This document shows positions 1 through 64,000 of a stretch of 64,000 bases of DNA, one piece after another (the first letter of the stretch is position 1; every line of letters begins with the position of its first letter). The stretch lies in assembly GCF_002272825.1 (NCBI RefSeq), contig NZ_MLAM01000011.1:1-64000 (forward strand), in the 5' to 3' direction. The translations under genes were made by a program, and so were the position numbers. Below the pieces are notes generated by a model. The model saw only the letters and a program-made list of their open reading frames with translations, had not been told where the DNA came from and searched no databases. This stretch comes from Helicobacter sp. 11S02596-1. GTDB lineage: Bacteria > Campylobacterota > Campylobacteria > Campylobacterales > Helicobacteraceae.

Positions 1-123
1 CATTGGCACAAAATCCAAAAAAGAGGTAAAAGATATGGAATCACCAAAATACTGGAGAGTTTTTATGAGGCTCACCTGAATGGGAGTGAAATACTACAAA
101 CTTATAGCTTAAGGTTTGCTTAG
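1..123 (+). CDS. 3' end of an unidentified gene (partial)
   Basis: The first reading frame is open from the window edge to a TAG at 121-123 and gives about 40 residues with normal protein composition (basic, then ESFYEAHLNGSEILQTYSLRF-like). It would converge on the two-partner secretion transporter gene, whose stop is at 146. I do not recognise the family. It could also be a chance open frame, because a second frame is open to 79. The sequence left of the window would settle it. Confidence 0.4.
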   Translation, partial: HWHKIQKRGKRYGITKILESFYEAHLNGSEILQTYSLRFA

Positions 124-145
124 GGGAAGAAAGTTGGAGAAAATT

Positions 146-1762
146 CTACCACCTACCCCCGATAGAAAAAAAGAGATTTTGTGCAGGGGCTTTATAAGGG
201 TTATAAAGTGGCGTATTTAAGGCAATCTGGGTATTAAAATACCGATGTAAAACACTCAAACCTATCCCACCGCCACCCAAAATCCCTCCGTTTTTATCGC
301 CCCCACTCCCCAAATCTCGCACAAATCCCCAATCCATCCCCACACTAGGGACTATCACAATCCCCCAAAAATCAGGCAAATAAACCATCAAATCATTTTT
401 ATACAAAACACCCATCTGCCCGCTGATACTAAAGTGATTGAACCCCCTTGTAGTGTAGCGACTCCCGATACTTAGCTTTTGGCTTGCATAAAGCCTATCT
501 CTTGAAATTTGGGTCTGGATAGAGCTCATATACGCTAGAGTAGTTCCCCATAGCCTAAAAGGTGCGTTCAGATACATATTCACGTTTGGCACGCTGTAGA
601 GGTATTCGGCTTGCAATCGCTTGCCTTGATTTTCAAAGATCGGCAACCCTTGCAAAAGCCCCACAGAAATATCAAACACAAAAGTAGCGATTTTTCTTTG
701 ATAAGCCACACTAAGTGCTATATCTGCGAGGTTACGACTTTGCACATCAAGGGCGATAGTATCCAGATAGCTACTTGCGAGCCTCACACCCCCATCAACA
801 TTCACAGAAAGCTGGCTATTGCTATTGGCATAAATAAGGGTTTTTGCCTTGAAATCTATATTAATATTTCTGCTCTGATATACTGGGGTGATACTTACAA
901 AGGGGATTTCTTGGGCAGAATGCGAATAAGAGGCATCTATAGACAAATGCACGCGCCGAATAGGGACTAAGTAGCTCATAGAAAAATAATAGCTATGGTT
1001 TTTCTCACTCAAAGGCAAGGAAGCCAGAGCATAAACGCTTAGCTTATCAGCGAGATGGAGCGGGTTTTCGTAGCTCCCATAAAGGAAAGCTTGGAGGTTT
1101 TGCCCGATACTCCCGCCATTATCTACCCCACCCCCTAAAAATAGTGGCAAAGACAGCTTATGTGTATCAATACTCACCACGCTTTGATTGGGGAATTTCT
1201 CATCTGGGGCAAAATAGATTTTAGACTCGATAGATTCGATATTTTTGAGATTTCTTAGCCCCAACTCTACTTTTCTGATGTCTAAAATATCGCCCTCTTT
1301 GATGGAAAAATCCTTTTTAAAAGACCACATATGCGCCTCATCATTGTAGAGTATCTTGCTGATTGTCCCCACGGATAGGGTGATTTGGAGCGTGCCAGAA
1401 GAGAGCGATTGCGACCCCAGGGCAATGCGTGTGCTTAAATAGCCCTTGGCGATGGTGGTGGATTGGAGTTTTTGGAGCAAATCAAATATGTCTTTTGAGC
1501 CTAGACAAGAGTGCTTGGCTTGAAAGTCTTTGATAATCGCTTTTGCATAGGAAAATTTCTTTTGGGATTTAGCGGGGGCATTAACAAAAACAAGCTCGAT
1601 TTTATCGATAGGAAAGCAAGCAGAAGTGCTGGATTCTTTGAGGGTGTCTGCCTGCAAAAAGACCCCTAAGCCATATAGAGCAAAAAAGATAGCCCCAAGC
1701 AAGGAAATCCTACCAACGTGCCTGCTTCTAAAATTATTCTTGTTTGCTTTATAGCCAGCCAT
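146..1762 (-). CDS. TpsB, two-partner secretion outer-membrane transporter (ShlB/FhaC family)
   Basis: This 538-residue protein should be the outer-membrane barrel that exports the large exoprotein encoded upstream at 3291-7874. An N-terminal membrane-spanning signal region (about 20-39) is followed by a POTRA region with the family pattern: CFPIDKIEL, then CLGSKDIFDLL, then KGYLSTRIALGSQSLSSGTLQI (about residues 49-128). The rest is beta-rich barrel and includes the family-like YTTRGFNHFSISG segment. It is the last gene of a minus-strand set tpsA-omp-omp-tpsB. Length is normal for ShlB/FhaC proteins. Separation of tpsA and tpsB by two other genes is unusual. Identification is firm; the substrate assignment is inferred from gene context. 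Confidence 0.9.
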   Translation of the reverse strand: MAGYKANKNNFRSRHVGRISLLGAIFFALYGLGVFLQADTLKESSTSACFPIDKIELVFVNAPAKSQKKFSYAKAIIKDFQAKHSCLGSKDIFDLLQKLQSTTIAKGYLSTRIALGSQSLSSGTLQITLSVGTISKILYNDEAHMWSFKKDFSIKEGDILDIRKVELGLRNLKNIESIESKIYFAPDEKFPNQSVVSIDTHKLSLPLFLGGGVDNGGSIGQNLQAFLYGSYENPLHLADKLSVYALASLPLSEKNHSYYFSMSYLVPIRRVHLSIDASYSHSAQEIPFVSITPVYQSRNINIDFKAKTLIYANSNSQLSVNVDGGVRLASSYLDTIALDVQSRNLADIALSVAYQRKIATFVFDISVGLLQGLPIFENQGKRLQAEYLYSVPNVNMYLNAPFRLWGTTLAYMSSIQTQISRDRLYASQKLSIGSRYTTRGFNHFSISGQMGVLYKNDLMVYLPDFWGIVIVPSVGMDWGFVRDLGSGGDKNGGILGGGGIGLSVLHRYFNTQIALNTPLYNPYKAPAQNLFFSIGGRW

Positions 1763-1824
1763 TTTACTTGCTCTTCTTGGGCTATTTAGTCCCGTTAAAA
1801 GTTTCTGATATCCATTGTTTGGCT

Positions 1825-2553
1825 CTAAAAGATATATTTATAGCTTAGCATTGCGTCAAAAGCAAATGAAGGATTGGCTTTATTCTCTCTACTATCATCT
1901 GCATAATCTTTTGCAAACATTCTTGTTTTGTTAGTAGTATCACTTGCTTTCTCGCCATTTAGCTTATCAAAAATGCCATTTATGACATCATCTACACTAT
2001 ATTTTAAAATCATTTTTCCTATAAGCTCGATACGATTATGCTTGCCAAGAGCCAATGAAAGCCCTAATCTAGGACCAAACAAAAGCCCCAAATCGCCCAC
2101 ATAAGACATCTTGCCCCGATACATATAGGTTGCATTTGAGAGAAGAATCCTAGTTCCGAACTCTACACCAAGAAAAAAGCCAAAATTCTTCTTTTTCCCA
2201 AATTGTAATGCATTAAAAAATAAATCCCCACCAATGCTGATATTTAGTATGCGACTGAAATATTTTGTGTTTCTGTCACTTTTAGCAAACAGATTGCCTT
2301 CGCCATAGCCAATTTGACCAATCCAGCGGGAAGCAAACACGCTTTCATTATCCTCACGATATTCATTTCCTAGATCAAGATTAATTAAGTATCCATTTCC
2401 TATATAGGCATTAATAATATCACCATCATCATCTGTTATATCGACCGTGTTATAAGTATAGCCCCCTTCCGCACCAAGATAAAATCTCGCTTGAGCTAGA
2501 GAGGAAAAAGTTGCCAAAATCACTAAGGCACTGATAACTTTTGTCATTTTCAT
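1825..2553 (-). CDS. Outer-membrane beta-barrel protein inside the two-partner secretion locus (copy 2)
   Basis: The 242-residue protein has a signal peptide ending near SLAQARF, the opening motif FYLGAEGGYTY and the C-terminal pattern SYKYIF, in which the final Phe is a usual barrel-assembly signal. It also contains NRIELIGKM, comparable to the 'HxIELGxxIP' segment of Helicobacter outer-membrane proteins. The adjacent gene at 2562-3263 is a clear paralogue (shared ARFFLGLEGGYVYSGVD, GNEYxxDN, FGFFVGVE and SYKYIF). The start at 2553 is preceded by AGGA six bases away. The genes are eight bases apart, so they are probably co-transcribed. Function beyond surface location is unknown. Confidence 0.8.
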   Translation of the reverse strand: MKMTKVISALVILATFSSLAQARFYLGAEGGYTYNTVDITDDDGDIINAYIGNGYLINLDLGNEYREDNESVFASRWIGQIGYGEGNLFAKSDRNTKYFSRILNISIGGDLFFNALQFGKKKNFGFFLGVEFGTRILLSNATYMYRGKMSYVGDLGLLFGPRLGLSLALGKHNRIELIGKMILKYSVDDVINGIFDKLNGEKASDTTNKTRMFAKDYADDSRENKANPSFAFDAMLSYKYIF

Positions 2554-2561
2554 TGCTTATC

Positions 2562-3263
2562 CTAAAAGATATATTTGTAGCTAAGCATTGCGTCATAGGA
2601 AGTGGTCATCCGATATTCTTCTTCAGACTGACCCGAACCATCGCATTTAGAATAAGCAGGTATTTTTCCGATAAGCTCTATGCGATAGTGGTCATTGAGA
2701 AATAATGAAAGTCCAAATCTAGGGACAAGTCGCAAACTAAAACTATTAAATACGGGAAAATAATATTTTCCGTTACTATTTAAATAATTTTTCTTTGAAT
2801 TTAATACCCTCACATCTGCCTCTACACCAACAAAGAAACCGAATGTATTCTTTTTATCAAACCGAAGAATATCAAATAAAATATCCGCACCAATAGCAAG
2901 ATCAACCAGATAGCCGGAGTAATTTTTCAGGTTTAGAGTGCCTTTTTTATTCTCAATATTGGCATTACCATAACCAATCAAGCCAATCCAGCGGATACCA
3001 AACTTATTTTGATTATCAAAATGGTATTCATTACCGAGATTAAGATTGATTAAATACCCATTACTGCTATAGGCATTTTTGATATGGTAGCCCGGTTTAG
3101 TAATGGTGCAAACCCAGTCTACACAACTTTTAGAATCTTCCCTACTCTCATCAACCCCGCTATACACATAACCCCCCTCTAGACCTAGAAAAAATCTCGC
3201 CTGTGATGAAGATATAAGACTTGCTAAGATTGCTAAAGTAGTCAAGAGTTTTTTTGTATTCAT
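2562..3263 (-). CDS. Outer-membrane beta-barrel protein inside the two-partner secretion locus (copy 1)
   Basis: The 233-residue protein has a signal peptide cleaved near SSQARF, glycine/aromatic beta strands, and a terminal SYKYIF identical to its neighbour at 1825-2553. It follows the tpsA stop by 27 bases and has an AAGGA Shine-Dalgarno sequence, so it probably shares the tpsA transcript. An extra loop with cysteines (SCVDWVC near residue 47) is absent from the other copy. Family features match small Helicobacter outer-membrane proteins. Whether it helps secretion or anchoring of the exoprotein, or is only a neighbour, cannot be told from sequence. Confidence 0.8.
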   Translation of the reverse strand: MNTKKLLTTLAILASLISSSQARFFLGLEGGYVYSGVDESREDSKSCVDWVCTITKPGYHIKNAYSSNGYLINLNLGNEYHFDNQNKFGIRWIGLIGYGNANIENKKGTLNLKNYSGYLVDLAIGADILFDILRFDKKNTFGFFVGVEADVRVLNSKKNYLNSNGKYYFPVFNSFSLRLVPRFGLSLFLNDHYRIELIGKIPAYSKCDGSGQSEEEYRMTTSYDAMLSYKYIF

Positions 3264-3290
3264 TGTCTATCCTTTTATCTTGAAATAAAT

Positions 3291-6200
3291 TTATTTTTTA
3301 GATTTGTCATTCCCAAAAATAATGTCATTAACTTTATTTTTCGTCTCATCGGTGGTAAAATTTTTATAAGCCTGACTGGCATAATTTAGGCTATCTTTTG
3401 TGATTGCTTTGGCCTTGTCTTTGGGACTATGATTGGAGCTGTATTCAGTTTTAATATTTTTACCCAAATCAATTCCCCCTTTAATTGTGTCAATCACATT
3501 ATTGCTACTAGCTTGCCAATACTTTCCTTTATATTCTGTGTTAATACTTTTTGCCACTTTTGGACTCTGGGAGTCTTTGGAAGGCTTAGAAGATGTCCCC
3601 ATTGACAAAGAATATTTTCCTGCATCAGGGGGCTGGATACTGAAATCTATATTCCCACTCACCCCAGATGCTCCGACTCTAAGCGATGTGCTTGCAGCAT
3701 AAGAAGAAGAGGTCTCCTTGCTGGTGTCTTCTTGCTTGATTTGTTTAATTTCTGTTGGGCTATGAAGTTCATTTACATTGATACTGGAGGTGTTATTTGT
3801 CGCCTCTGTGGCGATGAGGGTGAGTTGATTGGCATTCAAGGTGCTTTTATTATGCGTAGTTTTATTTTTTTGATTAGAACCTCCAGAAATATTTAGACCC
3901 ACCCCGACATCAAACCCACCATTATAAGCGACTTCAACACTTCCCCCATAAGATTGGGAATTTTTAAGTTCATAGCTTTTATCTTCAGAAGCTTGCATAT
4001 TAAAGCTTTTTGTTTGGATTGTGGCAGTATCTGTATTGAGATTTGAACCCGTGATATTCACGCTTTCAGCAGTGTTGATATGCAATAGACCCATATTGAG
4101 ATTGCTGGCTGTATTGGTGTTTGATAGAGTTTTGGTATTACTATCAGTATTTTGGTAGGCAAGCTCCCCACTTAAGCCTGTCTTTGCCCCATCTAGCTTA
4201 GCAGAAAAAGTCAAAGATGTTTCTTGAGTATTGGTATGAGAAGTCTTATCAGAGATATTTTGCGCTGATAGGATATCAAGATTTTTGGCTTCTATAGAAG
4301 CACTTTGAGCGGTTATATTTGAGCCAATGACTTTGGCATTGTTTCTAGCGACAATCTGCAAATCTCCTGCAGAAATATTTGAGCTAGAAGCAAAGTTGGC
4401 TTTCTCGCTTGAGTTGCTTGTAGTAGTGGTATGGGTAATGCCTAGCGATATTCTAGGATTCTCTAGCGACCCTTGCATATCATCAGCAAAATCTTGGAAA
4501 GTCCTACCCGTGATAAACCCATCGGCAAGATTTGAAATGTCGCGATATTTGTCAGATTTTTTGCCTTTATCGACTAATGATTTTCCAAGATCAGTTAGAG
4601 ATGTTTTTAATAACGTTTTAGTATCGGTAGTAAAAAAGTCTGTAGGAACAGCGATTTGAATGCCGATTCTGTTTGATTTGGTTTCGGTATGGCTGGTTTT
4701 GGATGTAGTATTTTCAAGCGAGGCGATAGATACATCATTGCCACTTAGAGCAATTGAGCCATTAGGTCCAGTCTTGAGATTGGAAGATTCGATCGCTATA
4801 TCGGCATTGCTAGAAACGATGGCGATATGATCAGCTTGGATAGTTTGGTTGTGATGGGTGGCTTGATTGGCATAGGTATCACTTTTGGTGTTATCTGTGC
4901 CTACACTCAAAGAGACTTTACCATTGCTAGCACCCATATATAAGCCTGTAGTCTTAATCTCTTGATGGATAGTCTCAGAAGCTGTATCGGCGTGATTGGA
5001 TATTTTGGCATTGCCTTTTGCGCTGATAGAGAAATCTTGCGAATCAGCAGAGAGATTATAAGCTGTGGTATTACCCCCTGAAGCAAGGGAAATATCTTTA
5101 GCTTCGAGTTTGTTTGCCAAATGCGAACTCGTGGCAGTTTCAGTCGTGGTGGTGGTCGTAGTTGATGAAAAAAATTTGTTATCAGAACTATAAGTGGTAA
5201 GCTTATTATAAGTGTCTTTAGTCGCTGTATCAAGTGTGAGGTCATTATTTGCATAAAATGCGATTTTATTATCTGCACGTGCTTTTATAGAAGTAAAATC
5301 GAGATTTTCACCCCCCTCTAAGTTAATATTACCCCCTGCGTGTAGCAATGAGCGCTGTTGGGTAGAATCTGTGCGGGTAAGGGCGTGATCGCTGTAGTGT
5401 TTTTTGGCAGTGGCAGTGGTGATTTTGATATTTTTAGCTTTGAGATCCATATCCTTAGCAACTTCAATATCTGCACCCGCTAGCGACAATGTATCGGTGG
5501 CATTAATCTGGAGATGATGGGCTTTGAGGGTAGCAGTAGTATCAAAGGTTTGACTCGTAGAAAATATGGGTCGCAAAAACGAAAACATAGCTGGCTGAAA
5601 ATAAAAAGTATTATTTGTTGTGCCGGTCTTGATGGAAACATCTTTGGCATTAATTACCATATTTCCCCCTGATTCGAGCCTACCCGAATCAGAAACAAAA
5701 CTACCAGCAAGGATATCCATATCATTATCAGAAACAATCAAGCCGTTTTTGTTGGTGATATTGGCTGTGGCAAGATAGAGAGAATCTGTATGGATAGCAG
5801 AGGTATTATACAAAGCACTTGCTTGGCTTAATGCAGGGACATTTTGCAAATAAGCATTATGAGCGGTGATACCCATACCAATAGATGGCTTGGAAGAAAC
5901 AGCTTGGATGGCATTGAGATGATTTTGTGTATCAGCCTTATCCATCATCGCACTCAATAATGCCGAATTTGCTACGCTGGATTGAAAGCTCTTGGTTTGT
6001 AAAAAAGCTCTAGGGGTTTGGTAATCTGGATCACTATCAATAGTATAAGGATGAGAAGCCGTGTTGTAGTCATCGATAAGTGTGTGGGTATAAGCGCCCA
6101 TCATCGCTTCTAAAGGAATCTCGGGGATATGGAGATCTGCTATGGTGAGGGTAGAGACTTTTGGAGCGGGGTGATAGGAATGATAGGTGGTTGAACTATG

Positions 6201-7874
6201 ACAATTCCATCCTTGTTTTCCAAAAATAAACTTCAATCCGCAACTTCCTCCGTATCTATCATAATCCATCCGTGTCCCTACGCTCTCTTCTGTCCTTTTA
6301 GGCAAGGGAGAGATATTATTGAGATTTGAGAGGGTATGAAGATCGCCTTTTGGGGTGGCGATAATAGAGGATTTATTATTGATAAGTGTCGCATTGAGAT
6401 GGAGTGAATTTTTCGCATAGATGATAGCCGGGTGGTAGCTCCCTGCTTTGAGTTCATCTTGGGTAATGGTAGTGGTGTAGTTGTATTCGCTATATTTTTT
6501 ATTCCCATCGGTCCTATGATGATAATTCTCTTGAGAAATCATTTTCGGGACAAGCTCCATCTCCCCGATATTGTTTATATCGCCTGTGGTGGCAATAGAG
6601 ATATCTTTTTCTCCATAGATGATAGAATGATTTGTAACATTGGGAGCGGTGATAGCCAGATCTGTGCCTGCATAGATAAGGGGCGTAGTCGCACTTAGGG
6701 TGATGGGTTGGGCGGTATCCGCACCTGTAGTAGTGAGTGTATTTGAGGGAATATTTGCAATGCTTTTTTGCGTAGGGTCTTGCTCTGTTGCTAGAGGGGT
6801 GGGTTTGGTGATCTCAATATCGCCATTACTATGGATCACAAATCCCCCATCGTGTCCATCACGTGAGGGAAATGTAGCCATTGTGCCACTATTTTTGACC
6901 CCGACACCCGCATCTGTAGCCACTAGATAGATGGAATTTGCATATACCCCGCCCATATACGCCACATCGAGAGCTAAAGCGGGCTTTTTTTCTTGGGAAT
7001 CATCAGGCAAAGAAACGGGCTGAAAGAGCAATACAGAAGCATTACTAGGATCGATAGTGATGTTGTTTTGCCCTAAAATCATTGCGATTTTGCTAGCATC
7101 TATCTTGCCATTAACACGCAATGTTCTAGAGATGAGATTGAGGGCTTGGAGATTTTTGCCATTGAATGTGCCGATAGTGATATTCCCATCTTTGATGGCA
7201 AATTTCAAAGACTGCATCGCTTCTTGCATATTTTTCATCATCAAAAACTTATCATTAAACTCTTGGGAGAGTTTCCCAGCAATCATTGTCGCATTTGCCG
7301 TATTGATAAACCCACAGCCAACACAATCAATGCCATTGGGATTGGCAATAATCAGATTGGCTTTGTTGCCAGCTATTTCCATATAGCCTAGCAATGTAGA
7401 GGGATTTTCAGAAGTAATTTGATTGAGAATGAGTTTGGCAACCGAAGAATTTGTCAGATTGGGATTGGCATTGATATAGCCAGCTAGTTCGGTTTTGCTC
7501 GGGGAATCTTTGATATTGTTAAAAATCAAGCCGTTGCGATTGACATTAAAATCCCTAAAGGCATTATTAGAAATGCCTGCAGGATTGGGCGTGGTGATAT
7601 TGACAATCGGGACATCGTTATGGGCTTTGATAATCTCGGGGGCAAAGGTTGGGTTTGCCTTATCAGGGGTGATGGGGAGAGGGGAATTTGTCGTTTCACT
7701 CGCAACCCCCACGGATAAAAACGAAAGCAAAGAAAGAGAAATGAAGCTTTTGGTAAGCTTTGTTATGCCGGGATAATCAGTGCAAGATTTGAGATTCAGA
7801 CTTGCAAGACTTTTGGGCTTATCGCCTCGCCTCAATGCTTTTCTTGTCAATTTTACCGATGGGATAGGTTTCAT
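3291..7874 (-). CDS. TpsA, filamentous-haemagglutinin-like exoprotein
   Basis: This 1527-residue secreted protein is the predicted substrate of the TpsB barrel encoded downstream. A long basic N-terminal extension precedes the hydrophobic signal segment (about 42-58, cleavage near GVAS). The TPS secretion domain follows, with the hallmark motifs NPNL (137-140) and NPNGI (178-182). Just after NPNGI there is a Cys pair at 184 and 187. The remainder is repeat-like beta-helix sequence rich in Ser, Thr and Asn, with many short motifs of the form 'ISAGDLQI' or 'SIEAKNLDILSAQNI'. No VENN motif or recognisable C-terminal toxin domain is seen, so it looks like an adhesin rather than a contact-dependent inhibition toxin. 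It is moderate in size for the family. A divergent, AT-rich spacer of 262 bases separates it from the outer-membrane protein gene at 8138. Confidence 0.9.
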   Translation of the reverse strand: MKPIPSVKLTRKALRRGDKPKSLASLNLKSCTDYPGITKLTKSFISLSLLSFLSVGVASETTNSPLPITPDKANPTFAPEIIKAHNDVPIVNITTPNPAGISNNAFRDFNVNRNGLIFNNIKDSPSKTELAGYINANPNLTNSSVAKLILNQITSENPSTLLGYMEIAGNKANLIIANPNGIDCVGCGFINTANATMIAGKLSQEFNDKFLMMKNMQEAMQSLKFAIKDGNITIGTFNGKNLQALNLISRTLRVNGKIDASKIAMILGQNNITIDPSNASVLLFQPVSLPDDSQEKKPALALDVAYMGGVYANSIYLVATDAGVGVKNSGTMATFPSRDGHDGGFVIHSNGDIEITKPTPLATEQDPTQKSIANIPSNTLTTTGADTAQPITLSATTPLIYAGTDLAITAPNVTNHSIIYGEKDISIATTGDINNIGEMELVPKMISQENYHHRTDGNKKYSEYNYTTTITQDELKAGSYHPAIIYAKNSLHLNATLINNKSSIIATPKGDLHTLSNLNNISPLPKRTEESVGTRMDYDRYGGSCGLKFIFGKQGWNCHSSTTYHSYHPAPKVSTLTIADLHIPEIPLEAMMGAYTHTLIDDYNTASHPYTIDSDPDYQTPRAFLQTKSFQSSVANSALLSAMMDKADTQNHLNAIQAVSSKPSIGMGITAHNAYLQNVPALSQASALYNTSAIHTDSLYLATANITNKNGLIVSDNDMDILAGSFVSDSGRLESGGNMVINAKDVSIKTGTTNNTFYFQPAMFSFLRPIFSTSQTFDTTATLKAHHLQINATDTLSLAGADIEVAKDMDLKAKNIKITTATAKKHYSDHALTRTDSTQQRSLLHAGGNINLEGGENLDFTSIKARADNKIAFYANNDLTLDTATKDTYNKLTTYSSDNKFFSSTTTTTTTETATSSHLANKLEAKDISLASGGNTTAYNLSADSQDFSISAKGNAKISNHADTASETIHQEIKTTGLYMGASNGKVSLSVGTDNTKSDTYANQATHHNQTIQADHIAIVSSNADIAIESSNLKTGPNGSIALSGNDVSIASLENTTSKTSHTETKSNRIGIQIAVPTDFFTTDTKTLLKTSLTDLGKSLVDKGKKSDKYRDISNLADGFITGRTFQDFADDMQGSLENPRISLGITHTTTTSNSSEKANFASSSNISAGDLQIVARNNAKVIGSNITAQSASIEAKNLDILSAQNISDKTSHTNTQETSLTFSAKLDGAKTGLSGELAYQNTDSNTKTLSNTNTASNLNMGLLHINTAESVNITGSNLNTDTATIQTKSFNMQASEDKSYELKNSQSYGGSVEVAYNGGFDVGVGLNISGGSNQKNKTTHNKSTLNANQLTLIATEATNNTSSINVNELHSPTEIKQIKQEDTSKETSSSYAASTSLRVGASGVSGNIDFSIQPPDAGKYSLSMGTSSKPSKDSQSPKVAKSINTEYKGKYWQASSNNVIDTIKGGIDLGKNIKTEYSSNHSPKDKAKAITKDSLNYASQAYKNFTTDETKNKVNDIIFGNDKSKK

Positions 7875-7953
7875 ATCTAGCTTCTTTAATTAAAAAATGA
7901 TATTAAACTATTTGATTTCTTTAGCCATTTTTTGACAAGCATACTATAACCAT

Positions 7954-8255
7954 AATTCTTAATATATACTTAAAATTAATACTAAAATATATATTTTTTA
8001 TATTAACTTCTGGTAATTTTAGTTAATTTATATATCACATTTTAAAAAATTATGTTAGAATAAAATTTTATTTGGTCTAAGTAGAAGATTAGAGAAAACA
8101 AAAAATAAAATCAATGACTAAATATAAGGAGTCAAAGATGGAAAAAATCAAAAAATCTTTTCTAGGGTTTGTCTGTGTGGCTTTATTGGCTGGCGGGGTG
8201 GAGGGCTCTGAGGTGAGTGAAAAATCAGGGGTGTTTATAGGCGCTCAAGTTGGGG
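7954..8255 (+). repeat. Direct repeat, left copy (promoter, leader and signal-peptide coding of an omp gene)
   Basis: This stretch is nearly identical to 8959-9260, at a constant offset of 1005 bases. It includes the AT-rich upstream region, the -10 region, the untranslated leader, the start codon and the signal peptide. A few substitutions are visible. The similarity continues more weakly through the genes and into the 3' flank, so a whole gene unit was duplicated. Confidence 0.9.
8056..8061 (+). promoter_or_regulatory. -10 element TAGAAT of the first tandem omp gene
   Basis: TAGAAT is preceded by TG plus one base (extended -10). The duplicated copy at 9061-9066 has the consensus TATAAT in the same place. 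The upstream sequence is very AT-rich, as in Helicobacter vegetative promoters. Inferred from sequence only. Confidence 0.55.
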
Positions 8256-8779
8256 CTGCGATCGGCTATACTTCCATATCAGTTGCAAATTTAGGTGCTT
8301 TTAATTTTACAGGTGAAGCAGAATTTGTCACCAATATGCAATATGGTGCAAGGATTGGCTACCAGCAGTATTTTAATGCCTACAATGGTTTGAGGCTTTA
8401 TGGGACATTTGATTATACAAACTTTGCCTCAGAAGATGATTTTTTCAAATACAGCGTGAATCTCGACTATATGCTGAATTTTTCAGATAGTAAAAATGCT
8501 TGGGGAATCTTTGCGGGTGTGGGGTATCAGTGGGTGCAGTCCAAAAAACTAAAGGAGTTCAAAAAAGGTGATGGTGCAAAAGTCATCCAAAATGGTATGG
8601 TTATCAATGCGGGGCTTTCAAAAATCATCAATAACCACAATCGCTTTGAGTTTGGTGTAAAAGTCCCGCTATATGATTATCTCAAACTCAATGATACAGA
8701 CCTAACCGCTGGAAAAATTACAAAATCAACAACAAATAATCCTTTTGATATTTATCTTGCCTATAGTTATTCATTTTAA
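8138..8779 (+). CDS. Helicobacter-type outer-membrane protein (tandem copy 1)
   Basis: The start at 8138 is chosen over 8114 because AAGGAG lies six bases upstream and translation then begins directly with a signal peptide (MEKIKKSFLG, cleavage near residue 22). The mature protein of about 190 residues has the motifs shared by this paralogue set: SGVFIGAQVG, RIGYQQYFNAYNGLRLYGTFDY, GVGYQWVQS, then NHNRFEFGVKVPLY and the C-terminal YLAYSYSF. The last two features match the C-terminal barrel signature of the Helicobacter OMP family (Pfam HP_OMP). It is one of a tandem pair with the gene at 9143. A role in adhesion or as a porin is possible but not shown. Confidence 0.85.
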   Translation: MEKIKKSFLGFVCVALLAGGVEGSEVSEKSGVFIGAQVGAAIGYTSISVANLGAFNFTGEAEFVTNMQYGARIGYQQYFNAYNGLRLYGTFDYTNFASEDDFFKYSVNLDYMLNFSDSKNAWGIFAGVGYQWVQSKKLKEFKKGDGAKVIQNGMVINAGLSKIINNHNRFEFGVKVPLYDYLKLNDTDLTAGKITKSTTNNPFDIYLAYSYSF

Positions 8780-9142
8780 GGGTTTCAAGGGATTTTTAGA
8801 AAAGATTACCCCGCTTCCAAAAATCCCTAAAATTATCGCTTTTTTGTTTGTTTTCATATTCTTATGTCTTCCTTATATCTTCGCCCCAGCAATGCTCCCA
8901 GCCTGACACAAACCAGCCCTAAGCTGATTTAAGTGTATGTTTTCCAATTTTCATCATTAATTCTTAATATATACTTAAAATTAATATTAAAATGTATATT
9001 TTTTATATTAGTTTCTGGTAATTTTAGTTAATTTATATATCACATTTTAAAAAATTATGTTATAATAAAATTTTATTTGGACTAAGTAGAAGATTAGAGA
9101 AAACAAAAAATAAAATCAATGACTAAATATAAGGAGCCAAAG
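8780..9142. other. Spacer between tandem omp genes: inverted repeat and duplicated promoter
   Basis: AGGGATTTTT at 8788-8797 pairs with AAAAATCCCT at 8819-8828 (10-bp stem, 21-base loop). The same element with one mismatch follows the second gene (9764-9773 with 9796-9805), so the 3' flank was duplicated too. It may act as a weak terminator, but no T-run follows directly. The right part (8959 onward) is the duplicated promoter and leader. No gene is seen. Confidence 0.6.
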
Positions 9143-9260
9143 ATGGAAAAAATCAAAAATGCTTTTCTAGGGTTTGCCTGTGTGGCTTTATTGGCTGGTG
9201 CGGTGGAGAGTTCTGAGGTGAGTGAAAAATCAGGGGTGTTTATAGGCGCACAAGTTGGGT
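8959..9260 (+). repeat. Direct repeat, right copy (promoter, leader and signal-peptide coding of an omp gene)
   Basis: Near-identical to 7954-8255. The differences include TATAAT here against TAGAAT in the left copy, and a few changes in the leader and signal peptide. Confidence 0.9.
9061..9066 (+). promoter_or_regulatory. Extended -10 element TATAAT of the second tandem omp gene
   Basis: TATAAT is preceded by TG plus one base, the extended -10 form, in the same place as the weaker TAGAAT of the first copy. The start codon is 77 bases downstream of the hexamer. Confidence 0.6.
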
Positions 9261-9751
9261 TTGCAACAACCTATGGCTCTGCATCTGTTAAAACAGATAT
9301 TAGCAGTGCTGAAGCATTTAGTATCAATCTTGGTATGCTTTATGGCGCAAGGCTTGGCTACCAGCAGTATTTTAATGCCTACAATGGCTTGAGGCTTTAT
9401 GGGACTTTTGGCTACTCTGCACTCTTTAAATATGGTGCCAACATAGATTATTTATTAAACTTCTCAAAGGAAGAAAACTCTTGGGGATTATTCATTGGTG
9501 GGGGCTATGAATGGGTGCAATCTAGTTCTCTTAATAATCTCAAAGATATTCAAGGCTCAAATGTCAAACAAAATGGTGCCATCATCAACGCAGGGTTTTC
9601 AAAAACCATCAAAAACCACAACCGCATTGATTTTGGGGTTACAATCCCACTCTACAAATACGCAGATTTCGAGACAACCGGACCAGTCGCACTCAAATAC
9701 AAATTCAGCAATCCATTTGATTTATATCTCGCCTACAACTATTCATTTTAA
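9143..9751 (+). CDS. Helicobacter-type outer-membrane protein (tandem copy 2)
   Basis: This 202-residue paralogue of the gene at 8138-8779 shares its signal peptide, SGVFIGAQVG, GYQQYFNAYNGLRLYGTF and the C-terminal NHNRIDFGVTIPLY...YLAYNYSF. The loop regions after residue 40 and between the conserved strands differ strongly, as expected for exposed loops under diversifying pressure. The start is set by AAGGAG six bases upstream. The in-frame ATG at 9119 lacks a ribosome binding site. Function is unknown beyond the outer-membrane barrel prediction. Confidence 0.85.
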   Translation: MEKIKNAFLGFACVALLAGAVESSEVSEKSGVFIGAQVGFATTYGSASVKTDISSAEAFSINLGMLYGARLGYQQYFNAYNGLRLYGTFGYSALFKYGANIDYLLNFSKEENSWGLFIGGGYEWVQSSSLNNLKDIQGSNVKQNGAIINAGFSKTIKNHNRIDFGVTIPLYKYADFETTGPVALKYKFSNPFDLYLAYNYSF

Positions 9752-10206
9752 TAGAGATTTTCAAGGGATTTTTAGAAAAAGGCTAGCTACAATCCAAGAA
9801 TCCCTGAAATTCTAATTATCTGTCTTGCTCTCTGCTTCATCTTTGTAATTCTTGAATAATAATTTTAGATTGATAAGGGATGTTGTTTTGAGTTTCATAT
9901 TTTTTCTGAATGATTGAATATGAATCAGTGTGTCTCTATAATCAATTTCATTTGCAAAACCCCATCACAAAATCTATTTTTTATAGAAATCCATTGGCAA
10001 TAAAAACGCTTTGCTTTTTTCTATTTAGAGATTTTTATGCGATTCGCAAGCGAATCGTAAGACCATTTCACAGAGAATAAATCTCTGCTTCATTCCTAAA
10101 GTTCAGGGTTATATCCTGCTATCGCAGGAATATCAACCCAGTTTTAAAGGTATTGATTCGCAAGCGAATCGTAAGACCATTTCACAGAGAATAAATCTCT
10201 GCTTCA
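9752..10206. other. 455-base spacer with structured repeats
   Basis: The left part repeats the 3' flank of the tandem omp genes. The right part (10040-10206) holds two copies of a 54-base structured repeat and, between them, a strong bulged hairpin at 10106-10139 (GGGTT, ATAT and CCTGC pairing with GCAGG, ATAT and AACCC). No convincing gene is seen. Confidence 0.6.
10041..10094. repeat. Structured repeat, copy A
   Basis: Stem-loop GATTCG-CAAG-CGAATC (10041-10056) is followed by TAAGACC (10058-10064), then stem-loop CAGAGA-ATAAA-TCTCTG (10071-10087), then TTCCTAAAG (10093-10101). The 54 bases recur exactly at 10155-10208. The same architecture with different stem sequences is found at 54115-54184 and 54259-54321. 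Confidence 0.85.
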
Positions 10207-10208
10207 TT
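10155..10208. repeat. Structured repeat, copy B
   Basis: Identical over 54 bases to 10041-10094. It lacks the final TCCTAAAG block because it runs into the stop codon of the minus-strand gene ending at 10207. Confidence 0.85.
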
Positions 10209-11178
10209 ATGTCCCCTCACTCACGCAAGGTGGAGAATTTCGCATAAAAATATTTTTCTTTTTCAATTCACATATAAAATCTTGGACAATCTCTTTTTTT
10301 ACCAAAGCAGGCAGATACGACTGCGCAGCCACGCTAAAAATGCCTAAAAATTCGCCATCTTTGTTGAAATATGGTTTGCCAAAAGTAAATCTTTGATAAG
10401 TTTCTAGCGGCAAAGAATACCCATAAAAAATCTCTTTTTTTGAATAGTTATCATAATAGCTTTCTTCCTTGATAGGGATCGTTCGCCCCACGCCAAGCGT
10501 GTCAAAATCCTCAAGTATCGGGAAATAAAGACCTCCCAAAATAAGCTTTTTTGTCGGGGTAGTCGAAAAAATATTTTTGCCGTATTTGTCATAAATCCTT
10601 TTGTGGTAGTAGCTTTCGCTTCTAGTATTACAATAATCATCCGTAAAAGCAGTAGTTTTTAGCAATGCCAAGCCCTTGTCGCTATCCATCGCTTTTAGCT
10701 GGAGCTTAGCGACACAAATCAGAGGTTTCGCACTATCATCTTGCATTTTGGCAACAATCTGCTTGGGATACAAGCCCCGATTATAGGTCAATTCCGAAGA
10801 TGTCAGATAAAATCCGTTTTTTAAAAGCAAGCCAAAACCTTGCCGCAAACTCCCATCATCAAAATATACTTTAATAATAACCGTGCTATATATCCAATCA
10901 AAATGTTTGGGTGCAAACAACTTTTTTGAACCCGAAGCAGAACCCGAAGCAGAACTCGAAGAAGAGCCCAAAGCAGAATCCATTTTTGAATCAACATTGG
11001 ACTCTGCGGGGCTAGGCTCATCATCAAGCACATCTTCAGAAGCGACCAAAACCGCACAAGAGACAAAAATCAAGACAACAATACAACCCAAAAAAGGAAA
11101 TAGTTTCTCACGCACTTTGTATCTTTCATCTAAAATTTTATTTATCTTGTTTTCACAGATTAAAATCGGTAAAATCAA
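10207..11178 (-). CDS. Secreted trypsin-like protein, apparently without catalytic triad
   Basis: The protein has a hydrophobic signal or anchor segment, then a low-complexity Ser/Gly/Ala linker (about residues 71-84), then a domain with the layout of HtrA-like trypsins. I see 'GFGLLLKNGFYLTSSELTY' where active enzymes have a GSG...LTxxHV strand with the catalytic His, 'DKGLALLK' matching the Asp strand, and 'FTFGKPYFNKDGEFLGIFS' where the GNSGGPxF Ser motif would be. Asp is kept while His and Ser appear lost, so I infer a non-catalytic trypsin-fold protein. The start is uncertain: TTG at 11178 has no clear ribosome site, and GTG at 11115 would begin just before the signal segment. It is divergent from ppi at 11220. 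The family is recognised by pattern only. Confidence 0.6.
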   Translation of the reverse strand: MILPILICENKINKILDERYKVREKLFPFLGCIVVLIFVSCAVLVASEDVLDDEPSPAESNVDSKMDSALGSSSSSASGSASGSKKLFAPKHFDWIYSTVIIKVYFDDGSLRQGFGLLLKNGFYLTSSELTYNRGLYPKQIVAKMQDDSAKPLICVAKLQLKAMDSDKGLALLKTTAFTDDYCNTRSESYYHKRIYDKYGKNIFSTTPTKKLILGGLYFPILEDFDTLGVGRTIPIKEESYYDNYSKKEIFYGYSLPLETYQRFTFGKPYFNKDGEFLGIFSVAAQSYLPALVKKEIVQDFICELKKKNIFMRNSPPCVSEGT

Positions 11179-11219
11179 AAACGAGTTAAATCAAAAAAAT
11201 ACAAGGAAAAAAACAGACA

Positions 11220-11723
11220 ATGGAAGAATTAAAAATTTATGATATATCCGAAGATGAACTCTCAAAACTCCAATACGCCCTCATTAAGACAAACAAAGGC
11301 GATATGCTCATCAAATTATTTCCCAATGACGCCCCCCAAAGCGTAACTAATTTTGCGACATTGGCAAAACAGGGATTTTATGATGGATTGTCATTCCACC
11401 GCGTTATCGCAGGCTTTGTCGCCCAAGGTGGTTGCCCACACGGGACAGGCACAGGAGGACCGGGCTATCGTATCAAATGCGAGCTCACAGACAATCCCAA
11501 CCGACACAAAAAAGGCTCGCTTTCTATGGCACACGCTGGCAGGAATACCGGCGGGAGTCAGTTTTTCTTGTGTTTTGTGGATTTGCCCCATTTAGATGGC
11601 GAACACACGGTGTTTGGGCAAATCCAACCTGATGAAAGAGAAAGCCTCAAGGTGCTTGACTCACTCAAGCAAGATGACATAATCAACACCATTGAAATTT
11701 TGGAGACAAAACCCGCTTCATAG
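11220..11723 (+). CDS. ppiA: Peptidyl-prolyl cis-trans isomerase, cyclophilin type
   Basis: This 167-residue single-domain cyclophilin has the family core motifs FHRVIAGFVAQGG, TGTGGPGY, SLSMAHAGRNTGGSQFFLCF and HLDGEHTVFGQI, covering the active-site Arg and the substrate-binding residues. There is no signal peptide, so it is probably cytoplasmic and assists proline isomerisation during folding. Translation starts at the ATG that directly gives MEELKIYDIS. It lies upstream of the dynamin-like gene pair with a 49-base gap. The family assignment is firm; the choice between ppiA and ppiB names is convention. Confidence 0.9.
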   Translation: MEELKIYDISEDELSKLQYALIKTNKGDMLIKLFPNDAPQSVTNFATLAKQGFYDGLSFHRVIAGFVAQGGCPHGTGTGGPGYRIKCELTDNPNRHKKGSLSMAHAGRNTGGSQFFLCFVDLPHLDGEHTVFGQIQPDERESLKVLDSLKQDDIINTIEILETKPAS

Positions 11724-11772
11724 TGGGGTCTATAGATTTTACCCCAAACATCAAGTGCTTTAAAGGGATGAT

Positions 11773-14100
11773 GTGGCAACAAAAGATACGATTGCAAAAG
11801 ACACCATTGCGGGATATTTTTTCTCATTGGTTTATTCTCAAGATATCCCGCTTGATACCCCATCAAACCCTTTGCCGATAGATTTTACTCACCCTGAAGC
11901 AAAAATTGAAGAAATCTTTGCTATCTTGCTCGCATACAACAATAGAAACAAACAAATATTTTTCCATATGCCCGCATTTAAAGCATTATTGCAAACATTG
12001 CACACCGCTCCGAATCATCACGCTATCCAATCGCTTCAAAAAGCCGTTCTTGACGTTATCGAAAGCAAAAATAATCTCAAGATGATTCAAGAGATTTTTG
12101 AATATCTAGCCACGCTAAAAACCGCAGGGATTATCCTCTATGAAGAAGAGCAATGTATCAAAACAAGCTTTAAATACCAGATCCACAGCCTCAATGCCAC
12201 ACGCAAAAAGCACAGCAAAACCCCCAAAATCAACAAAACAAAGGCACTCGATTTTCAAACGAGCTGGTTTTACCAACATCTCCAAACCATTCAAGATATT
12301 TTCAAACAAACCCAACATACACCCCAAATGCCATCTTGGCTTTTGGATATGATGAAATATCAAGTCGATAAAATTCTAGGCACGAAATTTCAAATATCGC
12401 TTTGCGGTATCGCAAAATCAGGAAAATCCACGCTTTTAAACGCATTGCTTTGCGAGGATATTTTACCCATTTCAGCCATCCCAGAATCCACAACCAAAAT
12501 CACCATCACCCATAGCCCCAAAGCAAAAGCAGACATCACATTCCTAACCCAAGAACAATGGTCCCACCTGCTAGAAAATCTCTATTTTGATGATGACTTG
12601 AATGCCACCATCACCGAAAGCAAAGTAGCTTTTGGTCCTTATATCGATGATTGTATCACCCAAAAAGGGCTACAAATAGAAGTAAAACCCGAAGAAATCA
12701 AAACCTACGCCAGTAGCGAACACCACTCAAAAATCTCTTATCTCATCAAAAAAATCACCATCTATTCGCCAACAGAATTTTTAAAAAACAATCTCGTTTT
12801 TATCAATACGCCCAACACCAACACAAAATTTAATTACAAAACCCATCAAACCGAAAACGCCATCGCACAAAGTATCATCACGCTTTACCTCATCAACGCT
12901 TCCAAGCCGATTTCACAAAAAGATGTCGAGTTTCTCTCCCATATCATCCATTATGAAAATCTCGAAAAGGTATTGATTGTTTTTACCCGTGCGGATTTGG
13001 TGAATTTATCCGATCTCAAACATCTAAGCCAAAATATCTTAGAAGAAATCCAAAAATCACAAAACCAGCCACAAAAAATCCTCAAAAAAAATATCGCAAA
13101 AATCGATTTTATCCCCGTCTCAAGCACATTGGCATTACTACACCGCACCAATGAGAGCGAAGAAGCGCTATCAAGGGGCTATGACCTCGAAGACACCGGC
13201 ATCCTCGCACTAGAAAACTACCTCAATGACATCATCTTCAAACACCCCACCAATTATTCTAAAAATGCCCTTTATAGCACGTATGCCATTTTGGAATGGG
13301 CGATCAAAAAATATCTTGATTTGCTAAAAAACCCCATCCAAGTAGCAATACCTGACCTAGACAAAAAATGCACCAGCGCCCAAAAACAAATCCTTAGTGC
13401 AAAAGAGGCATTCATCAAATCCATCGAAGAGAGCGCCCAAAAAGCAAAAACCAACATCAAAGATTTAGGCTACAACCTCAAAGAACATCTCATCGACTTC
13501 ATCACCTATGAAACCTCAAAAAACAAGCATATCAACGCCTCAAGGCTAGAAAATATCATCGCAAACAATCTCAAAGACAGCCTAAAATACTTGATAGAAA
13601 AAATGCAAGAAGATTACGACAAAAAAATGCAAGCTTTTATTGAATCTAGTCGCCAAGCTTGTGATTTTATCGCCCCAATGAGTCTTGAATCTGACTTATT
13701 AGCACTCAAAGAAAAAGCCATCATCACAACAGAGCGCTCCGAATACACAGAGGGCGATATTGCCCTCTACACCGAAGAACTCAAAACCTACATCAACCAT
13801 ATTTTGCGTGATGGGGCAAAGCTCAAAGATATTGAAAAAAACATTGACAAGGCGTTTGATTTGAGCTATCAAAATATCATTATTTATTTGGAAGAAAAAA
13901 TCCATCACAAAACCGCTGTCTTCTCCGACCAAACCCACCAAATGATAGAAACCCTAAACGCCATCATCACGCACGCCAATACCCAAGCAAAAGACCTTAA
14001 AGACCTGGGTGAAAACGAAAAATCCAAGCAAATCGAGCATTTCAAAGCACTCCAAAGCATTATTCACACACAGATGGAAGCCCTAAAGGCAAGCAAATGA
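11773..14100 (+). CDS. Dynamin-like GTPase, first of a pair
   Basis: This 775-residue protein has a GTPase domain in its middle. The P-loop is GIAKSGKST (about residues 212-220), the switch region PESTTK, a G3-like INTPN (about 342) and a G4-like FTRADL (about 403). It is followed by long helical, Lys/Glu-rich segments typical of dynamin-like proteins. The start is GTG at 11773 with AAGGG upstream; the nearby ATGs are in other frames. The gene overlaps the next by four bases (ATGA), and that gene encodes a second GTPase of the same type. Campylobacter jejuni has an equivalent adjacent pair (Cj0411/Cj0412), known to act as a hetero-oligomeric membrane-tethering system. Function here is inferred from that. 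Confidence 0.8.
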   Translation: MATKDTIAKDTIAGYFFSLVYSQDIPLDTPSNPLPIDFTHPEAKIEEIFAILLAYNNRNKQIFFHMPAFKALLQTLHTAPNHHAIQSLQKAVLDVIESKNNLKMIQEIFEYLATLKTAGIILYEEEQCIKTSFKYQIHSLNATRKKHSKTPKINKTKALDFQTSWFYQHLQTIQDIFKQTQHTPQMPSWLLDMMKYQVDKILGTKFQISLCGIAKSGKSTLLNALLCEDILPISAIPESTTKITITHSPKAKADITFLTQEQWSHLLENLYFDDDLNATITESKVAFGPYIDDCITQKGLQIEVKPEEIKTYASSEHHSKISYLIKKITIYSPTEFLKNNLVFINTPNTNTKFNYKTHQTENAIAQSIITLYLINASKPISQKDVEFLSHIIHYENLEKVLIVFTRADLVNLSDLKHLSQNILEEIQKSQNQPQKILKKNIAKIDFIPVSSTLALLHRTNESEEALSRGYDLEDTGILALENYLNDIIFKHPTNYSKNALYSTYAILEWAIKKYLDLLKNPIQVAIPDLDKKCTSAQKQILSAKEAFIKSIEESAQKAKTNIKDLGYNLKEHLIDFITYETSKNKHINASRLENIIANNLKDSLKYLIEKMQEDYDKKMQAFIESSRQACDFIAPMSLESDLLALKEKAIITTERSEYTEGDIALYTEELKTYINHILRDGAKLKDIEKNIDKAFDLSYQNIIIYLEEKIHHKTAVFSDQTHQMIETLNAIITHANTQAKDLKDLGENEKSKQIEHFKALQSIIHTQMEALKASK

Positions 14101-16127
14101 GTTATATTCACGACTTTATCAAACAATACCAAAGCACCCAAAATGACCTTTCCCCGCATTTTGAATCCGATATTTTGGGCTTACTCAAAGAAGTCAGCTA
14201 CAAAATCACGAATGAAAAATTTTCCCCCTCACCTGAACTCAAAATCTCCCTAAAAAATCTCACCAAAAAAGCCAAAGAACCCCTAAAACTAGGCATTATG
14301 GGTGCGAGAGACAATGGAAAATCAACCTTTATCAACACCATCTTAAAAAACCCCATTCTCCCAAGCAATCAAATCCATTCCAAAAAAACCTATATCATCA
14401 GCTATGGGCATTCCCGATCTATCATCGCCCACCGCAAAGACAAAACCGCCATAGGCTTAAACACGCTCTCTTTAAACACCCTCACCCAAGAAGAACTTGA
14501 AAAAATCAGCTATTTTGAGGTCAAATTCCCCATTGCAATGCTTAAAGAGTTTCATATCTACAAATACCCAGACATTGACCTAAGCGACCAGGAGGCTTTC
14601 AGCAATGCCCTAAAGCATATCGAGCAAAGTGAAATCCTTATTTGGCTCAACCGCATTGATGACCTCGCTAATGCCGAAGAACTCAACGCACTCAAATCCC
14701 ATATCGCCCAAAAGTCTCGCATCTCTCTTTGTGTGCTTACCCATATCGATGTGCTAGAAAAATCCGAAGATATTATCCCAACGCTCAATTTTGCCAAAGA
14801 GCATTTTGGCGAGGTTTTTAGCGATATTCTCCCCATATCTGCGATGATTTTTTATAGAGAGCTTGGCATTGATGAAAAATTTTTTCTCCAAAAAGAACTC
14901 CAAAAACTCTATGATGATTATTCCCTCATCAAATCCCAAGACCACAATCGCCATCAAGAACTCTTGTGCAAGGCATTTGAGGCAGGTAGTCAAAATGTGG
15001 GTTTGTTTTATGAAAACTTGCCTAAAATCCCCCAACATCTCCAAAACCAACAAATCAATTTTGATGCGATTTTGAACCAACTCGAACGCCATCTGATCCC
15101 TGAAGCCAAAAAACAAAAAGAAAAAGCCATCCAAGAAAATCTCCTCTGTCTTGTAGAAAAAATCAAAAAAAATTACACCCAAATCATCGGTATTTACTCC
15201 AAACTCCTCACGTTGATCCAAAATCAAATCCAAGTTTTTTTCGAAACTTTTGCAAATTTGGAAGCAAAAACGCTTGATGAACTCGATAGTTTTTTCAAAA
15301 GCCAAGAAAGCGATCGTCGCACCATCATCGCAACCATCTTGCAACACACCCACCCAGAAAAAACCACCATATCGCTACAAAACCCTAACTTCGTGCAATT
15401 GCTCAAAGGCAAAAAGGACACTTTCATAACCTACAGGCTTGATACCCAAAATATCTCCCAAGAACTCCTTGATCCCAAATCCAAGCCCTACAGAACCTAC
15501 AAAGCCCTCAATCACAGATTTTCAAAACTCGCCACCACGATGGGTGCGACCTTTGAAAAATCCATCGATGATTTCAGTGCTGAACTCAAAAAATGGCAAG
15601 CCCAAAACGAATTTATCAAGAAAAAAGACGCCATTTTAAGCGATTTTAGCTACAACAACCTGCGTGCCTTTGCATCCAAAATCTATGAAAACATCGTGCT
15701 TGACTTTATAGAATGCCTTTTAAGGACTGAGAAAGACCTACAGGTTTTATTTTGCAAAATCACCTCACAGCTCAAATCCACCCGCAAACCCTGTATCAAA
15801 TACGCCATTTCAGCCCTGCAACAAAGATTTTATGAAGATACCCAACACGCAAGCACCCATTATGCCAAACAAGCCCCCACGCCCAATAAAGCCGAGCTTG
15901 AAACCATCATTGATGAATTTTTTTCTATCCGTGAATATGCCCGCACACTCCTAGAAGAAGAGGATTCATTGGGAAATATATTTAAAACCCTCAATGAAAA
16001 TATCGCCACTCTCCAAAAAGAAAAGCTGACTTTGGTAGAAAAAAGAATCGATGATTTGAATCTATTGCGAACCACCATCGATGAAATCAGCACCCATATC
16101 GAGGCAAAAATCAATGCGACACCCTAA
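14097..16127 (+). CDS. Dynamin-like GTPase, second of a pair
   Basis: This 676-residue partner of the preceding gene is translationally coupled through an ATGA overlap. The P-loop GARDNGKST lies at about residues 69-77, a G3-like YPDIDLSD near 160, and G4-like LTHIDVL near 214, within the first third. The rest is long alpha-helix and coiled coil. The different position of the GTPase domain from the first protein fits a heterotypic pair rather than a recent duplication. It probably acts at the inner membrane. The cargo or process is unknown. Confidence 0.8.
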   Translation: MSYIHDFIKQYQSTQNDLSPHFESDILGLLKEVSYKITNEKFSPSPELKISLKNLTKKAKEPLKLGIMGARDNGKSTFINTILKNPILPSNQIHSKKTYIISYGHSRSIIAHRKDKTAIGLNTLSLNTLTQEELEKISYFEVKFPIAMLKEFHIYKYPDIDLSDQEAFSNALKHIEQSEILIWLNRIDDLANAEELNALKSHIAQKSRISLCVLTHIDVLEKSEDIIPTLNFAKEHFGEVFSDILPISAMIFYRELGIDEKFFLQKELQKLYDDYSLIKSQDHNRHQELLCKAFEAGSQNVGLFYENLPKIPQHLQNQQINFDAILNQLERHLIPEAKKQKEKAIQENLLCLVEKIKKNYTQIIGIYSKLLTLIQNQIQVFFETFANLEAKTLDELDSFFKSQESDRRTIIATILQHTHPEKTTISLQNPNFVQLLKGKKDTFITYRLDTQNISQELLDPKSKPYRTYKALNHRFSKLATTMGATFEKSIDDFSAELKKWQAQNEFIKKKDAILSDFSYNNLRAFASKIYENIVLDFIECLLRTEKDLQVLFCKITSQLKSTRKPCIKYAISALQQRFYEDTQHASTHYAKQAPTPNKAELETIIDEFFSIREYARTLLEEEDSLGNIFKTLNENIATLQKEKLTLVEKRIDDLNLLRTTIDEISTHIEAKINATP

Positions 16128-16204
16128 AAATCCCAGCAAAAAAATATCAATATTTTTTTACCATTTTTTCCAGATATGTGTGGATTTTTTATAAAAGTAA
16201 AAAA

Positions 16205-17017
16205 ATGAAAGAATTTTTCTCATCACTCGAAGCTATTTTGTTTGAACCATTTCCCGCCAGGAAGATTGCGGGTTTCAAAGCATTTTATGATGATTTTTTA
16301 CACGCAAGGTTTGACTTCTGCCACGACGCTAATGCCAAGCCCCAGCTCTCGCCATCTTATAGCGGATTTTGCCAAATCGTCCATCCGACAAAGATTTCAC
16401 GCCCCAAAGCACCCTCTTCCCCCCAAAATATCGCTAAAATCATCCATTCCATCGCCCATATCGAATATAGTGCCATTGACTTAGCCCTCGATGCTACGTA
16501 TCGATTCCGCCATCTCCCGCTCCGCTATTATCAAGACTGGTTAGAAGTCGCTAGCGAAGAAATCAAGCATTTTTGTCTGCTCCAATCCATCTTAGAGGAG
16601 CTAGGCTTTGCTTATGGGGATTTTTTCGTGCATAATAATCTTTTTGAAGCGATGGTTTTGACCCAATCAAGTTTGAGAGAACGAATGGGACTAGTCCATC
16701 GTGGGCTTGAGGCGATGGGGCTAGATGCCAATCCTTTTGTAACCCAAAAAATCCAAAACACCCCCCATCCCATCAAAACAAAAATCACAGAAGCCCTAGA
16801 AATCATCTTGATAGATGAGATTTCACACGTCAGCAAAGGCGATACGTGGTGGCGATACACCCAGCCAGACAAAAATGCTTTTATCAATCTTTTGAGAAAG
16901 TTTAACAATTTCAACCTCAAAGGCAAAATCATCAACACCCAAGCACGCCTCCAAGCAGGCTTTACCCCTAGCGAGCTTGAGATGTTAGGCACTTGGAATC
17001 CAGACCCCACAAAATAA
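16205..17017 (+). CDS. DUF455 ferritin-like protein
   Basis: This 270-residue protein belongs to the DUF455 family, a ferritin-like four-helix fold related to di-iron hydroxylases. The visible metal-ligand pattern is HIEYSAIDLALDATYRF, then ASEEIKHFCLL (E-E-x-x-H), then RGLEAMGLDANP, then LIDEISHVSKGD (E-x-x-H). I prefer the ATG at 16205 because the upstream GTG (16178) has no ribosome site and adds only a short basic tail. No substrate is known for the family. It stands alone between the dynamin pair and an omp cluster. Confidence 0.8.
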   Translation: MKEFFSSLEAILFEPFPARKIAGFKAFYDDFLHARFDFCHDANAKPQLSPSYSGFCQIVHPTKISRPKAPSSPQNIAKIIHSIAHIEYSAIDLALDATYRFRHLPLRYYQDWLEVASEEIKHFCLLQSILEELGFAYGDFFVHNNLFEAMVLTQSSLRERMGLVHRGLEAMGLDANPFVTQKIQNTPHPIKTKITEALEIILIDEISHVSKGDTWWRYTQPDKNAFINLLRKFNNFNLKGKIINTQARLQAGFTPSELEMLGTWNPDPTK

Positions 17018-17412
17018 TTTCATAAAATAATGCAGATTTGGAATATCTTAAGCAAACTGCAAACATATATTTTATTTTTAGATTTAAAATATTTTTGGAC
17101 TCATCACCTCAGTGCAATGGTTTTTAATAAATCTTATCAATGAGATCATTTTGGTATAACTATTTTCTCCAAAGCATTACAGACAGGCTATTACAAAAAG
17201 ATATTCAATTAAGTAATTTATTTCATTCAAGCAAATTCAAAAATCAATACTTAAATATATAGCATTTATTTGATTCTCATATTTATCAAAATAAATTTTC
17301 TTCAATCAAATTAATTTATTTATATTGAAACTTAATAATATTATGTTATATTATCTCCGCGTTGATTTTCAGCCAACAATGTATAACAAAAATCATCACA
17401 ATGGAGAGTTAA
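17018..17412. other. AT-rich spacer upstream of the second omp cluster
   Basis: The 395 bases hold no open frame of note. An extended -10 lies at 17344-17352. Inverted TTCAAT/ATTGAA words near 17301-17328 and TTGAT-N10-ATCAA at 17270-17289 are present, but their spacing fits no known operator. Confidence 0.5.
17347..17352 (+). promoter_or_regulatory. Extended -10 element TATATT of the second omp cluster
   Basis: TATATT is preceded by TG at 17344-17345, in AT-rich context 61 bases before the start codon at 17413. The word ATGTTATA around it is shared with the promoters of the tandem omp genes at 8056 and 9061, suggesting one promoter class for the family. Confidence 0.5.
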
Positions 17413-18096
17413 ATGCAAGTATTCAAAAAAATTTTAATGGCAGGGTGTTATTTTGCACTGGGTGTAAGCAGTGCATTTGCCCAAGATCTAAGCGCAACAA
17501 ACAAAAAGCTTGGCTTGTTTATCGGTGCAGAAGCGGGGTATCAATTACTTTATACTTCGGTAAAAACAGATTCTATAGATGAATCCGTAGCCGACAATAG
17601 TATCTTAGCAGGATTACGATTAGGTTATGAGCAATATTTCAATCCCTATATCGGCTTGCGGGGCTATGGCACATTTGATTATGCCTATGCGTTTGATAAA
17701 AAAAAGGGTCTGACAGCAGTAGGCAAACTTATCGGTGCAGATGCGAATAATTATTTTAAGTATGGTATCAATGCCGATCTGCTGGTTAATTTTACAGAAA
17801 ATAAAGACCCTATCGGGCTGTTTGTGGGTGTGGGGTATCAGTGGGTGCAAAATGAATACCTCAATAAAATAACAAAAGCATATAACGATAATCCCACGAT
17901 TGATAGAGACAAAAACAATGTTTCTGATAATGGCTTTGTTGTCAATGCGGGGCTTTCCAAAGTTATCGATAATCACCGCATTGAGTTGGGTGCAAGAATC
18001 CCACTATACAACTACATTAAAGTTGATAGTGAAGGAGGCAAAACCACAATCAGAAATCCTATTGATATATATCTGGCGTATAACTATGTGTTTTAG
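17413..18096 (+). CDS. Helicobacter-type outer-membrane protein
   Basis: This 227-residue paralogue has a signal peptide ending at SSAFAQD, LGLFIGAEAGYQ, LRLGYEQYFNPYIGLRGYGTFDY, FVGVGYQWVQ, NHRIELGARIPLY and C-terminal YLAYNYVF. The last two features match the Helicobacter OMP family barrel end. GGAGAG lies upstream of the start. It is the first of four consecutive same-strand paralogues (to 20242), with its own predicted promoter. No specific ligand can be assigned. Confidence 0.85.
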   Translation: MQVFKKILMAGCYFALGVSSAFAQDLSATNKKLGLFIGAEAGYQLLYTSVKTDSIDESVADNSILAGLRLGYEQYFNPYIGLRGYGTFDYAYAFDKKKGLTAVGKLIGADANNYFKYGINADLLVNFTENKDPIGLFVGVGYQWVQNEYLNKITKAYNDNPTIDRDKNNVSDNGFVVNAGLSKVIDNHRIELGARIPLYNYIKVDSEGGKTTIRNPIDIYLAYNYVF

Positions 18097-18137
18097 GCAA
18101 TGGGGTTTTTAAAAAATGGTTTCAAAAAGAAACTCCA

Positions 18138-18716
18138 ATGAAAAAAATTAAAAAAATCTTCATTACCAGCGTTTGCTTGTTGTGCCTAAATCAAGCAACG
18201 CAGGGCGATTCACAAATGAGCTCACAAGAGAGTTTGCCACAGAAGCCCCCAAGATTGTTTTTGAAAACCGATGTCAGGGGGCTATACGCTTGGGGTCCTT
18301 ATGGGGATTATCTCAGAACAATCAAATTGCCCGATACCAATCGGGTCCAAATGCCAAATTTACCGGTGTATAATCGAGACTACAAGGTGGTCCTAGGCTA
18401 CAAACATTATTTTGGTCTCAATTCACGATTTAGAATTTGTGCGGTGCTTGGCTGCAAAAATCAAGACAACTTGATAGATCACATCAATAAATACCAATAT
18501 AAAAAGTTTGAACCAAAATGCCGTAGAACCCGTTTTATCTTCAATGTGGAGCATAGATATATTGATACGCCCATACTCAGAGCGCCAAAAGATGAGATTG
18601 GGGGCAAGATGGGCGGACCGCCCCCGCAAAATATCCAAAATCAAAGCGTTGGGGGCATACCCAATCCATCTACTGAACCTGCGGTTAGGTTTCGATGGGA
18701 GGTGGATATAAAATGA
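18138..18716 (+). CDS. Divergent or degenerate outer-membrane protein paralogue
   Basis: The 192-residue product sits inside the omp cluster and keeps the family N-terminus (MKKIKKIFITSVCLLCLNQATQG signal) and one central motif (VVLGYKHYFGLNSRFR, comparable to LGYEQYFNPYIGLR in its neighbour). The second half is unlike the family. It is Pro/Gly-rich, contains cysteines (CAVLGCKNQ, EPKCRR), lacks the IELGxRIP segment and ends in ...RWEVDIK instead of an aromatic residue. It may be a decaying copy or a protein with a changed role. The reading frame itself is intact. Confidence 0.65.
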   Translation: MKKIKKIFITSVCLLCLNQATQGDSQMSSQESLPQKPPRLFLKTDVRGLYAWGPYGDYLRTIKLPDTNRVQMPNLPVYNRDYKVVLGYKHYFGLNSRFRICAVLGCKNQDNLIDHINKYQYKKFEPKCRRTRFIFNVEHRYIDTPILRAPKDEIGGKMGGPPPQNIQNQSVGGIPNPSTEPAVRFRWEVDIK

Positions 18717-18787
18717 GGATTTTATAGCCTAGATTTTTGTGCATTCATACGCATTCATTCTAAAAATATTAAAACAAAGGATTCAAA

Positions 18788-19456
18788 ATGTGGGATATTA
18801 AAAAAATTTTTATAGCAGGTGCTTGTTTGTTCGCAATGCAAACCAATGCGCTCCTAGCAGAAGATTCGATCGCAAGCCAAAGGTCAGGATTGTTTATCGG
18901 ACCTGAAATCGGGGGATCAATCGCTTATGTATGGGATGCAGAAAAAGATGGTCCTAAACCAACTGGAGAATATTCTTATGTCACTCCCGATCCGACATTC
19001 AATATTCTTTTGGGGGGCAAGATCGGTTGGCAACAATATTTCAACGCCTACAATGGTTTGCGGGCGTATGGTGTTTTTAATTGGGTAAATTTCAAATTTC
19101 CCAATATCGAAAAAACCGATAGTTTTCTCAAATATAGTATCAATCTCGATTATGTCGTGAGTTTTTCAAAAGAAAAAAGCTATTGGGGAATGTTTGCTGG
19201 CTTGGGCTATCAATGGGTGCAGTCCAAAACGCTTAGCGACTTAAAAAAAGCGCTCCCATATATAGACGAATTTGATAGTGTCAATAACAATGGTCTGCTT
19301 ATCAATATAGGGGTTTTGGAAAATATCGATGAACACCATCAAATCGAAGCAGGCATTCGCATACCTGTGTATTATTATGCCAAAGGCGAAGATGAAGTCT
19401 CTACTAACACACTCAGAAGCCTAGATATTTATCTTGCTTATAATTATAAATTTTAA
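18788..19456 (+). CDS. Helicobacter-type outer-membrane protein
   Basis: This 222-residue paralogue has a signal peptide ending at ALLAED, SGLFIGPEIGGSIAY, KIGWQQYFNAYNGLRAYGVF, GLGYQWVQSKTL, HHQIEAGIRIPVY and YLAYNYKF at the C-terminus. AAAGGA precedes the start. Compared with its neighbours, the main differences fall in presumed loops (residues 40-65 and 145-170). It shares its closest N-terminal pattern with the gene at 19574. Confidence 0.85.
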   Translation: MWDIKKIFIAGACLFAMQTNALLAEDSIASQRSGLFIGPEIGGSIAYVWDAEKDGPKPTGEYSYVTPDPTFNILLGGKIGWQQYFNAYNGLRAYGVFNWVNFKFPNIEKTDSFLKYSINLDYVVSFSKEKSYWGMFAGLGYQWVQSKTLSDLKKALPYIDEFDSVNNNGLLINIGVLENIDEHHQIEAGIRIPVYYYAKGEDEVSTNTLRSLDIYLAYNYKF

Positions 19457-19490
19457 GCTTCTAAATTTTAAGCCCTAAAATTTTAAGCCT
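19446..19490 (+). repeat. Three short direct repeats at an omp 3' end
   Basis: AATTTTAAGC-like words occur three times, the first containing the last codon and stop of the omp gene ending at 19456. This looks like slipped-strand amplification of the gene end. Confidence 0.6.
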
Positions 19491-19496
19491 TTTGGA

Positions 19497-19532
19497 GCTT
19501 TGAGAAAATCGGGCAAATCGCCCGCTCAAAGC
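19497..19532 (+). other. Strong two-part hairpin between omp genes
   Basis: GCTTTGAG (19497-19504) pairs with CTCAAAGC (19525-19532), and the inner CGGGC (19510-19514) pairs with GCCCG (19520-19524), with a five-base bulge on one side. No T-run follows, so it is not a standard terminator. It could limit read-through or stabilise the upstream mRNA. Confidence 0.6.
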
Positions 19533-19573
19533 CCGCAATCATAGATAATCTCAAATACAACTAAGGCAAACCA

Positions 19574-20242
19574 ATGAAAAATATCAGAAAAATTCTCCTT
19601 GTGAGTGCTTGTCTATTTGCAATCCATACCACTGCCCTTTTGGCACAAAATACCATCGCTAGCGAAAAATCAGGATTATTTATCGGGGCAGGAATCGGCG
19701 GTGCGATGGGTTATGGCGGGATAGCAACATTTGGCGATAATGCCCATTTTGAAGAACATAATTCTTTGAGTATGCTACTAGGCACAAGGATTGGCTACCA
19801 GCAATATTTCAACGCCTACAATGGGATCAGGGCGTATACGACATTTGATTACACGTATTTCAACCTACCCTCAAGCAATTCAAAAAAAGCAACCAGTCTT
19901 TTTGAAACAGGGATCAATCTGGATTATTTGATTGATTTTACAAAGTCCCAAAGCCCTTGGGGTGCGTTTGTGGGTATAGGGTATCACTGGGTGCAATCAA
20001 AACTATTTGATGAATACAAAAAAGAAGCACGCCTTATCTCTGGAGATACAAAAGTAAAAAAAGTTAGCAATGGCGCCACTATCAATCTAGGGGTCTCAAA
20101 AACTTTCAACATTCACCACCATATAGAGCTGGGCGCACGGGTGCAACCATCGTCTTATTTTATAGAAATGAAAGATAAAAATAACAGCATAGAGGATCGG
20201 GATTACATCAATATCTATCTTGCCTACAATTATTTATTTTAG
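19574..20242 (+). CDS. Helicobacter-type outer-membrane protein
   Basis: This 222-residue paralogue has a signal peptide ending at ALLAQN, SGLFIGAGIGGAMGYGG, RIGYQQYFNAYNGIRAYTTFDY, GIGYHWVQS, HHHIELGARVQPS and C-terminal YLAYNYLF. AAGG precedes the start. It is the last of the cluster; the next gene is an unrelated transporter after a 209-base AT-rich spacer. A surface role is inferred from the family. Confidence 0.85.
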   Translation: MKNIRKILLVSACLFAIHTTALLAQNTIASEKSGLFIGAGIGGAMGYGGIATFGDNAHFEEHNSLSMLLGTRIGYQQYFNAYNGIRAYTTFDYTYFNLPSSNSKKATSLFETGINLDYLIDFTKSQSPWGAFVGIGYHWVQSKLFDEYKKEARLISGDTKVKKVSNGATINLGVSKTFNIHHHIELGARVQPSSYFIEMKDKNNSIEDRDYINIYLAYNYLF

Positions 20243-20451
20243 ACATTTTTCAAAAAGGGCGGGTATTTATAGAGAGATATGCCGATGGGTTATCAAATAC
20301 CCCGCCTACAAATCTAAATTAAATTATTATATACATATTACCCGTAAAAGTTATTATTATAAAACTATTATCGTTATTTAAACCATCAAATGTATTATCT
20401 AAATATTACACTCATTGCGTTATGCTTTCTAAAATTTCCAAAAGGGGAGCG

Positions 20452-21342
20452 ATGAAAAAAGAAACGATATTTGGTGCTTTGATGGTGCTATCGATGCTTT
20501 TTTGGGGACTAGCCTGGCCCATCTCAAAAATGATGACTGCCTACATCTCTCCTTATGAAGTCGCTGCGATCCGCTACGCCCTGGTGAGTCTTTCATTGAT
20601 TCCTGTGATGGTATTTTTACACATCCCTTTCAAACTACCCAAACAATCGCTTGTATCGATTTTTCTGGTGTGTGTTTTTAATGTTCTTTACACACTGGCA
20701 TTTTATGTGGGGCTATCCTTTGGTAATGCCGGCATTGCTGGGGTTATCGTTGCCACGCTATCGCCCATCATCGCTTCTGCGATTGGGAGTTTTATCCATC
20801 ATTACACCTTATCGCGCCCCCAAAAGATTGGCTTATTTTTTGGCGTGATTTCAGGCTGTTTTTTGATGCGTGTCGATGATATTGGCTTGCTTTTGAGTCC
20901 ATTCAATCTGATTTTTTTGGCTGCTGCGTTTCTGTATGCTGCTATCAGCCTTGCTTCAAAAACCGCTACAACACACATCGATCCGATTTCGCTAAATTTT
21001 TACTCCTCGCTCTTTGTTTTTGTAGCGTTTTTGCCCTCATTTTTCTTTTTTGATCCCAAAGAATTGCTCGGGCTTGATTATAAATTTTGGTTTTATGTTT
21101 TTATTGCCTCATTGATTTCGACCACCTTTGCCACAACGATTTTTTACAAAGGTATCGGCATATTGGGCATAACAAAGGGCGGTAGTTTTATGTTGCTCGT
21201 GCCTGTCTTTGCGCTCTTACTTTCCTGGCTTCTCTTAGGAGAAATCCCCACCACCAGCACCCTTATTGGCGGGGCAATAGCAATGATAGGGGTTTATCTT
21301 ATCAATTTTTTCAGACCCTTTCGTTTTAGCTCTAAAAAATAA
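20452..21342 (+). CDS. EamA/DMT-superfamily transporter
   Basis: The 296-residue integral membrane protein has ten predicted hydrophobic segments in two repeated halves, with the EamA-type opening 'MLFWGLAWPISKMM..SPYEVAAIRY' and the second-half pattern ending 'LLGEIPTTSTLIGGAIAMIGVYLINF'. It is a probable inner-membrane exporter of metabolites; the substrate cannot be told. I start at 20452, next to AAGGGGAG, rather than at the in-frame ATG 20422, which lacks a ribosome site. It converges with pycB, with stop codons abutting at 21342/21343. Confidence 0.85.
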   Translation: MKKETIFGALMVLSMLFWGLAWPISKMMTAYISPYEVAAIRYALVSLSLIPVMVFLHIPFKLPKQSLVSIFLVCVFNVLYTLAFYVGLSFGNAGIAGVIVATLSPIIASAIGSFIHHYTLSRPQKIGLFFGVISGCFLMRVDDIGLLLSPFNLIFLAAAFLYAAISLASKTATTHIDPISLNFYSSLFVFVAFLPSFFFFDPKELLGLDYKFWFYVFIASLISTTFATTIFYKGIGILGITKGGSFMLLVPVFALLLSWLLLGEIPTTSTLIGGAIAMIGVYLINFFRPFRFSSKK

Positions 21343-23133
21343 TCACTCCATCACCACCAGCACATCATCAGCTTGCACGCTAGCACCCTCCTGGACATAG
21401 ATCGCTTTGATTTTCCCATCAAGAACAGCTTGGATCTCATTTTCCATTTTCATCGCTTCTAATATCCCCAAAACATCGCCTGTTTTCACACAATCCCCTA
21501 CTTTGACAAAAAGGCGATTGAGCGTGCCGGGCATTGGTGAGAGGATGGCATTTTTTGGATCGATATTTTTGAGATATTCTGAATCTTTAGCGCCTTTATC
21601 ATCGTTTGAATCCGAAGCATTCTTTTTGCCAAATGCGACATTTTTGGTTTGATTGCCGATTTTAAGTTCCATTGTTTTTTCTTGCCCCCCAGATACCCCG
21701 CAAAATACGACGTGGTAGTTTTCTCCATTGACATTCACATCAAATGCTTGGGGGATTTTCAAATCATCTTTTTGGCTTTCTTCAAGACTTTCAGGCACAA
21801 GATTGCCCGCATTGCGTTGCTCCAAAAACGCCTTTGCCACGCCTGCAAACATCGCATATGAAATCACATCGGTGGGGCTTTTGGCAAATTCTTTTGCCTC
21901 TTTTGTAGCATTAGGCAACTCATCGCTTAGCAAATCCGCAGGGCGGGCGCTAAAAATCTCTTCGCCCTGACTTAAGATCTTGTCTTTGAGGGCTTGAGAA
22001 ATCGGTGCGGGGGTTTTGCCATAAAGCCCTTTGATGAGATTTTTTGATTCCTTAGTAATCTGGGCATAAGGGTTGCCTGAAAGGACATTCAAAACCGCTT
22101 GCGTGCCTACAATCTGGCTAGATGGCGTGACCAAAGGCGGGTAACCAAAATCTTTCCTGACATTGGGAATCTCTTGCAAAACCGCATCCATTTTATCGAG
22201 TGCATTTTGTTCTTTGAGCTGATTGGCAAGATTTGAAATCATCCCGCCGGGAATCTGGCTCAAAAGCACCCGTGTATCGATTTGATTATATATCGATTCA
22301 AAGCGCTTGTATTTGGTTCTGTTTTTCCTTAGAATCTCTGCGGCTGCTTCCATCTTGGGGAGTTCCAAACCACTATCATACGCACTCCCTTGCAATGCGA
22401 CTACCATTGATTGGGTGCAAGGGTGGCTTGTGCCCTCTGCAAACGCTGAATTAGCAAGATCCAATATATCCACGCCCGCTTCCAAAGCTTTGAGATGTGT
22501 CCCAAAAGCAAAGCCCGCTGTCGAATGCGTATGCAAGCTTAGCGTTGCCCCGACTTCTTCCTTGAGTGCTTTGACCAAGACAAACGCATCCATCGGTGTT
22601 AGCAAACCCGCCATATCCTTGATAGCCAAAGAATCACACCCCATCTCTACGAGTGTTTTGGCATAAGCTACAAAGCCAGAAACCGAATGCACGGGCGAAG
22701 TGGTGTAGCAAATCGCGCCTTGGGCGTGTTTGCCGTGTTTTTTCACCGCTTCGATAGAGGTTTTGAGATTTCTTGCGTCATTGAGGGCGTCAAAAACCCT
22801 AAAAATATCCATCCCTGCCCCTGCGCTCAATGCGATAAATTCCTTGACGACATCATCGGCATAGTGGCGATACCCCACGAGATTTTGCCCACGAAGCAAC
22901 ATTTGTAATGACGTGGTTTTAAAAATTTCTTTTAGCTTAGCTAAGCGCTCAAACGGGTCTTCCTTGAGATAACGCAAGCACGTATCATAAGTCGCCCCAC
23001 CCCAAACCTCAACACTATAAAACCCTACTTCCTCAAACAACCTGGCTGCCTCAAGCATATCCTTAGTCCTCAAGCGGGTCGCTATCAAGGATTGATGCCC
23101 ATCACGCAAACTATTTTCTGTAATCTTTACCAT
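21343..23133 (-). CDS. pycB: Pyruvate carboxylase subunit B (carboxyltransferase plus biotinyl domain)
   Basis: The 596-residue protein has an HMGL-like carboxyltransferase domain with TENSLRDGHQSL (metal-binding Asp), SLAIKDMAGLLTP (the Lys that is carboxylated) and LHTHSTAG. A conserved linker domain follows, then a C-terminal biotinyl domain with the biotin-accepting Lys in LEAMKMENE. In Campylobacter the same architecture is PycB, which works with a separate biotin carboxylase (PycA, not in this window) to make oxaloacetate from pyruvate. An oxaloacetate decarboxylase alpha role is the alternative. No decarboxylase membrane subunits are nearby. The start at 23133 follows AAGGAGG by ten bases. 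Confidence 0.88.
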   Translation of the reverse strand: MVKITENSLRDGHQSLIATRLRTKDMLEAARLFEEVGFYSVEVWGGATYDTCLRYLKEDPFERLAKLKEIFKTTSLQMLLRGQNLVGYRHYADDVVKEFIALSAGAGMDIFRVFDALNDARNLKTSIEAVKKHGKHAQGAICYTTSPVHSVSGFVAYAKTLVEMGCDSLAIKDMAGLLTPMDAFVLVKALKEEVGATLSLHTHSTAGFAFGTHLKALEAGVDILDLANSAFAEGTSHPCTQSMVVALQGSAYDSGLELPKMEAAAEILRKNRTKYKRFESIYNQIDTRVLLSQIPGGMISNLANQLKEQNALDKMDAVLQEIPNVRKDFGYPPLVTPSSQIVGTQAVLNVLSGNPYAQITKESKNLIKGLYGKTPAPISQALKDKILSQGEEIFSARPADLLSDELPNATKEAKEFAKSPTDVISYAMFAGVAKAFLEQRNAGNLVPESLEESQKDDLKIPQAFDVNVNGENYHVVFCGVSGGQEKTMELKIGNQTKNVAFGKKNASDSNDDKGAKDSEYLKNIDPKNAILSPMPGTLNRLFVKVGDCVKTGDVLGILEAMKMENEIQAVLDGKIKAIYVQEGASVQADDVLVVME

Positions 23134-23205
23134 TATCTTAATGCCTCCTTTATTTTGCTGTTTGTGTTTGATTGTATCAAAAAAGCCCACTCACTCCCAA
23201 GCACC

Positions 23206-23943
23206 CTAATGGACTGCATAGGTCAAAATCGTCGCATTTCCAAGCATTTTGTGTCCCAAAAATTCCAAATCCTCACTCTCTATAGCCTCAAGGGCACTAT
23301 CAGGGCAAAGGCTCAACTCACGCAAATAAACCCCCCGATAATGCTTGGCATAATGGCTGACTTTTTTGCCATTTTTGAGGAACTCGATACGGGTGTGTGG
23401 GGATTTGATAGGATAAGCTTTGGCATAAATCTCGGCACGCAAATCCAATATCTTTTCACCCTCCAAGGACTTATCAAGCAATGGGGAAAGTTTTTGATAA
23501 AAATCACACAGATTAAAATCTCTAAACTTAAAATTTTGATTGCATTTATAAAAAGGCAATATATCGCTTGAGCGCACCATCCCAAAAAGATTGCTAAAAA
23601 TAAAAACATTTTTCAATATAAAATCTTGTGCCTCTAAAGGAAGCTCATCAAAATCCAAAGCCTTAAAAGCTACGCCAGAATACAATCTGATGGCTTGCAT
23701 TCGGCTTGTTTTGCCTAGATGGGTGCATAACGACAGCTCTTCAAGGCTACTATTGAGATTTTTGACACCAAATAGCCTGGCAACCACGCTGTCATCCTCG
23801 CTCAAAATCTCACGATAACGGGCGATATGCTCGCTAAGAACGCTCCCACTAGAAGCCAGATGATCCAAAAAAGTAAAATTATCTTTGTCTGAAATGATTT
23901 GAGAAGTCTTTTTCCCTTCGCTGGGGCTGAATAATATCTTCAA
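23206..23943 (-). CDS. yaaA: YaaA-family peroxide-stress protein
   Basis: I assign TTG at 23943 as the start. AAGGAG lies seven bases upstream, the protein then begins MKILFSPSEGKK as in this family, and the gene no longer overlaps the divergent gene at 23993. The 245-residue product has the family pattern FSPSEGKK, LFGVKNLNSS, YSGVAFKALDFDELP and KNGKKVSHYAKHYRGVYLREL near the C-terminus. In E. coli YaaA lowers free iron during hydrogen peroxide stress and binds DNA. The role here is inferred from the family. Confidence 0.85.
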   Translation of the reverse strand: MKILFSPSEGKKTSQIISDKDNFTFLDHLASSGSVLSEHIARYREILSEDDSVVARLFGVKNLNSSLEELSLCTHLGKTSRMQAIRLYSGVAFKALDFDELPLEAQDFILKNVFIFSNLFGMVRSSDILPFYKCNQNFKFRDFNLCDFYQKLSPLLDKSLEGEKILDLRAEIYAKAYPIKSPHTRIEFLKNGKKVSHYAKHYRGVYLRELSLCPDSALEAIESEDLEFLGHKMLGNATILTYAVH

Positions 23944-23992
23944 TTTTAGTCTCCTTTTGGTATGATTATACATAATTTTTTTAGGAGAACCG

Positions 23993-24541
23993 ATGAATAA
24001 ACTAGCTTCTGTCGTGCATATCATCCACGCCCTTTATCTCTGGCTGATCGGCTTGAGTATCGGGGCAATGATCGTTTCAGGAGCCATTGTGGCACCGATT
24101 ATCTTCGACGCCTATTCTTTTTTGCCCGATTTAGGTATCACCAAATACGACTCCGGAATCCTGATGACCCAGATTTTCCTTAGGCTTAATCTTCTACTCA
24201 ATGCGACTGCTATCATTATTATTATCTATGAACTCCTTGCTTTCAAGGCATCATTTAAGCCATCATTCTTGCTATTGGCGGTGAATGCACTCAGTGTGGT
24301 GTTGATTTTTGTTTTTACCCTCTACTACACCCCGCAAATACTCGAAGCCCAAAATATGGGTGCTGCCTACACGGCTACACCGGAATTTGACGCACTCCAT
24401 ACCCAAAGTGAATATTTATTTAAAATCTTATTGGCAACCCTTAGTATTTCTTTTCTCTATAGAATTGTTCTTTTGTCCTCCAAACCCGCCCATCAAACAC
24501 CCAAAACAACGACCCGCTCCACTCGGAAAAAATCTGTTTAA
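23993..24541 (+). CDS. DUF4149 membrane protein
   Basis: The 182-residue protein has four hydrophobic segments. The first contains the DUF4149-like 'ALYLWLIGLSIGAMIVSGAIVAPIIF', and a loop 'ENMGAAYTATPEFDALHTQSEYLFK'-like stretch precedes the last segment (my reading: QNMGAAYTATPEFDALH). The basic tail is STRKKSV. AGGAGA lies upstream of the ATG. It diverges from yaaA with 49 bases between. The family function is unknown. Confidence 0.75.
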   Translation: MNKLASVVHIIHALYLWLIGLSIGAMIVSGAIVAPIIFDAYSFLPDLGITKYDSGILMTQIFLRLNLLLNATAIIIIIYELLAFKASFKPSFLLLAVNALSVVLIFVFTLYYTPQILEAQNMGAAYTATPEFDALHTQSEYLFKILLATLSISFLYRIVLLSSKPAHQTPKTTTRSTRKKSV

Positions 24542-24908
24542 ATAAAGCCTAATTTTCAAGGTATTTTTTAAATCCTTTGATCCATTGGGTTGCTAAAAAA
24601 TATCTAAATACTAAGATTCAAAGGTTTTTTAAATCCTTTTTAGGCAAGCTCACTAGGTATTCCAATCAGTCTTTAGACAAAAACATCGCAGTTTATTGTT
24701 GCAATGTATTAAATTTTGCCACAACCTGACCTTTAGGATTTGAGATTCTGCTAAATTTTTTGGCAATCAAGCATTTCACAACCAATCAAAATAGAAATAA
24801 AAGATAATTTTTTAGGGGATTTTTTGTCTGATTTGTCTCAATGGATGGGGTTTAATTTTTTAGAAATTAAAAAAGGCTCTCAAGGCAAAACCTTGAGATA
24901 AAGACAGC
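24542..24908. other. 367-base spacer between convergent genes
   Basis: It contains a pair of short direct repeats (AAGG..TTTTTTAAATCCTTT near 24558-24578 and 24621-24640) and, at the right end, the rplT terminator. No gene is seen. Confidence 0.5.
24866..24898 (-). terminator. Rho-independent terminator of the rplT operon
   Basis: On the minus strand CTCAAGG (24897-24891) pairs with CCTTGAG (24885-24879) around a five-base loop, followed by AGCC and a run of six T. It lies 11 bases beyond the rplT stop codon. Confidence 0.85.
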
Positions 24909-25259
24909 TTAGAGAGATTTTTTGGCACTTTCGGCAATCTTGGCAAATGCAACGGGATCATTCATCGCCATATCAGCAAGGATTTTTCTATCCAAATCAA
25001 TATTGGATAATTTTAACGCGTGCATAAATTTGGAATAGCTAATGCCATTGATACGGCAAGCTGCATTGATACGCACGATCCACAAACTCCTAAAATCTCG
25101 TTTTTTCTGCTTTCTGTCTCTAAAGGCATAATACATACTTCTTTCAAGCTGTTCTTTTGCTTTTCGGAAGTGCTTTCTCCTACCACTATAAAAGCCTCTG
25201 GCGAGCTTTAAAATCTTTTTATGTCTTCTTCTTCTAACAACACCTGTTTTTACTCTCAT
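24909..25259 (-). CDS. rplT: Large ribosomal subunit protein L20
   Basis: The 116-residue basic protein has the L20 pattern: [54 protein letters not shown], INAACRxNGxSYSxFM. It is the last gene of the conserved thrS-infC-rpmI-rplT order seen in H. pylori (HP0123-HP0126) and is followed by a clear terminator. The 82-base gap to rpmI contains small hairpins on the transcript (CCCTT/AAGGG and ACCTA/TAGGT), possibly a leader for translational control. Confidence 0.97.
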
Positions 25260-25341
25260 ATTTTTCTCCTTGACCTAATTGCTAGGTGCAGTCTAATGAC
25301 TAATCTTTCCCTTATTTGAAGGGGAGCCACTTTCTTGTCTT

Positions 25342-25536
25342 TTAGGCTTTGCAAAGCATTGCCTTGACAGAGTCGATATTCGCACTATGGACATAGTGGG
25401 GGGCATTGAGATTGGCTTTTCGTTTCTGGCTTTTTTTAGTCAAAATATGACTTTTAAAAGCACTGCCACGTTTGATAAGATTTTTTTTAACCTTAAAACG
25501 CTTCAACGCACCACGATTTGTTTTCATCTTTGGCAT
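25342..25536 (-). CDS. rpmI: Large ribosomal subunit protein L35
   Basis: The 64-residue protein starts [16 protein letters not shown] at 25536, preceded by AAGGAG. The open frame extends upstream, but that part has no L35 similarity and overlaps infC. It has the typical L35 composition (about one third Lys/Arg) and the '[16 protein letters not shown]' segment. It lies 43 bases after infC. Confidence 0.96.
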
Positions 25537-25579
25537 TGTCGTTCTCCTTTCATAAGATTGATTTTTTATTTCTTTACTG

Positions 25580-26095
25580 CTATTTCTTTTTAGGCACAAA
25601 CAGCCACGAAACATATCTGCCCTCTGTTTTGGGTTCTTTTTCAGGCACGGCAATATCTTCCATCATCGCACCGACACGTTCCAAAACAATGAGCCCCACT
25701 CGTGGATCGTTATTTTCACGCCCTTTCAAAACAACTTTAAACTTTACGTGTTTGCTTTCCTCGATAAACTCTCGGGCGTGCTTGACCTTATAATTGATGT
25801 CATTTTGAGCGATTTGGGTAGAAAGCTTGATTTCTTTGATTTCAATCTGCTTTTGCTTTTTTTTGGCTTCTTTGAGCTTTTTTTCGTTTTGATAGCGAAA
25901 CTTTCCATAATCCATCACCTTACACACCGGTGGCTTGGCATTAGGCGAAATCAGCACCAAATCCAATCCCTTGGAATTGGCAATCTTTTGGGCTTCCATC
26001 GAAGAGATGATACCAAACACTTCCCCCTCATCTCCAACACACCGCACTTGTGGAAAATTGATTTCCTCGTTTAACAATACTTCTTCTTTACTCAA
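25580..26095 (-). CDS. infC: Translation initiation factor IF-3
   Basis: The 171-residue protein carries the IF-3 signature patterns: [19 protein letters not shown] near the start, [16 protein letters not shown] and [23 protein letters not shown]. It starts with TTG, and that start codon overlaps the thrS stop (TTGA), with GAGGT seven bases upstream. IF-3 genes often use rare start codons through which IF-3 controls its own synthesis. Using TTG fits that habit, although TTG starts are common in this window. Confidence 0.95.
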
Positions 26096-27903
26096 AAACT
26101 GACCTCTTTCATTTTGGTTTCTGCCATATTAAAAAACTCCTCTACTTTCATTTCATATTGTGTTTTTGACATTCTATCGCGAATCGCTAAGGTTTTGTTT
26201 GTCGCCTCTTTTTCGCCGATAACACCAATAAGAGGGACCCGTTGCTTTTCTGCATTCCGAATCCTTTTAGCCAACGTTTCATTTTTGTCCATCACCTCAG
26301 CATACACACCCAGACCCAAAAGATGTTTTTTGATATCCCAAGCCATCGAAAGCTGTTCTTCGCCAATGGGTATAAGCACGATTTGCGTAGGTGCGATAAA
26401 AAAAGGAAACTCGCCACCAAAATGTTCCGTCAAGATAGCAACAAAACGCTCAAAAGACCCCAAAATAGCCCGATGGATCATCACAGGCTGGGCGAAAGCA
26501 TTGTTTTCATCGGTGTATTTGAGTTCAAATCTTTCAGGCAAATTCATATCGATTTGAATCGTCCCACACTGCCATTTTCTCCCGATAGCATCGGTAATCT
26601 TAATATCAATCTTAGGCCCATAAAACGCCCCACCGCCCTCATCGATTTGATAGACAATCCCATTGCTCTGCAATGCTTCTTTGAGTGCCTCTGTGGCAGT
26701 CTGCCAAACATCATCACTGCCGATAGATTTATCAGGGCGAGTAGAAAGCTCCATTTCATAATCGAACCCAAACGCTTGCATAATCTTGCGGGTAAAATCA
26801 ATAATATTACTGACCTCATCTTTTATCTGGGCAGGGCGACAAAAAATATGGGCATCATCTTGGGTAAATTCCCGCACCCGCAAAAGCCCGTGCAAAACAC
26901 CGCTTTTTTCGTGGCGATGCACAATACCATATTCATAAAATCTTAGTGGCAATTCCTTATAACTACGATGAGAACTTTGATAGACCTTGATATGCCCGAC
27001 ACAATTCATCGGCTTGATACCATATTCGACCTCATCAATCGTGGTAAAATACATATTTTCTTTATAGTTATCATAATGCCCGCTAACTTTCCAAACACTG
27101 CTTTTGAGTATCTCAGGACCCCGCACAGGCTCGTATTCACGCACGATGAGTGCTTTTGTCAAAAGCTCCTCAATCCGCCTACGCAACCTCGCCCCTTTAG
27201 GTAGCCAGATAGGAAGCCCCGCTCCGATTTCCTCATCAAATCCAAAAAGCCCCATTTCCAAGCCAAGCTTGCGATGATCGCGCTTTTTTGCTTCCTCAAG
27301 TTGCTGGATATAGGCATTCAAACTCTCTTTGTCTGCAAATGCAATACCATAAATGCGTGTGAGCATTTCGGCATTTTCATCTCCGCCCAAATAAGCCCCA
27401 GCGAGTTTTGTGAGCTTAAAACTATGCAAAAGTTTTGTATTAGGCAGATGGGGACCCCGGCACAAATCTTCAAAATCGCCTTGCTGATACACCCCAAAAC
27501 TATCCCCAGCAATCTTTGCCATCACGGCTTGCTTGAGCTCATCGCTGGCGAATTTTTTCATCGCTTCTTCACGGCTCATCACGCATTTATTGATAGGCAG
27601 ACCCCTCTTAGCAATCTCTTTCATCTTTTTTTCAATGACTACAAGATCTTCTTCGCCAATCTTTGCCGTCGTTTTGAAATCGTAATAAAAGCCCTCATCT
27701 ACGACCGGACCGACAAAAAACTTCGCATCGCTATAAATCTCTTTGATAGCTTGTGCCATCAAATGCGCACAAGAATGGCGGATGATTTGGAGTGCTTCAT
27801 TTGAGTTGTCAAAATAAATCTCCTCACCCCAGATACCTTGACTTTTGGCGGTTTGGGTATCGAAAATCTCGTCATTATGCTTGATGCCGATAACTTCTGA
27901 CAT
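26092..27903 (-). CDS. thrS: Threonyl-tRNA synthetase
   Basis: The 603-residue class II synthetase has the editing domain with HSCAHLMA (HxxxH), catalytic domain motifs such as KPMNCVGH (zinc-binding Cys), [14 protein letters not shown] and [13 protein letters not shown] (motif 3), and a C-terminal anticodon-binding domain ([11 protein letters not shown] onward). About 30 residues before the editing domain are missing compared with E. coli, so the N-terminal TGS domain is reduced, as in other Helicobacter. It charges tRNA-Thr with threonine and clears Ser-tRNA. First gene of the thrS-infC-rpmI-rplT operon. Confidence 0.97.
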
Positions 27904-27996
27904 ATAAAAACTACCTTTGATTTGCTAGATTGTGCGTGTTTAAACTTCCATAAAAAAGCGTGATTATAACATAATTAAAATATACTTTTTTTAAAA

Positions 27997-28125
27997 TCAA
28001 CAATCACTCGACCCAAAACCACACTGCATTTCAGGATCAACTTTCTGGACTTGTGGATCTTCCAGAGGTTGCAAACACCCCTGAATCAACAAAATCGCAC
28101 CCAAAAAAACCCATAAAATCTTCAT
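27997..28125 (-). CDS. Small lipoprotein (42 residues)
   Basis: A short frame starting at 28125 encodes a basic N-terminus, a hydrophobic stretch and a lipobox (LLIQGC, with Cys17), followed by an acidic mature part of 26 residues that contains two more cysteines. GGAG lies six bases before the ATG. The gene is on the same strand as flgR, 48 bases downstream of its stop, so it may be the last gene of the gyrA-flgR transcript. Function is unknown. The ribosome site plus signal and lipobox support a real gene. Confidence 0.7.
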   Translation of the reverse strand: MKILWVFLGAILLIQGCLQPLEDPQVQKVDPEMQCGFGSSDC

Positions 28126-28173
28126 CTTTTACTCCGATTATCCTGATAATAATCAAATCCCACAGCTTCAAAC

Positions 28174-29508
28174 CTAAACCGAAAGATTATATTTGGCAAT
28201 CTTGTGCCGCAATACATCAAGTTGCATCCCAAGGACTTCCGCACTCCGAACCAAATCCCCCCCACAATCCTTGCAAACCTCTTTAATCAACTCGCTTTCA
28301 AGATTGGCAATCTTAGAAACCTGTTCTTTTGGGCTTCGGCTCTCCAAAAACAAATCTGCCTCCTCGATACAATCCCCCTCGCTCAAAATCGTTGCCCGCT
28401 CCACCACAGAGAGCAACTCCCTAACATTCCCATACCATTCATATGCTAGCAACTTCTTTTTGGCGTCTTCAGAAAATCTCTTTGGCTCAAATCCATATTG
28501 TGCCAATACCGCCTCAAGCTTCCAAACAGCGAGCGGGAGGATCTCCTCTCGCCTTTCTTTGAGACTTGGTATTTTAATAGGAATGGTTTGGAGGCGAAAA
28601 AACAAGTCCTCTCGAAACTCCCCATCGGCTATTTTTTTGTTAATATCTGCATTTGTCGCAGAGATAAAACGCACATCAATTTTGATGGTTTTATTGCTCC
28701 CTAAACGCGTGATTTCTTTTTCTTGGATAGCCCGCAAAAGCTTGCTTTGAAGCCCCAATGGCATTTCGCCTATTTCGTCCAAAAACACACTCCCCCCATT
28801 AGCAGTTTCAAAAAGCCCTGCTTTAGGGGTTGTCGCATCTGTGAATGCACCCTTTTCATAGCCAAAAAGTTCCGATTCTAGCAGATGTTCTGGGATAGCT
28901 GCCATATTGATAGCAACAAAAGGTGCGTTTTTTCGCAAAGAATGGGCGTGAATAAAGTTTGCAAACACTTCTTTGCCTACCCCACTCTGCCCCAAAAGCA
29001 AGACGCTCGCATCGGTGGTAGCGACTTTTTGTGCAGTTTTTTTGGCAACCTCCAAAGCCTCTGAGGTGGCGATAAAAAATTGCTTCTCTTCTGTGGGATT
29101 TGGCGTGTTTTTTGGCTTTTCAGGCTTATTATCTTGTAGCTTGTGCGTTTTTTGAAACTCGATGAATTTCTTTGTCCGATAGATTGCCTCCAGTAAAAGT
29201 TCGGGCTTGAAAGGCTTTTGGAAAAAATCCTTCACGCCCAAGCGGATCGAATCAATGGCTTTATTGAGTGTGGCATTCCCAGTAATCACGATCGCTTCAT
29301 AACGCCCCTCTAGCAATCGCAAAAACTCCAACCCATCCATTTGGGGCATATTGATGTCTGTGATGATAAGCTCAAAACTATCATCAAGCGCTTTTAGAGC
29401 GTCTTTTGGATTCTTGAAACTGATAATTTCAAGGTCCTTATTATCGGCAAAAAAAAGTTCGAGGCTTTTACGCATATTGATGTCATCTTCGACGATGGCG
29501 ATTTTCAT
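28174..29508 (-). CDS. flgR: Sigma-54 flagellar response regulator FlgR
   Basis: The 444-residue protein has a receiver domain (phospho-acceptor Asp about 51 in LIITDINMP, VEDD acidic pocket) and a sigma-54 AAA+ domain with LLGQSGVGKE, a GAFTGA-loop variant reading GAFTDA, and FLDEIGEMPL. It also has a C-terminal Fis-type helix-turn-helix (about 402-440: KDCGGDLVRSAEVLGMQLDVLRHKI). It should activate sigma-54 flagellar genes after phosphorylation by FlgS. H. pylori FlgR lacks the DNA-binding domain that is kept here. ATG at 29508 has AAGGAG and overlaps the upstream gene's stop (ATGA). Confidence 0.92.
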   Translation of the reverse strand: MKIAIVEDDINMRKSLELFFADNKDLEIISFKNPKDALKALDDSFELIITDINMPQMDGLEFLRLLEGRYEAIVITGNATLNKAIDSIRLGVKDFFQKPFKPELLLEAIYRTKKFIEFQKTHKLQDNKPEKPKNTPNPTEEKQFFIATSEALEVAKKTAQKVATTDASVLLLGQSGVGKEVFANFIHAHSLRKNAPFVAINMAAIPEHLLESELFGYEKGAFTDATTPKAGLFETANGGSVFLDEIGEMPLGLQSKLLRAIQEKEITRLGSNKTIKIDVRFISATNADINKKIADGEFREDLFFRLQTIPIKIPSLKERREEILPLAVWKLEAVLAQYGFEPKRFSEDAKKKLLAYEWYGNVRELLSVVERATILSEGDCIEEADLFLESRSPKEQVSKIANLESELIKEVCKDCGGDLVRSAEVLGMQLDVLRHKIAKYNLSV

Positions 29509-30218
29509 CTCTTCTCCTTCCAAACTTCCAAAATCAAAAAACCATTATCCAAATACGCTATCACGCTTTTTGCCGGGAGGGTAAGCGTGGTTTTAGCTCG
29601 CAAGGCAAAGTCCCTATTAAGCGTATCATCACGGACTTGCACGCCACTTTTATATAGGCATTCTAGCACGGCGTCTTTTTTGGCTTCTAGGATAATCTTT
29701 AAGGCATCGCTAGCCTCATCATCCCCCAAAATATCGGCTATATACGAATCAATACGGCATTGATAATCAAAAACATAGCGAGGAGTTCCTACACGGGCTT
29801 TGATAGGCTCTGAAATCCGGTAGCGATCACCTTGTGCCACGCCATCTTTGATAACCAATCGATAAGAAATCAAAAATTCCTTTTTAAGAGGCTTTGTGCC
29901 ACCTGTATCAAAAAAATCCGGCGGAGGCAAATCGCTTGGAAGCACCTGCGGGAGGATACCTGGGATGGGTTGATAAAAAAATTTACCATTAGGGTATCCA
30001 AACAACCAAAAGGGTGGTGAAAAAGGCGATAAGGGGGGCAAAAATGGTGGCGTGAAAGGCTCGCTTGTTGTATTGGCACGATAAAGCGGGTTTGATTCTG
30101 CTGGGAGTTCAAAAAAAGGCGGGGGAGTAAGCACGGGGGGATTTTTCTTCCACGTGTTAAAATCATAAGCCTGCATACTCACCAGCACCAGAGCCAAACT
30201 CAAAAACAAGATCTTCAC
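29505..30218 (-). CDS. Proline-rich secreted protein (HP0702 position)
   Basis: The 237-residue protein has a signal peptide (cleavage near MQAYD), a long Pro/Phe-rich region (residues about 26-105, with many PPF and PPL words) and a folded C-terminal part. It sits between gyrA and flgR exactly as HP0702 does in H. pylori, with four-base ATGA overlaps at both ends, so translation of the three genes is coupled. No catalytic motif is seen. Function is unknown. A periplasmic or envelope location is inferred from the signal peptide. Confidence 0.75.
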
Positions 30219-32695
30219 TCGATACCCACACCACCCTCACTCTCGCTGTCTTCTTCAAGCGCTTCTTTGGGACAACGGCTCACATAAACAACTTTCTCAC
30301 TGCCTACATTGATGATTTTCACACCACTTGTATTCCTGCCCGCTTCTTTGATGGCTTCAATCGCAACCCGTATCATCTTGCCACTGGTGGTAAGCACCAT
30401 CAAATCCATATTCTCATCATCGACATTCACGACGCTCACCAGTTTGCCTGTTTTGGAAGTTAGCTTCATTGCAATCACGCCTTTGCCCCCCCTGCTTTGG
30501 AAGCGATAAGCCCCTGCAAGGGTTTGCTTGCCAATACCTTTTTCACTCACGGTCAAAAGCTTGTCGGTTTCACTAGTGATAATCGTCGCCCCGATGACAA
30601 AATCTTCATTTGCTTTGAAGCGAATGCCCGTAACCCCCCGACTCACCCGCCCGATCTCACGGATATCATCAATGCTAAATCGGATACACATCCCCTGATA
30701 TGTCGCAATAAAAAGCTCTTTGACATCTTGATTGATAATCTTTGCAGTAACGAGTTCATCGCCCTCATCAAGATTGATCGCACGCACGCCCACACTCCGA
30801 ATATTGCTGTATTCTTTCAGATTGGTTCGCTTCACGATACCATTCTTGGTGAAAAATACCAATGATTTATCATCGTTAAAATCTGTCGTGGTAATCGTTG
30901 CCATAATCTTTTCATCAGCTTGCAGATTGATGAGATTGACAACCGCCTTGCCAATAGCCGTCCTACCTGCTTCAGGGATTTTATAGACTTTGAGCCAATA
31001 GAGTTGGCCTTTGTTGGTAACAAACATTATCGTATCGTGGGTATTGGCAACAAAAAATGATTCGATAAAATCATCTTCGTGGGTATTGCCTGAAATTTTG
31101 CCCTTACCGCCACGATTTTGCTTTTCGTAAGTTTTTAGCTGGACACGCTTGACATAGCCCCGATGGCTCATCGTTACGACAACAGGCTCATTGGGGATCA
31201 GATCCTCAATATCAATAGCGTCATAATCATCTTCAATCTGTGTTTTGCGTGGCGAAGTAAATTTTTCTTTGATTTCAAGCAATTCTTCTTTGATGATACG
31301 TTTGAGTTCATCTTCGCTTTTTAAGATCGCATTGAGTTTTTCGATCAGAGCGAGCAATTCAGCATATTCTTGCTCGATTTTATCCCGCTCCAATCCCGTC
31401 AATCGTTGCAATCTCATCTCTAAAATCGCTTTGCTTTGCAGTTCGCTAAGACCAAATGTTTCCATCAAGCCATTTTTGGCCTCTTCAGTGTCCTTGCTCG
31501 CTCGGATTAGTTTGATGACTTCTTCGATATGATCGAGTGCGATACGAAGTCCCTCTAATATATGCGCTCTTGCCTTAGCTTTTTCAAGCTCAAAGATGGT
31601 CCGACGGATCACGACGGTTTTTCGGTGTGAAATAAATAGATTTAATAACTCCAAAAGGCTAAATATCTTGGGTTCTTTGTTATTAATAGCCAAAAGGATA
31701 ATCCCAAAAGTCGTCTCCATCGTTGTGGATTTATACAGATGGTTCAAAACGATTTCACTCATCGCCTCTTTTTTCAGCTCAATAACGACACGAATACCCT
31801 CACGATCGGATTCATCCCTGACCTCAGAAATACCTTCGATGACTTTTTCTTTTGCCAGCTCGCTGATCTGCTCGACTAGCTTGGCTTTGTTCGTTTGATA
31901 GGGCATTTCATCGATGACAATCACATCTTTGGTCTTTGTTTTTTCAATATGCACTTTTGCACGCACACGTATCCTGCCCCTGCCGGTGCGATAGGCATCG
32001 ATGATACCTTGCTTGCCATAGATAATCCCGCCCGTAGGAAAATCCGGTCCCTCTACAAAACCCATCAATGTATCCAGCGAAGCATCTGGGGTATCAATGA
32101 CATAAATCAACGCATTAATGATTTCATCCATACGGTGCGGCGGGATAGATGTCGCCATCCCTACAGCGATCCCGCTGGAGCCATTTACCAAAAGATTGGG
32201 AATACGGCTAGGAAGCACATCGGGTTCTTTGAGCGTATCATCGTAGTTAGGGACAAAATCGACGGTGTCTTTGTCGATATCTTTTAAAATCTCCTCACTC
32301 GCTTGTGTCATCCTCGCTTCGGTATATCGCATTGCAGCGGCATTGTCCCCATCGATGGAGCCAAAATTCCCTTGCCCATCGACAAGCTCTAAGCGCATCG
32401 AAAAATCCTGTGCCATCCGCACCAACGCATCATAAACAGCCGTATCGCCGTGAGGGTGGTATTTACCGATAACATCCCCAACGATTCTGGCACTCTTTTT
32501 GTATGCTACCCTTGAGGTCAATCCCAGCTCACTCATCGCATAAAGAATCCTGCGATGGACGGGCTTGAGTCCATCTTTGGCATCAGGGAGAGCCCTGCCA
32601 ATGATAACACTCATCGAATAATCCAGATAGCTTTCCTTGATGGAATCATCGATTTTTATATCTACAACGCTCGTATTATCCAGTAAATTATCCAT
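30215..32695 (-). CDS. gyrA: DNA gyrase subunit A
   Basis: The 826-residue type IIA topoisomerase subunit has the catalytic Tyr in [10 protein letters not shown], the quinolone-resistance region [20 protein letters not shown] (Thr at the E. coli Ser83 position and Asp at the 87 position, the usual sensitive arrangement in Campylobacterota), and the C-terminal DNA-wrapping repeats with a GyrA box (QNRGGKG). The start at 32695 follows GGAG by five bases; the GTG at 32701 overlaps that ribosome site. It precedes the HP0702-like gene with an ATGA overlap. Confidence 0.97.
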
Positions 32696-32838
32696 TATCA
32701 CTCCAGATGTTCTAAGTTCAAATATTCTTCAATGTTCCAATGCTTCCAATATTTTTGGGTGTTTGAATTGATGGTATATTCTAGCTTGTTTTTACTTAAA
32801 AGCGGGACAAAAAGCAAAAAATGGGCAGGCAATGAATT

Positions 32839-33225
32839 TCAAAAATATTGCTTCCAAAAAAAACTCACCCAAATCCCAACCCAAAAAATCAATGCAAAAA
32901 GTTGTGCTGCACTCCCCATATCTTTGGCTTTTTTTGCTAGAGGGTGGGTTTTGAGGCTCACAAAATCGATCGCATTTTCAATCGCAGAGTTGAGTAATTC
33001 GATCAAAACCGAAATCACGCAAGGTGCTACCAGCACCACACGTTCCAGCCAAGAATCCGCCACAAAAAATGCCAAGATAATACAAACAATCGCCAAAACA
33101 AACACTTGCCGAAACGCAGCCTCATCGCTCCACGCAGCACAAAAGCCGTCTTTGGAATAAAAAAAAGCATTCAAAATCCTAGCAAAACCTTTTTTGCCTT
33201 TTTTGTCGTTTCTATTTGTTTGCAT
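32839..33225 (-). CDS. dgkA: Diacylglycerol kinase
   Basis: The 128-residue inner-membrane protein has three hydrophobic segments and the DgkA signature ELLNSAIENAIDFVS followed by KKAKDMGSAAQ. It phosphorylates diacylglycerol to phosphatidic acid for phospholipid recycling. In H. pylori HP0700 (dgkA) also lies next to gyrA (HP0701). Two bases separate its start from the upstream gene's stop (33228), which suggests co-transcription. Confidence 0.95.
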   Translation of the reverse strand: MQTNRNDKKGKKGFARILNAFFYSKDGFCAAWSDEAAFRQVFVLAIVCIILAFFVADSWLERVVLVAPCVISVLIELLNSAIENAIDFVSLKTHPLAKKAKDMGSAAQLFALIFWVGIWVSFFWKQYF

Positions 33226-33227
33226 TT

Positions 33228-34322
33228 CTATTTATTTGTATTTAGGGTCGTATCAACGATAAGATCGTAATGATTAAAGATTTTTGCAAGCATTCTTTGC
33301 TGGCTACCGGGTTTATCAAGATTCAAAATCATTTCGGGCGGGATTTTAAAATAGGGTGCGGGGGTTTGTTTGGGGAGCAATGACACGCTGACCTTAGAGG
33401 CTTCACCCATTGCCATCATCCCCATCCCATCAACAAATCCGACCAAAGCCTCTTGGTAAGGACCTCCCAACAAGCCAGTCATCGCAAGTCCAAAACCGAT
33501 AAGACCCTTCGTGTCTCCAAGTGCTTGTTCATAAATCTTATCATCAAATGGAATTTTAAGGTCTTGATTTCTCGATTTATAATCGGATTCAAATATCGGA
33601 TACAAAACGTTTTTGAGGGTGTTAGAAGCCAAAGAAAAATAAACCTTATCAACACCAAAATCAAAATCATCTATCTCCTGACTCAATTTCTCTGGAAAAC
33701 CAAGCTTAGAATAATAAGAAATAATCGCATTCAAGATGGTCTTGTCTGCAAATTTGGCACTTTTGATTTTGATATCAAATCCATAATCATATTGCATATC
33801 TTTAGCAACAAACGCGCATTGATTGTGCGAAACAATCTCGCCGGCGTATTTGTCTATGACTTCGTTGTTTTGATTACAAGAAAACGCATTGGGCTTAAAA
33901 ACCTCATAAATACCCATCAATTCTTTGTTGCCACTCTGAGTGGCCAGCGCATCAAGACCCTCAAAAATCAATTTTGGGGATTTTGCGGAAATCCTTATCG
34001 AACTCGTCCCAATATCATCAATATTCAAAGCCAAATCAGAAACTCCAAACACTTCTTGATGGGTAGCAGTATCAATAAGCCCGATATGTTTGCTCACACA
34101 TTGATAACTACTGATACCACGGCATACAAAAGGCTCAAATTTGACCGAAAAAGGCTTATCACTGGAGGCATAATCTCGCACCATTGTGGCGACATAATCA
34201 TTTAAAGTCGTTTGGAGTTCTGTTTTGATTTTTGAACTCAACTGATAACTCACGCCCAAAAGCACAAGAATCACCAAAGCCCCCAATAACAACAAAATCA
34301 TCATCAGCTTTTTGCTAAACAT
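33228..34322 (-). CDS. Membrane-anchored periplasmic protein of unknown function
   Basis: The 364-residue protein has one N-terminal transmembrane helix (about 7-26) and a large presumed periplasmic part with mixed strand/helix composition, ending ...DTTLNTNK. Cysteines occur in pairs (FVCRGISSYQC and SCNQNN...NQC), which could form disulfides. No catalytic motif is recognised. The long beta-rich part with a single anchor recalls DUF945-type proteins, but I cannot support that assignment. It lies immediately upstream of dgkA on the same strand. Confidence 0.65.
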   Translation of the reverse strand: MFSKKLMMILLLLGALVILVLLGVSYQLSSKIKTELQTTLNDYVATMVRDYASSDKPFSVKFEPFVCRGISSYQCVSKHIGLIDTATHQEVFGVSDLALNIDDIGTSSIRISAKSPKLIFEGLDALATQSGNKELMGIYEVFKPNAFSCNQNNEVIDKYAGEIVSHNQCAFVAKDMQYDYGFDIKIKSAKFADKTILNAIISYYSKLGFPEKLSQEIDDFDFGVDKVYFSLASNTLKNVLYPIFESDYKSRNQDLKIPFDDKIYEQALGDTKGLIGFGLAMTGLLGGPYQEALVGFVDGMGMMAMGEASKVSVSLLPKQTPAPYFKIPPEMILNLDKPGSQQRMLAKIFNHYDLIVDTTLNTNK

Positions 34323-34409
34323 AAAAATACCCTTAAATTTTAACTAGAAAGTTTGAAAGATTATAGCAGAATAAGAAATAATCCTCCCTTTAAAAGAGAG
34401 GATGTAGGT

Positions 34410-36236
34410 TTAATGCGTAGTAACGTTTTTATCCAAGACCTTGTAGTTGTAAGGATTGATGTCCTTATCTAGCTGGATAAGATCTTTTGGTGGGGCGATA
34501 TTGACATCTTCTTCGTGATAATATCTATCGCCTTTTTTATGCCCATTCACATCAGCTTTCCATTTGAGTTCGCCCGGATTAAATTTCTGGATATCCTCAA
34601 AAGTCAGATTGGATACTTTGAAATCAATCTGATTGGCAGCTGCGATTTGAGCCAACAATGCTTGGGCATATCTAGCCATATCTGTAGCTTGCAACAATGC
34701 TCGCCCAGCTTCTTTAGGATTATGGAAGCCTCCAGAATTTTCAGCATTTACAAAATCTGCTCGCATTTGAGACTTTCTATGCAATTCCAAAACCTGCTGG
34801 AGTGCTTTTGAGATTTTGGCATCATCAGGCTTGCCGTCGGTTTGATAGGCAGGCAACTTACCGAGCTGCTCACGCATATATTTAATATCTGTAATCAAGC
34901 TCACAATCGCATATTCTGCACTTCTAAGGTCAAAAGCAACGGAATTTTGAATGCTATGGACTTGATTTCTCAAATAATCCTCTGTTTGGGTATGGCAACT
35001 CTTACAAGAACTATTAATATCATCAAGTGGCGAAATTAGATTGTGCTGGCTCATTTTCTTAGAACCTTTACGGACATAAGGCATATGGCAATCCGCACAA
35101 CTCACACCATTAGCAGCGTGAATACCCCCACTATACATTTCAGATTCTGGGTGTTGCATTTTAAGCAATGGCGCTTTTGTATCCTTGTGAATCCAATCAT
35201 AAGGGAAAATATCACGGACTTTTTCATAATATTCATCAAACATTTCGATTCTAAACGGCTTGTCCTTTTTCCACTCTGACCACGGGAATGCGAGTTCAAG
35301 ACCACTGGCAGAGACTTCAATAGGCTCATTTCCATTTCTCCAAATATCGATGTCATCATAATTTTTCTGGCTACCATTCCACCATTTTGCTTGTGGATCT
35401 TTTGAGATACTCTCACCCATTATGGTTACTTTCTCACCTGTCGGGCGGAAATAATACTCCACGTGGCATTGTGAACAAACCAATGTTCTCATCTCTTGCC
35501 TGCTCGCTTTGACACCTGCGATCGGATCAGACTGATAACCCCTAGCAATCAAAGCATTGATAGCAGCAGGACGGGTAAGTCGCAAACTCATATCATCAGG
35601 ATTGTGGCAGTCCGCACAAGTAAGTCCCATTCGAGTTCCCCCGTGAAGTCCCCGATGCGCCTCGCTATCTGGTGCTTTGCCATCCATCACAGGAACATTT
35701 TTAATCATTGTCCAATAAGGTGTGGTATTAAAAGCTATCCAATCATTTTTGGCAACATTTTTATAAAGCCAAGGCATCCAACCGCTATGGCAATTCATAC
35801 AAGCAGTGGGCTGACCATTGAAAGCTTTCAAACCAAAGGAATTTAAGAAATCCTTATTATTTCTAGCTGTGCTCATCTGATCGCTTTGTGCATAAAAATG
35901 CCCGCGCTCTTCGTTGAAATCCGCACTAAAAGCATACCCTGCCCAAAGAATGGTTAATTGGGGGTATCGTATCAATTTACTATACGCAAGATTCCCGCCA
36001 AAATCTGTGGGCTTGGGCTCTTGTTTTTCAATACTCAAATACATATCCAAGTAATCAGGAAAGAATTTGCCCCAAGTATCAAATCTAGGGTCATCATCGC
36101 TTAGCTGTGTCATTGGATTTGTCTTCACACCTGAAACCTCATATTTCTTCTGGGTGATGTCAGAATTTAGCCAAAAAATACCCCCGCCTAGCAATACGCC
36201 CACAACAATCACAATCCACAAAATCTTATTTCTCAT
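34410..36236 (-). CDS. nrfA: Cytochrome c nitrite reductase catalytic subunit
   Basis: The 608-residue periplasmic pentahaem enzyme reduces nitrite to ammonium with six electrons. Five haem motifs are visible: CMNCH (146-150), CADCH (207-211), CSQCH (254-258), CADCH (380-384) and CKSCH (411-415). The first is the active-site haem. Most NrfA proteins have CxxCK there, while Campylobacter jejuni has CxxCH, as here. It has an N-terminal signal or anchor helix. AGGAGGAGA precedes the start, 16 bases after nrfH, so the two form an nrfHA operon. H. pylori has no such enzyme. Confidence 0.96.
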   Translation of the reverse strand: MRNKILWIVIVVGVLLGGGIFWLNSDITQKKYEVSGVKTNPMTQLSDDDPRFDTWGKFFPDYLDMYLSIEKQEPKPTDFGGNLAYSKLIRYPQLTILWAGYAFSADFNEERGHFYAQSDQMSTARNNKDFLNSFGLKAFNGQPTACMNCHSGWMPWLYKNVAKNDWIAFNTTPYWTMIKNVPVMDGKAPDSEAHRGLHGGTRMGLTCADCHNPDDMSLRLTRPAAINALIARGYQSDPIAGVKASRQEMRTLVCSQCHVEYYFRPTGEKVTIMGESISKDPQAKWWNGSQKNYDDIDIWRNGNEPIEVSASGLELAFPWSEWKKDKPFRIEMFDEYYEKVRDIFPYDWIHKDTKAPLLKMQHPESEMYSGGIHAANGVSCADCHMPYVRKGSKKMSQHNLISPLDDINSSCKSCHTQTEDYLRNQVHSIQNSVAFDLRSAEYAIVSLITDIKYMREQLGKLPAYQTDGKPDDAKISKALQQVLELHRKSQMRADFVNAENSGGFHNPKEAGRALLQATDMARYAQALLAQIAAANQIDFKVSNLTFEDIQKFNPGELKWKADVNGHKKGDRYYHEEDVNIAPPKDLIQLDKDINPYNYKVLDKNVTTH

Positions 36237-36252
36237 TATCTCCTCCTAAACT

Positions 36253-36738
36253 TTAAAATCCACGTGAATGCCCCACTCCCTGATGACAAGAAACGCATTT
36301 CAAAGACGTATCTTGATGTTCAGGGCGTAAGGTTGGATTCACAACGTTTTGCACATAGGGCAAATGGCAATGGATGCAGTTCTCTTGCACAATCTCTTGA
36401 GTTTTCTTAGACGCAGTAAAATGGGTAGGCAAATTTTTATCAAAAGTAAAAGCATAGGCGTGACCTACGCCACTTTCGGCTTTTGCTACCCATTTGCGGA
36501 CAAACTCGTGAGGCAGATGGCAATCACTACAAGTTGCAACTTCTCTGTGAGAACTCTTATTCCAATCGTCATACACCTCATTCATCACGTGACAATTGTT
36601 GCAGGCAGCAGAATCGCTGCTCAGATAGGAAAAACCTTTTGCATTATAAAATGTATAAAATGCTCCCCCCAATCCGATCACAACCACAAACACTGCCACG
36701 ACAGCCAGAAGAGATGAACTTGGCTTGTTTGTTTTCAA
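36253..36738 (-). CDS. nrfH: NrfH, membrane quinol dehydrogenase of nitrite reductase
   Basis: The 161-residue NapC/NirT-family tetrahaem cytochrome has one N-terminal membrane helix (about 9-30), then CNNCH, CSDCH, CIHCH and CVSCH. It oxidises menaquinol and passes electrons to NrfA. The start is TTG at 36738, with AAGGAG upstream. Upstream lies an FNR-like box and a -10 element spaced as in a class II activated promoter, so anaerobic or nitrogen-oxide control is likely. Confidence 0.95.
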   Translation of the reverse strand: MKTNKPSSSLLAVVAVFVVVIGLGGAFYTFYNAKGFSYLSSDSAACNNCHVMNEVYDDWNKSSHREVATCSDCHLPHEFVRKWVAKAESGVGHAYAFTFDKNLPTHFTASKKTQEIVQENCIHCHLPYVQNVVNPTLRPEHQDTSLKCVSCHQGVGHSRGF

Positions 36739-36769
36739 AAACTCTCCTTCTTAGTGATTTGCACCGCCC

Positions 36770-36775
36770 ATTTTA
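36770..36775 (-). promoter_or_regulatory. -10 element TAAAAT of nrfHA
   Basis: On the minus strand TAAAAT occupies -12 to -7 if transcription starts at 36763, which places the centre of the FNR-like box exactly at -41.5. Confidence 0.55.
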
Positions 36776-36797
36776 ATGTTAAAATAAGAATTGTGTT

Positions 36798-36811
36798 TTG
36801 ACCTAAATCAA
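36798..36811 (-). promoter_or_regulatory. FNR/Crp-type operator upstream of nrfHA
   Basis: TTGAT-TTAG-GTCAA on the minus strand matches the FNR consensus TTGAT-N4-ATCAA at nine of ten positions. It lies in the divergent nrfH/pgeF spacer, 32 bases (centre to centre) from the nrfH -10 element. A Crp/Fnr protein whose recognition helix reads ETLSR, the pattern that selects such sites, is encoded at 50503-51168. Confidence 0.65.
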
Positions 36812-36837
36812 TTCGCCTATTTGATAAGGATCAACAA

Positions 36838-37587
36838 ATGGTTAATGACGAAAAAATTTTTTTCTCCAGCAATCAAAGTGCTTTGTTCGCACAAACAGAT
36901 ATAGAATTTGTCATCACCTCAAGGCAGGGCGGTTTTAGCCAATCCCCTTATGACAGCCTCAATCTCGCCTACCATACTGGCGATGAAAAAGCCCACGTAA
37001 CTGCCAATAGAAATGCGATATGCCAAGCATTTTTTCCAGACAAAACGCTTCTTTGGATAGATCAAATCCATAGCGATATTATTTTGGATGTTGCTTCGAG
37101 CAAATGGCGTAATGATGGCTTTATCGGGCAAGGAGATGCCCTCGTGTGCGACCAAAAAGATATTGCTTGTATGGTGATGGTCGCTGATTGCAATCCTGTC
37201 CTTGTTTATGAGCCAAAAATCCGCACGTTTGCTCTCATTCACGCCGGCAGATGCGGGGTGCAAAAAAGAATCCTTAGCAAAACCATCAAGCATATCTTGA
37301 AACACCCCCAAGCAAAAGCTCAAAATATGCTTATTTTCATTGGCCCATCTATCCGAAAATGTTGCTATGAGATTGGCAAGGATTTGGCTGCAACTTTCCC
37401 TGAAAAATATCTGGCAAACAATAATCTTGATCTCATCAAAATGCTTCAAGATGAACTCTCAAGCCAGCAAATCAAACCCCATCAGATAGAAATCTCGCCC
37501 GTATGTTCGTGTTGCCAAAACAATCTATTCTCCTACCGCAGAGAGGGCATTACCGGGAGATTTGGCTTGATTGGGGCATTGAGATAA
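36838..37587 (+). CDS. pgeF: Peptidoglycan editing factor PgeF (YfiH/LACC1 family)
   Basis: The 249-residue protein has the family pattern: RQGGFSQSPYDSLNLAYHTGD near the start, MVADCNPV, IHAGRCGVQ, IGPSIRKCCYEIG and the C-terminal SPVCSCCQNNLFSYRREGITGRFG, including the His/Cys metal-site residues. Members prevent wrong amino acids in the peptidoglycan stem or act as purine nucleoside-processing enzymes. AAGGA precedes the start. It diverges from nrfHA, sharing the spacer that holds the FNR-like box, which lies 26 bases before this start and might also affect it. Confidence 0.88.
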   Translation: MVNDEKIFFSSNQSALFAQTDIEFVITSRQGGFSQSPYDSLNLAYHTGDEKAHVTANRNAICQAFFPDKTLLWIDQIHSDIILDVASSKWRNDGFIGQGDALVCDQKDIACMVMVADCNPVLVYEPKIRTFALIHAGRCGVQKRILSKTIKHILKHPQAKAQNMLIFIGPSIRKCCYEIGKDLAATFPEKYLANNNLDLIKMLQDELSSQQIKPHQIEISPVCSCCQNNLFSYRREGITGRFGLIGALR

Positions 37588-37666
37588 TCCAAACATTTAA
37601 ATCCAAAATGTATAATCAAAACAAAATCCAAAAACAACCAAAACACCAAAATAATGGAGAAACCCA

Positions 37667-38392
37667 ATGACTGATCGAGAAAAATCCCTCAATAATAACC
37701 CCAATCTCAGCAAAAAAAATGTCAAAATCGTCGAAAAAATCCTTAGCAAAAACGACCTCAAAGCCAAAGAATTAAAAGAAAAATACCGAGCCGATGGGCT
37801 ATATGTCATCAATCTGATGAGCTCTCCAGGGAGCGGGAAAACAACGCTCTTAGAGAATCTCTGTGATTTTGAAGATTTCAAATTTTGCGTGGTCGAGGGC
37901 GATTTACAGACCAATCGTGATGCTGATCGACTTATCAAAAAAGGTGTATTTGCCGAGCAAATCGCCACAGGTGAGGCTTGCCATCTCGAAGCTGCGATGG
38001 TTGAAACCGCTTATGATAAGCTCAAAAAGCAAGGTGGGCTTGGTAATGCTGATTATTTGGTGATAGAAAATGTCGGCAATCTCGTCTGCCCAGCCAGCTA
38101 TGATCTAGGCGCAGCGCTTAATATCGTTTTGCTTTCTGTCCCTGAGGGCGATGATAAAGTCCTCAAATACCCCACGATGTTTTTGTGCGCCGATGCGGTA
38201 GTGATTAGCAAGTCCGATATGATTGATTATTTTGGCTTCAAGGTCGCTCAAGTCCAAGAGGATTTGGCAAAACTCAAACCCAATGTGCCGATCTTCCTGA
38301 CTAGCTCTAAAGACAAAAAAAGTCTAGAAATCCTCAAAGATTTTATTGTAAACAACAAAAAACAAGGGTATCATTCCCAACACTCTTTTTAA
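37667..38392 (+). CDS. hypB: Hydrogenase/urease nickel incorporation GTPase HypB
   Basis: The 241-residue GTPase of the SIMIBI class has the P-loop SSPGSGKTTLLENL, VVEGDLQTNRDADR, the metal-binding Cys-His pair in TGEACHLE, NVGNLVCPA and SKSDMIDYF (G4-like). It has no His-rich tail. It delivers nickel for NiFe hydrogenase maturation, and in Helicobacter also for urease. Followed by hypC after 12 bases; GGAGA is upstream. It matches H. pylori HP0900 in order and size. Confidence 0.95.
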   Translation: MTDREKSLNNNPNLSKKNVKIVEKILSKNDLKAKELKEKYRADGLYVINLMSSPGSGKTTLLENLCDFEDFKFCVVEGDLQTNRDADRLIKKGVFAEQIATGEACHLEAAMVETAYDKLKKQGGLGNADYLVIENVGNLVCPASYDLGAALNIVLLSVPEGDDKVLKYPTMFLCADAVVISKSDMIDYFGFKVAQVQEDLAKLKPNVPIFLTSSKDKKSLEILKDFIVNNKKQGYHSQHSF

Positions 38393-38404
38393 AAGGAAGA
38401 TGTT

Positions 38405-38662
38405 ATGTGCTTAGCAATCCCTTCAAAAATCATCGCCATTGATGAAAGCAAAAACTCTGCTACGCTCGAAACAATGGGCGTGCAACGGGAGGCGAGCTTG
38501 GATTTGATGGATGAAAAGGTCTTCATAGGCGAATATGTTCTCTTGCATATCGGTTATGTGATGAGCAAGATTGATGAAAAAGACGCTTTAGAATCTATCA
38601 AACTCTATGAAGAGATGATAGAAGCGATGGATGAAGAATATATTGATGAGGAGTATCGATGA
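38405..38662 (+). CDS. hypC: Hydrogenase maturation chaperone HypC
   Basis: The 85-residue protein starts MCLAIPSKI, with the essential N-terminal Cys2 that holds the Fe(CN)2CO group together with HypD. Further family patterns are QREASLDLMDE and GEYVLLHIGYVMSKID. The AAGGAAG ribosome site is clear. Its stop overlaps the next gene's start by four bases (ATGA). Confidence 0.95.
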   Translation: MCLAIPSKIIAIDESKNSATLETMGVQREASLDLMDEKVFIGEYVLLHIGYVMSKIDEKDALESIKLYEEMIEAMDEEYIDEEYR

Positions 38663-39162
38663 AGAAAATAACAGGGATTTTTGTCCTTTTGACCACTTGG
38701 GTAGCGATGGCTTTCGCAGGGGATTTGAACGGATTTTATCTCACACATATTGGGGATAGCGGGAGACAATCTGTCGTCGAATTTTTCAAGCACGATGGGA
38801 AATATTACGCATACGGATTTGCCAATGTCGATGGTTCAAGCCCCAAAAAAGATATTCACAATCCCAATCCAGCCCTCAAAGAAAGGCTTGATAGAGGAAC
38901 GGTATTTGTCTATGACCTGCTAAAAGATGGCAAGAACTACAAAAACGGCAAAATCTACAATTTCGACAATGGTAAAACCTATTACCTCAAAATCACTCCT
39001 GAAAAAGATCAACTCAAGCTCCGTGCGAGTATCGACAAAACTGGCTTGATGGGCGAAACATTGATTTGGAAAAAGCTCTCTAACGAAGAAGCCCAAAAAT
39101 ATCTCTCTGAAAAACCTCCTCTTGAAGAGGTCCTAAAAACCATACCAACAGAAACAAAATAA
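38659..39162 (+). CDS. DUF2147-like secreted protein within the hyp operon
   Basis: The 167-residue protein has a signal peptide (cleavage near MAFAGD) and a beta-rich domain: GDLNGFYLTHIGDSGRQSVVEF, 'YYAYGFANVDGS', 'GKIYNFDNGKTYYLKI' and 'RASIDKTGLMGETLIWKKL'. The layout (GxW/Y start, 'GxI.NP..GK.Y', 'LRGY/GLMGxTxxW' end) fits DUF2147. It is coupled to hypC by an ATGA overlap and lies one base from hypD, so it is translated with hydrogenase maturation genes although exported. H. pylori has hypC and hypD adjacent. A link to hydrogenase is only suggested by position. Confidence 0.75.
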   Translation: MKKITGIFVLLTTWVAMAFAGDLNGFYLTHIGDSGRQSVVEFFKHDGKYYAYGFANVDGSSPKKDIHNPNPALKERLDRGTVFVYDLLKDGKNYKNGKIYNFDNGKTYYLKITPEKDQLKLRASIDKTGLMGETLIWKKLSNEEAQKYLSEKPPLEEVLKTIPTETK

Positions 39163-39163
39163 A

Positions 39164-40303
39164 ATGAGTGATACGCTCCTTATTGATTCATTTCGTGATA
39201 AAAATGCGATTTTGGCTTTAAGCAAACAAATCGCTAAGAGCGCTACAAAACTCTCAAAAAAACTCTGCATTATGGAGGTTTGTGGCGGTCATACCCATAC
39301 ATTGATGAAATACGGGCTCACCCATCTGCTTCCAGAAAATGTTTCTTTTGTCCACGGACCGGGCTGTCCTGTGTGCGTGATGCCCAAAAATCGCATCGAT
39401 CAAGCCTACGAGATCGCTTGTCAAAAAGATACGATTTTACTCACGCTCGGTGATATGCTCAAGGTCCCCGGCTCAAAGGGAAGCCTGCAAAATGCGAGGT
39501 CAGAGGGGAAAGATGTTCGGTTTATCTATTCGCCAATGCAAGCCCTTGAAATTGCCCAAGCAAACCCGGATAAAAAAATCGTTTATTTTGCGATTGGATT
39601 TGAAACAACCACCCCAATGACAGCCTCTTTACTCGAAAGAACCAAAAATGCGGGTATCAAAAATCTTTTTTTTCATATCAACCACGTTTTAGTCCCCCCA
39701 CCTTTGGAAGCGATTTTGAGTTCAAAGGACTGCCAGATAAATGCCCTCATCGCCCCATCTCACGTGAGCGTCATCACAGGGGCAAAAATCTATGCCCCCA
39801 TCTTAGAAAAACACCAAATCCCCATTGTCGTGAGTGGTTTTGAACCTGTGGATATGATGGAAAGTATTTTGTGCCTTATCCACCAAGCCATCGCCCAAAC
39901 GCCCAAGCTTGAGATCCAATATTCGCGTATCGTAAATATGGAAGGCAACCAAAAAGCCCAAGCGATGGTGCAAAAAACAATGTCTTTACGGGAGCATTTT
40001 GAATGGCGGGGCTTAGGCGATATCCCCTATTCTGCCCTCAAACTCCAAGAGGAATACGAAGCATTTGATGCTGAAATCATTTTTGATCCTATCTTGAGCA
40101 AAACCCCGATCCAAGACAACAAAGCCTGTCGCTGTGGGGATATCCTCAAAGGCATTGCCAAGCCCTATGATTGCAAAGTCTTTGGCAAATCCTGCACGCC
40201 TACAAGCCCGATGGGTAGCTGTATGGTAAGCTCAGAGGGTGCGTGTGCGGCGTATTACAAATATGGTGCAAATGAGCTTAAAACCTCAAAAGCATTTCTT
40301 TAA
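39164..40303 (+). CDS. hypD: Hydrogenase maturation protein HypD
   Basis: The 379-residue iron-sulfur protein has MEVCGGHTH, HGPGCPVCVMP, the mid-region FAIGFETTTPMTA and SGFEPVDMM, and the C-terminal cysteine cluster (CRCGDIL, then CKVFGKSC, GSCMVSSEGACAAYY) that binds the 4Fe-4S cluster. With HypC it assembles the Fe(CN)2CO unit of NiFe hydrogenase. Last gene of the hypB-hypC-DUF2147-hypD set; converges with bioV. Confidence 0.96.
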   Translation: MSDTLLIDSFRDKNAILALSKQIAKSATKLSKKLCIMEVCGGHTHTLMKYGLTHLLPENVSFVHGPGCPVCVMPKNRIDQAYEIACQKDTILLTLGDMLKVPGSKGSLQNARSEGKDVRFIYSPMQALEIAQANPDKKIVYFAIGFETTTPMTASLLERTKNAGIKNLFFHINHVLVPPPLEAILSSKDCQINALIAPSHVSVITGAKIYAPILEKHQIPIVVSGFEPVDMMESILCLIHQAIAQTPKLEIQYSRIVNMEGNQKAQAMVQKTMSLREHFEWRGLGDIPYSALKLQEEYEAFDAEIIFDPILSKTPIQDNKACRCGDILKGIAKPYDCKVFGKSCTPTSPMGSCMVSSEGACAAYYKYGANELKTSKAFL

Positions 40304-40366
40304 CCAATACATCACTTTTGATAGTAATTTTAATCTTTTCATCAAAACACCCCAACCATAAATCCA

Positions 40367-40900
40367 TCACGAGCTAGTTTTTAGGCAATGATTTGCAGTT
40401 TTTATCAAGCAAACCCTACTAAAGGGTGCGAAAAAATCCATTGCATATATGGGGTCAATAATCTTATCTTCCCCACCCAGATAAACTGCAATCTCCACAC
40501 CCAAATCTGCTATCTGGCGCAATTTTTGGCTATCCCAGACATACCCCAAAAGCTCGGTAAGCTCAAATAAATCCCCCAAATGTGTATAACGCGCGATATT
40601 TTCATCAACGCTTGCATCAACACCACAAAGTCGCAAAAATTTATCCACATAGCTTTGGGGATTTTTTTGGAACGCATTGATTTGGACTGCTTTATAGGCG
40701 TGATTTTTTTGCTGGAAAATCGCTGGGGAAAGGAGAATCAGTCGGTGGATACGCCAATGGTTTTTTGCCCTCTGGAAAGCTAAATCCATCGCCTTTTGCG
40801 CCCCATAGCTGAACCCGCAAATATCATAAACACCCCGTTTTGAGATAAAAGCCTCAAAAAGCTCCTCCTCATCGTGGAAACAAAACCCGCTAAAATACAC
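40367..40900 (-). CDS. bioV: Pimeloyl-ACP methyl ester esterase, BioV type (probable)
   Basis: This short (177-residue) alpha/beta hydrolase has the nucleophile elbow GFSYGAQKA (Ser31), GGEDKIIDP (Asp145) and a terminal NHCLKTS (His171), a complete triad. The size and motifs match BioV, the Helicobacter enzyme that demethylates pimeloyl-ACP methyl ester for biotin synthesis. A different small esterase is possible, since no other bio gene is in this window. Its start overlaps the end of the ftsH-like gene by 11 bases, indicating coupling. Confidence 0.7.
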   Translation of the reverse strand: MYFSGFCFHDEEELFEAFISKRGVYDICGFSYGAQKAMDLAFQRAKNHWRIHRLILLSPAIFQQKNHAYKAVQINAFQKNPQSYVDKFLRLCGVDASVDENIARYTHLGDLFELTELLGYVWDSQKLRQIADLGVEIAVYLGGEDKIIDPIYAMDFFAPFSRVCLIKTANHCLKTSS

Positions 40901-42575
40901 GGATAATCTCGTTGATAGCCTCTCTATTTAGCTTTTCTTTTTCGAGTAATTTTTTCGCAAGCAAGAGAATGCTTTCTTTGGAGTTGGCAAGAAATTCCCG
41001 CTGTTCTTCATAAGCAAGAGTAAGGATTTCTGAAATATCAGCCTCATTGGTGAGAATACGGCTTGCCATCGCATATTCTTCGCACATTTCTTTAGCGATT
41101 TGGCGGGCTTTTTTGATGTCTTCACGGGCATTGGTGTATTTCTCATCAAACACCAGTTCCAAGGCGATTGTCCCACTAAGATAAACTTTTATTTTATTAT
41201 TCATCTCACTCCTACTAAGAACTTCTTTGTCAATATCAAGGATAAAATCCCCCATCAACGTGAGTTTATCAAACTCGACATCTAGCCAATACGCACTGAT
41301 GGCTTTGGCAGACTGATAAATCGCAAGGATATTTTTTTCCTTTTCGCTAAACGATTGGATTTTCTTTTTGCCAAGTGCCACCTTATCTTTGACTTCTGCT
41401 ATGTCTTTGCTCTCAATCAGCGGGCTTTTTCGCCTAAAAGCATTCAAGGCACTTTCATTCACCAGCGAAGCAATCATCGCCCCGCTAAACCCCACGCACA
41501 TTTTAGCGACCTCAGGGAGATTTAGAGCGTGGCTTTTGCCTTTGAGATAGACCTCTAATATCTGTATGCGCTCATCCAAATCAGGCAACCCAACATAAAC
41601 CCTCCGATCAAATCGACCGCTCCGAAGCAAGGCTTCATCGATGACATCAATCTTATTCGTCGCTCCAATTACGATCACACCCGTGCTCTCCTCAAACCCA
41701 TCCATTTCAGTCAGAAGCTCATTGAGCGTGGATTCTCTCTCATCATTGCGATTTTCTCCCCTTGCCTTACCCACAGCATCGATTTCATCGATAAATACAA
41801 TCGATGGGGCGTGTGCCTTGGCTTTAGAAAATAGCTCACGCACACGCTTTGCCCCCATACCGACATAAATTTGCACAAAGCTAGAACCACTCTGATAAAA
41901 AAACGGCACGCCTGCTTCCCCAGCCACAGCTTTGGCAATCATCGTTTTCCCCACACCTGGAGGACCTACGAGCAAAATACCCTTTGGCAAAGCAATGCCT
42001 AATTCTTGGTATTTTTTGGGATTTTTGAGGTAATCGATGATTTCAAAAAGTTCTTCCTTGACCTCTTTGATACCCGCAACATCTTCAAATTTCACAGAGG
42101 ATGTTATCGGCGAAGCGGGCGAGGGACTTTCATCAAGTTTATCGGGATTTTCTGAGAGAGGGCGAGAGGCAAAAGGCACAGAAGTAGTGGCATTTATCAA
42201 CGGGGGCTGTTTGCCAAACATCAAAAACAACGCCCGTGCAAGCACGGCTAATCCGATGGCTATCACGATCAAAAATCCAATACCAGAAAACACCTTGCCA
42301 AAGCTCATATGGCTTTTGAGCTTGATAGGAAAATCTGTGAGATCTGAAAGCGCAAACGTAGCTCGAGCGGTTTTATAATATTTGCCCGCTAGTTGCAAAT
42401 AAATATAATCATCATCAATCCAGACATTTTTAGCGCCCCCATCACTCGAATGTAAAAATCCCTCAAATTCTTGCGCACTCACCAGCGTAGAATTGTCCTT
42501 GAATAGCAAAAATACAGCCAAAACCATCACAACCAATAAACCGATAATCCCAATGAGTAGATTTTTAGATTTCAA
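40890..42575 (-). CDS. FtsH-like AAA+ protein lacking the protease zinc motif
   Basis: The 561-residue protein has the FtsH layout: two N-terminal membrane helices (about 7-25 and 96-120) and an AAA+ domain with Walker A GPPGVGKT (204-211), Walker B FIDEIDAVG (261-269) and the second region of homology with GRFDRR. A C-terminal helical domain follows. Where FtsH proteases have HEAGH, this one reads YQSAK (420-424), so all three key residues (His, Glu, His) are lost. It should be an ATP-driven membrane chaperone or unfoldase without proteolysis. It occupies the place of H. pylori HP0286; the true FtsH is expected elsewhere in the genome. Confidence 0.88.
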   Translation of the reverse strand: MKSKNLLIGIIGLLVVMVLAVFLLFKDNSTLVSAQEFEGFLHSSDGGAKNVWIDDDYIYLQLAGKYYKTARATFALSDLTDFPIKLKSHMSFGKVFSGIGFLIVIAIGLAVLARALFLMFGKQPPLINATTSVPFASRPLSENPDKLDESPSPASPITSSVKFEDVAGIKEVKEELFEIIDYLKNPKKYQELGIALPKGILLVGPPGVGKTMIAKAVAGEAGVPFFYQSGSSFVQIYVGMGAKRVRELFSKAKAHAPSIVFIDEIDAVGKARGENRNDERESTLNELLTEMDGFEESTGVIVIGATNKIDVIDEALLRSGRFDRRVYVGLPDLDERIQILEVYLKGKSHALNLPEVAKMCVGFSGAMIASLVNESALNAFRRKSPLIESKDIAEVKDKVALGKKKIQSFSEKEKNILAIYQSAKAISAYWLDVEFDKLTLMGDFILDIDKEVLSRSEMNNKIKVYLSGTIALELVFDEKYTNAREDIKKARQIAKEMCEEYAMASRILTNEADISEILTLAYEEQREFLANSKESILLLAKKLLEKEKLNREAINEIIRVF

Positions 42576-43824
42576 TGCAATTTACCTCATCTAACACTTC
42601 ATAATCTGTTGTTTGTAGCCATTTTGATGTAATGGGGTGCTGTGTGTGGATACGGATTTTGTTGAAATACTCATCCAAGCCAGTATAAACGCCATTATCC
42701 CCGCTTTCTATCAAAACAGACAACGCCTTGCCCTGCGCTTTTAGTCGCTTCCTAAAATCAAGATTTTTGGATTTTACCAACGCATTCAAAAGGTGCAATC
42801 TTTCTTTGGCAACAGCCCCATTGACAACAGGCTTCATCGACGCTGATGGGGTATTATCACGGATACTATAGATAAAAGGATGCACGTGAGTGAGTGGCAA
42901 GGCCTTGATGTTACTAAACGCTTGTTGCCAAACTGCCTCGCTTTCTCCGGGATGCCCTACGATAAAATCCGTGCCCAAAGCAAAGCCTTTTTGAGCGATG
43001 TAGCTTAAAAGCTCATAATCTTGCTCGAAACGATTGCGCCGATTCATCCGCTCTAGCATTGAATCCTCCGTATATTGCAGAGCGATATGGAGATGTTTTT
43101 CCAAAAAATCACTATCCAAAATCTCTAAAAATTCCTCCCCAATCTGGCTAGGTTCCAAGCTCCCTACACGAATCCGCCTAATCCCATCAATGCGTGCGAT
43201 CGCCTTGATAAGCGTGGCGATATTGCTCCCCTTATCACTCCCATAGCTCCCGACATTTGTGCCTGTAAGCACGATTTCTGAAATCCCCCCACCAGCAAGC
43301 ACACGGACTTGCTCTAAAATCTTGGCTTCTTCCATACTCCGTGCCTTGCCCCGCACAGAGGGGATAATGCAATAATTGCACGCAAAATCACAGCCCTCTT
43401 GGACCTTAATAAACGCACGGGATTTCCCCACAAATTCCGTAACAATGGTTTTGTCTAAATGCAAAGCTTTTAAATCATCATCATAAAAAAATGTTTTATC
43501 AAATCGCAAAAAATCATCGATTTTTTCTTTTTGAGAATGCCCAAAAACCCCAAAAACAAGGTCTTTTTGAAAAAGGCTTTGCCCTTGCGTCTTTACCCCA
43601 CAGCCGGTGAAATAAACCTTTTTGCCACTTTTTTGCAAGCGATTGACATAGCTCCTCGCCCCACTTTCAGCCCCATTGGTAACCGTGCAAGAATTTACCA
43701 CAATAATATCAGCATTTTCTTCGCTATCAACACAATCAAAATGCTTGAGATTTTCTCGCATTACCTGCGTATCAAAAAGATTGGTCCGACAACCAAATGT
43801 CTTGAAAAATACCTTTTGGCGCAT
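42565..43824 (-). CDS. mtaB: tRNA t6A37 methylthiotransferase MtaB
   Basis: The 419-residue radical-SAM enzyme has the N-terminal UPF0004 domain with cysteines in FKTFGCRTN, NSCTVTN and FTGCGVKTQG, the radical SAM motif CDFACNYC (CxxxCxxC), and a C-terminal TRAM-like tail. It converts t6A to ms2t6A at position 37 of tRNAs reading ANN codons. H. pylori HP0285 holds the same place. Its stop overlaps the ftsH-like gene's start by 11 bases. Confidence 0.9.
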   Translation of the reverse strand: MRQKVFFKTFGCRTNLFDTQVMRENLKHFDCVDSEENADIIVVNSCTVTNGAESGARSYVNRLQKSGKKVYFTGCGVKTQGQSLFQKDLVFGVFGHSQKEKIDDFLRFDKTFFYDDDLKALHLDKTIVTEFVGKSRAFIKVQEGCDFACNYCIIPSVRGKARSMEEAKILEQVRVLAGGGISEIVLTGTNVGSYGSDKGSNIATLIKAIARIDGIRRIRVGSLEPSQIGEEFLEILDSDFLEKHLHIALQYTEDSMLERMNRRNRFEQDYELLSYIAQKGFALGTDFIVGHPGESEAVWQQAFSNIKALPLTHVHPFIYSIRDNTPSASMKPVVNGAVAKERLHLLNALVKSKNLDFRKRLKAQGKALSVLIESGDNGVYTGLDEYFNKIRIHTQHPITSKWLQTTDYEVLDEVNCIEI

Positions 43825-43836
43825 TCTTAATCCCTC

Positions 43837-45420
43837 TCAATCATCAATATTCAAAGGGGCTTGGGATTTTGCAGGCTTATTGCCAAACCCATCTGTGCCA
43901 TCTTTTACAAGCTTGGTAGTCGCATAAGCGATGAAAATATCCGGCTCTTTGAGGATATTTTCGATAATCTCGGTTGAAATCGTGCTCCTTAGGGTCAATG
44001 TCGCATACGCATTGGTCTGATACCACACCGAGATTTTGATACCATTATTTTCTATCATACTGAATGTTTTGGGTTCGACATTATTGTTCCGCAAAGAATA
44101 TTTATCCCGCATTTTATTGAGCTGTTTGCGGGTGATTTCTGTATATCCCTTTGAATATTTTGTAGCAGCATCCGAGGCGATTTGCAGGGCTTTTTTGTAG
44201 TTGGAATCAAACGTAATCGTAAAATCAATCCCATCCCACACGGTTTTCATCCCCCCGTGCGTGTAGTTAGAAATCATCGTGGTGAAAATATAATTATTTG
44301 GGATAAAAACAATCCTGCCTGCACGGCGATTTTCTTGATAGGTCGTGAGGGTAACATCCTCATACATCGTGATACGCAACATCGAAATATCCAGCACATC
44401 GCCGACATATACATTGCCCTCTTTGGCAACTCGGATACGATCACCTACGTGCACACTCCCCCCGATGATGATAGCTAGCCAGCCCAAAACACTCATAAAC
44501 AAATCTTTCATCGCAATCGCCAAGCCCGCTGAAGCAAAACCCAAGACCGCGACCAAATACGTTACATTTTCCAAATACGCAAACAAAAGAATCAAAACAA
44601 TAATACTGATATTAAAAAAGTTGATGATTTTGCTGGCGGTATAAGCTCGCTCATTATCGTGGATATACCGGCGCACAAAAACCTTCAAACCCAAAGCAAA
44701 AGCAATGCTAATAAACACCGCCAAACCGATGTATATGAGCTTAAAGATTTGATTTTTGATTTGAGTTGAAATCTTTTGTATCGCCTCATCGCTGTCTTTG
44801 TCATAAACATCCAACGTGGTTTTCAAGATATTTTGAGCGCTTTGAAGTTCAAGTTTTTTGCTCTGGGTTTGATAGATAGCTTGGGCGTTTTCTTTGGAAT
44901 TTTGGAGCGCATAGAGGCTGGTAAGCAAGGAATATTTTTTGTCCAAATCTTTCAAAACGTTTTCGAGTGCATTTTGGTTTCTTTTGAGGATGAGTTGTTG
45001 ATTTTCTAAACTTTTGATAAAAGAAATGCCCCCGATAATCGCGATAGGATTGGTAACATCGGGAAAATTCTCGATTTGTGGCTTTTCGATGAGTTCTTTA
45101 AAGGGGTTGCTTCGGTATTCCTCAAAAAGTTCTTGCTGGCGTTGCAAAGTCTCTAGCCTGTGGGTAAGCGTGCTGATTTTGAGATCATCAGGACTTTTGA
45201 GATTTTTTAAATGTTTGAGTTCTTTTTGGATATTTTGTATCTCAGCATAAATCTGGCTGTAGGTTTCAAAATTGGCGTATTTTTTTAGCCAAATATTATT
45301 ACTGGAGGCGAGTTTTTTATCCAAAGTAGCGATTTGGGATTTGAGAGAATCTATCTCAGCGCTATTGGGCGCTGCCCACAAAAACCCCGCAAATAACGCA
45401 AGCAAAATAAAAAATCTCAT
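43837..45420 (-). CDS. MscS-family mechanosensitive ion channel
   Basis: The 527-residue protein has a signal peptide, a long periplasmic coiled-coil region (about 20-200), membrane helices near 215-320, and the MscS core with the pore-lining Gly/Ala helix 'VAVLGFASAGLAIAMKDLFMSVLGWLAIIIGG' followed by the cytoplasmic 'VHVGDRIRVAKEGNVYVGDVLDISMLRITMYE' beta domain. It should release solutes on osmotic downshock. The start at 45420 shares one base with the aroB stop (TAATG). The H. pylori equivalent is HP0284. Confidence 0.9.
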   Translation of the reverse strand: MRFFILLALFAGFLWAAPNSAEIDSLKSQIATLDKKLASSNNIWLKKYANFETYSQIYAEIQNIQKELKHLKNLKSPDDLKISTLTHRLETLQRQQELFEEYRSNPFKELIEKPQIENFPDVTNPIAIIGGISFIKSLENQQLILKRNQNALENVLKDLDKKYSLLTSLYALQNSKENAQAIYQTQSKKLELQSAQNILKTTLDVYDKDSDEAIQKISTQIKNQIFKLIYIGLAVFISIAFALGLKVFVRRYIHDNERAYTASKIINFFNISIIVLILLFAYLENVTYLVAVLGFASAGLAIAMKDLFMSVLGWLAIIIGGSVHVGDRIRVAKEGNVYVGDVLDISMLRITMYEDVTLTTYQENRRAGRIVFIPNNYIFTTMISNYTHGGMKTVWDGIDFTITFDSNYKKALQIASDAATKYSKGYTEITRKQLNKMRDKYSLRNNNVEPKTFSMIENNGIKISVWYQTNAYATLTLRSTISTEIIENILKEPDIFIAYATTKLVKDGTDGFGNKPAKSQAPLNIDD

Positions 45421-46460
45421 TATTTTTCCCATTGTCTCAAAATCCCCATCACGACATCTTTTGGCACATCTTCAATCATCAGCAAATCCCCAATACCGCG
45501 AGGCAGGACAAATTTAATTTTTTGTTGCTGGGATTTTTTGTCCAAAAAAAACTTATCATAAAATGCCCCAACATCGGCTATCCTATAATCCAAATCCAAA
45601 TCATATCGCTTCAAAAGTGCCGTGATTTCGCCTGATTCTTTAGCACTCAAATGCCCCAATGCCACGCTCATTGCATTTGCCATCAACATCCCAATCGCCA
45701 CAGCCTCCCCGTGCAAAAACACCGCATAATTGGTCTGGTTTTCGATCACGTGCCCAAAGGTATGCCCATAGTTCAAGCCCGCCCGCACGCCTTGTTCTTT
45801 CTCATCAGAAGACACCACCCCCGCTTTGATACGCACACTCTTTGAAATCGCAACGCTAAGCGTTTCTGGCTCATTCAAATCAGCCGTTTGCAACCAAATA
45901 AAAAATTCCTTATCAAAACAAACTGCCATTTTGATGATTTCAGCCACACCGGCGTAAAATTCCCTTTGTGGCAAGGTGGATAAAAAAGATGGGTCGATAT
46001 ACACGGCTTTTGGCTGGTGAAAAACGCCGACTAAGTTTTTGCCAAAACGATTATTAATGCCCGTTTTACCCCCCACAGAGGCATCCACTTGTGCCAAAAG
46101 CGTTGTAGGAACAGCGATAAAATCAATGCCTCTTTGATAAATAGCACTCACAAATCCCGTCATATCGCTTATCACACCCCCACCCAAGGCAATCATCAAA
46201 GATTTTCGATCTAGCCGAGAAGTAAAGGCAGTTTCAAGGATTTGTTCGCAAGTTGCAAAGCTTTTGTAATACTCCCCATCAGGGACAATACTCACATAAA
46301 TTTCGGGTGCACTGATAGCTTCTAGCAATTTGGAGAGATACAGCCCGGCGACCTTAGGATTGCTAACCACAAGGACTTTGCCTGGGTGGGTGATCTTTTG
46401 AAGCGGTCCGATAACAACGGGGTATGTTCCTTGTGTCAGGCTGATAGTGATTGTTTCCAT
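45420..46460 (-). CDS. aroB: 3-dehydroquinate synthase
   Basis: The 346-residue cytoplasmic enzyme converts DAHP to 3-dehydroquinate, the second shikimate step. NAD-binding and active-site motifs are visible: ALGGGVISDMTGFVSAIYQRGI, VPTTLLAQVDASVGGKTGIN, KNLVGVFHQP and the zinc-ligand region GLNYGHTFGHVIE with LHGEAVAIGM. Length is normal. It ends one base into the mscS start. The H. pylori equivalent is HP0283. Confidence 0.96.
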   Translation of the reverse strand: METITISLTQGTYPVVIGPLQKITHPGKVLVVSNPKVAGLYLSKLLEAISAPEIYVSIVPDGEYYKSFATCEQILETAFTSRLDRKSLMIALGGGVISDMTGFVSAIYQRGIDFIAVPTTLLAQVDASVGGKTGINNRFGKNLVGVFHQPKAVYIDPSFLSTLPQREFYAGVAEIIKMAVCFDKEFFIWLQTADLNEPETLSVAISKSVRIKAGVVSSDEKEQGVRAGLNYGHTFGHVIENQTNYAVFLHGEAVAIGMLMANAMSVALGHLSAKESGEITALLKRYDLDLDYRIADVGAFYDKFFLDKKSQQQKIKFVLPRGIGDLLMIEDVPKDVVMGILRQWEK

Positions 46461-46491
46461 TATTTTATTTCCATTGTCTATTCAATCCCCA

Positions 46492-47919
46492 TCATTCCAT
46501 AATCGGGATAAAAATTTGGGGATTATTATCGAGCATAAAGGATATTTTTTCGACCTTGGTAGATAAAAACCAAAAAAATCTTGTGCGGGTGATACAAGCT
46601 TCAAATGGCAAAAATTGCAAGAGGGGTTGCTTGGTTTCTTTGAGGAACAAAACCGGGTTTTTAGAATTGGTGCGACTCACCCGAATTTTTTTGTCAAAAA
46701 TGCGTGAAAGATTCTCATAATCTTGGGTAATCTGGACTTGATAATGCCCATCAGGCTCAAAATCATATAAAAGCACGCCCAAATCCATCTGGATAGAAAT
46801 ATCAAAAATAATCGAGGAAATATTTTCCCCCGCATTCATTTCCTCATTGAGCACCACAACGCTTTCTTTAACGTTTTTAAAATCCCTTGAACCCGTTTTC
46901 AAAACAGGTGTGGCGATTTCAAATAACGCTTTACGGCAATGCCGAGAGCTAAAAATCTCTTTGCCAATAACAACCAAGCCGATTTTTTTCTCCGCATCTT
47001 CTTTGAGTTTGGTAATAAAATCCAATCCATTATAGTCCAAAGACACGCTTACATCGCTTCCATCAAGACTTTTTATCTCTTGGAGCAAATCAAGATTCGC
47101 AGGGTTTAACACCCGAATGTAGAGCTTATTGCTTTTGGTATGGCGGTGAAAATGCAATGCCTGCGTAATGTCTCGCATCACAGCCTTTTGGGATTGTAAC
47201 AACGTATCGACATACACATACACATCCCGACCAAATGGGGCGGGGAATTGCCCAATATCGCTTTTGATCTGGCGATAGACATTATCAAGCACACGGGGAT
47301 CGCCGGCTACAAGGAGAATATCTCGGGGCTGGATAACCATCGAATAATTACTCAACAAAAACTCGCTATGGCGATAAATCCCAACGATTTTGTAGTTTTT
47401 TTGCTGGATAGAGCCGATATGGCGGTAAGCAAACACGCTCCCAAATGGAACGCCAATCTCCATCACCTCGCCTTGCTCAAGCCCAAAGCCTTGCGGGATG
47501 AGCGGGACATTTGGCAACCTAGCAAGCAATCTCCCTGCAATAATCTGGGCTTCTTCCATCAAAACGACTTTTTCATCCTCAAGAATCGCTTTCAAGGCAA
47601 TTTCATCTTCATACGCACTCAAAATAATGCGGATATCTTTGTATCTGCTTTTGATGATTTCATATACGATCTCACGTTCTGCGGGGTTTTCCATAATGAT
47701 AAAAACATCGCTCACATCCGCATCCATCACGCTCAAAAGCCGATAAGAAGAAGTAGGATCAAAAATCTGGAAATTGAACGTGCTAGGAATTTTTTCAGGA
47801 ACAACGCTTTGATCTTTTGAGACGACAATATAAAGATTGTTGCTGAAATATTTTTCCAGCACGACACTCAAAAACTTTTTTGCTACAATGCCATCAGCAA
47901 TCAAAACGATTTTTTTCAA
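46492..47919 (-). CDS. TrkA-like nucleotide-binding protein (COG3400 type)
   Basis: The 475-residue cytoplasmic protein has an N-terminal Rossmann-like TrkA-N domain (IVLIADGIVAKKFLSVVL) and a TrkA-C/RCK-C region (VMEIGVPFGSVFAYRHI ... MVIQPRDILLVAGDP). A second half resembles another TrkA-N unit. The family is typical of Campylobacterota and is thought to regulate ion transport, but no channel gene is adjacent. The start is TTG at 47919 with AAGGG five bases upstream. The H. pylori equivalent is HP0282. Ends 31 bases before aroB. Confidence 0.8.
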   Translation of the reverse strand: MKKIVLIADGIVAKKFLSVVLEKYFSNNLYIVVSKDQSVVPEKIPSTFNFQIFDPTSSYRLLSVMDADVSDVFIIMENPAEREIVYEIIKSRYKDIRIILSAYEDEIALKAILEDEKVVLMEEAQIIAGRLLARLPNVPLIPQGFGLEQGEVMEIGVPFGSVFAYRHIGSIQQKNYKIVGIYRHSEFLLSNYSMVIQPRDILLVAGDPRVLDNVYRQIKSDIGQFPAPFGRDVYVYVDTLLQSQKAVMRDITQALHFHRHTKSNKLYIRVLNPANLDLLQEIKSLDGSDVSVSLDYNGLDFITKLKEDAEKKIGLVVIGKEIFSSRHCRKALFEIATPVLKTGSRDFKNVKESVVVLNEEMNAGENISSIIFDISIQMDLGVLLYDFEPDGHYQVQITQDYENLSRIFDKKIRVSRTNSKNPVLFLKETKQPLLQFLPFEACITRTRFFWFLSTKVEKISFMLDNNPQIFIPIME

Positions 47920-47966
47920 AATGTCCCTTAATTAAAAATTTATGATGATTATACCAAAAGGTTTAA

Positions 47967-49103
<1,137 letters not shown>

Positions 49104-49108
49104 GCGCT

Positions 49109-50494
49109 TCACGATTGGGGTTTTTTGTCATTATTTTCCTTGCATAACAAACAATTATTATAAATACATATCGATTTATCCATCGAATCGCTTAGTTTTT
49201 CAAGCTTTCTGGTGATATTGATAAGCTCATCGCTTGATTGGATCGCGATGTATTCGCTCATACTGATTTGCTTTTGGATTTCTTCTTTTTGTTCTTGGCT
49301 GAAGTTTTTTTCTTCCAAATGCGCCTTGATATGGCTACTAATTTCTAAAATCTCATTATGAATCTGCTCGCCAAGCTGTTTGGCAAGCAATGAACTTTCC
49401 TTTGTCTTTTGAACCCGATGGATAAAATCATCGATATTTCGCTTCGCTTGGGCGAGTTCAGTGTTTTCATCAATCTGAATACTAGAAGTGCTATTAGCAC
49501 TCATATCCTTAAAATAATTCACAAAATTTTTGATTTGTTTCTTGACCCAAAATGTCGTAAAAAACAATCCAAAAATCACCAACAAAACCATCGTTACAGC
49601 AACATATTGAAAAATATTGAATACCCATTCGGTTTTGAAACTCGATATTTCATAAATCTCATAAAGCTTTTTGAGATTTTGTGTCAGCAAGGTCCCATAT
49701 ACGTTCGTGCGTTGCAAAGATTCAAAAACAGCATCCTGATTGGCGATGACTTGGCGGATATTCATCGCATATTCTTGCCAAAAATCATAATTTGCGACAA
49801 TGGCACGATAAAGCGATTTATTATGTTTATAAGTTGGGCGGGTATAAAAACTCAAAATCACTGCATTATATTTCTCAAAACATTTTAAAAAATCCTGATA
49901 CACGCTTGCATCGTGATTCACACTATAAACGACAAGCTGATACAAAATACGCTGGGACAACATCCTTTGCTTGCCTGCTGTGTTGATTTCTTCTTGAGAA
50001 AGATTGGCTTGCAACATTTCTTTGACAATCGTATCACTCATATCTAAAAGTTTTTTGTTGTTTTGAAAAAGAAATTTTTTATTATTATGCAAACTCGCTG
50101 TAGCTATCTGATACGATTGGATACTATTGCTCAAAATCTGCCACTGGGAGCGCAAGTCTTCAAAAAGTTTTTTGGCATTCTTTTTGTCTAACCAAAAAAA
50201 ATCCGTAGCGCTATGGCGATAATATAACGCATTGAATTTTTCTTCAAAAAGCTCAATTTCACGATTGAGTTCATCAAAATTACTACTATTTTGATAATTG
50301 TTTAAAAATACTTCTTTCGCCATCGTCTGGGATAGGCGTATCTCAAAAGCAAGCTGGTTGAGGATACCACTCAAAGCGAGATTCTTCTTGTTAATATAGA
50401 TATTAATAATAATAACCAAAAAAACCACAACAAACGTTACACCCGCGATGGCAGAAAGCCTCGAAGAAATGGGTTTTTTAAAAGCTAATTTCAT
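49109..50494 (-). CDS. PilJ-type membrane sensor without kinase or chemotaxis output
   Basis: The 461-residue protein has TM1 (about 14-33), a large periplasmic helical domain with the nitrate-sensor P-box-like motif INTAGKQRMLSQRI (170-183), TM2 (about 296-317) and a cytoplasmic tail of about 145 residues predicted to be coiled coil. The P-box type is found in PilJ and NarX proteins, which sense nitrate/nitrite or related signals. No histidine kinase, GGDEF or methyl-accepting domain follows. The tail ends with a cysteine cluster (443, 448, 451). It starts eight bases after the Crp/Fnr gene, so they are co-transcribed. I infer a nitrogen-oxide-responsive partner of that regulator. Confidence 0.75.
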   Translation of the reverse strand: MKLAFKKPISSRLSAIAGVTFVVVFLVIIINIYINKKNLALSGILNQLAFEIRLSQTMAKEVFLNNYQNSSNFDELNREIELFEEKFNALYYRHSATDFFWLDKKNAKKLFEDLRSQWQILSNSIQSYQIATASLHNNKKFLFQNNKKLLDMSDTIVKEMLQANLSQEEINTAGKQRMLSQRILYQLVVYSVNHDASVYQDFLKCFEKYNAVILSFYTRPTYKHNKSLYRAIVANYDFWQEYAMNIRQVIANQDAVFESLQRTNVYGTLLTQNLKKLYEIYEISSFKTEWVFNIFQYVAVTMVLLVIFGLFFTTFWVKKQIKNFVNYFKDMSANSTSSIQIDENTELAQAKRNIDDFIHRVQKTKESSLLAKQLGEQIHNEILEISSHIKAHLEEKNFSQEQKEEIQKQISMSEYIAIQSSDELINITRKLEKLSDSMDKSICIYNNCLLCKENNDKKPQS

Positions 50495-50502
50495 ACTTCC
50501 TC

Positions 50503-51168
50503 TTATATTTTATAAATTTCTTGCAACCTAGCCTTGTCATCAATTATCACATTCCCATCATCATCGGCCTTGATGATTTCATCTTGCTTGAGTTTTTTCA
50601 AAATCCTAGAAAGCGTTTCAGGCTGGATATTGAGCTGGTAGGCAATCTCTTGACGCTGGGTTGAGTTGAAACGATAGAGATGTTTATCGAGCATATAAGC
50701 AAGCTTTGCCATCGCATCAAAAATAATATCCCGATTGATGATTTCACTAAGGATTTGGTTTTTCAAAATGATTTGTTTGGTCAAATTCTGAAAAAAATTC
50801 ACATCACGCTTAGCAGATTCAAGCAATTTTTTAGCATCAATACTCAAAATTTCGCTATCTTCTAAAATCGAAGCATTTCCAAAGGTTTTAATCTCTTCAA
50901 AACCAATATCATTGATAAGCAAAAAATCATCCCGGTCATCCTGTCTGGAGTGGATACCATAAAGGTATTTTTTATTCCCAAAACGATCGAATTTATCGAT
51001 ACTCACCGATCCACTCAACAAAAACAAAAACTGCTCCATCTTTTGCCCCTCATAAAACAAAATAAAATCCTTCGGATAAGATCTTATCTTGCTAAAACGA
51101 TAAATCTCTGACAAAAACGAGTCGTCCATATTCTCAAATAAAGACAGCATTCTTAATTTTTCTATCAA
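50503..51168 (-). CDS. Crp/Fnr-family transcription regulator without cysteines
   Basis: The 221-residue protein has an N-terminal cyclic-nucleotide-binding-like beta barrel (about 8-125), a dimer helix, and a C-terminal winged helix-turn-helix with recognition helix PETLSRIL. E184, S187 and R188 match the E. coli FNR residues that read TTGAT-ATCAA. It contains no cysteine at all, so it cannot carry the FNR iron-sulfur cluster. It resembles the NssR/Nss group that responds to nitrosative signals in Campylobacterota. Probable start TTG at 51168 (GGGGGA upstream), or ATG at 51150. It is followed by the PilJ-type sensor gene and has an FNR-like target box at nrfHA. Confidence 0.85.
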   Translation of the reverse strand: MIEKLRMLSLFENMDDSFLSEIYRFSKIRSYPKDFILFYEGQKMEQFLFLLSGSVSIDKFDRFGNKKYLYGIHSRQDDRDDFLLINDIGFEEIKTFGNASILEDSEILSIDAKKLLESAKRDVNFFQNLTKQIILKNQILSEIINRDIIFDAMAKLAYMLDKHLYRFNSTQRQEIAYQLNIQPETLSRILKKLKQDEIIKADDDGNVIIDDKARLQEIYKI

Positions 51169-51405
51169 TGATGAAATCCCCCTGAAAAACTATTTTGCTA
51201 AAGAGAATCAAGAGCGCTTTAAAAATATTGTCAATGTTTTCAAGGAGGATTTTTGAAAAAGATTTATTTTAAATCCTGACAAATAAAAGCGAACTCGATA
51301 ATCTCATCTATGTTTTATGTAGTTATTTTTCCCAATGTTATTGTTTGCTAATCTAGGGCATTCGTGCATCATAAAAACGCCAGCGAATACCTAAAGAAAA
51401 AAGCA

Positions 51406-53976
51406 TTATAGACTAAAATCTTCCATTAAATTGAAGTTTAGATATTTGTAAATATTTTCTTTCTTGCCTTGGAGTTTTTCAGGCACAAGCTCCAAATACT
51501 CTTGTGTGCTAGGCAACCGACCAAGAAGCGCACAAACAGCGCCGAGTTCGGCACTTCCCAAATAAACTTGTGCGCCTTTTCCCATCCGATTATCAAAATT
51601 TCTCGTCGAGGTAGAAAAAACCACCGCATTATCCCTAACGCGCGCTTGATTTCCCATACATAGGCTACATCCGGGGACTTCCATCCTAGCACCCGCAGCT
51701 CCAAATATCGAAAGATACCCCTCTTTTGTGAGTTGTTTTTCATCCATTTTTGTCGGTGGGGCTATCCAGACCCTAGCAGGAGAAGCGCCTGCTCCCTTGA
51801 CGATTTCGCCAAATGCCCTAAAATGCCCGATATTTGTCATACAGCTACCAATAAAAACCTCATCAATATGGTGGGGTCTTTGCGGATTTGCCAATATCTC
51901 GCTCAATGTCGCAACATCATCAGGATCATTGGGACAAGCCAAGATAGGTTCTTTAATATCAGCCAAATCAATCTCAATCACAGCGGCATATTCAGCATCT
52001 TTGTCCGGTTGCAACAACACCGGATTTTCTATCCATTCACGCATTTTATCTGCGCGCCGTTTGAGGGTTTGGGCATTTTGATACCCATCTTGGATCATCT
52101 TTTCGATCAATTCAATATTAGAACGCAAATATTCGATAATGGGCTCTTTGTTTAAGAGGATACTGCAAGCTGCCGCGCTTCTCTCTGCACTGGCATCACT
52201 GAGTTCAAATGCTTGTTCGACCTTGATATCACCCAAGCCCTCGATTTCCAAAATACGCCCGTTAAAGATGTTTTTCTTGCCTTTTTTCTCCACACTAAGC
52301 AATCCCTGCTTGATAGCATAATAGGGTATCGCATTGACCAAATCCCGCAAGGTAATCCCAGGGTTTAATGAACCCTTGAAGCGCACTAGCACTGATTCAG
52401 GCATATTTAGTGGCATCGCACCGGTTACAGCAGCAAAGGCTACCAGCCCGCTACCAGCAGGGAAACTCATCCCTATGGGGAATCGGGTATGGCTATCCCC
52501 GCCCGTTCCTAGTGTATCAGGCAAGCACATCCGATTGATCCAGGAGTGGATAATACCATCCTTTGGACGCAGTGCCACGCCCCCACGGGTTGTCATAAAT
52601 TCGGGCAAAGTCGCTTGCAAGCTCACATCTGCGGGTTTGGGATAGGCAGCTGTATGGCAAAAACTCTGCAACACAAAATCCGCACTAAAGCTCAAGCTCG
52701 CTAATTCCTTGACCTCATCGCGTGTCATCGCCCCTGTAGTGTCCTGACTGCCAACCGTTGTCGCTAGTGGCTCACAATAAGTCCCCGGGCGCACGCCTTT
52801 GACCCCGCAAGCTTTCCCGACAATCTTTTGTGCCAATGTGTAGCCCTTGCCCGTATCTTTGGGGATTTCTGGCTTGGCAAATACTTCGGATTCTCCCAAG
52901 CCCAAAAACTTTCTGGCTTTGTTTGTCAAACCCCGACCAATAATCAAAGGGATACGCCCACCCGCACGCATTTCATCGACAATCGTATTGGGCGTGAGTT
53001 CAAATGAACTAATAGTCTTGCCATCACGCTCGATGATACCTTTGTAAGGGTGGATTTTGATAATATCGCCCTCTTTGAGCTCCCTAACATCAGCGATGAT
53101 AGGCAATGCCCCGCTGTCTTCGCAAGTATTGAAAAATATCGGTGCGATCACCCCGCCAATCACCACGCCCCCGCTCTTTTTGTTAGGCACATAAGGGATA
53201 GTGTGTCCAAAATGCCACATAATGGAATTGCAAGCGGATTTTCTTGAGCTCCCAGTCCCGACAACATCGCCCACATAAGCCACAGGGATACCCTTTGATT
53301 TCACGTTTTCAAGACGTTTTTCATACTCAGGGATGCGACTTTTGAGCATTGCTTTGGCGTGCAGGGGAATATCACTCCGTGTAAAAGCATCGCTTGCAGG
53401 GCTCAAATCATCGGTATTAGTCTCCCCATCAATCTTTAGCACACACATTTCCATCACAGCAGGCAAGGCTTCCTTGCTCAAAAACCACTCCGCATCTGCC
53501 CAAGACTTAATGATTTCTTTTGCCAAGGGGTTGTTAGCAGAAAGCTTTGCGACCTCATCAAATGCCTCATAAACTAGCAGTGTATGTTTCAAGGCCAAAG
53601 CGGCTTCTTTTGCGATAGTTATGTCGTTATTTTGGATACCATCAATCAAAAATTTCACATTATAACCCCCCAGCATCGTGCCGAGATATTTGATGGCTTC
53701 AAGGGCTGAAAAATCATCGCATTTAAGTTCGCCGTTTGAGACTTTTCCCAAAAATTCTGCCTTGATTTTTGCCCCCTCATCGACACCCGGACTCACCCGA
53801 TGGATCAAAAGTTCCTTAGCAAATTCCTTGTCAGATTGGCTCGCTAAAGTATCCATCAAAATACCAATGACTTCCTTGACTTGACTCGCATTCAGCGGTA
53901 ATGGGGGGATTCCTTCTTGTTCTCTTAGGGCTTGTGCTTGTTTGTAATCAGTGATAAAATCTTCCAAATCTTTCAT
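51406..53976 (-). CDS. acnB: Aconitate hydratase B
   Basis: The 856-residue TCA-cycle enzyme interconverts citrate and isocitrate. It has the AcnB order: HEAT-like N-terminal domain, swivel domain (with '[21 protein letters not shown]'), then the cluster domain with [27 protein letters not shown] and [13 protein letters not shown], providing the three cysteines of the 4Fe-4S cluster. AAGGAG lies six bases before the ATG at 53976, favoured over 53991. AcnB can also bind mRNA when iron is low. Confidence 0.96.
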
Positions 53977-54114
53977 CGCAATCTCCTTCATTTTGACCGA
54001 TAATTTTTATCCAGATGAATATTCTATAATAATCAAAATTCGCTTAATAACAAAACCATTCCGATAAATTTATTTTTGGATAAGATGTATCGAATTGTTA
54101 CATTATGTTTATGC

Positions 54115-54184
54115 GGTTCAGTTTTTGCAAAAACTGAACCTAAAGACCGCTTTTTGGAGGCAAAGCCCCCAAACGCTCCTAAAG
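54115..54184. repeat. Structured repeat, copy C
   Basis: A perfect 26-base palindrome (54115-54140) is followed by TAAAGACC (54141-54148), then stem TTTGGAGGC-AAA-GCCCCCAAA with one mismatch (54153-54173), then CTCCTAAAG (54176-54184). Same layout as 10041-10101 with unrelated stem sequences. Confidence 0.8.
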
Positions 54185-54258
54185 TAATCATCTCATATTC
54201 AAAGCGTTGCTTTGTGTATTGGAGATAAATTTCTAAGGTTTGTCATTATGTTTTACTC

Positions 54259-54321
54259 GGTTTGTTTAGAAACAAACCTGAAGACCACTTCGGGCAGTGA
54301 AACTGCCCTACGTTCCTAAAG
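54259..54321. repeat. Structured repeat, copy D
   Basis: GGTTTGTTT-AG-AAACAAACC (54259-54278), TGAAGACC (54279-54286), GGGCAGT-GAA-ACTGCCC (54292-54308) and TTCCTAAAG (54313-54321). CATTATGTTTTA just upstream also matches the flank of copy C. Confidence 0.8.
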
Positions 54322-54497
54322 GATTCTGACCCGCCCACCCGAGTTATGGTCGCACTACGCTTGCCTCATCAACTTGGGGTGAGTGGGTAGAGTTTCTAAG
54401 GTTTGAAATCCTGAAACTGCTAGCCTTTGTCGTTGCTTGGGTGGCTTGAGAAAATTCGAAAACTAACTACTTGGCTTCACTAGCCTCGCACTGGGAT

Positions 54498-56279
54498 TTA
54501 CTTGTATTCAAATATACTATATTCCCTAGAATCTCTGATTTTACTTGCCATATTCACAAAATCACGATATTTGTCAAGCTCGCTTTTTGCCAGCACCACA
54601 TACACCCCATCATATTTATGCTTTAGCTTGTTTGCGTATTCCAAAAGCTCATCTTGGGATGAAAAATCCAAAAAATTATAAAATTTATAATTATCATCAA
54701 TCCACTTTAAACGCAATAATTTATTATTAAAAATAACATATTTTTTACCTTTTTTTTCAAAGGTATTGGCAACCATTGAATTAAAAAATGGCGCATCCAC
54801 AAAAGCTGATCTTTTTTCCTCGCTTTTTAAAACAGCATTTTGGTTAAAAGGCGCTACGATCAAGCCGATAGCCACGAAACCCACAAAAATAAGGGCGATT
54901 TTTTTGTATGCAAACAAATATAATTGCAAAAATTTATTCAAAAATATTTTTTGGATAGATGGCACAAAATATACAATCACAGCCCCGAGCGCAACAATCA
55001 TCAAAGGCAAACCGGCTTGCAGATTGCGATCATCATAGCTTAGATTCATCCCCCAAAAAATAAAATACAAAAATCCAAAAATCGCTAAGAATGCCAATAT
55101 TTTATTTTTGAGTTTTAGTGCCAATAGCGATACGAGAAATAAAATCGTGTAAAACTTGTGGTGCTTTATCGCGATATAGAGCCTCTCCAATCGCCCCTTG
55201 CCATCATAGATCGCCTCCATTGTGTAACTGAGATTTGTCGCATCGGTGTTGAGATATAGCTTTTTGTAAATGGCGATTATCACCCACGGGGCGCAAAAAA
55301 ACAAAATCGCAAAGAAGCAAATGACAATAGTTTTGAAATTAACTTTTTTGGGGTGTAAAAATCTAAGATATAGCAAGCCAGCTAGATAAACGACACAGCA
55401 AAACAAGCCTGCCTGCTTTATTTCTGCACTAATCCCAGCAGCGATCGCCCCAAAAATCAGATAAAAATTTATACTCCCTAAATCTATCTCTTTCCCCGCT
55501 GAGGCTTCTTCTAAAAGAAAGCTGGCTTTTGTCAAAAATAGCATAGCGATCAAAATCACCATAGCAACTGGCAAATCCACATAACCTATGTAAAATTCCC
55601 CGCTCAAACGCACAAATACAAGCCAAATAAGAGCGCTTAAAACAAATCCGAAAATGGCATTTTTTAGCGAATCTTTAAAAAACAAAAATATACAAGCAAT
55701 AATCCCAACAAAGGCAAAATACTTATAAATAGCCACACCTATGGCTTGGAAGCTTGCTATCTTCGCACTTGCCACATAGCCTAGCGACAACAGCATAGGG
55801 TAGATTTGCGGGTATCCGCCCTCATTGAGCACAAAATCCCCTCTAGCCCACTCTATGCCCCATCGATTCCAAGAAGCCACAGCATCCCAGCTAGTAAAGA
55901 TTTGCCCTTTCAAAAGAGAAGCTAGCAGGTATAATGAGATAAGCACCCCAAGAAAAAACAAGACTTTCAAGGCACTATCATTTGATTTTAAGATATTTGG
56001 GGTTTTTATGCCACTGGTAATTTCCCTAAAAAAACACGCTAAAAATAATAAAATCTCTATGGCGAAAATTCCCACTACGACCTGCTGTGTGTAAATCCCA
56101 AAATACACTAAAATATAAACTAAGTAAAAATTAAAACATAGGCTAAAAATAAAACTGATCGCTAGGAATGATGAGATACAAAAATCGATGTGGAATTTTT
56201 TGAAAAATATCTTATAAAGCACCGCCCCAGGCAAAAAAACCGCCGCAAAAAATGACAATATCGCTAAAGCTAAATTCAT
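54498..56279 (-). CDS. Polytopic GT-C-like membrane glycosyltransferase (probable)
   Basis: The 593-residue inner-membrane protein has about twelve to fourteen hydrophobic segments and a soluble C-terminal part (from about residue 490). The first large loop contains SWDAVASWNRWGIEWARG, an acidic/aromatic loop like that of GT-C enzymes which use polyprenyl-phosphate sugars. It begins nine bases after the GT2-GtrA fusion, with AAAGGAG upstream. Together they recall the three-part Gtr sets (GtrA flippase, GtrB bactoprenol glycosyltransferase, Gtr transferase) that decorate O-antigen. The acceptor and sugar are unknown, and the family call rests on topology and context. Confidence 0.65.
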   Translation of the reverse strand: MNLALAILSFFAAVFLPGAVLYKIFFKKFHIDFCISSFLAISFIFSLCFNFYLVYILVYFGIYTQQVVVGIFAIEILLFLACFFREITSGIKTPNILKSNDSALKVLFFLGVLISLYLLASLLKGQIFTSWDAVASWNRWGIEWARGDFVLNEGGYPQIYPMLLSLGYVASAKIASFQAIGVAIYKYFAFVGIIACIFLFFKDSLKNAIFGFVLSALIWLVFVRLSGEFYIGYVDLPVAMVILIAMLFLTKASFLLEEASAGKEIDLGSINFYLIFGAIAAGISAEIKQAGLFCCVVYLAGLLYLRFLHPKKVNFKTIVICFFAILFFCAPWVIIAIYKKLYLNTDATNLSYTMEAIYDGKGRLERLYIAIKHHKFYTILFLVSLLALKLKNKILAFLAIFGFLYFIFWGMNLSYDDRNLQAGLPLMIVALGAVIVYFVPSIQKIFLNKFLQLYLFAYKKIALIFVGFVAIGLIVAPFNQNAVLKSEEKRSAFVDAPFFNSMVANTFEKKGKKYVIFNNKLLRLKWIDDNYKFYNFLDFSSQDELLEYANKLKHKYDGVYVVLAKSELDKYRDFVNMASKIRDSREYSIFEYK

Positions 56280-56288
56280 AAATCTCCT

Positions 56289-58130
56289 TTAATATTTTTT
56301 ATAAACCAAAATCTCTTGCGTGAGTCCGATAGCAAAATTCAGCTTCCTAGCCACCAGCTTGCCATACTCTTTGCAGGTAGAATCCACCTCATCAAAAAAC
56401 AATGGCCTTTCATCGTGAAACTCCCATAGATTAAGCCTTTCTAAGGATCTGCGAATCACTCTATAAAGCAATGTGGGTGTTGGGTATGTAATCAAAACTA
56501 TCCCACCACTTTTTGCCGCCTCAAAATGCCGAATACATATTGTCTTGGTATTTTTTCTATCAAAATGTTCGATGAGTCCGGCAGAAAAAACCAGGTCAAA
56601 TTTGGGCTTGAGATTTTTATTTTCTATCAAATCCACCAAATGTGCCTCTTGTTTGCTCCTTTGGATATTTGGGGCTATGTATTTGGCATTAAAGGCATTG
56701 ATGCCATTTTGGGATTTGTCATAGACTACATAGTAAGCATTTTTATAGATTTCTCTAAAAGCAGTATAAAAACAACTATCGCCCCCACCAAATTCACAAA
56801 TTTGATTAATATTTTTGTGATTTTTTATTAGATTCAAAATCATATTTGCACTAATCTTTCTTGTGATATTTGAGATTTTAAAATGATTGTTTTTTCGCCT
56901 AGAATAGTATTTTTCCCAGTTTGTAGGCTTAACATCTAGCCCCCCCCCCCCGCCACCATTTACAATCATCGACTTAGAGGTAAAGATAAAAAATCGTTGC
57001 ACAAAAAAACTAATAGCAAAGATCAATGCCTCACCGATGGGTTTTGCTACAATCTCACTAACCCCCGTGTATAGGGAGATAAGCTTGATACCCTGCATAG
57101 AAATAAACATCAAAATAATGGTTAGGGTGATGTAGGCAAAAAGCTCGAATTTCAGGTTTTTCTTGGTTTTAAAAACCATCGTTTTGCCAACTATGAAGTT
57201 AAAGCTCCCCGATACAACCCTGCCACTTATCATACAAGCAAGGAGTCCAAAGCCCAGACTAAAGGCAATCGCAAAAACTAAATAGTCGATTAATGCCGTA
57301 ACAAGCGAGTTGCTAATATGCCTAAATAGCACGAAATATATGCTAAGTGAGTCAAAAATGGGATTAAAATGCGAACTTTCATTATTATTTATGTAGATGG
57401 TTTTGATGGGGACCTGCAAGATATTTTTGCCCATATTGCACGCCTCAACTAACATCTCCATCTCAAATTCGTAGCCATTGTAAATATTTTTTAAGATTAT
57501 TTTCCCAAACTCCGGTGTAAATGCCCTAAGCCCAGTCTGCGTGTCTTGCAGGGACTTCCCAAACATAGCCTTAAATACCAGCCTGGTTAATTTATTGCCA
57601 AATTTGCTCCTAAATGGCACCTCGCCGTCAAATTCACGCACCCCTAAAACCAAATCAATATTTTCACGCTCAAAAAATGTATCTTTTAGCTTCAAAATAT
57701 CTTCGATTTTATGCTGTCCATCGGCATCTGCGGTGATTATCAATTCCAAAGCGGGATAATGATTCAAAATAAAATTAATGCCATTTTTTAAAGCCGCGCC
57801 CTTGCCTAGATTGATGGCATTTTTTAGCAAAATCGCATTTTTGTTGATTTGGGAAAAAATATTATCGAAGTTTTTAGGGGAACCATCATTTACGATGACA
57901 ACACAGAAATTTAGACTAAGCAAGGAATCAGTAAGCGCAAGGAGCATTGGATCTGGCTGATAAGCAGGGATCAAAACTACGATATTTTTATTTGATAATG
58001 TGCTAGCTGGGATCGGGTGTTTTTGTGAGGGGGACTTTAGGGAATGGGGATCTTTGAAAGCAGGGCTTTTAGAATCTAGCCCCCCCCCCGCTAAAACATC
58101 TGAAGCATCCAGATTTTTTAAATCATCCAT
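56289..58130 (-). CDS. GT2 - GtrA - methyltransferase fusion with two poly-G tracts
   Basis: The 613-residue protein has three domains. Residues about 50-270 are a GT2 glycosyltransferase of the polyprenyl-phosphate type (VVIVNDGSPKN, TADADGQH with DxD at 135-137, TGLRAFTPEFG). Residues about 275-390 are a GtrA-like membrane domain with four helices. Residues about 425-613 are a SAM-dependent methyltransferase (ICEFGGGDS; SAGLIEHF). A 10-G tract encodes the region of residues 14-17 and a 12-G tract encodes residues 394-397, exactly at the GtrA/methyltransferase junction. AAGGGC precedes the start. I infer a phase-variable surface-glycan enzyme. It is shown in the full-length ON frame. Confidence 0.85.
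   Translation of the reverse strand: MDDLKNLDASDVLAGGGLDSKSPAFKDPHSLKSPSQKHPIPASTLSNKNIVVLIPAYQPDPMLLALTDSLLSLNFCVVIVNDGSPKNFDNIFSQINKNAILLKNAINLGKGAALKNGINFILNHYPALELIITADADGQHKIEDILKLKDTFFERENIDLVLGVREFDGEVPFRSKFGNKLTRLVFKAMFGKSLQDTQTGLRAFTPEFGKIILKNIYNGYEFEMEMLVEACNMGKNILQVPIKTIYINNNESSHFNPIFDSLSIYFVLFRHISNSLVTALIDYLVFAIAFSLGFGLLACMISGRVVSGSFNFIVGKTMVFKTKKNLKFELFAYITLTIILMFISMQGIKLISLYTGVSEIVAKPIGEALIFAISFFVQRFFIFTSKSMIVNGGGGGGLDVKPTNWEKYYSRRKNNHFKISNITRKISANMILNLIKNHKNINQICEFGGGDSCFYTAFREIYKNAYYVVYDKSQNGINAFNAKYIAPNIQRSKQEAHLVDLIENKNLKPKFDLVFSAGLIEHFDRKNTKTICIRHFEAAKSGGIVLITYPTPTLLYRVIRRSLERLNLWEFHDERPLFFDEVDSTCKEYGKLVARKLNFAIGLTQEILVYKKY
56940..56951 (-). repeat. Poly-G(12) tract, domain-junction switch
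   Basis: Twelve G on the coding strand encode four Gly between the GtrA and methyltransferase domains. It is followed by CTAGATGTTAAGCC. Losing one base gives an immediate TAG; gaining one gives TAA four codons later. Confidence 0.9.
58080..58089 (-). repeat. Poly-G(10) tract, gene on/off switch
   Basis: Ten G on the coding strand end the Ala14 codon and encode Gly15-17. It is followed by CTAGATTCTAAAAGCC, nearly the same cassette as at the second tract, with stops in both other frames. Confidence 0.9.
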
Positions 58131-58300
58131 AAAAGCCCTTTTTGTAGTATTAATTTGAAATAAATTTTATCATATTTGGCGCATTTTAGGGCAAAAAAAT
58201 CCCAATGCCCTCTTGAAAAATGCCTTAAAGACACCCTAAATTGTGGCACTTTTCACGCTTCCATCTCGCATAAATGATATTTATATCCCAAATATCAAGC

Positions 58301-59989
58301 TCAAAGCTCCGTTTTTAGCACCGCCCCTTCAGAAGCATCGCTGACTAAAATCGCATATCGTTTGAGCCACTTGCCCTCGATTTCTTTTTTCTTTGGGACA
58401 AAGCTTGCACGGCGGTTTTTTAGCGTTTCTTCATCAACAAGCAACTCCAAAACCCCGTTATTCACATCGATTTTGATTTTGTCACCATTTTCAATCAAAC
58501 CAATCTCGCCCCCTTGCGCCGCCTCTGGGCTGATATGCCCAATACAAGCCCCACGGGTCGCCCCGCTAAATCTCCCATCGGTAATGAGCGCCACTGATTC
58601 GCCCAACCCCATCCCGCTAATGAGGCTTGTAGGGCTAAGCATTTCAGGCATACCCGGACCGCCTTTTGGACCTTCATAACGGATAACAACCACATTCCCT
58701 GCTTGCACTTTCCCCCCAGAAATCCCCTTGATAGCTTCTTCTTGAGAGTCAAAAACAATCGCTGTGCCGGTAAAATCTTTCATATTTTCAGCCATTGCGC
58801 CGGCTTTGATGACCGCCCCTTGCTTGGCGATATTGCCATAAAGGATTTTTAGCCCACCTGTTTGAGAAAATGCCGTTTCGTTGGTATGGATGATGTTCGT
58901 ATCGGTGATCTTGGCGTTTTTGATACGCTCTAACATCGTGCTTCCCGTGATTGTGAGGGTATCTTTTATCGTGTTTGCCCGCTTATTCACCTCTGCCATC
59001 ACCGCATCGACCCCACCAGCGCGATTAATATCTTCCATAAATACATTCGTAACTGCCGGGGCGATTTTGGTTAAATGCGCGACATTCTTGGCGATTTCAT
59101 TGATGTTTTTGAGGTTGAATGCCACGCCGGCTTCCTTGGCGATCGCAAGCATATGCAACACGGTATTCGTGCTCCCGCCCATCGCCATATCCACGACAAA
59201 AGCGTTGTTGATGGCATTTTCATTAATGATATTTTTTATTTTGTATTGTTCGCTTTTTTCTTTATCAAGTGCGATTTCTACGATACGCCTAGCAGCTTGG
59301 CGCAAAAGCTCTTCTCGCTCTTTTGTCTGTGCGGGGATCGTGCCATTACCGGGCAAGGCAATACCCATCGCTTCAGAAAGCGTATTCATCGAATTTGCCG
59401 TAAACATCCCGCTACAGCTCCCCCCGCTCGGGCAAGCCTTGCATTCGATCTCATAGAGCTTGTCCGCATCGATTTTTTTGGCTTCATATGCTCCGACGGC
59501 TTCAAAAACCTGTGAAAGCCCTATCCTGCTCCCATCAGCAAGTGTGCCTGCTAACATCGGACCGCCACTTACAAAAATCGTCGGCACATTCACCCGCAAT
59601 GCCCCCATAATCATACCCGGGACGATCTTGTCGCAATTAGGGATACAAATCATCGCATCGAGCTTGTGGGCATTCATCACGGTTTCGATACAATCAGCGA
59701 TGAGTTCCCTGCTAGGTAAGCTATAAAGCATCCCGCTATGCCCCATCGCAATGCCATCATCTACGCCAATGGTGTTAAATTCAAATGGCACCGCACCGGC
59801 TTTGCGGATTTCTTCTTTGATGATTCTGGCATAGTCATTGAGAAAATAATGCCCCGGAATGATGTCAATATAGCTATTGGCTACCCCAATAAAGGGCTTG
59901 TCAAAATCCTCGTCTTTGAGTCCAACCCCCCGAAGCAAGCTCCTATGTGGTGTCCGTGAAAATCCTTTTTTGATAGTATCGCTTCTCAC
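58301..59989 (-). CDS. ilvD: Dihydroxy-acid dehydratase
   Basis: The 562-residue enzyme makes the 2-keto acids of valine and isoleucine. Iron-sulfur cysteines are visible in [11 protein letters not shown] and [20 protein letters not shown]. Other family motifs are [13 protein letters not shown] and [11 protein letters not shown]. The start is GTG at 59989 with AGGAGA upstream; the overlapping ATG is followed by a stop. H. pylori needs these amino acids and lacks the gene, so this organism is more capable in that pathway. Confidence 0.96.
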
Positions 59990-60123
59990 ATTTATCTCCT
60001 AAAATAGTATTTGAAATTTTAACTTTATGGCGTTTAAGCTGTAAAGATAGATTATACTTTAAAAAAATAAACTTGTCTTTTTCTGTTATAATACCGCAAA
60101 TTTTCGAAATCATTGGGGTTTGT

Positions 60124-61911
60124 ATGTGCGGGATTGTTGGCTACATCGGCAAGCAGGAAAAAAAAGAAATCTTAATCAATGGGTTAAAAGAACTCGAATA
60201 CAGAGGCTATGATAGTGCTGGAATCGCCGTTTTGAGCGATGGGGAGCTTACGACATTCAAATCGGTAGGCAGGATTTGCAATCTCGAAAACAAATGTGGC
60301 GACTTTGTCTCCAATGGCTTTGGCTTAGGCATAGCCCACACACGCTGGGCGACCCACGGCAAACCCACTGAAGCCAACGCTCACCCCCAAATGGCAACCT
60401 TTAGCAATGTCGTGCATAATGGCATTATCGAGAATTATCAAGAAATCAAACAATCCCTTGAAAAAAAAGGGCATTCATTTTTGAGCCAAACCGATACCGA
60501 AGTCATCGTGCGTTTGTTTGAAGAAAATCTCAAAGACACCAAAAGCCCGCTAACTGCCTTTGAAAAAACCATTGCCTCGCTCAAAGGGGCTTATGCGATT
60601 TTACTCATCACCAAGCTTGCTCCCGATAGGATTTTTTATGCCAAAAGTGGCTCGCCACTCATTATCGGCAAGGGTGAAACTGGCATATTTTTTGCCAGCT
60701 CAGACGCCCCGCTTATCGGCTATGCCCAAAAGGTTTGTTATCTTGAAGATGGGGCGGTGGGCTATATGGATATGGAGTGCTTTGAGATGCTAGCTGATAT
60801 AAAAATGCTGGAACAAAATAAAGTATATGCCCAAAAAGAGGGTTTCAGGTATTTTATGGAAAAAGAAATCTATGAACAGCATAAGGTTTTGCTTGAAACG
60901 ATGATGGGCAGAGTGAGCGAAGAGGGGATTTTCCTCGAATCGCTTGCGCCTGATTTTTTTGATGGGATTACAGAGATTACCATCTGTGCGTGCGGGACAA
61001 GCTACCACGCCGGGATGAGTGCCAAATACTTGCTCGAGCGCCTCGCAAAAATCAAAACGCAAGTTGTCATCGCAAGCGAATTTCGATACGCTGGCTCGGT
61101 AATGCGTCCTAGCGAGCTTTTTATCGCCATTTCTCAAAGTGGCGAAACGGCTGATACGCTCGAAGCCCTCAAGCTTGCCAAAAAAAATTCCCTCAAAACC
61201 TTAGCGATTTGCAATATCGATAATTCCTCTATCGTGCGGGAAAGCGATGGGGTGATCTTGACACGTGCCGGGATCGAAAAAGGCGTGGCTTCTACCAAGG
61301 CATTTGCCACCCAAGTGATGGTGCTGTGGATTCTAAGCGTTTATATCGCCCATCAAAAAGGCTTGCTAGATGAAAATGCCCTCAAAGAACAAATCACTTC
61401 AATGCTCCAAGCCACCAAAGCCACAGAAGTCAGCCCCAAGCTCCACGAAAGACTCAAAAGGCTTTCAAAAAGGTATTTGCACGGGCACGGATTTTTCTTT
61501 ATTGGTAGGGATATTTTCTATCCCCTCGCCTTAGAGGGGGCGCTCAAGCTCAAAGAAATCAGCTATCTCCACGCTGAGGGTTATCCTAGCGGTGAGATGA
61601 AGCACGGGCCTATCGCACTTGCAGATTCTTTGCTTTTTACCCTTGCACTTTTGCCAAAGCACCTTTTGTATGACAAAATCAAAAGCAATGTCGAGGAACT
61701 CAGTGCCAGAGATGCCACGATTTGTGCGATTAGTTCAGAGGATTTTGAAAGCGCTGATGATATGATTTATATCAAACCCGCTAGCGATTATATGGAAGAA
61801 TTTTTTGCAATGATGGTTGTTTTGCAACTTTTAGCCCTAGAAATCGCCATCAAACTCGGCAATGATGTCGATATGCCTAGAAATCTCGCAAAAAGCGTAA
61901 CGGTGGAATGA
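60124..61911 (+). CDS. glmS: Glutamine-fructose-6-phosphate aminotransferase
   Basis: The 595-residue enzyme makes glucosamine-6-phosphate for peptidoglycan and LPS. Translation must start at 60124 so that the catalytic Cys is exposed as residue 2 (MCGIVGYIG). The open frame upstream is not part of the protein. The glutaminase domain has THTRWATHG-like [10 protein letters not shown], and the isomerase half has two SIS domains ([29 protein letters not shown]) and the usual C-terminal [13 protein letters not shown]. Confidence 0.97.
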
Positions 61912-61969
61912 AACAATAAAATCCCACACCAAAAACACCAAAAACACCAAAAATGTGCTAAAAATAGCC

Positions 61970-62668
61970 CTAAAATTTGTAGTTATACATCACATAGGGC
62001 ATTAGACTGGTTTCGAATTTCTTGCTATTGAGGAGTTGTTTGGCAGTTGGGAGTATTTTGAAACCCAGTTCAAACCGATGCCTCACAAACAAACTCAAGG
62101 TTACACCGCCCTCTATCATAATACCAGCACTCGTAATGGCGTGTTTGAATAACGAAAAATTTTCATTATCTGCATAAATCGTAGCGCCCCCGCCAATGCC
62201 AGCAAATGCACCTAAAAAATGTTTGTAACTTTTGGTTAATGGAAATTCCCCGATAATATCGATCCCCAAAGAAAACATCGAATAAAACGAATGGCTAGGG
62301 TCTTTTGCAAATTCGTAGTTGATAAATCCCGTCGCCATATCAAGCCCAAAAAATCCTCTAATGCCAATATTTTTATTGAAAAATGTCTGCACCCCGCCTT
62401 TGAGCGATAAGGTCGCAGGGAAGCTGATCTGGTTTTGTTCTTTGTAGGCTTTTTTGACTTGAAATCCCCCGATACCTACCCCGATATATTTGCCACTTTT
62501 TTGTCGCACCAGTTTTTGCCGCTCTCGGATTGCCTCAATGCTATAGCCCTCGTTTTTTTCCTCCAGAATGGATGGATTTTGAGGATTTAGACTTCCTTGA
62601 GTGGGGTAAGCATTCAAAATCGTTATGGGAACATATGCACACAAGAGTATCTTGTGAAGTTTTTTCAT
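61970..62668 (-). CDS. Helicobacter-type outer-membrane protein
   Basis: I start at ATG 62668 (AAGG seven bases upstream), because the protein then opens with a signal peptide (MKKLHKILLCAYVPITILNA) and does not overlap the divergent mlaE gene. The 232-residue product has SGKYIGVGIGGFQV, NIGIRGFFGLDM, 'FLGAFAGIGGG', RHRFELGFKILP and the C-terminal VMYNYKF, matching the C-terminal barrel pattern of the other paralogues here. It is more distant from them, lacking the QQYFNAYNG motif. It converges with glmS. Confidence 0.8.
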   Translation of the reverse strand: MKKLHKILLCAYVPITILNAYPTQGSLNPQNPSILEEKNEGYSIEAIRERQKLVRQKSGKYIGVGIGGFQVKKAYKEQNQISFPATLSLKGGVQTFFNKNIGIRGFFGLDMATGFINYEFAKDPSHSFYSMFSLGIDIIGEFPLTKSYKHFLGAFAGIGGGATIYADNENFSLFKHAITSAGIMIEGGVTLSLFVRHRFELGFKILPTAKQLLNSKKFETSLMPYVMYNYKF

Positions 62669-62788
62669 CCTTTTGCCTTGCTGGGTTATAGCTGTTGGGA
62701 AACTATTTTTTGATATAATCATAGCGAAAATGACCACAAAAACGGCGAAGAAAGCTTGCAAAAGCAAAAAACAAATGGAGGAAGGACA

Positions 62789-63955
62789 ATGCCAGCAACC
62801 TCTTTGAGAATTATACAAGATTCTCAAAAAACCATCCTTTCTTTGGAGGGAAATTGGGATTTCCAGACAAGCCCCAAGCATTTACAATCCCTCAAACAAG
62901 CACTTCAAAGCCTCAAGCAAACACCCTCAAGCACGGGTTTTTCCAACGATTTTGCCATTGATTTTTCTGCCACAACCCATCTGGATTTTATTTTTGCTGT
63001 TTTTTTGCTCAATCTCCTCAAATCCCTTTCCCTTTATCCTACGTTGCTCCACGCTTCAGACAAAACCGAGAGAATTTTAGAAATCATTCACACCTGGCTT
63101 GCCCAAGAAACACCCCCCGATCCCCCCGCTACGCCTAAAGCATTTGGGAATATTTTTGGCATACATATTTTTGAGGGGCTTGGCAGGGGTGTGGAGAGAT
63201 TTTTTCAAAAAACATTGGATTTTTTTAATTTTTGCGGGATGACACTTTATTTTTTTATCCAATCCCTCATCCACCCATCAAAAATACGCCTCGCCTCGCT
63301 GTTTTATCATATCAATGAATCGGGCTTCAAGGCACTGCCTGTGAGCGTTTTGACGGCATTCATCGTGGGTGCTGCTGTGAGCTTGCAAGGGGCAATGCAA
63401 CTCCAGAATATGGGTGTGCCTTTGATGAGTGTCGAAACCACCGCAAAACTCTCATTGCGTGAGATGGGGCCTTTTATCTTGGCTTTGGTGATCGCTGGCA
63501 GGAGCGCTTCGAGCTTCACCGCACAAATTGGCGTGATGAAAATCACTGAAGAAATCGACGCGATGGAAACAATGAGCTTCAATGTGTTTGAATTTCTCGT
63601 TTTGCCCCGTGTGTTAGCCCTCATCGTTGCGATGCCCCTGATGGTGTTTTTAGCCGATGCATTTGCCTTGCTTGGGGGAATGGTAGCTATCAAATACCAG
63701 CTTGGGATCGGGTTTGGCAACTATATCGAACGTTTTTATGAAACCGTGAGTTGGCGGCATTTTTGGATCGGGATGTTAAAAGCACCATTTTTTGGCTGGG
63801 CGATTGCGATGGTGGGGTGCTTTAGGGGATTTGAAGTCAGAGGCGATACCGAATCTGTCGGGAGACTCACAACTATTAGCGTGGTGAATGCCTTGTTTTG
63901 GATTATCTTTATCAATGCCACATTTTCGGTAATCTTTACGAGATTGCAATTATGA
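62789..63955 (+). CDS. mlaE: MlaE-family lipid ABC transporter permease with N-terminal STAS domain
   Basis: The 388-residue protein has a STAS-like N-terminal domain (about 1-105: SLEGNWDFQTSP, FAIDFSATTHLDFI) joined to the MlaE permease domain (about 150-388), with the family segments SFTAQIGVMKITEEIDAMETM, LPRVLALIVAMPLM and a C-terminal FRGFEVRGDTESVG. It moves phospholipids between the membranes to keep outer-membrane asymmetry. GGAGGAAGGA precedes the ATG at 62789. In many bacteria MlaB (STAS) is separate; here it is fused. The next gene overlaps by four bases. Confidence 0.9.
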   Translation: MPATSLRIIQDSQKTILSLEGNWDFQTSPKHLQSLKQALQSLKQTPSSTGFSNDFAIDFSATTHLDFIFAVFLLNLLKSLSLYPTLLHASDKTERILEIIHTWLAQETPPDPPATPKAFGNIFGIHIFEGLGRGVERFFQKTLDFFNFCGMTLYFFIQSLIHPSKIRLASLFYHINESGFKALPVSVLTAFIVGAAVSLQGAMQLQNMGVPLMSVETTAKLSLREMGPFILALVIAGRSASSFTAQIGVMKITEEIDAMETMSFNVFEFLVLPRVLALIVAMPLMVFLADAFALLGGMVAIKYQLGIGFGNYIERFYETVSWRHFWIGMLKAPFFGWAIAMVGCFRGFEVRGDTESVGRLTTISVVNALFWIIFINATFSVIFTRLQL

Positions 63956-64000
63956 ATCCACCTAAAAACCCCATCGCAACGCCTATCATCGCAGTCAAAA
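63952..64000 (+). CDS. mlaF: Start of the MlaF-like ABC ATPase gene (partial)
   Basis: The ATG at 63952 overlaps the mlaE stop (ATGA), and 16 codons follow to the window edge, ending in IIAVK, which resembles the first strand of ABC ATPases. Its position after mlaE is where the ATPase gene mlaF normally lies. Assignment is by context; only the extreme N-terminus is visible. Confidence 0.6.
   Translation, partial: MNPPKNPIATPIIAVK

Follow-up and report, generated by a model that had tools for sequence, protein, structure and literature searches.

In Helicobacter sp. 11S02596-1, a single gene joins a GT2 glycosyltransferase, a GtrA membrane domain, and a SAM methyltransferase, and it carries two poly-G tracts, one near its 5' end and the other at the joint between GtrA and the methyltransferase. 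It is probably a phase-variable locus driven by slipped-strand mispairing at poly-G, where two nested switches are combined with a Gtr-type module. The gene is located in a window of 64,000 nucleotides, which is the whole stretch of DNA analyzed (positions 1 to 64,000 of contig NZ_MLAM01000011.1). Comparison with orthologous loci supports two independent poly-G switches, which would give three products. Tract 1, found in a disposable leader predicted to be disordered, would determine whether the gene yields enzyme at all. Tract 2, found in a similarly disordered linker, would determine whether the membrane GT2-GtrA enzyme carries the methyltransferase. The features are listed in Table 1.

Table 1. 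Features of the fusion gene, its two poly-G tracts, and the adjacent glycosyltransferase gene (positions in the window)
Feature	Position	Strand	Basis
Fusion gene GT2 + GtrA + SAM methyltransferase, 613 aa	56289..58130	-	Pfam, orthologues, AlphaFold/Foldseek
GT2 domain, aa 52-180, DxD-type motif DADGQH	57591..57977	-	Pfam PF00535
GtrA/DPMS transmembrane domain, aa 276-383	56982..57305	-	Pfam PF04138
Methyltransferase core, aa 446-544, motif CEFGGGDSCF	56499..56795	-	Pfam PF08242/PF13489, fold match
Shine-Dalgarno-like AAAGGG, 5 bases 5' of the fusion-gene ATG	58136..58141	-	Direct sequence reading
Multi-helix membrane protein, 593 aa, ArnT-like GT-C glycosyltransferase, putative GtrC partner	54498..56279	-	
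Tract 1, G10, codons 14-17, ON in assembly, predicted whole-gene switch	58080..58089	-	
Tract 2, G12, codons 394-397, GtrA-methyltransferase linker, ON in assembly	56940..56951	-	
CTAGATTCTAA, directly 3' of tract 1, with a stop in each off frame	58069..58079	-	
CTAGATGTTAA, directly 3' of tract 2, with a stop in each off frame	56929..56939	-	

The GT2 domain is described here as a putative polyprenyl-phosphate glycosyltransferase, and the other enzyme activities are likewise predicted. Its DADGQH motif is intact in all seven orthologues. The methyltransferase scores slightly below the curated Pfam cut-off (PF08242/PF13489), and its assignment is backed by the SAM motif CEFGGGDSCF, which is conserved among the orthologues, and by a methyltransferase fold. 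In the AlphaFold model of the fusion protein (mean pLDDT 78), the GT2 and membrane domains match DPM synthase, ArnC, and GtrB in fold; for the C-terminal part, the matches are SAM methyltransferases. The PDB matches of the GtrB/ArnC/DPMS type came from a profile search; no match was found when the PDB was searched directly by phmmer. The two longest low-confidence segments of the model (pLDDT <50) are residues 1-47 and 386-398, and each tract is located within one of these leader or linker segments, both predicted to be disordered.

Phase-variable loci are recognized by a hypermutable repeat located within the reading frame or at its beginning, by prompt termination when the length of the repeat changes, and by off alleles that are otherwise intact. 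In the fusion gene, both G10 and G12 are in frame and leave the full frame open, at the very codons given by the earlier note. As that note also claimed, a change in length is followed by stops at either tract, with the two off frames terminating after 0 and 2 codons. Slipped-strand mispairing is well established for runs of more than seven G, and poly-G of this length is classed as hypermutable (PMC4235727). Poly-G rates in C. jejuni are 4.2e-4 to 4.1e-3 (PMC4235727), and in H. canadensis 29 of 29 coding-associated tracts vary in reads (PMC2823697). With tract 2 off, the GT2-GtrA-only product of the present gene would have about 396-400 aa. Separate translation of the methyltransferase by re-initiation 3' of tract 2 was considered and rejected: the ATG of TAGATG is out of the methyltransferase frame, and the first in-frame Met is inside the methyltransferase region. 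Among about 96 tracts of the genome that were examined, only this gene has two in one open frame.

The flanks of tract 1 and tract 2 are CTAGATTCTAAAAGCC and CTAGATGTTAAGCC, with CTAGAT directly 3' of both tracts. They had been taken for identical cassettes, from which it was suggested that the switch itself was copied. The first six bases are indeed the same; beyond them, the flanks are merely similar and are aligned with a two-base gap. An origin of both tracts from a single cassette (G run + CTAGAT..TAA) copied inside the gene would fit with the fact that CTAGAT after at least eight G exists at only these two sites of the genome; GGGGGGGGCTAGAT is also absent elsewhere in the 1.97 Mb. Identical six bases after tracts are common, however (37 tract pairs in the genome, some of them paralogues, compared with 8.6 expected from column shuffles), and in gapped alignments 83 of 4186 tract pairs (2%) align as well as tracts 1 and 2 do. 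Flanks are also unrelated across most species, as well as between both runs of one gene. The CTAGAT flank is unique to Helicobacter sp. 11S02596-1, being conserved in none of the six other orthologues, and flanks shared between the two tracts of one gene were found in no other orthologue. Copying is thus quite unlikely, and the earlier suggestion does not hold up. The resemblance of the two flanks may come from chance. Stops in both off frames within five codons are found at 26% of 58 coding tracts and at 6.7% of random coding positions (taken from the same reading frames, uncorrected for paralogy and for where in the gene a tract lies), and they are better read as a genome-wide tendency at poly-G tracts.

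Among 121 Helicobacteraceae genomes searched, the fusion gene is found in six further genomes, which represent four other genera, and it was not found in any relative of the same genus. Helicobacter sp. 16-1353 is a relative within the same family, Helicobacteraceae. In all six other orthologues, tract 1 exists in a short, unrelated leader just upstream of GT2. In five of the six, tract 2 exists at the GtrA-methyltransferase joint, where it follows the last GtrA helix and precedes the conserved start of the methyltransferase, (T)(D/N)WExYY. Tract 1 is G8-G11 (7/7 genes) and tract 2 is G9-G12 (6/7 genes). The gene without tract 2, in genome G138, has a linker nearly identical to that of G049, with the run absent as a short indel; here tract 2 was either lost or never present. 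Tract length and frame differ between species, each represented by one genome. Synonymous sites are near saturation for most orthologue pairs (pS 0.65-0.85), and therefore the two hypermutable runs have persisted through synonymous saturation. For the closest pair, G059 and G019, dN/dS is 0.14 in GT2-GtrA and 0.16 in the methyltransferase. These low values hold even though G059 is off and the methyltransferase of G019 is out of frame. Both GT2-GtrA and the methyltransferase are thus under purifying selection.

Tract 2 might instead be a mere flexible poly-glycine linker derived from gene fusion, in which case only tract 1 would switch. Its linker is predicted to be disordered, and the protein of G138 is fused even though the tract is missing. 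The nearest relatives in Firmicutes MAGs match over GT2-GtrA alone, without the methyltransferase, and therefore a fusion did happen. While these points agree with a simple linker, tract 2 is out of frame in three of its six copies, so it is not the glycines that are being preserved, and its DNA is still pure G despite the saturated synonymous divergence. A linker without a switching role is hence unlikely, and tract 2 is regarded here as a second switch. Because the Firmicutes relatives match only GT2-GtrA, they suggest that the short form can stand alone. When a stand-alone methyltransferase was sought in 399 evenly sampled Campylobacterales genomes, only the orthologues matched.

Product states were read from the upstream start ATG of each assembly in the seven genomes, which belong to different species. 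Helicobacter sp. 11S02596-1 is on at both tracts and encodes the full fusion. In G019 and G018 only tract 1 is on, and the predicted products are GT2-GtrA proteins of 362 and 379 aa. The opposite holds for G049 and G059, where only tract 2 is on. Neither tract is on in G016, and G138 combines an off tract 1 with the absence of tract 2. The 'off' call of G059 is less certain because an in-frame ATG abuts tract 1 and the call depends on the start used. The full fusion is thus found in one genome, GT2-GtrA only in two species, and the off state in four. Between them, the different species cover each of the three predicted products and each of the four combinations of tract states. The three-state switch proposed in the earlier note is in this way strengthened, its layout being kept in four other genera. 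GT2-GtrA ends 5' of tract 2, and the short forms predicted for G019 and G018 may be usable, judging from the Firmicutes homologues that match GT2-GtrA alone.

The out-of-frame states could also be homopolymer sequencing or assembly errors, with the genes all on or the off genes dead. The assemblies are drafts, and it is reported that consensus lengths of at least 8 G are error-prone in short-read assemblies (PMC4235727). Errors do not explain, however, why most of the seven genomes share two positions with pure G runs. The off genes also have no other stops, every domain frame is open, and the DxD-type and SAM motifs are intact. Given these open frames and motifs and the dN/dS of 0.14-0.16, the off genes are not decaying. 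It is therefore highly improbable that the observed states are errors or dead genes.

At each of the seven loci the GT-C gene adjoins the fusion gene, whereas the genes further out mostly vary from locus to locus; the pair therefore looks like a unit. The best fold match of the 593-aa protein is ArnT (E 6e-4, TM 0.43), a moderate match obtained with a modest-confidence model. Two of the seven family members match a TMEM260-like family of protein O-mannosyltransferases. The parts of a Gtr module are all found: GT2 (PF00535; DPMS/ArnC/GtrB folds), GtrA (PF04138), and an adjacent large membrane glycosyltransferase. Since an ArnT-like GT-C gene adjoins the GT2-GtrA gene, the pair is similar to a Gtr operon for glycan modification to which a switchable methyltransferase has been added, presumably acting on a surface target. 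Nine bases separate the two genes here, and in G019 they overlap; this closeness would favour a tract 2 that works mainly via polarity on the downstream GT-C gene and not by removing the methyltransferase. Such an effect is very unlikely as the main role, as the GT-C gene is preceded by a strong Shine-Dalgarno of its own in every orthologue and the methyltransferase itself is under purifying selection.

With tract 2 acting on the methyltransferase, a sugar would be added onto polyprenyl phosphate, flipped, and then transferred to the surface glycan by the Gtr-type module. Random switching would result in no sugar, the sugar, or presumably a methylated sugar. Slippage in this strain, the methyl acceptor, the surface target, and the effect on the glycan are all predictions. 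The methyltransferase may also have a substrate that has nothing to do with the GT2 sugar.

Poly-G is common in this genome, with 113 runs of at least nine G, of which about 96-100 were examined. Twenty-nine tracts are flanked on either side by 90 or more open codons, and most of these exist inside a single enzyme (e.g., sulfatase-type transferases, LicD, a fucosyltransferase, and UbiA). One 638-aa ORF (L132:5808-7724) encodes a tandem glycosyltransferase with two GT-B domains, and a G11 at L132:7056 (codon ~416) is found between two complete glycosyltransferase domains (392 and 442). It is a second candidate for an inter-domain switch, and because at least this one further tract is so placed, the optional-domain design may recur in the genome, though it is not the rule.

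Other tracts are found in various contexts. A 769-aa fusion of GT2 and radical SAM (L130:11242-13548) has an in-frame G11 at L130:11626 (codon 128). An out-of-frame G11 at L114:1502 separates an Eco57I-type methylase region from a TaqI_C specificity region, possibly of a phase-variable type IIG restriction-modification enzyme. A surface-sugar cluster of 56 kb (G000:C11:193077-249105, L130-L132), which includes glycosyltransferases, a fucosyltransferase, an aminotransferase, PEP mutase, and AMP-binding enzymes, contains about 30 tracts of G9 or longer, nearly all on one strand and mostly G10-G11, and appears to be an unusually dense phase-variable cluster. Paralogous switches with identical or nearly identical flanks exist in L142 and L147 and in L093 and L143 (e.g., G14 followed by TAAATAGTAGAATAAG). 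AAT precedes 24 of 96 tracts, so that an ATG abuts the G run. Such an ATG, like the early termination in either off frame, may belong to the general design of these switches. One contig end (G000:C9:46-157) bears several long runs of G (G11, G14, and G28), probably through an artefact of assembly.

Dolichyl-phosphate mannose synthase, GtrB, ArnC, and ArnT are similar to the present system in the GT2 and membrane domain fold and the ArnT-like partner; to our knowledge, none of them has a fused methyltransferase or a phase-variation tract. The lic genes of Haemophilus are multi-state genes, which reach their states through alternative start codons. In H. canadensis, C-terminal phase variation and one gene merger (HCAN_0660/0661) via poly-G have been proposed (PMC2823697). 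As in the fusion gene, coding-region poly-G of at least 10 is involved, and a change in length alters or extends the C-terminus. The H. canadensis cases mostly concern a few 3'-end residues or hypothetical proteins. In the fusion gene, by contrast, an entire second enzyme would be gained or lost, and this gene has a second, 5' on/off tract and is conserved across genera. Domain-level poly-G switching itself is already known from NgoAV HsdS1/HsdS2 of Neisseria gonorrhoeae, where an inter-domain poly-G was experimentally shown to set short versus fused protein (PMC9577141). The fusion gene likewise has poly-G between two domains, with its switching predicted from sequence, whereas NgoAV concerns a DNA-specificity subunit, another class of enzyme, with one tract and without an upstream on/off tract. 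The gtrABC operons of Salmonella and P22, which encode phase-variable surface-glycan modification, have the same combination of polyprenyl-phosphate GT2, GtrA flippase, and specific glycosyltransferase (PMC2909390). In contrast to the fusion gene, they are three separate genes without a methyltransferase, and their switching is transcriptional, by Dam/OxyR. The Campylobacter SSR phasome (PhasomeIt, PMC6321876) is similar in its surface-glycan poly-G, translational on/off switching, and many methyltransferases; no two-tract, domain-level case was found in those passages of the survey that were searched.

A search of the literature outside subscription journals gave no clear precedent for two tracts in one gene. 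In the literature searched, no counterpart was found for two tracts in one gene of which the second would add or remove an entire enzyme, with conservation in several genera. It is possible, though doubtful, that poly-G at domain joints is a general way for Helicobacteraceae to make an added glycan enzyme optional, as an ordered multi-state switch in one gene. Phase variation is usually seen as one gene being turned on or off, but here a master switch would be combined with a nested switch for a decorating enzyme. This nested design has been kept over long divergence and is found in different states across species. It offers an example of selection keeping a hypermutable run at a domain border, and a concrete, testable example of how combinatorial glycan diversity may be obtained from one gene.
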